Shown: in pieces, positions 1 to 34,530 of the stretch
Numbering within the stretch: position 1 is the first letter of the stretch
Layout of the letters: each line of letters begins with the position of its first letter
Assembly: GCA_016934575.1 (NCBI GenBank)
Contig: JAFGSN010000127.1
Span: 1-34,530 of the forward strand
DNA length: 34,530 nucleotides
Reading direction: 5' to 3'
Origin: Vicinamibacteria bacterium
GTDB lineage: Bacteria; Acidobacteriota; Vicinamibacteria; Fen-336
Notes under the pieces: generated by a model
Database searches by the model: none
The model's input: the letters and a program-made list of their open reading frames with translations, nothing else
What the model was told of the DNA's origin: nothing
Program-made: the position numbers and the translations under genes

Positions 1-2
1 GC

Positions 3-149
3 GTGCGCGTTCTTTGGGCGGAGAACAACTCCTGGATCGAGATCGTCCTGCATGAGGGAAGGAATCGCATCGATGGAGCGGATCAGTTCGGATTCAGGAC
101 GCGTCCCAGGAACAGCACCGCACCGGTGGCTCGGTCTCGGATGAGATAG
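3..149 (+). pseudogene. 3'-truncated RsuA/RluB-type pseudouridine synthase fragment (enters from left edge)
   Basis: Frame 3 from the window edge reads a stretch containing SWIEIVLHEGRNR. This matches the conserved C-terminal motif of RsuA/RluB/RluE rRNA pseudouridine synthases, W-(L/I)-E-I-x-L-x-E-G-R-N-R, which is normally followed by Q-V-R-R-M. Here the match stops after GRNR at about base 68. The frame continues with unrelated residues to a TAG at 147-149, overlapping the 3' end of the convergent serpin gene. The usual remaining C-terminal residues (QVRRM and the following strand) are not found in any of the three frames. I therefore read it as a gene cut by a rearrangement, or as an assembly join. 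Only about 22 residues support the family call. Confidence 0.5.
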
Positions 150-1375
150 ATGAACGGACGATCGACGCGCAGAAGAACAGGCATGCCGGGATCCGCCGAG
201 GTGGCGCTGATGACGACCGCCGTGGCGGCGGCCGCCTCGGTCCCGGTTTCGTTCACTTTAATGAAAGCCTGGTGAAGAATATCGTGAATCTGTAGATCAC
301 CCACGCCGTTCATTCCCGAGAAATCCGCCTGATCCGTGAAGGCGACACCCATGCCGAGATGAGAGAGCTTTTCTTTCAGGCTGAACGTCAAACCCTTGAG
401 TTCCCAGCGTGGCAAGCCGAGAGCCACGACTCTTTTCGAGAGTGATGCCGAGATTTCCAAAAGCCGATCAGCGTTGAGTTGCGTTTCGAAAGACGTGAAG
501 CTCCCCGTGTCCGGCACGAGGATGAGCATGGACAGCTCCTGACCGTCATAAGGCAGCTCAACGGCCTGATATCCCGGCCCGGCGGCATAGGGGAAGGATT
601 CAACTTGATGCATCATCGGGGCCGAGACGCTATTCCCGTCCAGGAGGATAAACGGCTCGGTCCGGGTGTCCCCGGCCTCGAACTGATCGGCCCAGGCTGC
701 GTTGAAGTAGACTGCGTTTACCAGAACGAGTCGCGTGAGAGAGCCCAGCGTGCCTTCCGGGATGAGATTCTCTATGCGTTCTTCCGTCTGCTCTTCGACC
801 CAGGCATTGATCGTTTGTCGCGCGCCTTCGGCGTCACTCACGAAGTCCATGAGGTGCACTACTGCTCCGTAGCTTACGGCCAGAACGTCTAGAAACGGAG
901 CCAGGAACGAGACATCCTTCTGAGCCCAGAGCGAGTTCACGCTACGTAGCCGGAATTCCTTTCCGTCGCTGCCCTGGGCGCCGTGACCGCGGCTTGCGAG
1001 CGCCAGATCGAGAGCGTTGAACGTCGAGTGCAGACGTTCTTGCGGCAGATCGAAATGGAGCGCCTGCGCCATGGACTGCGCGGTCTGGCCGCGCGCGCCA
1101 GCCCAGGTCATGGCAAGCGCGACGGAGATGCTGTGCGGCGAGAAGAAGACGTTGTCAGGCGCGGATGCCAGCTCGTGATAGAGATCCAAGGCGAAAGCCG
1201 TATTGGCTCTGACCTGGGCTGCAAGATCATCGGTCGGTACTGCGGGATTCATGTCCCTCGAAAGACTCGAGGACACGATTTCATGATCCGCCAGGTTGGT
1301 CGAGCAGGCGGGTGATATGACGGAAGCGAGTACTGTAAGGGCGAAACAGACGAAAGGCGGCATCACCATTCTCAT
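83..1375 (-). CDS. Secreted serpin (serine/cysteine protease inhibitor), probably a lipoprotein
   Basis: This is a full-length serpin. It has the strand motif NAVYFNAAW, a reactive-centre hinge GTEAAAATA, and the C-terminal signature RPFIYLIRD followed by FLGRV. The alanine-rich hinge is typical of inhibitory serpins, whose loop inserts into the main beta-sheet after cleavage. The loop between hinge and RPF is a little longer than in antitrypsin, so P1 cannot be fixed; counting from the hinge puts it near a Thr-Ser pair. The N-terminus is a signal peptide (MRMVMPP, then a hydrophobic core) ending in SPAC, a non-canonical lipobox. I chose ATG 1375 because AGGAG lies 7 bases upstream; ATG 1405 also has a GGAG and is possible. 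The likely role is guarding the cell envelope against foreign proteases. The 285 bases upstream (1376-1660) are AT-richer and probably hold its promoter. Confidence 0.9.
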   Translation of the reverse strand: MRMVMPPFVCFALTVLASVISPACSTNLADHEIVSSSLSRDMNPAVPTDDLAAQVRANTAFALDLYHELASAPDNVFFSPHSISVALAMTWAGARGQTAQSMAQALHFDLPQERLHSTFNALDLALASRGHGAQGSDGKEFRLRSVNSLWAQKDVSFLAPFLDVLAVSYGAVVHLMDFVSDAEGARQTINAWVEEQTEERIENLIPEGTLGSLTRLVLVNAVYFNAAWADQFEAGDTRTEPFILLDGNSVSAPMMHQVESFPYAAGPGYQAVELPYDGQELSMLILVPDTGSFTSFETQLNADRLLEISASLSKRVVALGLPRWELKGLTFSLKEKLSHLGMGVAFTDQADFSGMNGVGDLQIHDILHQAFIKVNETGTEAAAATAVVISATSADPGMPVLLRVDRPFIYLIRDRATGAVLFLGRVLNPN

Positions 1376-1660
1376 AATCGTTCTCCTGGCCATACGCGGA
1401 AGCATGCAAGCTCCGTTCCATCGTTCTTGCGCGATAGTTACTAACTAATCTAATATTGGTAGTAGATGGATGGCATCATGTTGGGGTGAAAAATCCTTTT
1501 CGCTTCGCTTAATTGTTATCGCGGGATGCGATTCGACGCAATAGCTCATGCGTTCCGGAGGATTGGCGCGGGAATTGACCGGGGAATGGCAAATAGCTAA
1601 AAGCTAGACCTGAACTTTATGTCTGGTCGGGCGCCAGCGCGATGCGTCAGCCGTGCTTGC

Positions 1661-3631
1661 TTACAGGTCGATGGCGTAGACGAGACTGGACTTGGGCTGG
1701 CGCCGCAAACGTTCCGCGATGAGCGCGTGTCGCTCGGCGCCGCCGTCGACAAACCTGCGCAGCAGATCCTCGGCCGCCGTGCGGTCGCCGCGCGCCTTGA
1801 TTCCCGCGACGAGCCGCATGAGCTTCTCCGCCGCCGCGGGCATGCGTTCGAGATGCAGAGCGAAGCAGCCAGCGTCCTGGCCGTTGGCCGCTTTGGACTC
1901 GGCGTCCCAGGTCACGGCGCCCTCGTCGAGCAGGAACACGAGCTGTACGGCGGCGAGCTGGCTGTACGGCTTGGGCCGCGTCCTGTCATTGCCCTCGTAC
2001 ATGCCGCTGGCGATGTGGCCGAAGGCCCAGACGACGTCGTTAACGTACGCCTGGCGCGCGAGCGTTTCGTCGGCGACGCCGCGTCCGCGCAGGAGATCGA
2101 TGAGCCACAGAGCGCCGGTCTGCGCCTTGAGCTCCTCGAGAGTGGACGCAAGTGGGCCGCCGAAGATCTGACGGTCCGTCTTGCCGCCTACCTTGTATTC
2201 GCTTGAAGGGCCGAGGTTGTGCATCGCCTCATGGAGGATGATGTTGAGCAGACCGGGCGCGGGCAGCTCCGAGTAGTTCTGAAGGCTCGCGGCATCCAAA
2301 AGGGATTCGGCGCCCTGGCGCCTGGTCGTGCGGCTGTCCAGGTCGTTGAAGAGATTGGTCATGACCACCGTTCGGCCGCGTCCCTCGTTCGCCACCGGGC
2401 CCCAGTTGGGCAGACTCTGGCCGATGGTGCCTCCGATGGGATGACGATCGTCGCCGGCGTTGATCACGATGTCGATGAAGTCGGGCAGGTGGAAGGTCAC
2501 GCGACGCTCGGCATACGGCGCGCCGGCCAGAGCCGCGACATCATGTTCCATCCGCTGTTGCAGCGGCGTGAGCTTCTCCTGCCATGAGAGCGATTCAGGA
2601 TTGATACGGGCGAACGTCAGATGAAAACCGCCCTTGAGCCGGCAGGGATCGCGGTAAACTTCGTCCGGCGCCACGCGCAAATACCATCGGGAGTTCTGAG
2701 CGTTCATCTTGGCCCAGGCTTCGTCCGCGGCGAACCAGGAGTTTGTCTCGAAGCCCTGCGCGGCGGCGTCCAGATAAGCCTTGAGAGACGCTTCTTTCTC
2801 GTCTTTGATGTCTCGCGCGGCGGCGTGCAGCTCGGCGGCGATCGCCGCCGTCTGCTTGCGATAGGCTTCGGTGACGGATATGGCGGCGAGGCGGCCGTCC
2901 AATTCGCGCACGACGGTGAAGGGATCCATCAGCGTCGCGGCATCGGCGTGTTCCTGGAGCGCGGCACAGAATCCCGGATCAGACTGCAGACTGTTGGGAT
3001 AGCCGCCATAGAGCGCCCTGGGCGCGCCGGGAACGGCCGAGCAGTTCGGATTCGCCTCGGTCTTGGGAGCGACACAGGCCGGCGTCCAGTTGCGACGCAA
3101 CAGGCTTTGACTGGAGGGATCATCAACGGGGACGCGGTCCGAGTAGAGCGCGGCGCCGGTTTGGATAGCGTAGAGATCGTCGACGAGCGACGCAAGCGCG
3201 AGCATATGGCGTACGAGGACCCTGTCTTCGGACGAGAGTTGTCGGAGATCGCTGCGAACGAGAGACGGGCGTCCCTGATCGAGATCGGCGATGACCAGTT
3301 GGCGGCGCGCCTGCTCGCCCGGCGCGAGGGCCGGCGGCAGCGACGGCTCGCCGGACCATGCGGCGATTTCCGCGTAGGCCTTTTCAAATGCCGGCGTGAA
3401 ACGCCCATCCTCCACCCAACGCGGCGTCTCGGGATAAAAGAGCAGGGCGGCGACTTCGTCGGGATCGACGGCGCCGTTGGCGTTGGAGTCGGCGACCCAG
3501 TAGACGGGCAGATTGAGGCGGACCGCCGCCCGGTTGAAGGCCGAACGCTCGACACGATTGAGGAGCGGCGCGGCCGGAGCGGCGAGCGCCAGGCTGGACA
3601 TGAGGACGGGCAGGGCAATCATCATGGGCAT
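1661..3631 (-). CDS. M49-like (dipeptidyl-peptidase III-type) zinc metallopeptidase, secreted
   Basis: The 656-residue protein starts with a signal peptide (MPMMIALPVLMSSLALAAPAA). It contains a zinc-peptidase motif HEAMH at residues 467-471, followed by NLGP and a Tyr-Lys segment, then EEL at about 499-501 in a LEELKAQ context. That resembles the HExxGH...EE(C/L)(R/K)A pattern of family M49, with His/His/Glu zinc ligands. M49 normally has a six-residue HExxxH motif, whereas this one has five, as do some M49-related bacterial proteins. Expected activity is release of short peptides from N-termini, here probably in the periplasm. The start is ATG 3631, five bases after GGAGG; an upstream GTG at 3637 overlaps the ribosome site and is less likely. 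It lies upstream of the serpin on the same strand, with a 285-base gap, so the two need not be co-transcribed. Confidence 0.75.
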   Translation of the reverse strand: MPMMIALPVLMSSLALAAPAAPLLNRVERSAFNRAAVRLNLPVYWVADSNANGAVDPDEVAALLFYPETPRWVEDGRFTPAFEKAYAEIAAWSGEPSLPPALAPGEQARRQLVIADLDQGRPSLVRSDLRQLSSEDRVLVRHMLALASLVDDLYAIQTGAALYSDRVPVDDPSSQSLLRRNWTPACVAPKTEANPNCSAVPGAPRALYGGYPNSLQSDPGFCAALQEHADAATLMDPFTVVRELDGRLAAISVTEAYRKQTAAIAAELHAAARDIKDEKEASLKAYLDAAAQGFETNSWFAADEAWAKMNAQNSRWYLRVAPDEVYRDPCRLKGGFHLTFARINPESLSWQEKLTPLQQRMEHDVAALAGAPYAERRVTFHLPDFIDIVINAGDDRHPIGGTIGQSLPNWGPVANEGRGRTVVMTNLFNDLDSRTTRRQGAESLLDAASLQNYSELPAPGLLNIILHEAMHNLGPSSEYKVGGKTDRQIFGGPLASTLEELKAQTGALWLIDLLRGRGVADETLARQAYVNDVVWAFGHIASGMYEGNDRTRPKPYSQLAAVQLVFLLDEGAVTWDAESKAANGQDAGCFALHLERMPAAAEKLMRLVAGIKARGDRTAAEDLLRRFVDGGAERHALIAERLRRQPKSSLVYAIDL

Positions 3632-3788
3632 GTTCACCTCCGCCGGGGAGTGTGGCAGATGCGGGGCGCTCTGTCATCATGCTTTGACAAGTCGGATTGG
3701 TCGGCCGAGAAAATCTCGAAAATACTCCAATAAATTTCCGGAGACTCGTTGTTCGTCAGGCGCTAATCTCAGTTCATGAGGAGCGAAC

Positions 3789-3848
3789 ATGTCTTGTCAA
3801 GAAGCTCGCTGTTCGACGCCGACATCACGGGGTGAGGGGAGGGAGTGA
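3789..3848 (+). CDS. Possible 19-codon leader ORF overlapping the start of the next gene
   Basis: ATG 3789 follows GAGGAG (3778-3783) at a five-base spacing, which is a better ribosome site than most genes here have. The frame encodes 19 residues (MSCQEARCSTP and a charged tail) and ends at TGA 3846-3848. That stop overlaps the GTG-ATG start of the next gene, an arrangement compatible with translational coupling. The peptide has two cysteines and resembles no leader family I know. Chance cannot be excluded at this length. Confidence 0.25.
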   Translation: MSCQEARCSTPTSRGEGRE

Positions 3849-4120
3849 TGGCATATGAAGCGGAGGGAAGACAGATCGCGGCCGATGTCGCCAATCAATA
3901 CGGAAAGCTACGCGAGGTCCGGCTGGAATCGAAGTCTCCATGTCGCATCGTATTGAAATGCGATCGTGGCGAGGTGGTTCTTCCCGGCAATTTCATCTTT
4001 CAATTCGGATACTCGGGATCCGGTCCGGACTGCTTGCATGCTTTTCTGCAGGCGTCGGGATTCAACGTCGCGAAAGCTCGAGTCGAGCAGGCCAAGCCGG
4101 GAGACATCCTGCGCCCCTGA
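3848..4120 (+). CDS. Small conserved-looking protein of unknown function (90 aa)
   Basis: I do not recognise this family. The 90-residue product has no signal peptide or membrane segment. It has two cysteines (one in SPCRIVLKCDRG), a predicted beta-rich middle (REVRLESK, CRIVLKCDRG, EVVLPGNFIFQFGY) and a C-terminal helix ending in VAKARVEQAKPGDILRP. The alternating pattern looks like a small folded alpha/beta domain rather than a random ORF. Starts are possible at GTG 3845 or ATG 3848, both behind the GGGGAGGGAG purine tract. The gene stands alone between the divergent metallopeptidase and the convergent GSCFA gene, and its stop codon lies in a long inverted repeat. Confidence 0.55.
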   Translation: MAYEAEGRQIAADVANQYGKLREVRLESKSPCRIVLKCDRGEVVLPGNFIFQFGYSGSGPDCLHAFLQASGFNVAKARVEQAKPGDILRP

Positions 4121-4167
4121 GCGGCCAGGGCGTCATGCCGCGGTTTTCGAGCCGTCAGCCGCTCAGG
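4116..4167. terminator. Long hairpin enclosing two converging stop codons
   Basis: CCTGAGCGGC (4116-4125) pairs perfectly with GCCGCTCAGG (4158-4167), giving a 10-bp stem around a 32-base loop that holds a further short GC-rich hairpin around TTTT. The left arm contains the TGA of the rightward small gene and the right arm contains the stop of the leftward GSCFA gene. It could act as a bidirectional terminator or 3'-end protector, although neither side has a good U-tract. Confidence 0.45.
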
Positions 4168-5431
4168 CGCGTGCGGAACGCTCACGCCCCATGAAGCTCC
4201 ACAAGTCCGCGTGAAGTCTCTTCCGCAGGGCGTCATCGGCATGGATGACGTTTTCCCATCGGCGCATTTCCGCGCGCAGGCCGCGGCTGTCTCGGCCGAT
4301 CGCCCGCTGCGCATCCTCCCGTCTGCCGTCCATCAACATTTGATGAAGGTCCCGGTATTCTTCGTAGGATCGGACCCGCGGCGCGCCTTCGGGGATCGCC
4401 GCCGGCTTTCCGGCGTCGACGAATGTGCGTTCGAACACATTCGCCACGTGCTCCGACGCCTCGAACGTGACATGGGCGCGATCCGCCTGCAGCGCGACCG
4501 ATCGCCTCGAGTTGAGCACGATTTCGTAGGCGGGGAAGTAGTCCACGTTGGAGTGCCGGGCTTTCCATTCTTCGGCCACGGCGCGAAGCGCGGCCTTGGC
4601 CGCTGAATTCCGGACGACCACGTCCTCGTGACCGAACGTGGCCATAAGCGCGACGGGAGACACGGTGACGATGATCCGGAAGCGCGGTTCGCAGCGCTTC
4701 ATGAGGCCGTCGTACAACGCCTCGAGGGCTTCCAGGTTTTCCTGGAACGTGGTCGCCATCGCCTTGAATCGTTTCGGTTCCTTTTCCACGGCCTCCAATG
4801 CCGGGCGCACGTTCAGGTGGCATCGCAGCGCCTCGTCATACCAGGTCTCGGTGAGTCCCAGCGTCACGACGAGCACGTCGCACTTCCGCCAACGCCGAAA
4901 AATCGTGTTCACCGCTTCGCGCCTCTCGATCGTTCGTCGCAGGGACGCCCGCTTGTGAATCGGATGCACGTGCGGGTCCTGGTAGAGGTCGTTCCCCACC
5001 TTGAGAAGCGTGTCCTCGATCGGCGGAGCGCCGGCATCATCAAGCCAGATGAACTGTTGCAGGATCGAGAACACGTTGTACTTGTTGCAGATTCCGTTCG
5101 GCCGACGTCCGCCTGATTTACGCTCGGATGCGAACGCCCTGAAGGCGGCGAGCGAGTGACTCCTGACGTCATAAGCGCGCGGCAGCAGCCGCTCCTCCAG
5201 CGCTCGGGCGAAGCACGATCCGACCGCGAAGATCGACTCGTCGTCCCGCATTTTGAATTTCGCTTCGACGTGAGGCTCGAAAAAGTCTTGCCTCAGCCGA
5301 GCGCCGGCAGACACGGCTTCCGGATGCGCCCGGCCGCCGAGCGCTCCAATCGTCTCATCCGACCATACGGCATGAGACTGAGACCTCAGGTTTCGCAGCG
5401 CTTGTGCGCCGTCATATTCCCAGATCGGCAT
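4163..5431 (-). CDS. GSCFA domain protein
   Basis: The name-giving motif GSCFA is at residues 71-75 in the context IFAVGSCFARALEERL, followed downstream by VVTLGLTETWYD. Both are typical of the GSCFA family, SGNH-hydrolase-like proteins often found in surface-polysaccharide loci. The exact reaction is unknown; esterase or acyl-transfer activity on a glycan is an inference. The start is ATG 5431 (422 residues) with GGGAG upstream; the frame is open further upstream but that would overlap the preceding gene. It is the last gene of a leftward operon, 19 bases after the glycosyltransferase stop. Confidence 0.8.
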   Translation of the reverse strand: MPIWEYDGAQALRNLRSQSHAVWSDETIGALGGRAHPEAVSAGARLRQDFFEPHVEAKFKMRDDESIFAVGSCFARALEERLLPRAYDVRSHSLAAFRAFASERKSGGRRPNGICNKYNVFSILQQFIWLDDAGAPPIEDTLLKVGNDLYQDPHVHPIHKRASLRRTIERREAVNTIFRRWRKCDVLVVTLGLTETWYDEALRCHLNVRPALEAVEKEPKRFKAMATTFQENLEALEALYDGLMKRCEPRFRIIVTVSPVALMATFGHEDVVVRNSAAKAALRAVAEEWKARHSNVDYFPAYEIVLNSRRSVALQADRAHVTFEASEHVANVFERTFVDAGKPAAIPEGAPRVRSYEEYRDLHQMLMDGRREDAQRAIGRDSRGLRAEMRRWENVIHADDALRKRLHADLWSFMGRERSARA

Positions 5432-5450
5432 GAGCGCTCCCGAGTCGCAT

Positions 5451-6152
5451 TCAAACCCAGCTTTCTCCGTTCCACTTCGTCTTCCGCGAGATGTGGACGT
5501 TGCGCTCGAACTGTCGCGTTTTCTCGGCAATGGAGCGATAGGCCGGAGCATGCCACATATGGGTCGCCACGGCGTGAATCCGCTCTCTTTTCACGCCCGC
5601 CGCCGTCATTCGGTCGATGAAGTCGGAGTCCTCATGGCCCCAGTCCACGAGGAAGGGATTGTAGCCGCCGACTCCATCGAAATCCTCCCGACGGAACATC
5701 TGGAAATAGCCGATTCGCGGCGCGTCCTGAGGCGCGAACAACGGCTGACCGTCGCTACGCAGTTTCACGATCAGCGGATACGCGTGGATACGCCGATAAG
5801 GAGGCTCGCCGAACATCCCGGCGGCCAGCTCGTAGAGCGCGTTGTCGAACAGGATGTCGGTCTCCGTGCTCGTGATGAGCGGGGTTTTCGCCAGCGCGCA
5901 ACAGAGATTTCGCCCCTTGCCGCGCGACCATCCGGACGGGTCGCGGAATTCATAAACGACGCGCGGGATCGGCGTCGAGCGGCGGAAGGCGTCGACGACG
6001 GCGCGAGTAGCGGGCGCATTCTCGCTGCAGTCCACGACGACCACGGCCTCGGGCAGTCGTGTCTGCTTGTTCAGGGACCGCAAGCTTCGAGCCAGCAGGT
6101 CCGGGCGATCCTTGCTGGTGATGCCGTGTGTCACCGGCACGAGATCAGTCAT
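5451..6152 (-). CDS. Family 2-type glycosyltransferase
   Basis: This 233-residue protein has a GT-A fold. It starts with PVTHGITSKDRPDLLARSLRSL and VVVVDCSEN, and has an ETD motif at 97-99 in the DxD position that normally binds metal and the nucleotide sugar. A C-terminal GGYNPFLVDWG-HEDSDF block (about 162-178) resembles the galactosyltransferase C-terminal (Glyco_transf_7C) region. It probably adds one sugar to a cell-surface glycan; the donor sugar cannot be read from the sequence. ATG 6152 lies 7 bases after GGAGG. An earlier ATG at 6182 lacks such a site and would overlap the sulfotransferase gene. Third gene of the leftward glycan operon. Confidence 0.85.
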   Translation of the reverse strand: MTDLVPVTHGITSKDRPDLLARSLRSLNKQTRLPEAVVVVDCSENAPATRAVVDAFRRSTPIPRVVYEFRDPSGWSRGKGRNLCCALAKTPLITSTETDILFDNALYELAAGMFGEPPYRRIHAYPLIVKLRSDGQPLFAPQDAPRIGYFQMFRREDFDGVGGYNPFLVDWGHEDSDFIDRMTAAGVKRERIHAVATHMWHAPAYRSIAEKTRQFERNVHISRKTKWNGESWV

Positions 6153-6178
6153 GGGCCAGCCTCCATGTGTCCCCATTG

Positions 6179-6892
6179 TCATAAAGATATTCGAGACACG
6201 ATGCTCGCAAGCGCGTAGAGCCCGAGATCGAGTCGGTTTTGCTCATGGAACTCGCTCATGGCCTGGAGAGTGACGTCGATCTCAGGGACTTCTTCATTGA
6301 CTCGCCGGCGCTCGACGGCCAGCGGCGCATCCGCCTCGATCGAGAGACGCGCCATGAAGTCTTGCAGACGAGAAAGAACGCCAACCGTCACGAAATCACG
6401 GGCGAGGTGTTTCGCCGCACGGTTTCCTCCGAACTCCGTCGCGTCGCCGCCGGAGAGCATGTAGGTGAAGACGTTCGGCGCGCAATGATAACCGGTGGCA
6501 TCACGCGCCCACGCGCGCCGGTTGAAGCGCTCGAAGTCCATGCCCTGGACCTCCTCGTGCTGGGGCAGCGCCCGTGATCGCGTCGTGCGGATGTGCCGGA
6601 ACTGAGAGACCATTCGTTGGAGGGGTTCGCGGAAGACCGTGACGTAACGCGGCGCAACCTCCAGATGCTCATGCAAGCCGTAAAGATAATGCCCGCAGAT
6701 GAAGCCGGCCTTTCGCAGCATTGACCGGCGGCCGGCGGCCCAGGCGCATTTCTCTTTCATCGACAGGAAGGCGCCGTTCGCGTCACGCTCGGGGACGACG
6801 ACCACGGCGTCTTCGCCGAGCGCGGCCCTCAGCGAGGTCACGACCGACGTGCCTCCGGTCTTGGGCACGTGTAGGAAAAAGATGGGCGGCAT
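6179..6892 (-). CDS. Sulfotransferase family protein
   Basis: The N-terminal motif FLHVPKTGGTS (residues 6-16) is the 5'-phosphosulfate loop that binds PAPS. VFREPLQRMVSQFRH (86-100) matches the 3'-phosphate-binding motif, R-x-P-x-x-R-x-x-S. It therefore most likely moves a sulfuryl group from PAPS to a hydroxyl of a carbohydrate made by the neighbouring glycosyltransferases. The length (237 residues) suits the carbohydrate sulfotransferase group. ATG 6892 is preceded by GGAGG at eight bases. The first 55 bases overlap the 3' end of the upstream glycosyltransferase gene, indicating tight co-transcription. Confidence 0.88.
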   Translation of the reverse strand: MPPIFFLHVPKTGGTSVVTSLRAALGEDAVVVVPERDANGAFLSMKEKCAWAAGRRSMLRKAGFICGHYLYGLHEHLEVAPRYVTVFREPLQRMVSQFRHIRTTRSRALPQHEEVQGMDFERFNRRAWARDATGYHCAPNVFTYMLSGGDATEFGGNRAAKHLARDFVTVGVLSRLQDFMARLSIEADAPLAVERRRVNEEVPEIDVTLQAMSEFHEQNRLDLGLYALASIVSRISL

Positions 6893-7695
6893 GAAACAGC
6901 CTCCGGGTGCACGGGAGAGACGGCCATCAATTTGACGAGGATCCACGGCGCTTCACGGAACGATCGCCAGTCGAGCGACGATTGATCGATCTCATGCTGG
7001 AATCCGATCTCGACGAAATCGAGCCGGCAGCAATACCTCTTCATTTCGGTCTGGAACATGTGACCGGTCGAGAGGAAGCGGTCCAGGGGGATCTGCTCGA
7101 GGACCGTGCGGCGGAAGGCGTAAAATCCGCCGGTGCCGTCACGCATGCGAAGCCCGAGCAGAAGCCGGCCGCTCAAGGCGCCCGTGCGACTCAGCAGCCG
7201 CCGTATCCAGGCGCCCTTGTAGCCCGCGTCGCGGCCGTACCGGGTGCCGAAAACGACGGGCGCCCGATCCAGACCGTCGAAAAGCGCCGGCAACTTGTCG
7301 TATGGATGGCCGATGTCGGCTTCCGCGATCAGGTCGCAGCCCATCCGCAGGGCGGCGGCATACCCTGCGAGATAGGCGCGCGCCAGGGATGTCGTCCGGT
7401 CGAGCCTGATCACTCGCAACCATTCGAAGCCGGGAGCCTCCGACAGATCTCGGAGATGCTCGTAAGTGCCGTCGCGACAGAAGTCGTTAAACGCGGTCAA
7501 CCACACCAATCCGAACGGGTCGTAGCGCGCCGCCACCGTTCGCATGCGTTCGACGGCCTGGTCGATCTGCTGGCGTTCGTTGCCGACTGGAGTGACGACC
7601 GCGCGTTTCCTGGAACGAAGATCGATCGCGGAAGCGCGCCGCGCCTCCCGTGTCGGATCGAACCGCCGCGTCGTCGCCCGCGTCACTTGGTTCAC
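6838..7695 (-). CDS. GT2 glycosyltransferase (dolichol-phosphate-mannose-synthase-like)
   Basis: The protein has a GT-A core with an EADIGHPYDKLP segment in the DxD position and VVFGTRYG followed by GTGGFYAFRR. This corresponds to the acceptor-side G-F-R-A-F-R block of polyprenyl-phosphate mannosyl/glucosyltransferases. It may charge a lipid carrier or add an early sugar. GTG 7695 is favoured (285 residues) because TTGGAG lies 8 bases upstream; ATG 7731 is in frame but has no ribosome site and overlaps a palindrome. The frame stays open far upstream without family features, so a longer protein is unlikely. First gene of the leftward operon, divergent from the winged-helix regulator. Confidence 0.8.
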   Translation of the reverse strand: MNQVTRATTRRFDPTREARRASAIDLRSRKRAVVTPVGNERQQIDQAVERMRTVAARYDPFGLVWLTAFNDFCRDGTYEHLRDLSEAPGFEWLRVIRLDRTTSLARAYLAGYAAALRMGCDLIAEADIGHPYDKLPALFDGLDRAPVVFGTRYGRDAGYKGAWIRRLLSRTGALSGRLLLGLRMRDGTGGFYAFRRTVLEQIPLDRFLSTGHMFQTEMKRYCCRLDFVEIGFQHEIDQSSLDWRSFREAPWILVKLMAVSPVHPEAVSCRPSFSYTCPRPEARRS

Positions 7696-7720
7696 CTGCG
7701 AATCTCCAAGAGACGGAGAA

Positions 7721-7796
7721 GATGCTAGCATCCGCGACTTGCGGAAGTCTTGAAGAAGTTCTTCAGATTCGCGAGAATTCTCCCGATTCGATTTCG
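7721..7796. promoter_or_regulatory. Divergent control region with three dyads
   Basis: Between the glycosyltransferase operon and the winged-helix gene lie a perfect 12-base palindrome GATGCTAGCATC (7721-7732), a 7+1+7 dyad TGAAGAA-G-TTCTTCA (7751-7765) and a perfect 10-base palindrome GAGAATTCTC (7773-7782). GATTCG is also directly repeated at 7766 and 7785, and OmpR/PhoB-type winged helices often bind direct repeats. These are good candidate operators for the adjacent regulator. No clear -35/-10 pair was identified. Confidence 0.4.
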
Positions 7797-7809
7797 AAGG
7801 GACTGCAAC

Positions 7810-8982
7810 ATGCCGCGCCGCTGTTACCGCTTCTCCGGCTTCATGCTTGACATGGATCGGGGACGTTTGGTCCGCGGCGGAGCTTCCGTTCCGCTGGAAG
7901 GCGTGCCGCTCGCGGTCCTTCATGCGCTCGTCTCGCGACCGGGGCGAGTTCTGTCGAAGCAGGAGCTGCTGAACCGAGTATGGGGAACCGCCGCGGTGGA
8001 GGAGAGCGCCCTGACCACGGCGATCCACAAGGCGCGACGGGCGCTGGGCGGCGAGCGGGGATTGATTCGAACGGTCCATGGGCAAGGATACGAGCTCGCG
8101 GCGAAGGTGCTGGCCCCGGTGACCGCCGGCGACCCGCTGGCGGAAAAGCTTCGCGCGCTCCATTGGATTGCTTACGAGCCGGTGGGCTACGATCCCGTCA
8201 TTGGGCGCTATCCGTCCTTGAGCTCGATACGAGAGGACATGCGCGTTCTCCGGCGCGGCGGCCTCAACGGCTTGATCACTTTCCGCGCGGAGGGAACGCT
8301 GGCCGAGATTCCCATGCTCGCGCGCGAGGCGGGCTTCGAGGGCGTCATCATGGGCCTTCGAACCGACCAGGAGCGGCTGGTTTCATTGGCGGAAACCAGC
8401 GCCGCGAATGTGGACTCATTCTGTCTGGGTCACAATGAGCCGCCGTCAGCGGCGGTCGTCGACATCATGGGGGCCGTTCGCGATGCCACGAACAAACCAG
8501 TCACATCGACCTGGTATCTGGACGGCTCGAACGACCCGGCCTATGAAGCGATCACGTCCGCTTGCGACTGGCTTTTCCCGGACGTCGGCGCGCCGTGGCG
8601 CGAGCGGCATCATGGGGTTGATCGACAGATCGAGGACCTCGAGGCAAAGATACATAGGGCGGCTGCGCTGGCCCGCGCGCACGACACGGTGGTCATGCTT
8701 AAGATGGTCAGTTTTCCCTCGGGCGGCATCGCGGGCTACAGCGCCGCCGAGCAGCTCGGCTTTTTCTCCAGGCTTCTCGGCTACTATCGCTCGCCCGGTT
8801 ATCCCTATCGCGCATCCGTCTTCCTCTCATTCTTCTCGGCGTTCGATATCGAATGGAAAACGCGGCAAGCAGGGTACAGCCCGTGCGAGCGGCACATCGG
8901 GTTTTACGGCCTGGATCGCCGGCCCAAAGAGGCGGCGGCGAGCTTCTCCGGGACGCTCGTCTACTCGCGCCGCGATCACTAG
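7810..8982 (+). CDS. OmpR/CadC-type winged helix fused to an apparently inactive GH17-like domain
   Basis: Residues 1-98 form an OmpR/PhoB-type winged helix: strand LVRGGASVPL, recognition region SALTTAIHKARRALGG, wing IRTVHGQGYEL. After a short linker with no membrane segment, residues 115-380 follow the pattern of bacterial GH17 beta-1,3-glucanase TIM barrels: YEPVGYDP, SLSSIREDMRVLRR, LGHNEPP, PSGG, SAFDIEWK, IGFYGLDRRPK. The acid/base Glu is present (E210), but the nucleophile Glu of the usual E-V-G-W-P-S aligns with Met299 (KMVSFPSGG). The enzyme fold may therefore serve as a glucan-sensing or ligand-binding module controlling transcription. ATG 7810 follows GAAGGGA. It is divergent from the glycan operon and 12 bases from the DUF218 gene. 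Confidence 0.8.
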   Translation: MPRRCYRFSGFMLDMDRGRLVRGGASVPLEGVPLAVLHALVSRPGRVLSKQELLNRVWGTAAVEESALTTAIHKARRALGGERGLIRTVHGQGYELAAKVLAPVTAGDPLAEKLRALHWIAYEPVGYDPVIGRYPSLSSIREDMRVLRRGGLNGLITFRAEGTLAEIPMLAREAGFEGVIMGLRTDQERLVSLAETSAANVDSFCLGHNEPPSAAVVDIMGAVRDATNKPVTSTWYLDGSNDPAYEAITSACDWLFPDVGAPWRERHHGVDRQIEDLEAKIHRAAALARAHDTVVMLKMVSFPSGGIAGYSAAEQLGFFSRLLGYYRSPGYPYRASVFLSFFSAFDIEWKTRQAGYSPCERHIGFYGLDRRPKEAAASFSGTLVYSRRDH

Positions 8983-8994
8983 TCGGGAGGTCGC

Positions 8995-9795
8995 ATGACA
9001 GCAGCAGTCAGTTGCGCCGGATACTTCTCATACCTGATCGGGCTCTTGCTCTGGTCGGTTGGCGCGGCGTGCTTCCTCAGGAACAGACTTTCGGGCGGCC
9101 TGTCGTCGCTCCTCGCCATATGGCTGCTCTATACGGTTCCTTTCATGCTGATCGTCGCGTCCCCGGCGATCGACGGCTGGCTGAGGGCCACGCCCACGTC
9201 GAACTGGCGCGCGAGCGTCAAGACGGCGGATGTCGCCATCATTCTTGGCTTCGGATACGAGAAGGATCCATCCGGCGCGATGCTCCCCGGAGCGACCAAC
9301 GTCAAGCTGCTGGACTGGACCTTGAAGAAAACGGATGCTCGGACGTTGATCGTGCAGGAGGGAGTCTGGACGGCTTGCTGCTCCAGCAAGGATCGGGAAT
9401 GTCACATAGGCGGAAGGACTCTCGAGAGAATGCACGCGCACACGAACGAATACGTGAACACTCTGGACGCGGCATTCTGCGCAATGGAGGTTTTGAATCG
9501 TCTTGGTCGCAAACGCGCGATTCTGGTCGCGCACCCGCTCCAACTGGCGAGAGCCGCGGGAAATTTCGACCTGGTCAATCGTGAGCGTTTTGCCGGACGA
9601 TACAGCTTCATCGTTCCGGAGATCGCGATCAAGACCGCTCGCGATCCAGACGGCATTCCGTTCGCGCCTCGTTCGGCGCATGTTCAGACGCGTTACGCGT
9701 TCTTGTGGCGTGTCGCCGAAATATTCCTCTCGCGTCCGCGCGATCACTTCAGCCGAATGCCCGACCGGTGCAAGGTCGCGCTCGCGAATCGATGA
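8995..9795 (+). CDS. DUF218 (YdcF/ElyC/SanA-like) membrane protein
   Basis: This 266-residue protein has two N-terminal membrane segments (about 9-28 and 37-57). A DUF218-like domain follows: ADVAIILGFGYE (78-89), a THTN-containing helix region in place of the usual T-x-x-N, and RKRAILVAHPLQLARA, the strand-helix that carries the conserved H and RA of the family. DUF218 proteins (ElyC, SanA, YdcF) take part in envelope polysaccharide and lipid-carrier metabolism, but their chemistry is not settled. The start has GGGAGG 6 bases upstream and lies 12 bases after the winged-helix gene, so the two probably form an operon. Link to surface-glycan assembly is inferred from this neighbourhood. Confidence 0.7.
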   Translation: MTAAVSCAGYFSYLIGLLLWSVGAACFLRNRLSGGLSSLLAIWLLYTVPFMLIVASPAIDGWLRATPTSNWRASVKTADVAIILGFGYEKDPSGAMLPGATNVKLLDWTLKKTDARTLIVQEGVWTACCSSKDRECHIGGRTLERMHAHTNEYVNTLDAAFCAMEVLNRLGRKRAILVAHPLQLARAAGNFDLVNRERFAGRYSFIVPEIAIKTARDPDGIPFAPRSAHVQTRYAFLWRVAEIFLSRPRDHFSRMPDRCKVALANR

Positions 9796-9995
9796 TCATG
9801 ACGACGCGCTCGATCTTCGAAGGATGTCCGGCAATCGCGTTCATCACGGCTTTCGCAATCCATGCCGTTGCATCGGAAGGTCAAGGACGCCGGCATGATG
9901 TGGCGAATCGGAGCCGTCGTCCGCCTCAGATGACGGTTCCGTCGGGTATGACGGCGCCCTTCGGCACGACCACGATCCCATCGCGGATAAAGTAG
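9792..9995 (+). CDS. Possible remnant of a secreted protein (67 codons)
   Basis: ATG 9792 overlaps the stop of the DUF218 gene as ATGA. The first 30 residues look like a signal peptide (MTTRSIFEGCPAIAFITAF, then AVASEG as a cleavage site). After that the frame runs antisense into the 3' end of glgC and looks like non-coding sequence. It may be the stump of a third operon gene that was deleted. No independent ribosome site was seen. Confidence 0.25.
   Translation: MIMTTRSIFEGCPAIAFITAFAIHAVASEGQGRRHDVANRSRRPPQMTVPSGMTAPFGTTTIPSRIK
9909..9941. terminator. Hairpin enclosing the glgC stop codon
   Basis: CGGAGCCGTC (9909-9918) pairs with GACGGTTCCG (9932-9941), ten pairs including one G-U, around a 13-base loop. 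The loop contains the leftward glgC stop (9926-9928). It lies between converging genes and is a plausible terminator or 3'-end structure, without a clear U-tract. Confidence 0.4.
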
Positions 9996-11182
9996 CCCTC
10001 GCCGTCGCGGTCTTTCTCCACCCCTTGTTTGCGGTGGATGCGCACGCCGCGGCCGATGCGCGTGTTCTTGTCGATGATGGCGCCCTCGATGAGGCACCCG
10101 GCGCCGATGCCGATCGGCGGCTGTCCGTCCGTTTCCGCGGCGCGCATTTCCTCCAGCGTTTCGTAGAAGTCCGCGCCGAGCAGCAGGCTGTCGCGCACCG
10201 TCGTGTCGCGGCCGATGCGCGCGCGTATGCCGACGATCGAGCGTTCGATCTCGGCGCCGATCAGGATCGCGCCTTCGGAGAGCAGGCTGTTACGGACGAC
10301 GCAGTTCTCGATCTTGCTCGCGGGCAGAAAGCGCGGATGCGTGTAGATGGGCCGCAGGGCGTTGTGGAAATCGAACGGCGGCAGGGGAATGCAGAGCGCC
10401 ATGTTGGCGTCGAAGTACGAGCCGATCGTGCCCACGTCCTCCCAGTAGCCGCGGAAGACGTGCGCGTTCACTCGCATCGTCGGCATGACGTGCGGGATGA
10501 CGTGGCGGCCGAAGTCCACGAGAGAAGGATCCTGCAACGCGCGTTCGAGCGCGGCGCGCCTAAAGACGTAGATGCCCATCGACGCGAGGTAGGCCGGCCC
10601 CGTGCCGGGCAAGAGCGAATCGAGGCCCTGGAGACGGTCGGGGACCGGCTTCTCCTCGAAGTGGACGATGCGTCCTTGCGCGTCGGTCTTGAGGATGCCG
10701 AAGCTGAGCGTCTGCTCCGCGGGGACGGGCTTGACCGCGACAGTGGCGTCGGCCATGTGCGTGCGGTGCGCCGCGATCAGGCGCTGGAAATCCATCTGGT
10801 AGAGCTGATCGCCCGAGAGAATGAGCACGTCCCTGCACGTGTGATCGCGCAGGTGGCGCAGGCTTTGACGAACGGCGTCGGCCGTGCCTTGGTACCAGTC
10901 GGGATTGTCTTGAGTCTGCTCGGCGGCGAGAATGGAGATAAAGCCGAAGGAAAAGACGTCGAAGTTGTACGTTTGCGAGATGTGCCGATTCAGGCTCTGT
11001 GAGTTGAACTGCGTCAAGACGAAAATACGCTTGACGTCGGAGTGAATGCAATTGCTGATCGGGATGTCGATCAGGCGGTACTTGCCCGCGACCGGGACGG
11101 CGGGTTTGGAACGTAGCATCGTCAGCGGAAACAAACGTGTTCCGCGCCCGCCGCCGAGTATGATCGAGATGACGTCCCGCAT
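9926..11182 (-). CDS. glgC: Glucose-1-phosphate adenylyltransferase (ADP-glucose pyrophosphorylase)
   Basis: The enzyme makes ADP-glucose from ATP and glucose-1-phosphate, the committed step of bacterial glycogen synthesis. The 418-residue length is standard. The N-terminal nucleotidyltransferase has GGGRGTRLFPLT (10-21), SKPAVPVAGKYRLIDIPIS, the DNPDWYQGTADAV stretch and ILSGDQLYQMD. The C-terminus is a hexapeptide-repeat beta-helix (for example IGAEIERSIVGIRARIGRD, then GAGCLIEGAIIDKN). The start MRDVISII at 11182 fits the family although its ribosome site is weak; a TTG further upstream (11218) is less likely. No glycogen synthase or branching enzyme is adjacent, so the gene stands alone here. 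Confidence 0.95.
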   Translation of the reverse strand: MRDVISIILGGGRGTRLFPLTMLRSKPAVPVAGKYRLIDIPISNCIHSDVKRIFVLTQFNSQSLNRHISQTYNFDVFSFGFISILAAEQTQDNPDWYQGTADAVRQSLRHLRDHTCRDVLILSGDQLYQMDFQRLIAAHRTHMADATVAVKPVPAEQTLSFGILKTDAQGRIVHFEEKPVPDRLQGLDSLLPGTGPAYLASMGIYVFRRAALERALQDPSLVDFGRHVIPHVMPTMRVNAHVFRGYWEDVGTIGSYFDANMALCIPLPPFDFHNALRPIYTHPRFLPASKIENCVVRNSLLSEGAILIGAEIERSIVGIRARIGRDTTVRDSLLLGADFYETLEEMRAAETDGQPPIGIGAGCLIEGAIIDKNTRIGRGVRIHRKQGVEKDRDGEGYFIRDGIVVVPKGAVIPDGTVI

Positions 11183-11340
11183 GGCGAGGATTCTGCCCGC
11201 CGGTTGTCGGAGAGTCAAGCGCGCAGGAACGGAATCTGAAGGATACGAACAAAAAGCGACGCCCCCGGGCGCCGAAGCCGGGTGATACGCGTCGATCGAC
11301 CGTCACTGGCGTGGGATCTTCTGGTCTCCGGCCGCGTCGC

Positions 11341-11370
11341 TTGGAGAGCCGCGATCAAATCTGCTAGTCT
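11341..11370 (+). promoter_or_regulatory. Possible sigma-70-type promoter for the EI24 gene
   Basis: TTGGAG (11341-11346) and TAGTCT (11365-11370) are 18 bases apart and lie 38 bases before the start codon. Both boxes deviate from consensus, so this is a weak prediction by eye. Confidence 0.3.
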
Positions 11371-11407
11371 CGACGCCGTGGATCGGAACCAGCCGGAGCT
11401 GACGGAC

Positions 11408-12169
11408 ATGAAAAAGACCGCAGTGGCGGAGTCGCGTTCCGTGGCGTACGATCGGCCCAGCTTCATCCGTCGCGGCGGCGCCGGCGCCTGGCACGTGCTG
11501 TCCGGCGCGATCTTCCTGGCGCGGCATGCTTCCTGCTGGCCGTACGTTCTGGCGCCGGCCGTGTTCTCCGTTTTTTTCCTCGCCGCCGGTCTATTCGCCG
11601 GCGTGTTCATGCTCAACTCGATCGAAGGACGTTTCCTGCCGGACAGCGCCCGTCCTGGGGAGTGGACCATGCTCGCGTTTCGCTTTGGGCTCTGGCTGAC
11701 GACGCTGGCCGCGGCGACGCTCGCCGGTCTGGCCGTGGTGCTTTTTCTCTCCGCGCCGATCATGAACCGGCTCTCGTGTCGCGTCGAGCAGCGCGTGCGC
11801 GGAACGGCCGTCGCGAAAGCTCCCTCGCTGGCGTGGGAGATCGTGAGCTCCTTTCGCGGTTCGCTCTATTTTCTGGGCGCCGCGCCGCTCGTGCTCCTCG
11901 TCGGCCTCATCCCCATCCTGGGGCCGCCGCTCGCGGCGCTCTGGGGCTCTTTCGCCCTGGCGTTTCAGCAGACCGATCCGATCCTCGCGCGCCGCGGGCT
12001 CGCCTTGAAAGGCCGGGGCCATTGGCATCGGGAGTGGCGATGGGAGTCCGTCGGATTCGGCGCGGGAGGGCTTCTGATGCTTCCGCTTCTGAACATCCTC
12101 ATCGCGCCGATACTGACCGTCGGAGCCACGCTGCTCGTGCTCGAGATCGAGGACGGGCTCGTTCCCTAG
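11408..12169 (+). CDS. EI24 / CysZ-like membrane protein
   Basis: The 253-residue protein has several strongly hydrophobic segments (for example CWPYVLAPAVFSVFFLAAG, LWLTTLAAATLAGLAVVLF and LVLLVGLIPILGPPLAALWG). The order matches the EI24 domain family that includes the sulfate permease CysZ: membrane pair, a conserved SAPIMNRLSCRVEQ segment after the second helix, an IPILGPP motif in a later helix, then a final hydrophobic pair. CysZ carries sulfate for cysteine synthesis, which would also supply PAPS for the nearby sulfotransferase. Many EI24 proteins have other or unknown roles, so the substrate is open. ATG 11408 follows GGAG at nine bases. Its stop TAG shares the palindrome CTAG with the stop of the convergent gene. 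Confidence 0.75.
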   Translation: MKKTAVAESRSVAYDRPSFIRRGGAGAWHVLSGAIFLARHASCWPYVLAPAVFSVFFLAAGLFAGVFMLNSIEGRFLPDSARPGEWTMLAFRFGLWLTTLAAATLAGLAVVLFLSAPIMNRLSCRVEQRVRGTAVAKAPSLAWEIVSSFRGSLYFLGAAPLVLLVGLIPILGPPLAALWGSFALAFQQTDPILARRGLALKGRGHWHREWRWESVGFGAGGLLMLPLLNILIAPILTVGATLLVLEIEDGLVP

Positions 12170-13473
12170 AAATAGCACCTCATTCTCAATTCCACTCTGA
12201 AGTCGTTCGGTCTCTCCCCGTAATCGCTGCCATTACGACCTACCAGAGCCGCCGCCCTCAAACGCAACTCCAGATTCGTGATGCCGGCATACAGGAGTTC
12301 CGGCGTGATCGATAAGCTCTTGTCGTTGAGATTCATCATGCCGGCGACGGCAGGAGTGAAATAGAGAATGTTCCAGGGTTCCTTCTGGGTAATGCGAAGG
12401 TAGAGATAGTCCGTCATGGGATTGACCCTGCCGTAGTTGCCTTCGGAGAAATCCGCGGCTTTGTCGAGAAGGGAAGAATCTCCGGTCGCGAGAAAAAGGT
12501 CATGGCCCTTGTCGATGAGCATGTAATAGTCGTTCATCTCATGACGGTTGAGTCCCGTGCCATTTCGATAATACTCGCAGATGATCGTGGCATCCCATGG
12601 CGTGAGGTACCGAATTCCCAGCAAATAGCTCGTCGCATTGGATTGCGACTCGGATACGTTGCCGAAGACGTCGATCGCCTTCGTGACATGATGGCCGATC
12701 AAGGCGACTTCTCCGTGTATCTCGAAATTGGGCTGGATGTTTCTCGAAAAGTCGATCCCGAAGCGACTTGTCCGGCTCCCGCCCGCGAATCCGATGAGGT
12801 CGATGTCCGTGTCAAAAAGAAGAAAGTAGATTTTTCCCGCAAAGTTGACGCGCCCGGCTTTCCCGAAGTCGTCGTTGACGTGCGCGAAAACCGGGAAGAC
12901 GACCGGAGTGACGGCGACCGTTTTCAAGGGACCGCCGCAACTCATGATCAAATCCGCGGAAGCCGCGTAAAACCCTTCCAGGGCCAGGTCGGGATCGCCG
13001 GGGTCTTTGGGTCTGCCGACGAAAGCCACGGGATTGAACGCGTAACCCTTGCCCCAGAGCAGGGTCTGCTTGCCGACCTTGAAGTGGAGGGAGTCCGATG
13101 ATCTGAGAAGGACATATCCCTCGTGGATCATCCTTTCGGCCTCACCGTGTTCCCAGCCGAGATGGGAGTATCGCAAATCGGCGTTGGTCCGGACGAAGAG
13201 CCGGGCCGGCCCTATTTCATAGCTTCCCTCAAGCTGGAGCTTGCCGTTGTAATCTTCGAGGAGCGTTCTTTGCTCGTGATCGAAATAGCGCAACTTGTAG
13301 AAAGCGGCGTTTACGTCCTGCAAGGAAACGCTCGGCCTGAGCTCGGCATATCCCCCGATATCGTAAGGTTTCTTTTCAATCTCCGCGAGATCGAACTTGT
13401 ATTCTTCAGGAAAGGAAGAGGATGCGAGAAGAACGACGATCAACGACAAGCAGGCGGATCGATGGACGTCCAC
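12166..13473 (-). CDS. Predicted outer-membrane beta-barrel protein of an ABC/LolA-like export cassette
   Basis: This 435-residue protein has a signal peptide (hydrophobic CLSLIVVLLASSS before FPEEYKF) and a long series of amphipathic strands with aromatic girdle residues (for example LEGSYEIGPARLFVRTNADL and LHFKVGKQTLLWGKGYAF). It ends in RMRCYF; a terminal Phe is the typical barrel-assembly signal. The strand pattern and the VGKQTLLWGKG segment recall DUF1302/porin-like barrels that accompany lipid exporters, but I cannot name the family firmly. The likely start is GTG 13473 with GGAG nine bases upstream; ATG 13554 has no ribosome site. It is last in a four-gene leftward operon and presumably forms the outer-membrane step. 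Confidence 0.65.
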   Translation of the reverse strand: MDVHRSACLSLIVVLLASSSFPEEYKFDLAEIEKKPYDIGGYAELRPSVSLQDVNAAFYKLRYFDHEQRTLLEDYNGKLQLEGSYEIGPARLFVRTNADLRYSHLGWEHGEAERMIHEGYVLLRSSDSLHFKVGKQTLLWGKGYAFNPVAFVGRPKDPGDPDLALEGFYAASADLIMSCGGPLKTVAVTPVVFPVFAHVNDDFGKAGRVNFAGKIYFLLFDTDIDLIGFAGGSRTSRFGIDFSRNIQPNFEIHGEVALIGHHVTKAIDVFGNVSESQSNATSYLLGIRYLTPWDATIICEYYRNGTGLNRHEMNDYYMLIDKGHDLFLATGDSSLLDKAADFSEGNYGRVNPMTDYLYLRITQKEPWNILYFTPAVAGMMNLNDKSLSITPELLYAGITNLELRLRAAALVGRNGSDYGERPNDFRVELRMRCYF

Positions 13474-13572
13474 GATACATGCTCCGCGCCGACGCAGACG
13501 TGGATGTTCGAGTCGAGAATTCCCATGAGAGGTTTTGCGATCAAAAGGGAGCATAGGAGATGCGGCATGGAT

Positions 13573-14304
13573 CTATTTTCTCAAGGATTCTATATTGGGC
13601 ATGAAGGTCAAGGTGAAAACCTCGTCTTTGAAATCTCTTTTCTTGATGTTGGCGAAAATCATGATCGACTTGTAGCCCTGGTAAAGAGGGCTGTCCGTCT
13701 CCATGACCGAGGGCCTGACGATTCCTCCGCCGAAGTCCTTGATTTCCTTGAAATGAAGCGTCTTGATCAGCATGTCGGCTTCGGTGCGGCATTCGATTTT
13801 CGTGGGTATCTTGCCGCTTTTGTCAACCGACATCTTCAGTCGATCGTAGGCGACCGATTTTGTCCTAGCTTTAAGATGAAGCAGGTGTTCATTGCCCGCG
13901 TCCTCGACTTGTTCGACGTCATACTCCTCCGAGTAGTCGAGCTGCATGATGTCCGAATTGTTGAATACGCCTCCGATGACGGATTGAAGGCTCGTGATGC
14001 GGATGGGCTTTCCGACGTTGGGAATGTAAAGCCACATGTTGTCTCCCAGCCTCAAGGTGGTTCTTCCCTTGTCGCTTGCCGGAGCAAGAAAGACGGCGGC
14101 GATTTTGTCCCTGCCTTTTTTGGCCGAGAAGAGGGTGTACTCCTTTTTCTTTCCGTCCGGATCGACGTTGAAAATCTTTCGGTACATCTCATAGGAGTCG
14201 GGATTGAGATTCCGGTCGATTTGCTTCAAGAGCTGGGCGCCGTCAACGGCAAAAGACGGGGAGGCCAGAAAAAAGAGAATGAAGAGACAGGCCGGCTTGG
14301 ACAT
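13573..14304 (-). CDS. LolA-like outer-membrane lipoprotein-sorting protein
   Basis: The 243-residue protein has a clear signal peptide (MSKPACLFILFFLASPSFA, cleavage before VDG). The mature part is beta-rich: EMYRKIFNVDPDGKKKEYTLFSAKKG, then RTTLRLGDNMWLYIPNVGKPIRIT and a PTKIECRTEADMLIKTLHFKEI block. This is the pattern of the LolA-like family called outer-membrane lipoprotein-sorting protein. Such proteins carry a lipid moiety across the periplasm. ATG 14304 has AAGGTGA six bases upstream and starts exactly at the signal peptide; ATG 14325 overlaps the permease stop and has no ribosome site. It sits between the ABC permease and the barrel gene, as expected for a shuttle. Confidence 0.82.
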   Translation of the reverse strand: MSKPACLFILFFLASPSFAVDGAQLLKQIDRNLNPDSYEMYRKIFNVDPDGKKKEYTLFSAKKGRDKIAAVFLAPASDKGRTTLRLGDNMWLYIPNVGKPIRITSLQSVIGGVFNNSDIMQLDYSEEYDVEQVEDAGNEHLLHLKARTKSVAYDRLKMSVDKSGKIPTKIECRTEADMLIKTLHFKEIKDFGGGIVRPSVMETDSPLYQGYKSIMIFANIKKRDFKDEVFTLTFMPNIESLRK

Positions 14305-14317
14305 CCTTGTCACCTTC

Positions 14318-15562
14318 TTAAACATGCCGAAGAGCGTTTATGGGATCCATCTTGGAGGCCTTGAGGGCGGGCTGGAGGCTGGCGACGACCGAGATGAGAA
14401 TGACGATGACCGAGATCGTCAGCATGTCCATCCAATCAATATTAGCCGAAAGGACGAGGCCCGTTTGTCTGCCAAAGTTGAAGCTGATCTTGGAGGCATT
14501 GAGGACGGCAATGATGAAGTATCCCAGAATGTTTCCCGTCACGACGCCCAGAAACCCAAGAGACAAACCTTCAAGAACGAAGAGGGAGAGAATCTTGCCG
14601 GGCAGAGTTCCGATGGCGGCGATGGTTCCGATTTCCCGGATTCTTTCATAAACGGCCATGATCATCACGTTCATGATGCTGATCAGAACGACGGCGATCA
14701 GCATGAGCTTGATAAAAAACGTCATGATGTCAATCAGTCTGGCGATATTGTAGAAAGGAGAGAGACTTTCCCAGTTATGGACCTCGAAGAGCGGTTTTCC
14801 CTGATTGTTCCGCTCTCCGGCAAGAAGCGCGGAGAGATCTTCGGTGAAGGCATGGAGGCGTCCGAAATCCTTGAGTCGGATGGCGATCTCGCTCACCTCC
14901 ATCTCGCTCATTCTCAGAACATCCATCGCATCTTCGATATGAATGTAACCGTCACGGCCGCCGGGACCCGTTACGCTTTCGAGGACGCCAGAGACGCCGA
15001 ATTGTTTGCCATTGACGGAGCCGTCCTGGTTGGTGGCAACGATGACCACCGTGTCGCCGACGCTCAGCTTCATGCTTTTGGCCATGAGCTCGGGGACCCA
15101 GATTTCCCCTTTGTTGAGGGTTCCGTCGTCGGCGCCATCCGTGACTCTCGATGCAAGGAGCGGAACGGTTTTTAGCTCAAGGTCGGGATAGACTCCATTG
15201 AGCCTGATGTTGGTCGTTTCCACGAAGGTGCTGAACATCCCTCCAAACTTAATCCTCGGAGAATACGATTCGACCTCGGGTCGTTGACTCAAAATCTTTT
15301 CCAGCTTCCTGTAAGACGGCGTCTTCAGGTTCAAATTGAGCGGGAGATTGTCGATGGCGGCCAGATAGCCCTTCCTGTGAACCTGCAGATGCCCCAACAT
15401 CGAATCGGTCATCTGTCCGATCATCATGCTCTTGAAAGAGCCCGTTACGGAGACAAACAGAAGAACAAAAACAACTCCGAGCGAGATAAGAGATGCCGTG
15501 AGCAGGGTTCTTCGCTTGTACCTCAGAAGATTTCTGACGGCGATCTTGAATAGATTAAGCAT
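14318..15562 (-). CDS. FtsX/LolC-type ABC transporter permease
   Basis: The 414-residue permease has one N-terminal membrane helix (about 18-40), a large periplasmic domain, and three C-terminal helices in an FtsX domain with REIGTIAAIGTLPGKI (the coupling region facing the ATPase). It ends in the usual LKASKMDPINALRHV. Its topology is that of the LolC/E and MacB type VII ABC transporters, which extract lipids or lipoproteins from the outer leaflet of the inner membrane or drive periplasmic events. There is a single permease gene, so a homodimer is expected rather than a LolC-LolE pair. It overlaps the ATPase gene by eight bases and is followed 13 bases later by the LolA-like gene. Confidence 0.9.
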   Translation of the reverse strand: MLNLFKIAVRNLLRYKRRTLLTASLISLGVVFVLLFVSVTGSFKSMMIGQMTDSMLGHLQVHRKGYLAAIDNLPLNLNLKTPSYRKLEKILSQRPEVESYSPRIKFGGMFSTFVETTNIRLNGVYPDLELKTVPLLASRVTDGADDGTLNKGEIWVPELMAKSMKLSVGDTVVIVATNQDGSVNGKQFGVSGVLESVTGPGGRDGYIHIEDAMDVLRMSEMEVSEIAIRLKDFGRLHAFTEDLSALLAGERNNQGKPLFEVHNWESLSPFYNIARLIDIMTFFIKLMLIAVVLISIMNVMIMAVYERIREIGTIAAIGTLPGKILSLFVLEGLSLGFLGVVTGNILGYFIIAVLNASKISFNFGRQTGLVLSANIDWMDMLTISVIVILISVVASLQPALKASKMDPINALRHV

Positions 15563-16292
15563 TCTCTTTGCCTGCCTTGACCTGTTTGCCCGTCAATTCT
15601 CCGTCTTCCAGGCTGTAAATGATCTCCGCCTCGCCGACGATCTTCTGATCATGAGTGGAGAAGATGAAGGTGGTTTCAAGCTCATCTCTCAGCTTTTTCA
15701 TGAAACTCAGAACGAGAAAGGCCGTTTTATGATCGAGATTCGCCGTCGGCTCGTCCGCCAATACAAGTTTGGGATTGGCGACCAGGGCTCTTGCAATGGC
15801 CACCCTTTGTTTCTGGCCGCCGGAAAGCTGGTCGGGATACTTGTCCTTTTGATCGACCATCCCGACCGCCTCCAGCATGGCGAAAATTCGTTCTCTTCTT
15901 TGGCCTCCGGGAACATTCTGGACCATGAGCAGAGGGTACTCGACGTTTTCATGAACCGTAAGAACAGGAATGAGATTGAAATCCTGAAAGATGAATCCGA
16001 GATTGTTGCCGCGAAACGAAGCGCTCTGTCTCATGCTCAGATGCAGGACATCGACTCCGGCCACTTCCAACTTGCCCTCCGTTGGCTTGTCGAGGCACCC
16101 GATGAGATTGAGAAGAGTCGTTTTCCCGCTTCCCGACGGTCCGACAAAGGAGACGAAAGAGGAGGGTTCGATCTCAAAGCTCACCGCATTCAATGCTCTG
16201 GTGGCAACCGCCCCGGACGTGACGTCCTCTTTTGAGCGGGCGGTCACGGCGCCGTAAATCTTCGTGATGTTTTCCGCCCTGACCAGTGCCAT
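15555..16292 (-). CDS. ABC transporter ATP-binding protein (LolD/MacB type)
   Basis: All nucleotide-binding motifs are present: Walker A GPSGSGKT (51-58), Q-loop Gln103, signature LSGGQ (156-160), Walker B LVLADE (176-181) and the H-loop in FIFSTHDQ. The segment [22 protein letters not shown] is typical of the LolD/MacB/FtsE group. An insertion of about twenty residues sits between the first strand and the core (after KIYGAVT). It energises the permease encoded downstream. Two adjacent ATGs (16295 and 16292) follow AAGGGTGAAG; the choice changes the protein by one residue. First gene of the cassette, divergent from the GHKL-transglutaminase gene. Confidence 0.92.
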
Positions 16293-16295
16293 CAT

Positions 16296-16723
16296 CTTCA
16301 CCCTTTCGGCGACGGAAAGAAGCGGTGCGGAAGACAACTTCCCGGCCAGGCAACGATCTCGAAGGCGGCGTGAGATTCGCGGCGCCCAGCCATGACATCG
16401 ATGTCAAAAGAACATTACTTCCTTGAAGACGACCGGTCAAGCGACACAGACAATCATCGCTCTTTCAAGGTTTTTTCATCTTTCTTGCGCCCGGGACTGG
16501 CCTCGAAGACCATGATGGAAGCCAATGCAAGACAACCGGCGCTGATGAAGCCGTGACGTATCATATCGAGCATGGCGATGGGAAGGGCGATCGTCATCGA
16601 AACGGAACATGGGCGGGCGATCGAGAAAAAGACAGCTCGCTCGACGGACCGGCGCGTTCGAAGGACAGCGAGACGAAGGTCGGGCGTCTCGTCAAAACGG
16701 CCGCGATCGGGGAATGCGCTGGG
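16296..16723. other. 428-base divergent intergenic region
   Basis: No convincing gene is visible. The region separates the leftward ABC cassette from the rightward GHKL genes and should hold promoters for both. A leftward frame (16454-16596, 47 residues, one hydrophobic stretch and a charged tail) could be a small membrane protein but has no ribosome site. A perfect palindrome at 16393-16406 is listed separately. TTTTTT occurs near 16471-16477 without an associated stem that I could find. Confidence 0.5.
16393..16406. promoter_or_regulatory. Perfect 14-base palindrome, candidate operator
   Basis: TGACATCGATGTCA is perfectly self-complementary and lies about 100 bases upstream of the ABC cassette start and 320 bases upstream of the GHKL gene. 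Its position and length suit a dimeric regulator of the ABC cassette. No regulator gene of an obvious matching type is next to it. Confidence 0.4.
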
Positions 16724-19537
16724 ATGAACGATCGAGATTCGTTTCATGATCGTGTTCGCCTGGAAGCCGCGCGTTATGGGAAAGATGCGTGGATCTTCGT
16801 GCGCGAGCTGCTCCAGAACGCGCGTGACGCCGACGCGACGCGCGTGGAGATCGAAGTCGAGGCGCGGGGCGACGGGCGAGCGCGAATCGGTTTTCTCGAC
16901 GACGGTTTCGGGATGAGCTTAGGTCATGCGCGCCGCTTTCTTTTCACGCTTTACGCGTCGAGCAAGCATGATGATCGCGACGCGGGCCGTTTCGGCGTCG
17001 GCTTCTGGTCGGTGTTGCGCTTCAAGCCGGAACGTATTGTCGTACGTTCATGGCCCGCGCACGACGAATCGTGGGAGATCGAGCTCGACGGAGCGTTGCG
17101 GAACGCGACGCGACGCGTTCCGCCGCGGAGAGAGACGAGCGGAACGGAGATACTTCTCGATCGCGCGATGGACTCGTCGGAGCTGGAGCGGCGCGTGTTT
17201 GACGCGGGCCGGGTGAACGCTCGTTTCTTGACGCAACGACGCAATCCGCGCCGTTCGCTCGCGGTGCGAGTCAACGGACGGACTCTCAACGAGCCCTTTG
17301 ATTTGCCGCCTCCGAGCCTCGGCTTCGAGGATCGGAATCGTCGCGGCGTGGTGTCGCTGGGGAGTTCACCCCGCGTCGAGCTGCACGCGCACGGCCTCCT
17401 CGTTCGCATGGCTTACGCTCTCGACGATTTGCTTTCGCGCGACGAAGGGAAAGAGATCGGACACGGTTGGCCGCAACAGGGCACGGACGGCATGGCGCCG
17501 CAGGCGATTCTAGACGATTCTCGGCTCGATCTGCTGCTGGCGCGGGGAGACGCACGGAACGAGCGCGAAGTGGCGCGTCTGGTGAAGCGCGCGCGGAGCT
17601 CCTTGCGGCGTCTCGTTCGCCGCCAGATTGATCGCGTTCGCCCGCGCTCTCTCAGGCAACGCGCCGGCGACGCCGTCGGAGCTCTGAGAAGCTGGAGCGA
17701 CCTCGTCCTGATGCTGTCTTCCGTGACGCTGGCTCTTGGCATCTTCGCGGGCGCCTTCCTGTGGTCGCGTTCCCAGGCGCCGCGCCGATCGGTAGAAACG
17801 ACGACCGCGGCCGGCTCGGCGCCGGAAGCCGAGCGCGCTCGCCAGACGACGCCTCATCGAGATCTCGGCGCGTTGTATGCGGGTCCCCGATCCGGCGTGT
17901 CGGAAACAGGCGATTTCGAGCTGGCGTTGCGTTATCGTCCCGCCGAATCGAGTCCGTTCTTCGCGGCGCTCGTCGTCTTTGATCCGGACTCGCCGCCCGG
18001 AGCGCTGCTTCACTCCGATCTCGCCGGAGATTATCGAGGCGCGGAGTGTCGGAGAGACTGCATGGAGATCGAGGTGATGGTCGCGGCTCGCCCGGGTCCC
18101 GTGCGTCTTCCCTGTCCCGTGGGGCATCGCATCGCCAATGAGAGCGTTCGGCTGGACGGACGTCAGGTTCCGCTTCGCGCCACGCGTCACGGAGAGCCCG
18201 TCTTGGTCGTTGGACCGGGAGTCGACAGGGATGCGCGGGTCGTTTATCGCGCGGGTCCGGCCTCCGACGATGGCCCGGTCGAGGAGATAGAGGTCACCCC
18301 TCGCGTTGCGCTCGAGGAAACAGCCGCAAGTCTCTCGACGATGCCCGTCGAAGAGCGGGTCGAGGCGGCCGCGCGGTGGGTGGGCGCGCGCGTACGTTAC
18401 TCGACGGAGGATGAACGCATTCGCCGTCAGGCTTCGTCCGTGCTCCGGGCGGACTCGTTTGTCGATCGCGCTCTTGCGATCGGCGCCGGCGATTGTGACG
18501 TGCAAAACGGAGTCCTGGTCGCATTGCTCCAGGACTCCGGAGTGACGGCGCGCCTGGTCATCGGATATGTGGGAAGGATGGGAAGCGCGCGCGGGCTGCA
18601 CGCCTGGGCCGAATATCGGATCGGGGCGTCGTGGGCGACGCTCGATTTGACGGCTCGGGGCGATGCGGAGAGCGCGGCGGCGATCATCGAGGCGGAGCCG
18701 CCTCTGGAGGCCGCGAGCCGCGAGGACACGCCGGTCGTATCGGCCTCGTCCGACCCAGGGGCGTGGCGGTTCCATATGCCGGCGTTTCTCGGCGTTCTTG
18801 CCTCCGGCATGGTCGCCGCCGTCATACTGCTCCGGTCACGAAGAAGGGAGCGGACCGTCAGGTATGATCCCCGCTTCGGCCTCGTTTCTCTGGTGCGCGG
18901 GGCTCTCGAGCGACCGGAGGCTTTTCGCGAGACGCCGGAAGTGTTCTGGCGCCCGCTCCTGCCGATTCTGCCGCGCGGAACGGTCTCTCTGGGCGAGGCA
19001 TGGTCCCTGGCGGAGCGCGGGCGGCTGTATTCCGCGCGTCGTCGTTCGGCGCTGCCGATGCGCGCCTCGCAAACGAAGAACCGCGTGCTCGACGCCGCGC
19101 ATGCCGAAAGTGCGCTTGCGGCATCGGCGCTCGGCGCGACGCCTCTCGATGAATGGGACGAACGGCTGTCGCGCGGCCGTTCCTCCCCTCTGCTTGGCGA
19201 CGCTTCGTCCGCGCTCTCCCGTCGAGGCGAGAGATGGCGCCTCACGGCCGTCTCGAATTCATCGCGCGACGCGCTTCCAGAAACGAGAGATGTTCGGGGC
19301 CTCACGCTCGAGACGCGCTCGTTCTGGAGCGGCGGATCGTTCGACCGGTACGTCGTCGTCGATGCGCGGGCGCCGTGGCTGATCGCCTGCGAGCGTCGAC
19401 ATGCGGCGCGTCCGGCCGAGGCGGTCTTCGATCTCATCGATCGGGTTCTCGATGCGCTCGGCTGTCCCGAACCGCGACGCCTGGAGCTTTTGGCGCCCCT
19501 GGCGCGGGCGGCGCTGCGGGAGAGGGCCGCGCGATGA
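16724..19537 (+). CDS. GHKL ATPase - membrane - transglutaminase-like fusion protein
   Basis: This 937-residue protein combines domains not usually found together. Residues 1-200 carry a GHKL ATP-binding site: N-box E28-L-L-Q-N32, G1 box DDGFGM (59-64) and G2 box GRFGVG (88-93), as in Hsp90, MutL and histidine kinases. No histidine-kinase phosphoacceptor domain is visible. A membrane helix follows at about 327-348. Residues 350-684 form an exterior region with a transglutaminase-like core, with apparent triad Cys591 (GDCD), His626 (HAWAEY) and Asp641 (LDLT). A second helix (about 685-705) leads to a cytoplasmic tail of 230 residues with no recognised domain. Expected topology puts the ATPase inside and the papain-like enzyme outside. 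The next gene begins inside its stop codon (ATGA). ATG 16724 is chosen because it starts at the domain boundary; GGGGAA lies upstream. Confidence 0.82.
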   Translation: MNDRDSFHDRVRLEAARYGKDAWIFVRELLQNARDADATRVEIEVEARGDGRARIGFLDDGFGMSLGHARRFLFTLYASSKHDDRDAGRFGVGFWSVLRFKPERIVVRSWPAHDESWEIELDGALRNATRRVPPRRETSGTEILLDRAMDSSELERRVFDAGRVNARFLTQRRNPRRSLAVRVNGRTLNEPFDLPPPSLGFEDRNRRGVVSLGSSPRVELHAHGLLVRMAYALDDLLSRDEGKEIGHGWPQQGTDGMAPQAILDDSRLDLLLARGDARNEREVARLVKRARSSLRRLVRRQIDRVRPRSLRQRAGDAVGALRSWSDLVLMLSSVTLALGIFAGAFLWSRSQAPRRSVETTTAAGSAPEAERARQTTPHRDLGALYAGPRSGVSETGDFELALRYRPAESSPFFAALVVFDPDSPPGALLHSDLAGDYRGAECRRDCMEIEVMVAARPGPVRLPCPVGHRIANESVRLDGRQVPLRATRHGEPVLVVGPGVDRDARVVYRAGPASDDGPVEEIEVTPRVALEETAASLSTMPVEERVEAAARWVGARVRYSTEDERIRRQASSVLRADSFVDRALAIGAGDCDVQNGVLVALLQDSGVTARLVIGYVGRMGSARGLHAWAEYRIGASWATLDLTARGDAESAAAIIEAEPPLEAASREDTPVVSASSDPGAWRFHMPAFLGVLASGMVAAVILLRSRRRERTVRYDPRFGLVSLVRGALERPEAFRETPEVFWRPLLPILPRGTVSLGEAWSLAERGRLYSARRRSALPMRASQTKNRVLDAAHAESALAASALGATPLDEWDERLSRGRSSPLLGDASSALSRRGERWRLTAVSNSSRDALPETRDVRGLTLETRSFWSGGSFDRYVVVDARAPWLIACERRHAARPAEAVFDLIDRVLDALGCPEPRRLELLAPLARAALRERAAR

Positions 19538-21111
19538 GCGCGAGCGTTCCCGGCAATCGATTCGCGGGCGAAGAACGCGCGTTCGCCTCGGATCTTCTGC
19601 GGGTCGATTACGAGAGCGAGCGTCTTCGTATCGGCCTGGGGCAGATCGGAGGCGCCTGGCAGATCCCGCTGGAGCTGGCGAGGCGCGCATCACGGGCCGG
19701 CGCCCGCACGATCTCGGTGAGATTCGAGGGGTCGCGCCTCATCGTCGTCGACGACGGTCATGGAATGAAACGAGAGACGGCGGCGGCTCTGGCGGAATTG
19801 CTCGATCCCCTCACGCAACCGGAGGCGCGTCATCGGGCGCTCGTCAGGCTCGAGAAAAAGCGCGAGCTGGGTTTCCTGGCCCTGTCCGCGGCCGGAGCGC
19901 GACGCGTGCGGATTCACGCTTCCGGCGGGGGAACGGCGGTCGATCTGGCGTGGGAGAAAGGCGGACGGCCGCGTATCATGGAAAACGCGGCCGTCGATGA
20001 AAGGACCGTGATCGAGATCGACTCGCCCTGGAATCGCTCCGCTGTCCGGGCCGCCCTCCATGAACGATGTCGATTTGTCCCGGCGACGGTCACGATCGAC
20101 GGATGCGCGGCGCCGAAAGGCTTCCGTGACGCGTTCGCGACGGCGCGCCTCCATTCGCCGCTCACCGGCGCTCTGGCGCTTGTTCCGCGTTCGCCCGCTC
20201 GTGTTTTACTGTTGCTCGACGGCGTCATCGCCGCGCGCACGACGCTGCCGGACGGTCCGTCCTGCGAGGCGGCCGTCGAGATGCGTCCCTGGATCGGCGG
20301 TCGTTGCGCTCCAGCCTCGCTACGGGAGGCGTTTCGCGAGCACGAGGAAACGATCCTGAAGCAGGCCACGGAGCTGATTCTTGGCCGGGCGCGCTCAATA
20401 CGGGCGGTCGCGGAGCCCGAGCGGCGTTTGATTCGGCGAGAGCTGATGACTCTGGCGCGGCGGCGCGTGGTCCCGCGAGAAGCGCTGACCGCGACGATCC
20501 TTCCCGCCGTAACGTCCGACGGAGAGCGCTGGCTCAGCTTGCTCGATCTCGGTCGCCAGGGAAGCCTGATCGAAGCGATTTTCCCCGACCAGGATCGAGA
20601 GCGGTTCGTCCTGTCCAGCGAACCGGCGCTGATTCTCGACGCCGACGAGCGCGCGCTGCTGGGCGAGTTGCTTGACGTCGGCTTCCGGACGCCTCCCGAG
20701 CGCCCGCGCGATACGCGGCGGCTCGTCCGGCGCGTTCGCTCGGCGCTGCACGCCGTTCATGACAGCGTGAGCGCTCTGATCGGCGCGCGCGTCCTGTCCG
20801 ATTCCGTGACGGCGCCTCAAGATCGTGAAGCTCTCCGCCGCCTGCGGGCCCAGCCGCCGGACTCGATCCGGGACGTCGAATTATGCGCGGGCCGCGGTCG
20901 CGCGCGACGCGTCGGCGATACGTTGCTCATCCCGCGCGGCAACGTCGTCTGGCGCGCCGGACGATCCGTCATCGTCCAGGATCCGGCCTGGCTGTATCCG
21001 CTATACGCGGCTCTTTGGGAGAGTCGCGCCGCGCCCGCCGGATCCGTACGGCGAAGGTGGCGTGAACGAGAAAGCGCGTGGCGCGCCGCCGATCGATCCG
21101 GCCAATCCTGA
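19534..21111 (+). CDS. Degenerate GHKL-like partner protein
   Basis: The 525-residue protein has a second GHKL-like N-terminus: helix IPLELARRASRAGA, strand TISVRF, then VVDDGHGM (71-78) matching the G1 box. The N-box Asn that binds Mg-ATP is replaced (E47-L-A-R-R51), and the glycine-rich lid is reduced to ELGFLAL, so ATP hydrolysis looks unlikely. The following part resembles a GHKL transducer region (RTVIEIDSPW, VTIDG). The rest, rich in Arg/Glu helices with several short strands, is unrecognised, and no membrane segment is visible. Its ATG overlaps the previous stop (ATGA), giving translational coupling and probably equal amounts of both proteins. A regulatory or heterodimer partner of the upstream ATPase is the simplest reading. 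Confidence 0.7.
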   Translation: MSASVPGNRFAGEERAFASDLLRVDYESERLRIGLGQIGGAWQIPLELARRASRAGARTISVRFEGSRLIVVDDGHGMKRETAAALAELLDPLTQPEARHRALVRLEKKRELGFLALSAAGARRVRIHASGGGTAVDLAWEKGGRPRIMENAAVDERTVIEIDSPWNRSAVRAALHERCRFVPATVTIDGCAAPKGFRDAFATARLHSPLTGALALVPRSPARVLLLLDGVIAARTTLPDGPSCEAAVEMRPWIGGRCAPASLREAFREHEETILKQATELILGRARSIRAVAEPERRLIRRELMTLARRRVVPREALTATILPAVTSDGERWLSLLDLGRQGSLIEAIFPDQDRERFVLSSEPALILDADERALLGELLDVGFRTPPERPRDTRRLVRRVRSALHAVHDSVSALIGARVLSDSVTAPQDREALRRLRAQPPDSIRDVELCAGRGRARRVGDTLLIPRGNVVWRAGRSVIVQDPAWLYPLYAALWESRAAPAGSVRRRWRERESAWRAADRSGQS

Positions 21112-21146
21112 TATGATGACAAGGCGTATCGCCGGTGAGCCGAGTC

Positions 21147-21728
21147 ATGAAAGTCCGACACTGCCCGCAATGTCATACGGATTATCGGTCCGAGATCGTT
21201 CACTGCGCCGATTGCGGCGCGTTGCTCGAGGACCGGGACGAAGAGGCCGACGTCTTCGGATCCTCATGCGCGGCGTCGGGAGACGATCACCACGACGAAC
21301 GCTCAACCGAGGGCTTTGAATCGCTGTGTCGCGCGGGCGACGTGCACGACCTCGTTCCGCTGGCCGACCGCCTCGCCTCGTGCGGCGTGAGTTTCTTCAT
21401 CGACGAGATGCGCCGGGGCGCACGTTGTGCCGGATACAGGATCTCCGTACGTTCCGAAGAGCGCCAGCGCGCTCTTGACGAGCTTGCGCCACTCTTGTCG
21501 CCGGGAACGATTCCGGTCGTTCTGGAGCAGTCTTTCGTCGAGGCGGAAGGCGAGGATCTCATGACCCAGTGCCCCGCTTGCGGCGAGCCGCTGCCGGAAT
21601 CCGCCTTCGCATGTCCCGAATGCGGCCTGCCGCTACGCGAGCCGGAGCCGCGATGCCCGGAATGCGCCGCGCCGATTCAGGGCGACGATCTTCGCTGCGG
21701 CAATTGCGGGAAGCTGTTCGACGCCTGA
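21147..21728 (+). CDS. Protein with three zinc ribbons and a DUF2007-like central domain
   Basis: The 193-residue protein has three Cys4 knuckle pairs: C6/C9 with C20/C23, C142/C145 with C156/C159, and C170/C173 with C184/C187. They should bind three zinc ions. Between the first and second lies an alpha/beta segment (about 57-128: ESLCRAGDVHDLVPLADRL, VSFFIDE, YRISVRSEERQRALDELAPLL). It resembles DUF2007-type putative signal-transducing domains that sit next to zinc ribbons in many bacterial proteins. ATG 21147 has GGTGAG upstream. It follows the GHKL pair by 35 bases on the same strand and may be in the same transcript; an adaptor role is inferred from that alone. Confidence 0.7.
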   Translation: MKVRHCPQCHTDYRSEIVHCADCGALLEDRDEEADVFGSSCAASGDDHHDERSTEGFESLCRAGDVHDLVPLADRLASCGVSFFIDEMRRGARCAGYRISVRSEERQRALDELAPLLSPGTIPVVLEQSFVEAEGEDLMTQCPACGEPLPESAFACPECGLPLREPEPRCPECAAPIQGDDLRCGNCGKLFDA

Positions 21729-21793
21729 GTCGCCGCGTTGTTCGTGACGCCGTCCGCGGTCTTTCCGCCGCAAGATACTCGGAAATCGAGAAA

Positions 21794-21812
21794 GCGGGAC
21801 ATGACGTCCCGC
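21794..21812. terminator. Hairpin between converging genes
   Basis: GCGGGAC (21794-21800) and GTCCCGC (21806-21812) form a 7-bp stem with a five-base loop; flanking GAA/TTC can extend it after one mismatch. It is followed by a pyrimidine run (CTTCTCTT) on the top strand. It lies 66 bases after the zinc-ribbon gene and 30 bases after the lipoprotein stop on the other strand, so it may serve both. Confidence 0.55.
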
Positions 21813-21841
21813 CTTCTCTTGATTATTCCGCTCGGGTGAGA

Positions 21842-22816
21842 CTATTTTGCTTTCGAGGCGACCGCCGTCTTGGAAGCGACTCCGAGAGGCGCCGCGTCGA
21901 GGACGTCATCCGCGGGCAGCTCGCCGACCTCGCTCGCCTCCACGATGAAGCGATGGTATACGTTGAGACCGAGTTCACGCTCGTCTTCATTGATGCCCAG
22001 ATCCTTGGGGATGAACGATTGATCCAGGGCGAGCGTCAGGTCGACCCATTCCTCGCTTCCCAGATGCTCCGCATTGAAGCGGATCTTTTTCATGAACAGC
22101 TCCGAGCTTTCGATCGGCATCATCACGCCGACGTTTCCGACGGAAACCCTGAGAACCGGAGGCTTGGCGAAGGCCTTGAAGTTCGTGTCCGCCTCGAGAT
22201 AGAAGATCACGTCCTTGCCCGGATTCTTGAAGGAAAGGACGGCGTCCTTTTTCGTCCAGGTGCGTTCGATGCTTGGATTGTCCTGATCGGTCTCGGGTGT
22301 GTGCCAACCTTCCTTCTGGACAAGATAAATGTTCTCGGTCTGCGGAAGCAGCTCCATTTTTTCGACACGGAACTCACGCAGACCCGCGTCGTCGCCCTTG
22401 AGCGCCACTCGTCCTCGACCGGTGCTCGCCGATTCGAGACCGACACGGACCTCCACCTCGCCCACATAGGGGTATAGAGGAACGAAGACCGTGCGCTGGT
22501 ACGAATATGCCTGACCCGGTTCCCACGTCGATACGGGCACTGCGGGCATGTGATCGTCCGTGAAGAGCGTGTATCCGTGTGTGTCCACGAAGTGGACGAA
22601 GGCGCGGTAATCCTGATCGAGCTTCTTCATCGTCGGCTCGCAGGTCCAGGTGTAGGTCACCTCGATCGCGCTCCCCAGGGGCGCCCGGACTCGATTCACA
22701 GCGAATCCTGGCACGATCGCGTTGATTTCCTTGGGTTTACGCCGGCATCCCGGGATGAGTGTCGAAGCAGCGACGAGTAGGAGGACTCCGCCCTTCCACG
22801 CTTTCAGTAATCTCAT
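21842..22816 (-). CDS. Lipoprotein of unknown function with beta-rich repeats
   Basis: The 324-residue product has a lipoprotein signal (MRLLKAWKGGVLLLVAASTLIPGC, Cys24). I do not recognise the family. The mature region is beta-rich. The first half (VTYTWTCEPTMKKL, FVHFVDTHGYTLFTDDHMP, QRTVFVPLYPYVGEVEVRVGLES) reads like a carbohydrate-binding or Ig-like domain found in glycan-related membrane proteins. The second half has another beta block (DVIFYLEADTNFKAF, EEWVDLTLAL) that resembles a jelly-roll. An Ala/Lys-rich tail closes the protein. ATG 22816 has GAGGAG at an optimal distance. It is monocistronic and convergent to the zinc-ribbon gene; base composition is less GC-rich than the neighbours. 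Confidence 0.7.
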   Translation of the reverse strand: MRLLKAWKGGVLLLVAASTLIPGCRRKPKEINAIVPGFAVNRVRAPLGSAIEVTYTWTCEPTMKKLDQDYRAFVHFVDTHGYTLFTDDHMPAVPVSTWEPGQAYSYQRTVFVPLYPYVGEVEVRVGLESASTGRGRVALKGDDAGLREFRVEKMELLPQTENIYLVQKEGWHTPETDQDNPSIERTWTKKDAVLSFKNPGKDVIFYLEADTNFKAFAKPPVLRVSVGNVGVMMPIESSELFMKKIRFNAEHLGSEEWVDLTLALDQSFIPKDLGINEDERELGLNVYHRFIVEASEVGELPADDVLDAAPLGVASKTAVASKAK

Positions 22817-22986
22817 GAGTGATCTCCTCAACAAATTTCGGTCCTCCGCCTGACCTCCAGACGGCCGTGAACCTGTAGAAAATACCGGATCGCCCCTTCT
22901 CATGTCAATGCGCGTCTTTGCGTGACCATGATACGGCGTCCGGCGCGGACCTCCTCGTGACGGCGTCTCCTGTATCGTGAGGATCC

Positions 22987-22998
22987 GGGACGCGTCCC
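22987..22998. promoter_or_regulatory. Perfect 12-base GC-rich palindrome upstream of comM
   Basis: GGGACGCGTCCC lies in the divergent space between the lipoprotein gene and comM, about 70 bases before the comM start. It could be an operator; in a GC-rich genome a chance palindrome of this size is also possible. Confidence 0.25.
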
Positions 22999-23068
22999 CT
23001 CTCTCCCGCGCTTGTCCTGAAGATTCGACCGGTTCGACCTGATGGAGCCGGTTGGAGAAGGAGTACTC

Positions 23069-24595
23069 ATGTTGGCAACCTCCCTGACGGCGGCGTTGTT
23101 CGGCGTCGAAGCCCGTATTGTGCGCGTGGAGACGGACACGGCGCAGGGTTTCCCGAGCTTCACGATGGTCGGGCTGCCCGACTCGGCCGTGAAGGAGAGC
23201 GAGAGCCGTATTCGCGCTGCTCTTCGCAATTGCGGTTATGGATTCCGATGGGATCGCAGGATCACGATCAATCTCGCCCCGGCCAGTCTGAAAAAGACAG
23301 GATCATCCTATGACCTGGCAACGGCCGTCGGCCTCCTGGCGGCCGACGGGGTCGTGCCGGCAAGCCGGCTCGCCGACGTTCTGATTGTCGGCGAACTGGC
23401 GCTCGACGGAACGGTGCGGCCGGTCATGGGCGTTCTTCCGATGATGTTGGCGGCACGGAGACATGGTTTGCCGGCGGCCATCGTGCCGCGGTCCAATCTC
23501 AGCGAGGCTTCCATCGTGAACGACGTCGCCGCATATCCCGCCGCCAGCCTGCTGGAAGCCGTCGAAATCGCCGCAGCCGCGATTCGTCCCGACCCTCCCG
23601 CGCCGCCGCCGCCGCCGATCTCTCGAAGGGACGCTTCGGACATGGCGGACGTGCGCGGCCAGACGCTCGCGCGCCGGGCGCTCGAGATCGCCGCGGCCGG
23701 CGGGCACAATCTTCTTATCATTGGACCGCCGGGCTCGGGCAAGACGATGCTCGCTCGCCGCCTGCCGGGCATCCTTCCTCCGCTCATGCGCGAGGAAGCG
23801 CTCGAGACGACGGCGATTCATTCCGTGTGGGGCGAGAGTCTCGATGCGCTCATGCGGGACCGTCCCTTTCGCAGCCCACATCACAGCGCGAGCGACGTCG
23901 CGCTCGTGGGCGGGGGGGTCGTTCCGCGTCCGGGGGAAGCCAGCTTGGCGCACAATGGCGTTCTTTTTCTCGATGAGCTGCCCGAATTTCGTCGCAGCGC
24001 GCTCGAGGCTCTACGGCAGCCCATGGAAGAGCGTTTCGTGACCATCGCTCGCGCTCGCGGCAGCCTGCGCCTTCCGGCGCGCTTTCAACTCGTGGCCGCG
24101 ATGAATCCGTGCCCCTGCGGAGGGCGTGGAAACATGCGCGCGGGTTGCTCTTGCACGCATCGTCAGATTCGCGCCTATCGCAGTCGTCTTTCGGGGCCGT
24201 TGCTCGATCGCATCGATCTGCACGTCGAGGCGCCGGCGTTGCTGCCCGGCGAGATCCTCGGAGCGCCCGGTGAGGGTTCCCTGACGATCGCGCGTCGCGT
24301 TCTCGATGCGCGCGCGCGACAAGCCGCTCGCGCTTCGCAAAACGGCCGCCGGGCCCGTGCCTGGACCAACGCCGACCTCGACGGCGCTTCGTTGCGCCGG
24401 GAAGCCATGCCGGACGCCGCCGGATTGGGTTTGCTACGTCAGGCCATGGAGCGTCTCGGCATGACGGGACGCGCTCACGACCGTGTGTTACGCGTGGCGC
24501 GCACACTCGCCGACCTCGAGGGCGCCGACCGCGTGGGCGCGCCGCACGTGGCCGAGGCGATTCAGTTCCGTCCTTCGCTTGAAATGAGCGATTGA
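23069..24595 (+). CDS. comM: YifB/ComM family AAA+ ATPase (Mg-chelatase-like)
   Basis: The 508-residue length is normal for ComM. The N-terminal half shows the family's Lon-like fold (SLTAALFGVEARIVRVE, FTMVGLPDSAVKESESRIRAAL, INLAPASLKKTGSSYDLA). The AAA+ core follows DVRGQTLARRALEIAAAGGHNLL with Walker A GPPGSGKT (219-226), Walker B VLFLDELPEF and the cysteine-containing NPCPCGGRG. ComM is a hexameric helicase that drives branch migration during natural transformation in Vibrio and Haemophilus and is conserved far beyond known competent species. ATG 23069 has AGGAG just upstream; the in-frame ATG at 23042 is not supported by homology. No other competence gene is present in the window. Confidence 0.92.
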   Translation: MLATSLTAALFGVEARIVRVETDTAQGFPSFTMVGLPDSAVKESESRIRAALRNCGYGFRWDRRITINLAPASLKKTGSSYDLATAVGLLAADGVVPASRLADVLIVGELALDGTVRPVMGVLPMMLAARRHGLPAAIVPRSNLSEASIVNDVAAYPAASLLEAVEIAAAAIRPDPPAPPPPPISRRDASDMADVRGQTLARRALEIAAAGGHNLLIIGPPGSGKTMLARRLPGILPPLMREEALETTAIHSVWGESLDALMRDRPFRSPHHSASDVALVGGGVVPRPGEASLAHNGVLFLDELPEFRRSALEALRQPMEERFVTIARARGSLRLPARFQLVAAMNPCPCGGRGNMRAGCSCTHRQIRAYRSRLSGPLLDRIDLHVEAPALLPGEILGAPGEGSLTIARRVLDARARQAARASQNGRRARAWTNADLDGASLRREAMPDAAGLGLLRQAMERLGMTGRAHDRVLRVARTLADLEGADRVGAPHVAEAIQFRPSLEMSD

Positions 24596-24700
24596 GCTTT
24601 CGTAGACGGTCCGTCGTTGACGGCGACGGCGCAACGAACACGATAGCGCGGCGAACGACATCGTAGTAGGCTGATAAGTCAAGGCAGCGATCGGCGAGCG

Positions 24701-26293
24701 ATGAGTATCGGGGACGACAAGCCAAACACAGAGGACGAAGACCGCGAAGCGAGCGGAGAGCCGGTCTCGGAAGATCGCGACTGGCTTCTCGCTCATCTTT
24801 CCGCCGAGGAACGCCTGACGCTTTACAGGCTCGACGTGCCCGCGGGCACGCTGGCGCTCGACGCGTGTTTCGCGCATCTCGCCGGAATCGCGCCCGATCT
24901 CGTGACGGGAGTCGAGGCATATGACGCTCTCGTTCATCCAGACGATCGCGAGCGGCTGACTCGGCGTCTCGAGGGGCGCGACGTCTACGCTCTCGACTAT
25001 CGCTTGCATCATGCGTCCGGACGGTGGATTCGCGTGCGCGATCGGGGAGAGGTCATAAAGCGCGACGCAGAAGGGCGTCCGTCGTCGCTACGCGGCTTTC
25101 TCCGCGAACTGGACGGCGATGACGAGGAAGAGCGTTTCTGGCGCGACACGCAGGCGCTGGCGGACTGCATCTGCACCGTGGAGGACGGTGGGGCTCCGAA
25201 GCGCTCGCCCGTATGGCGATACAGCCATGGTTCCGTCGCCCTGACCGGGTACTCGATCGACGAGCTGAACGAGTATCCCGGCGGGTGGGTGGCGTTGGCC
25301 GCGATAGAGGACCGGCCGGCGGTGGAAGAGCAACTGCGACGGCTGCTCGACGGGCGGGATCCCTTCACTTTGGAGCATTCCATCGTACGGAAAGACGGCG
25401 CGATTCGCTGGGTGAAGGCCACGCCGGTGGTTCATCGCGGCGCCGACGGCCGCTGGACGCGATGCGACGTCCTCGTCCAGGACATCACGGATCGGAAACG
25501 CGGAGAAGCCCACCAGCGCCGCATGGAGGATCTGTTGCGCGGGACGCTCGATCGTTTGCGCGAGGCCGTGCTGCTTGTCGACAACGCGGGCACGGTCATC
25601 GCCTGGAACGGCGCCATGGAAGGCATCACCGGCCTGCGGCGCGAAGCGGCTCTGGGACGTCCGTTCTGGGAAATCTGGACCGAGATCGCTCCCGAAGGCC
25701 GCCGTGACGGCGATGAATCCCAGAGGATTCGTTTGCTCATGACGAAGCTGCTCGATACTGGCGACGCGGACTGGACGAGCCGTCCTCGCAAACGGTCATA
25801 TCTGGCGCAGGACGGAACGGAGAGAATCGTCGAGGACGTCATCTTTCCCATCCGCACGGAAGAGGGCTATCTCGCCGGGGCGGTCATACGCGATCTTTCC
25901 GAGGGAATCCGCGCCGAGCGCGCGGCGCGGGGCAGCGAAAGACGTTATCGCATTCTCTTTGAGAGTATCTGCGATGTCGCGTACGTCTGCGCGCTCGAGC
26001 CGAACGGAGAGCGCGGCCGTCTCCTGGACGTCAATGACGCCGCATGCAAGATCCTCGAGCGCGGTCGTGAGGATCTGCTGGAGATGACTCCGGGCGACAT
26101 CGAATCGTTCGAGTCGCGCGCCGACGCCGGCTCCATGCGCGCAAGTCTCGCTCGTGGAGAAACCGTGAAGCGGCGGCTTGAATATCTGACGCGTTCCGGA
26201 CTCCGCGTCCCCGTGGAGATGCGGGCGCGCCGGTGCGACTGGCAAGGACGAGCGGCGGCGCTGGTCGTGGCGCGGGTCGTGGAGAAGGACTGA
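24701..26293 (+). CDS. Multi-PAS protein without a visible output domain
   Basis: The 530 residues look like four successive PAS or PAS-like domains: about 40-150 (YDALVHPDDRERL, then RWIRVRDRGEV), 155-270 (TGYSIDELNEYPGGWVAL, DGAIRWVKATPVVH, VQDITDRKR), 280-410 (AVLLVDNAGTVIAWNGAMEGITGL, YLAGAVIRDLSE) and 415-528 (YRILFESICDVAYV, NDAACKILERG). There is no histidine kinase, GGDEF, EAL, DNA-binding or methyl-accepting domain and no membrane segment. It may be a cytoplasmic sensor that works by binding a separate kinase, or a gene that lost its 3' end. The start at 24701 has only a weak ribosome site. Flanked by comM and pckG on the same strand with gaps of 105 and 202 bases. Confidence 0.82.
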   Translation: MSIGDDKPNTEDEDREASGEPVSEDRDWLLAHLSAEERLTLYRLDVPAGTLALDACFAHLAGIAPDLVTGVEAYDALVHPDDRERLTRRLEGRDVYALDYRLHHASGRWIRVRDRGEVIKRDAEGRPSSLRGFLRELDGDDEEERFWRDTQALADCICTVEDGGAPKRSPVWRYSHGSVALTGYSIDELNEYPGGWVALAAIEDRPAVEEQLRRLLDGRDPFTLEHSIVRKDGAIRWVKATPVVHRGADGRWTRCDVLVQDITDRKRGEAHQRRMEDLLRGTLDRLREAVLLVDNAGTVIAWNGAMEGITGLRREAALGRPFWEIWTEIAPEGRRDGDESQRIRLLMTKLLDTGDADWTSRPRKRSYLAQDGTERIVEDVIFPIRTEEGYLAGAVIRDLSEGIRAERAARGSERRYRILFESICDVAYVCALEPNGERGRLLDVNDAACKILERGREDLLEMTPGDIESFESRADAGSMRASLARGETVKRRLEYLTRSGLRVPVEMRARRCDWQGRAAALVVARVVEKD

Positions 26294-26328
26294 GAGCATT
26301 CCGTCGAACGCGACCTGAATTCGGAGGA

Positions 26329-26343
26329 GGACGCCGGGCGTCC
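26329..26343. terminator. Short GC hairpin after the PAS gene
   Basis: GGACGC-CGG-GCGTCC is a 6-bp stem with a 3-base loop, 36 bases after the PAS gene stop. No T-run follows, so it may be only a weak pause or 3'-end structure. Confidence 0.25.
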
Positions 26344-26495
26344 GGAGCGCCGCGCGCGGCAGGGCGCGAGCGAATGCGCTACAATACTTCGCCTGTCCGC
26401 GTCTTTTGGCCGCCGCTCGCGTTGTCCGCCATAGAAGACGCTCAACCGAAAGGATCGCTCGCGCGATTCCATGAAGAGCGAGGTGTAAAAAGCCG

Positions 26496-28244
26496 ATGAA
26501 GCCGGTAGAACGTTGGGTGGAAGAGATCGCCGGGGAGACGAAGCCCGATCGCGTCGTGTATTGCGACGGTTCCGAAGCGGAGAATGAACGCTTCATCAAG
26601 CAGGCGTTGGACGACGGAACGCTGAGCCTCCTCGATCAGAAGCAGCACCCCGGATGCACGCTTCATCGCACTCATCAGAACGACGTCGCGCGCACCGAGC
26701 ACCTCACGTTCATCTCCAGCAAGAAACAGGAAGACGCCGGACCGACGAACAATTGGATGTCTCCCGCCGACGCGCGCGCGCGCGTCTGGCCGTTGTTCCG
26801 GGGCGTCATGAAGGGCCGGACGATGTACGTCGTTCCCTATCTCCTCGGTCCCGCGGGATCGCCGTTCTGCCGCATCGGCGTAGAGGTGACCGACAGCCTG
26901 TACGTCGTGGCGAACATGCGCATCATGACGCGCATGGGACAGGCGGCGCTCGACGAGTTGGGATCGCGCGAAGACTTCGTCCCGGGGATTCACTCGACGG
27001 GCGATTTGTCTCCGGATCGCCGTTTCATCATGCACTTTCCCGAGGAACGTTCCATCTGGAGCGTCGGATCGGGATATGGCGGCAACGTGCTGCTCGGCAA
27101 GAAATGCTTCGCCCTGCGCATCGCCAGCGCGATGGGACGGGACGAAGGCTGGCTGGCGGAGCACATGCTGATCCTGGAGCTGACGCTGCCTGACGGCGAC
27201 GTGCATTACGTGGCCGCCGCGTTTCCTTCGGCTTGCGGCAAGACGAATCTGGCCATGATGGTCTCGCCGCTCGAGCATCTCGGTTACAAGGTGCGCACGG
27301 TCGGCGACGATATCGCCTGGCTCCGCCCGGGATCGGACGGGCGATTGTGGGCCGTGAATCCCGAGTCCGGCTTTTTCGGCGTCTTGCCCGGCACGAGCGC
27401 GGCCACAAATCCCAACGCGGTGGAGACGTTCCGCAAGAACGCCATTCTCACGAACGTCGCGGTCACTCCCGAGGGCGTGCCATGGTGGGAGGGGAAGGAC
27501 GGCGCCCGCCCGCCCGTCCTGACCGATTGGAAGGGATCGCCATGGAACGGCGAGGGCCCGGCCGCGCATCCCAACTCACGTTTCACGGCGTCGGCGCGCC
27601 AATGCCCGAGCATGTCTCCGCGCTGGGAGGATCCCCAGGGCGTGCCGCTCTCGGTCATCGTCTTCGGCGGACGCCGCGCCTCGGTGTTGCCCCTGGTCGC
27701 CCAGGCATTTGACTGGGAGAACGGCGTTTTCGCCGGCGCCACCATCGGTTCGGAAATGACCGTGGCCGCTTTCGGAAAAGTGGGAACCGTGCGGCGTGAT
27801 CCGATGGCTATGCTTCCATTTTGCGGATACAACATGGCGGATTATTTCGGGCACTGGCTGCGCATGAAGGACCGGCTGTCGCGTCCGCCGCTCATGTTTC
27901 GGGCCAACTGGTTCCGCCGGGACGCGGACGGTCGATATCTCTGGCCCGGCTTCGGCCAGAACATCCGCGCCCTCATCTGGATGGTCGAACGTTTTCAAGG
28001 CAAGGCCGAGGCGCGCGAGACGCCCGTGGGATTCGTGCCCGCGCCGAAATCGCTCAATCTGGACGGCCTCGACATTCGCGACGACGCGCTCGAAACCCTG
28101 CTGAGCGTCGATCACGACGCGTGGCGCCACGAGACGGCGGACATTCGTCTCTTCTTCCAAAAGTTCGGAGATCGGCTACCGCCGGAGCTGAATCGTCAGC
28201 TCGACGAGACGGAGCGCCGTCTCGATCGAAGCGAAGGGTTTTAG
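26496..28244 (+). CDS. pckG: Phosphoenolpyruvate carboxykinase, GTP-dependent
   Basis: The enzyme converts oxaloacetate and GTP to phosphoenolpyruvate, GDP and CO2, the entry to gluconeogenesis. The 582-residue length is slightly below the usual 590-620. The PEPCK-specific P-loop FPSACGKTN is at 243-251, followed by VGDDIAWLRPGSDGRL with the metal-binding Asp pair. Earlier blocks (NNWMSP, FRGVMKGRTMYVVPYLLGP, FIMHFPEERSIWSVGSGYGGNVLLGKKCFALR) and the late FGQNIRALIWMVER are all characteristic of the GTP type. A TACAAT at 26380-26385 could be a -10 box but has no matching -35. The ribosome site GAGG is somewhat far from ATG 26496. A strong hairpin encloses the stop codon. Confidence 0.96.
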   Translation: MKPVERWVEEIAGETKPDRVVYCDGSEAENERFIKQALDDGTLSLLDQKQHPGCTLHRTHQNDVARTEHLTFISSKKQEDAGPTNNWMSPADARARVWPLFRGVMKGRTMYVVPYLLGPAGSPFCRIGVEVTDSLYVVANMRIMTRMGQAALDELGSREDFVPGIHSTGDLSPDRRFIMHFPEERSIWSVGSGYGGNVLLGKKCFALRIASAMGRDEGWLAEHMLILELTLPDGDVHYVAAAFPSACGKTNLAMMVSPLEHLGYKVRTVGDDIAWLRPGSDGRLWAVNPESGFFGVLPGTSAATNPNAVETFRKNAILTNVAVTPEGVPWWEGKDGARPPVLTDWKGSPWNGEGPAAHPNSRFTASARQCPSMSPRWEDPQGVPLSVIVFGGRRASVLPLVAQAFDWENGVFAGATIGSEMTVAAFGKVGTVRRDPMAMLPFCGYNMADYFGHWLRMKDRLSRPPLMFRANWFRRDADGRYLWPGFGQNIRALIWMVERFQGKAEARETPVGFVPAPKSLNLDGLDIRDDALETLLSVDHDAWRHETADIRLFFQKFGDRLPPELNRQLDETERRLDRSEGF

Positions 28245-28261
28245 ATCCTTCGCTTCGATCG
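28223..28261 (+). terminator. Strong hairpin enclosing the pckG stop codon
   Basis: A perfect 15-bp stem joins 28223-28237 and 28247-28261 (CGATCGAAGCGAAGG with its complement), with loop GTTTTAGAT that contains the TAG stop. The left arm is therefore coding sequence for the last residues. No U-run follows, so it may stop the ribosome-free transcript or block 3' exonucleases rather than act as a classic terminator. Confidence 0.55.
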
Positions 28262-28283
28262 CTCGATAATGGCTCGGTCGAGA

Positions 28284-28308
28284 CGGCCGATGTGATTTCC
28301 ATCGGTCG
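28284..28308. repeat. Second hairpin in the pckG 3' region
   Basis: CGGCCGATG (28284-28292) pairs with CATCGGTCG (28300-28308), nine pairs including one G-T wobble, with a 7-base loop. It lies between the pckG hairpin and the hairpin at 28400. A copy of GATCCTTCGCTT from the pckG hairpin recurs just after it (28309-28320). Confidence 0.35.
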
Positions 28309-28399
28309 GATCCTTCGCTTGCGATAGTAAAGAGCCGCAAGCTCCAAACAGTCTTCTCGTCTCCATGGTTTAGCGTCTCGCCGCCACTTTATATTAGCT

Positions 28400-28419
28400 C
28401 TGAACGACGTTTCGTTCAG
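28400..28419 (-). terminator. Hairpin downstream of the PEGA-PKD gene
   Basis: CTGAACGA and TCGTTCAG form a perfect 8-bp stem with a four-base loop, 23 bases after the leftward PEGA-PKD stop. On the bottom strand it is followed by an AT-rich stretch (AGCTAATATAAAG), making it a reasonable terminator for that gene. Confidence 0.5.
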
Positions 28420-28442
28420 TGCAAATGGATGTGGTTGCCAAT

Positions 28443-29474
28443 CTATTGCCTTATTGCCGAAAACGCATACGACTCCGTGCTCGCCGAGTACATGCCCGAC
28501 AATGCGTCACCGTCGTCACTCAGTTGTCCACGGAACATATCAATGTATCCGATGAGACGGAGCATCACGTCCCGCTCTTCATTCACATTGCCCATCATCG
28601 AACATTCAGGAATGCCCGGCACCAGGAGTGTTCCCGATACTGATGCTCCGGTCTGCCTGAGATTCATGGTCATGGGCAATACGAAAGCGATACTTCCACG
28701 CCAGACCCCCGTAAGGCTTTTAACGGTCACCGATCCCGTGGCCGTAACATCCTTCTTGCCGTCGCTGACCGTCACTATGACCTGGTAGGCTCCCTCGGCG
28801 GCGTACACGTGCGTCGCCGTCTCGCCTGATCCGCTCGATCCGTCGCCGAAATCCCATGTATAGGTGAGCGCGTCACCGTCGGGATCACTGGCGCCAGCCG
28901 CGCTGAACTTGACGGCCGTGGCCGCCATCAGGGCCACGGCAGGATCGACCTCCACGGATCCCGCCGTGGGCGGCTTGTTCTTGGGCAGCGCCAGGCACAC
29001 GCCGGCGCCGACGGCCGCCACGCCCGCGCCGACCAGCAGCCACTTCGTCGCGCCGCCGCCCTTTTTCCCGGCGGTCTGCTGCGACTCGTCATCGGCCGTG
29101 ACCTGACGGCGAGCGTCCGACTCCGGCTGCCGACGGACGAGGTCCACGTTGACGCCCTTCATCTCTCCCGGAAATATGCTGACGCGGCGTGAGTTTTCCT
29201 GGAATCCGTTCTTGGCGACGCGTATCAAATGGTCGCCGGGAGTCAATTGTTCGACCTTGAGGGGGGTTTCGCCTTGGTATCGGCCGTCGATGAACACGGC
29301 GGCTCCCGACGGCGCGCTGCCGATAGTCAGACCCGCGGCCGCCGGGCGTGAGGGGGGCGTTGCGCCGCCGGCTGACGTAACGAAGGAGCCGGGGAGGCCC
29401 GCCGAAAGCGCCGCCACGAGCAAGCCGGCTAAAACGCAAACGAGACGAGGATCCATCGGTTTTCGAACGGACAT
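28443..29474 (-). CDS. Envelope protein with PEGA and PKD domains
   Basis: The 343-residue protein begins with a signal sequence (about 9-35). It has a PEGA domain at about 48-114 (IGSAPSGAAVFIDGRYQGETP, then LTPGDHLIRVAKNGF), a charged linker, a Gly/Ala-rich hydrophobic helix at 144-164, and a PKD domain at about 167-253 (SDPDGDALTYTWDFGDG, HVYAAEGAYQVIVTVSDG). A C-terminal beta-rich module (about 256-343, GVWRGSI, LRQTGASVSGTL) looks like a small lipocalin-like or barrel domain. PEGA and PKD domains mediate surface and polysaccharide contacts. ATG 29474 follows GGAGG at five bases. It lies 224 bases after the transporter permease gene on the same strand and may have its own promoter. Confidence 0.8.
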   Translation of the reverse strand: MSVRKPMDPRLVCVLAGLLVAALSAGLPGSFVTSAGGATPPSRPAAAGLTIGSAPSGAAVFIDGRYQGETPLKVEQLTPGDHLIRVAKNGFQENSRRVSIFPGEMKGVNVDLVRRQPESDARRQVTADDESQQTAGKKGGGATKWLLVGAGVAAVGAGVCLALPKNKPPTAGSVEVDPAVALMAATAVKFSAAGASDPDGDALTYTWDFGDGSSGSGETATHVYAAEGAYQVIVTVSDGKKDVTATGSVTVKSLTGVWRGSIAFVLPMTMNLRQTGASVSGTLLVPGIPECSMMGNVNEERDVMLRLIGYIDMFRGQLSDDGDALSGMYSASTESYAFSAIRQ

Positions 29475-29603
29475 CTTGACCTCCATGCCTGAATGATCGA
29501 CCCGCGGCTTTTCGAGAGACGGCACGACCGTCGTGAGCCGCGGTCAACACCGCGTTGCCGGGCGAGTGCCGCTGGCTCTGGACCACGAATCCGCGCCGAA
29601 GCA

Positions 29604-29620
29604 CTCCCGAGAATCGGGAG
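29604..29620. terminator. Hairpin between the transporter operon and the PEGA gene
   Basis: CTCCCGA-GAA-TCGGGAG forms a 7-bp stem with a 3-base loop, 78 bases downstream of the permease stop and 130 bases before the PEGA start. No T-run follows on the transcribed strand, so an operator or pausing role is equally possible. Confidence 0.35.
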
Positions 29621-29698
29621 AATATCGTATATGCTCGGATAAGTCCTAAGAGAGATCTAGGATTCGCGGCCGCGCTTCCTCGCGCGCGGTACGGGCGT

Positions 29699-30982
29699 TC
29701 ACTCGTAACGCAGCGCGTCGATGGGCTCGAGACGGGCGGCTTGTCGCGCGGGATAGATGCCGAACGCCAAGCCGACGAGGACCGACACGGAGACGCCGAG
29801 CATGACCGCGATCAGCGAGATTCGTGTGTGCCAACCGGCGTACGCGGTGATTCCCAGCGACACAACCGCGCCCAGGAGAACGCCGGCCAGACCGCCGCTC
29901 AAGGTCAGGAGCAGGCTTTCGACCAGAAACTGCGCCGTGATGTCCCGCCGCCGCGCTCCGACGGTTCGGCGGATGCCGATTTCCCGCGTGCGTTCGAGCA
30001 CCGAGGCGAGCATGATGTTCATGATCCCGATTCCGCCGACGATGAGCGAAAGCACGGCGACGCTGCCAACGACGACGCTGAAGGTGCGCTGCGTGCGATA
30101 ACGCTGTTCAAGCAGCTCGCGTGGCACCACGACCTCGAAATCCGGCAGGCCTTTGTGGAGTCGGGAAAGGGAGTGTTCCACGACGCGTCCGATCGCGCTC
30201 ACGCGCTCGCCGTCCGCCGCTTGAAGCCAGATCTCGTCGATTCTCTGATGCGGATCAAGATCGAGGGAGCGTCCCAGGAGCGTTGAAAGGGGGACGAGAG
30301 CCGCCTGATTGAGATCGCGACCCGGCAGGGCGCCCATGGCGCGCGCGTCGCTGCCGCGCTCGGCGAGGACGCCCGCCACGCGATACCAGCGGCCGTCGAT
30401 CGATATGGAACGTCCGACGGGATCGCGGAATCCGAAGAGACCGCGCGCCAGGTTGGCGCCGAGAACGCACACCGCGGCCTGGTTTTTTTCGTCAATCGAG
30501 GCCAGGAATCGCCCGTCCGTCGTTGCCAGGCGCAGGACGCGTCCATATTCGGGAGACACGCCGAGCACGCGGATCATGCGCCGCTTCGACTCCGGCGCCG
30601 CCGCCGAGAGATATCGCTCCACGAGCGGGCTGACCGCTTTCGTGAGCGGGATGAGGCGGCGCAACGAATCCACGTCGCGCGCCTTGAGGCCGAACGTTTC
30701 GCCGGCTTGGCGCATTCGATCGAGGCTCAAGCCGCGATTGCGAATCATGAGATTGTGCAAGCCGAGCAGCTCCATCTGCTGAAGGGCCTCATGGCGCGCG
30801 CCCTCGCTCACGGACATCATCGCGATGACCGCGGCGATTCCGAGCACGACGCCCAGGACGCTCAGCGCCGTGCGCAACTTGTAGCGGCCGAGAGCCTCGG
30901 CGCTGATGACGAGCAGCTCGCGCGCGTCGCGGCCCGCCGCCGCGTTCAAGAGCGCGCGCCAGCGTGCGAGGAGCTCGATCAA
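29699..30982 (-). CDS. MacB/FtsX-type ABC transporter permease without fused ATPase
   Basis: The 427-residue permease has an N-terminal membrane helix (LRTALSVLGVVLGIAAVIAMMSV), a MacB-type periplasmic core domain, and three C-terminal helices in an FtsX domain. The domain starts at SVVVGSVAVLSLIVGGIGIMNIMLASVLERTREIGIR and ends in ARLEPIDALRYE. MacB itself carries an N-terminal ATPase; here it is absent and must be supplied by another protein. Together with the adaptor and TolC-like protein encoded upstream it would form a tripartite machine moving substrates from the periplasm across the outer membrane. Start 30982 lies 4 bases after the adaptor stop. Confidence 0.9.
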   Translation of the reverse strand: MIELLARWRALLNAAAGRDARELLVISAEALGRYKLRTALSVLGVVLGIAAVIAMMSVSEGARHEALQQMELLGLHNLMIRNRGLSLDRMRQAGETFGLKARDVDSLRRLIPLTKAVSPLVERYLSAAAPESKRRMIRVLGVSPEYGRVLRLATTDGRFLASIDEKNQAAVCVLGANLARGLFGFRDPVGRSISIDGRWYRVAGVLAERGSDARAMGALPGRDLNQAALVPLSTLLGRSLDLDPHQRIDEIWLQAADGERVSAIGRVVEHSLSRLHKGLPDFEVVVPRELLEQRYRTQRTFSVVVGSVAVLSLIVGGIGIMNIMLASVLERTREIGIRRTVGARRRDITAQFLVESLLLTLSGGLAGVLLGAVVSLGITAYAGWHTRISLIAVMLGVSVSVLVGLAFGIYPARQAARLEPIDALRYE

Positions 30983-30986
30983 GCGT

Positions 30987-32477
30987 TCACCTGATCGCCA
31001 GGGGCGCCGTCGCGCCGTCTTGACCTTCGCGCGCGGCGGCGGGCCCGCCCGCGACGCTTTCCGGCGGGGGCAGGAGCGTCACACGCTCGCCCTCACGCAG
31101 CCCGGCGACGATCTCGACGTCGATCTCGTTGGACTCACCCGCCTCCACCTGCCGCGCCTCGATTCCGAAAGTCTTGACGACGTATGCGACAAGCATTCCT
31201 TCCCTCTCGAAGACGGCGTTCACTGGGAGTAAAAGCACGTTCCGGCGCTCGCCCGCCAGGACGTCGATCCGCGCCGACATCTCCGGGCGCAGCTCGGCGC
31301 GGGTCGTAACGACGTCGACCACCAGATCGAACCGTTTTTCCTCGAAGGGCCGGTCGGCCGAGGCGCGCGCCAGAGTGCCCACGCGGCTGACCTTGCCGTC
31401 GAGCGTCAAGTCGGGGTAGGCGTCGAGTCGGATCACGGCGCTCTGTCCGGCGCGCACCTTGTGCAGAGAGGCTTCGTCCACGGACGACTCGACGATCATA
31501 CGGCCGACCTCGGGGATCGTGATCAGTCCCTGGCTGCGGGTGACGCGATCGCCGGCGCGGATCTTGCGACGCGGATGCGCCGAGAGCAGCACTTCATATA
31601 CGACGAGGCCAGGACGCTCGGCGAGGATTTCGCAGCCCGCGATCGCTTGTTCCAGGGTCTCCGCCCGCGCCCGCGCCTCCTCCAGGCGGGGCTCGAGCAC
31701 GTCCTCGAGCGCCGCGCGCTGGGCCAGCTCGAGCTGCGCGCGCTCGCGCTCGCGCGGATACGTGCGCTCCAGATAGACGCGCGTCTTTTTTCGAGACAGG
31801 TTGAGCTCGGCTTGCGCCTGCTCCAGCTCGTAGGCGGCGCGTTCCAGCTCGTCGCGAGTGATGAATCCTTTTTCGAGCAACGGCTTCAGGCTTTCATGCT
31901 CGCTCGTGAGACGGTCGACCTTGCGTTCGGCGAGCTGAAGCTGTGCGCGCAGCTCGTCGAGGCTGAGCGAGCCCTCGCCGTCAATGAGGGATTCGAGCGC
32001 GGCCGTGGCTTCCTGCCGCTGGATCCTGGCGCCTCGCAGGTCCAGTTGCGCTTGCCGGAGATCCTGCACGATGCGACGCTTCTCGTTCTCGATATCGGTC
32101 GTGTCCAGCCGTACGAGCAGATCGCCCTCCCGCACCCGCGTGCCTTCGGGGACGAGATGAGTGATCTCCAGCTCGCGTCCGGCGAGCGGCGCGCGGTACG
32201 TGATCGAGCGGGCAGGGCGAAGCACGCCGGTTTCGATGAGCCGGATCTTCAGATCGCCGCGCCGGACCAGGGTCGTGAGATCGCGATCCACGGACGGGAG
32301 CAGAAGCCAGGCGGCGATCAGCGCCGGCATCACGGCCGCCGCCAAGACGATGAATGCGAGCCGAGGATGGGCGCGAGCGCGAGCCGCCGCCCGCCTCGTG
32401 ATTCGCAGCGCCGATTCGAGGATGACGCTCGTCGCGACGCGTCCCCGCCGCGCTAGACTCGTCAACCTGCCGGTCAT
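30987..32477 (-). CDS. Membrane-fusion (HlyD/MacA-type) periplasmic adaptor
   Basis: The 496-residue adaptor has an N-terminal membrane anchor (about 39-62, RLAFIVLAAAVMPALIAAWLLL). The first lipoyl half (YRAPLAGRELEITHLVPEGTRVREGDLLVRLDTTD) is followed by a long coiled-coil hairpin of about 150 residues rich in Glu, Arg, Gln and Leu. The second lipoyl half comes next (LVVYEVLLSAHPRRKIRAGDRVTRSQGLITIPE), then beta-barrel and membrane-proximal domains (GQSAVIRLDAYPDLTLDGKVSRVGTLA). It bridges the inner-membrane permease and the TolC channel. Its ATG overlaps the TolC gene's stop (ATGA), and the permease follows after 4 bases, so the three are one operon. Confidence 0.92.
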   Translation of the reverse strand: MTGRLTSLARRGRVATSVILESALRITRRAAARARAHPRLAFIVLAAAVMPALIAAWLLLPSVDRDLTTLVRRGDLKIRLIETGVLRPARSITYRAPLAGRELEITHLVPEGTRVREGDLLVRLDTTDIENEKRRIVQDLRQAQLDLRGARIQRQEATAALESLIDGEGSLSLDELRAQLQLAERKVDRLTSEHESLKPLLEKGFITRDELERAAYELEQAQAELNLSRKKTRVYLERTYPRERERAQLELAQRAALEDVLEPRLEEARARAETLEQAIAGCEILAERPGLVVYEVLLSAHPRRKIRAGDRVTRSQGLITIPEVGRMIVESSVDEASLHKVRAGQSAVIRLDAYPDLTLDGKVSRVGTLARASADRPFEEKRFDLVVDVVTTRAELRPEMSARIDVLAGERRNVLLLPVNAVFEREGMLVAYVVKTFGIEARQVEAGESNEIDVEIVAGLREGERVTLLPPPESVAGGPAAAREGQDGATAPLAIR

Positions 32478-33985
32478 GAAGCGGCGTCCTCCAGCAATGC
32501 GACGTCTTTCCTCGGATCGAGGATGCCGAGCGTCTGGCGCAGGCCGAGCTGCGACACCGCGATTTCCGCCAGAAGCGCAGAGTGCCGGCTGCGGGCGTCC
32601 AGCAGAACTTCCTCGGCCTTGACCACGTCGAGGTTGTTCGACAGGCCGCGCTCGAAGCGCATGGCCGCCACTTCCGCCTCCTTGCCGGCGAACTCGAGCA
32701 TCGCGCTCGAAAGATCGAGCTGTTGTTTCAGGCGGAGCTGTTGCCGCAGGACAAGGCGCACTTCGCGCATGATCTGACGCTTGAGTTGCTCGCTTGTCCG
32801 CCGCCTCCGATCGCGTTCGATCATGGCGTTATGGTACGCGATGGTCTGGGGCGTGCGATCGACGGGCATCGACAGGGTGACGAAGGTGGCGAAGTCGAAG
32901 CGATCGACTCCGAAGCTCGAAGCGAAGCTGTCGGCGACCTCGCGGCGAGTGAGCGCCAGGTTGAGATCGAGCTGCGGCAGGAGCTGATTGCGCTCGTAGC
33001 CTAGGGCGCGCTCGGACTCGGCCAGCGACTCGCGCGCGTCATCGATCTCGGGACGGCGGGCGAGCGCGACCTCGATCGCTTCGTCGAGAGGAATACTCTC
33101 GATGCGCGGCACCTTCGGAGACTCGACCGTGAACATCTCGTCCGGGCCGTAGTCGATCAAGAGGCGCAGTTGATCCGTCGCGTCTTCGACCGCGCTCAGA
33201 GCGTTGAGAAGCTGTCCCTCCGTTTGCGCGGAGAGCTGGCGCGCGCGCAGGACGTCAAGCTGGGACACCTTGCCCACCTCGAGCTTCGCCTCGGAGGCGG
33301 CCAGCAGTCTTCGCGCGCGTTCGAGCGACTTTTCCACGACATCCGCCATCTGTTGCTGAGTCGCGATACGGTAATAGGCCGCCGTCACTTCGACCATGAC
33401 CTGCTGCTCGGAACGAAGCTTCTCGCGCTCCGCGCTTGCGAGGCGCGCCTCGGCGCTGCTCAAACCGCGCCGGCTCGCGACACGGCCGAAGCCGCGCAGA
33501 AGCGGCTGACTGACAGCGAGAGTCGTGTCGGTATTGTAGAAAGTGCCGAGCTGATTCTTATCGCTGGAGGTCGCCAGGGTTCCGCGCAATTCCGTGCCCG
33601 TGATGAATCTCTGCGACAGATCGAGTCTGTACGTTTGATTGCTCGTGTCGCTTTGCCCGAACGAGCCGTGGATATTGGGCACGAGCTTGGGACGGAACGC
33701 CGAGCGCGCCAGGCGCAGCGATAGATGCGCCTGCTCGACGCCGTCGTCCGCGTTGATGAGCCGATCATTCCGGAGCAGGGCGCGATCGATCGCCTGACTC
33801 AACGTGAGCAGCGGAGGACGGCTATCCGTCGTCGTTTCGGGAGCCGCCTCGTTCCGTCCATCGTGCGACGTGTCGACGATCATTTCGATTTCCGGCGTTG
33901 GAAGCGTCGTCTGGGCCCCGGCCCATGCCAAGAGCAAGCAGAACCAGGTTGTCGAGCAGGCCGCGTGCAAGAACACAGTCCTCAT
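32474..33985 (-). CDS. TolC-family outer-membrane efflux protein
   Basis: This 503-residue TolC-type protein has a signal peptide (MRTVFLHAACSTTWFCLLLAWAGA). Two structural repeats follow: LTLSQAIDRALLRND...AHLSLRLARSAFRPKLVPN with beta strands around FYNTDTTLAVSQPLLRGFG, and IPLDEAIEVALARRPEIDDARESL...RNQLLPQLDLNLALTRRE. Each has the long alpha-helical segments that make the periplasmic tunnel. A trimer would span the outer membrane and dock with the adaptor. ATG 33985 has AGGGTGA upstream; the open frame extends further but without family features. First gene of the operon with the adaptor and permease. Confidence 0.92.
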   Translation of the reverse strand: MRTVFLHAACSTTWFCLLLAWAGAQTTLPTPEIEMIVDTSHDGRNEAAPETTTDSRPPLLTLSQAIDRALLRNDRLINADDGVEQAHLSLRLARSAFRPKLVPNIHGSFGQSDTSNQTYRLDLSQRFITGTELRGTLATSSDKNQLGTFYNTDTTLAVSQPLLRGFGRVASRRGLSSAEARLASAEREKLRSEQQVMVEVTAAYYRIATQQQMADVVEKSLERARRLLAASEAKLEVGKVSQLDVLRARQLSAQTEGQLLNALSAVEDATDQLRLLIDYGPDEMFTVESPKVPRIESIPLDEAIEVALARRPEIDDARESLAESERALGYERNQLLPQLDLNLALTRREVADSFASSFGVDRFDFATFVTLSMPVDRTPQTIAYHNAMIERDRRRRTSEQLKRQIMREVRLVLRQQLRLKQQLDLSSAMLEFAGKEAEVAAMRFERGLSNNLDVVKAEEVLLDARSRHSALLAEIAVSQLGLRQTLGILDPRKDVALLEDAAS

Positions 33986-34136
33986 GAATGTCACCCTGCC
34001 GGCGCATGAGCCGCGTCCCGGATCCGTCGACCGCGCGCGGGCGTCACGGCGCGACCTTGAAAGATTGCCGCAGCTTGGCGGGCATGTGCAAACCGGAAGC
34101 GGGAGGGGATTCGCGAGCGGACGGTTTGAGCCGGGC

Positions 34137-34436
34137 TCAGTCTCGTCGGATCTCCTCGATCTTGCCGTCGCGTTCGGCGGCCAGACGTTCACGATCGCGC
34201 CGATAATCATTTTCGAGAGTCTCGATCTCTTCAAGAGTGCGCGCACGGTTTTTCTCGGATTGATGGAGGATCTCGCGCTCGGCCATCTTGGCCTCGTAAA
34301 ATCCGCGCACCTCGGCGATTCTCACCTTCCGTTCGTCCGAGAGCGGACGGGTTTCGAGGCCTTCGTCGCGATCCTTTCGCCGCAAGCGCTCCATCGCCAG
34401 TTCGTACGCGCTCTTGGGAGCTTCATCCATCGGCAC
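34137..34436 (-). CDS. Small charged coiled-coil protein of unknown function
   Basis: The roughly 100-residue product is almost entirely predicted helix, with heptad-like spacing and about half charged residues (KSAYELAMERLRRKD, then LSDERKVRIAEVRGFYEAKMAER and LEEIETLENDYRRDRERL). No signal peptide or membrane segment is present. I do not know a function. GTG 34436 has GAGG at a good distance; ATG 34430 is two codons further and also possible. It precedes the TolC operon on the same strand, separated by 151 bases. Confidence 0.6.
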   Translation of the reverse strand: MPMDEAPKSAYELAMERLRRKDRDEGLETRPLSDERKVRIAEVRGFYEAKMAEREILHQSEKNRARTLEEIETLENDYRRDRERLAAERDGKIEEIRRD

Positions 34437-34488
34437 GATCAACCTCGATTCTGAGCCACAATCCCGAGAGGAGCGGAAGATTAGCACA

Positions 34489-34530
34489 TCAATCGTCGGT
34501 TTTCACCGGCAAGGCCTCGGGCGCGAGCCA
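34489..34530 (-). CDS. C-terminal end of a gene entering from the right edge
   Basis: The bottom strand is open from the right edge to TGA (34491-34489), encoding only 13 residues ending in LPVKTDD. That is a plausible C-terminus 52 bases before the coiled-coil gene start, but too short to identify or to be sure of. Confidence 0.3.
   Translation of the reverse strand, partial: WLAPEALPVKTDD

Follow-up and report, generated by a model that had tools for sequence, protein, structure and literature searches.

A predicted membrane-spanning Hsp90-like protein with a TgpA-like enzyme set into its middle domain and a putative pseudo-Hsp90 encoded beside it

Hsp90 as it is known is a soluble chaperone, and the exported transglutaminase TgpA often adjoins a MoxR-type ATPase. 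The protein that we describe here, from a Vicinamibacteria bacterium, combines an Hsp90-like body with a TgpA-like enzyme. With HtpG, Hsp90 and TRAP1 it shares the GHKL site of the N-domain, an arginine of the middle domain and, probably, the C-terminal region; it differs from them in that its middle domain is broken by some 385 residues carrying two transmembrane (TM) helices and an exported enzyme, in that it is missed by the Pfam HSP90 model (PF00183), and in that it is accompanied by a partner that looks ATPase-dead. In vitro the exported, periplasmic domain of TgpA acts as a transglutaminase; P. aeruginosa cannot do without the gene, for which the authors who reported this suggested a role in the cell wall (PMC3507681). 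Our protein resembles TgpA in having an exported transglutaminase flanked by TM helices, with aligned Cys, His and Asp (PMC3507681), whereas TgpA has an N-terminal multi-TM region (DUF3488), is without Hsp90-like halves and has for its ATPase an unrelated AAA+ protein on a chain of its own. Sacsin-type N-domains show a weak likeness to the N-terminal part, but sacsin itself, a giant protein of eukaryotes, is soluble and carries no exported enzyme. MORC and MutL proteins have the ATP site and the general fold in common with it, but they score below Hsp90, act on DNA and carry neither TM helices nor a transglutaminase. Membrane sensor histidine kinases also place an exported domain between two TM helices and a GHKL ATPase in the cytoplasm; in our protein, however, the GHKL domain is N-terminal and of Hsp90 type, and the body continues past the second helix. 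Our searches of the open-access literature turned up neither a description of a joined Hsp90-like and TM-transglutaminase architecture nor an experiment on any member of the family; the architecture is apparently undescribed, in keeping with the original prediction, made from the bases alone, which knew of no described family with such a domain order.

In the window (the whole stretch of DNA that was analysed, 34,530 nucleotides) the main gene forms a single open frame, and its start at the ATG at 16724 is backed by homologues that begin at the same residue; in its own genome (G000) it is single-copy and free of internal stops. The coordinates of its parts are collected in Table 1. The chain runs from a GHKL ATPase through a TM helix, a transglutaminase-like domain and a second TM helix to a tail, and Pfam recognises two of these parts above the gathering cut-off, residues 26-100 as HATPase_c_3 (E 9e-12) and residues 539-641 as Transglut_core (E 1e-11). 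Both domains are present in all 38 full-length members that were sampled from about 48 independent loci. The original prediction had drawn a linear chain of four parts, and the parts themselves stand, but the layout was incomplete: the GHKL region and the tail are two halves of one Hsp90-like body, and what had been called an unknown tail of 230 residues aligns with Hsp90-like proteins over their C-terminal half.

Table 1. Predicted features of the main gene and its partner, with positions in the window
Feature	Residues	Position	Strand	Basis
Main gene, Hsp90-like protein with inserted TM-transglutaminase-TM segment	937 in all	16724..19537	+	Pfam, profiles, AlphaFold model, family alignment
GHKL/Hsp90 N-domain (E28, N32, D59, G61, K81, GRFGVG 88-93, GT 140-141)	1-165	16724..17218	+	Pfam, profiles, conservation
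Hsp90 middle domain, first part (invariant P259 and R274)	165-320	17216..17683	+	hhalign against HtpG; conservation
TM helix 1, inside to outside	327-348	17702..17767	+	hydrophobicity, positive-inside rule across family
Exterior domain: beta region and TgpA-like transglutaminase core	398-645	17915..18658	+	Pfam, PDB profile match, conservation
Triad codons	C591; H626; D641	18494-18496; 18599-18601; 18644-18646	+	family alignment
TM helix 2, outside to inside, then Arg-rich stretch	685-706	18776..18841	+	hydrophobicity, positive-inside rule
Tail: rest of Hsp90 middle domain and C-terminal-domain-like region	707-937	18842..19534	+	fold alignments; profiles against paralogues and partner
Partner gene, putative pseudo-Hsp90, its start overlapping the stop of the main gene (ATGA)	525 in all	19534..21111	+	profiles, synteny

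The GHKL site had been called intact on the strength of E28/N32, DDGFGM and GRFGVG, and the Pfam match and the conservation of these motifs, whose residues are invariant or nearly so, agree with this. In the family alignment E28, Q31, N32, R34, D35, D59 and G61 are conserved in 47 of 47 sequences, as are G140 and T141, and G63, K81, G88, G91 and G93 in 48 of 48. The domain starts near residue 20, and its best PDB match among GHKL proteins by profile is HtpG (2ior, E 1e-8). Several named models score below their cut-offs against it: NCBIfam sacsin-N reaches 45.9 bits where 50 are required (with a weak Pfam SACS match in 37 of 38 members), the HSP90-family model PRK14083 reaches 38.9 bits, and the MutL models match at the N-box region only, far below cut-off. 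PRK14083, taken as one sequence, aligns with the family over the N and middle parts only, and AlphaFold models the ATP-lid region (78-91) with low confidence. Since the N-box, DxGxGM, GxFGVG, GT and R274 are all invariant or nearly so, the sequence leads us to expect an active ATPase, and the near-invariance of the ATP-site residues together with that of C591, H626 and D641 argues that both activities have been retained.

To follow the Hsp90 body across the insert we used a core, defined as the family profile minus residues 321-705 (the membrane-transglutaminase segment). This core meets HtpG in one alignment that extends from the N-domain to the C-terminal region (hhalign, E 7.8e-18), and it matches a set of soluble, insert-less paralogues, its closest relatives, over their full length (E 6.4e-51). 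R274 (codon 17543-17545), conserved in 47 of 47 sequences, aligns without gaps to the LNVSRE arginine of HtpG (hhalign), and the HtpG middle-domain loop aligned to it reads GIVDSADLPLNVSRE; in Hsp90 the arginine of that loop (R380 in yeast) touches the gamma-phosphate (PMC12280139). The tail alone matches the C-terminal half of the insert-less paralogues (E 1e-10), and these in turn match HtpG by profile (E 1.7e-22). Set directly against HtpG the tail gives a weak score (21.6, with a shuffle maximum of 19.1), and a direct search of the tail profile against solved structures found nothing, so the tail assignment rests on the bridge of paralogues and on the structural model. Identity with DUF4129, as in TgpA, was considered for the tail and rejected, its Pfam match being absent in 38 members. 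The chain of profiles from core and tail through paralogues to HtpG argues that the TM-transglutaminase-TM segment is an insertion between two parts of the Hsp90 middle domain, and by these profiles and the model a TgpA-like exported enzyme is predicted to sit inside that domain. The Hsp90 N and middle features are present in the protein, and a C-terminal domain is probable.

The AlphaFold model was built from 38 members and has a mean pLDDT of 82.5, where a four-sequence input reached only 43. Foldseek places Hsp90 at the top of its PDB matches (E 3.5e-13), and the fold matches Hsp90, TRAP1 and HtpG at Z 20-21 in alignments that cross the insert and resume in the tail, where model residues 808-814 reach Hsp90 residues ~526-568 and several chains reach 932. 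The original guess had been of something in the style of Hsp90 or MORC; the Hsp90 half of it holds (Z 21), and a MORC-type assignment ranks lower, MORC2 matching at Z 18. When the model is compared with viral structures, the top fold matches are mostly phage rIIA proteins and topoisomerases, and the phage rIIA proteins thus look Hsp90-like over several hundred residues. PF00183 has no match in the main protein or its own genome, and we therefore file the protein as Hsp90-like and not as a canonical Hsp90. By the same model this genome lacks canonical HtpG, as do 29 of the 30 genomes searched. The soluble paralogues (L101-L112), found in Nannocystis, Plesiocystis and a Polyangia MAG, are ~550-650 residues long and occur several to a genome; their ATPase motifs are intact, and they differ from the main protein in having neither TM helices nor a transglutaminase. 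They match the HtpG profile end to end, yet far below the NCBIfam HtpG cut-offs, and are apparently an unnamed clade of Hsp90.

On the membrane side, the coordinates and the candidate triad of the original prediction are right. Both helices score at least 1.6 for hydrophobicity in 39 of 42 members, and the topology signals agree: positive-inside charges place the transglutaminase outside in 40 of 42. C591, H626 and D641 are conserved in every one of the 42 and align to the Cys, His and Asp of 6g49, which bears out the original picture of an exterior transglutaminase-like domain with this triad. The best PDB match of the exterior domain is the protein-glutamine gamma-glutamyltransferase of 6g49 and 6g4h (E 1.2e-7 for the domain alone, 9e-11 for the whole profile), which we take to be TgpA of P. 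aeruginosa. DUF3488 is matched in none of 38 members (Pfam) and there are only two TM helices; lacking this region, the main protein is not itself a TgpA. An invariant triad aligned to that of a solved enzyme leads us to expect that the exterior enzyme is active. A cysteine pair, C442/C446, opens the exterior region in 30 members and fits an oxidising compartment. The linkers to the two helices (351-372 and 647-685) are modelled with low confidence by AlphaFold and, if flexible, would weaken a rigid coupling. Elsewhere in the same genome there is one further transglutaminase-core protein (C243:22815-23108, in a 618-residue frame).

At every locus whose contig extends far enough, one and the same partner family lies directly 3' of the main gene, and the loci without it are those in which the contig breaks off inside the main gene or shortly past it. 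This apparently obligate pairing had escaped the original prediction. By profile the partner matches the N and middle parts of the main protein (E 1.6e-11) and its tail (E 2.9e-4) in the same order; against the tail alone it gives E 2.5e-5, above all 60 shuffles, and against the soluble Hsp90-like paralogues E 5e-19. The partner has lost the N-box Asn and most of the glycine motifs, and it should therefore not hydrolyse ATP. With a shared N-terminal fold, a related C-terminal region and these ATPase residues gone, the sequence identifies the partner as a putative pseudo-Hsp90. Distances within the main and partner families correlate (Spearman 0.74), although such a correlation also arises from shared descent and is not proof of contact.

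Beyond this pair, gene neighbours are not conserved, and our search for conserved operon partners upstream found lineage-specific genes only. A protein with an IgGFc-binding domain, matched to PF17517 in both of the members that were scanned, lies just upstream at several Polyangia/Nannocystaceae loci (L023, L025, L034, L047 and L060), and an SLT lytic transglycosylase lies directly upstream at two Myxococcota loci (L045:6731-7969 and L054:2457-3347), where it hints at a possible link to peptidoglycan. Two related loci (L032 and L051) have a response regulator just upstream, and another two (L050:3472-5007 and L067:1655-3205) have, immediately upstream, a membrane protein that lacks a Pfam match and resembles an M48 peptidase without HExxH. 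In the window, 23 bases past the partner, stands a gene for a zinc-ribbon protein (21135-21728, + strand) with a faint likeness to 'zinc ribbon-containing (seleno)protein DG'; as a candidate third component it was rejected, being found at no other locus.

The family was found at 48 loci in the ~85,000 species genomes that we searched. Its hosts are Myxococcota (Nannocystis, Enhygromyxa, Plesiocystis and many MAGs), Acidobacteriota and two MAGs titled proteobacterium, and it is patchy within the two phyla, occurring in 10 of 247 Acidobacteriota genomes and in 1 of 78 evenly drawn genomes of Myxococcota. Three full-length copies from genomes of the same taxonomic family are 39-41% identical to the main protein. 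In a tree the sequences sort largely, though not perfectly, by phylum, which leaves room for old descent with losses, for some transfer and for misbinned MAG contigs alike.

We think, with a little more confidence than doubt, that a clamp of Hsp90 type in the cytoplasm, with the pseudo-Hsp90 as its probable partner, draws on ATP to gate an enzyme of the periplasm that acts on amide bonds of the envelope. In this scheme the N-domain would bind and hydrolyse ATP in the cytoplasm, while a two-helix membrane hairpin interrupting the middle domain would present the TgpA-like transglutaminase to the periplasm (or the cell exterior) before the chain re-enters the cytoplasm and completes the middle and C-terminal parts. 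The partner, a soluble and presumably ATPase-dead copy of Hsp90, would most likely form a heterodimer or hetero-oligomer with the main protein, giving an asymmetric clamp that closes on ATP binding and opens on hydrolysis. Because the middle domain anchors both helices, motion of the clamp would shift them relative to each other, and this shift may switch or position the Cys-His-Asp enzyme outside, which could then form, cleave or swap amide bonds in peptidoglycan peptides or in proteins of the envelope. Sequence and model show the domains, the point of insertion, the topology signals, the conserved active sites, the constant gene pair and the partner's loss of ATPase residues; from this anatomy we infer the heterodimer, the ATP-driven coupling, the inside-out direction of signalling and the class of substrate. 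The bolder claim, that this is the first known transmembrane Hsp90 machine, in which ATP turnover inside controls an enzyme outside through an asymmetric pair with an ATPase-dead paralogue, is one that we hold tentatively, at just under an even chance.

That a sequencing or assembly error merged neighbouring genes, a danger of which the original prediction had warned, has nothing in its favour beyond the odd architecture; the identical fused order recurs at about 48 independent loci, in isolate genomes and MAGs, which refutes the idea and leaves it a practically negligible chance. The main rival fits the same anatomy as the gated enzyme and runs the other way: the exported domain, as a sensor and not as the output, would bind or process a ligand of the envelope, the hairpin would set the ATPase state of the clamp, and clients, the partner included, would respond. 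Sensor kinases are built just so, with an exported domain between two TM helices and a cytoplasmic GHKL ATPase, and the response regulator at two loci points the same way, although that neighbour is restricted to one lineage and the regular partner is a pseudo-Hsp90 and not a response regulator. A triad invariant in 42 of 42 members goes beyond what a pure sensor needs. As had been predicted, there is moreover no phosphoacceptor helix, a HisKA-type Pfam family (the DHp element) being matched in 0 of 38 members, and the protein accordingly falls outside the histidine kinases; on balance we consider this sensing role unlikely.

We give somewhat less credit again to a membrane-tethered chaperone, whose Hsp90 half would help clients from the cytoplasm or the membrane to fold, or deliver them, near the envelope, while the exported enzyme worked independently and the fusion merely co-localised the two. 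Low-confidence, flexible-looking outside linkers flank both TM helices, and with HtpG missing from this genome and nearly all its relatives there would be room for an Hsp90-like role; but the enzyme is inserted within the middle domain and not at an end, a costly arrangement for simple tethering, and both domains occur in every one of the 38 members scanned. Quite improbable, in our view, is a conflict or defence system in which the GHKL part senses invaders, in the style of sacsin-type proteins or paraMORC, with the transglutaminase-like thiol enzyme as effector. The family is patchily distributed in lineages rich in conflict and defence systems, some of which contain transglutaminase-like peptidases (PMC7159879), and the PADLOC model TmtA matches the GHKL region (E 1e-9). 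That match, however, covers only the ATPase core common to the superfamily (residues 12-102), the TmtA models being more than 1000 long, and the enzyme is exported; none of the neighbours that we examined was identified as a defence gene.

The cytoplasmic clamp that gates an exterior enzyme is thus the reading that we prefer. The conserved pair of an active and an inactive copy would make an obligate asymmetric Hsp90 directly testable, and cultured hosts exist in Nannocystis and Plesiocystis. If true, it would mean that an Hsp90 clamp can work across a membrane, with a conformational cycle that is measurable through an enzymatic read-out, and that the energy of ATP can reach a compartment free of ATP by a route unlike those of transporters, TonB-type systems or AAA+ partners. 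It would also point to a way in which periplasmic transglutaminases of the TgpA type, among them the essential one of P. aeruginosa, can be regulated.
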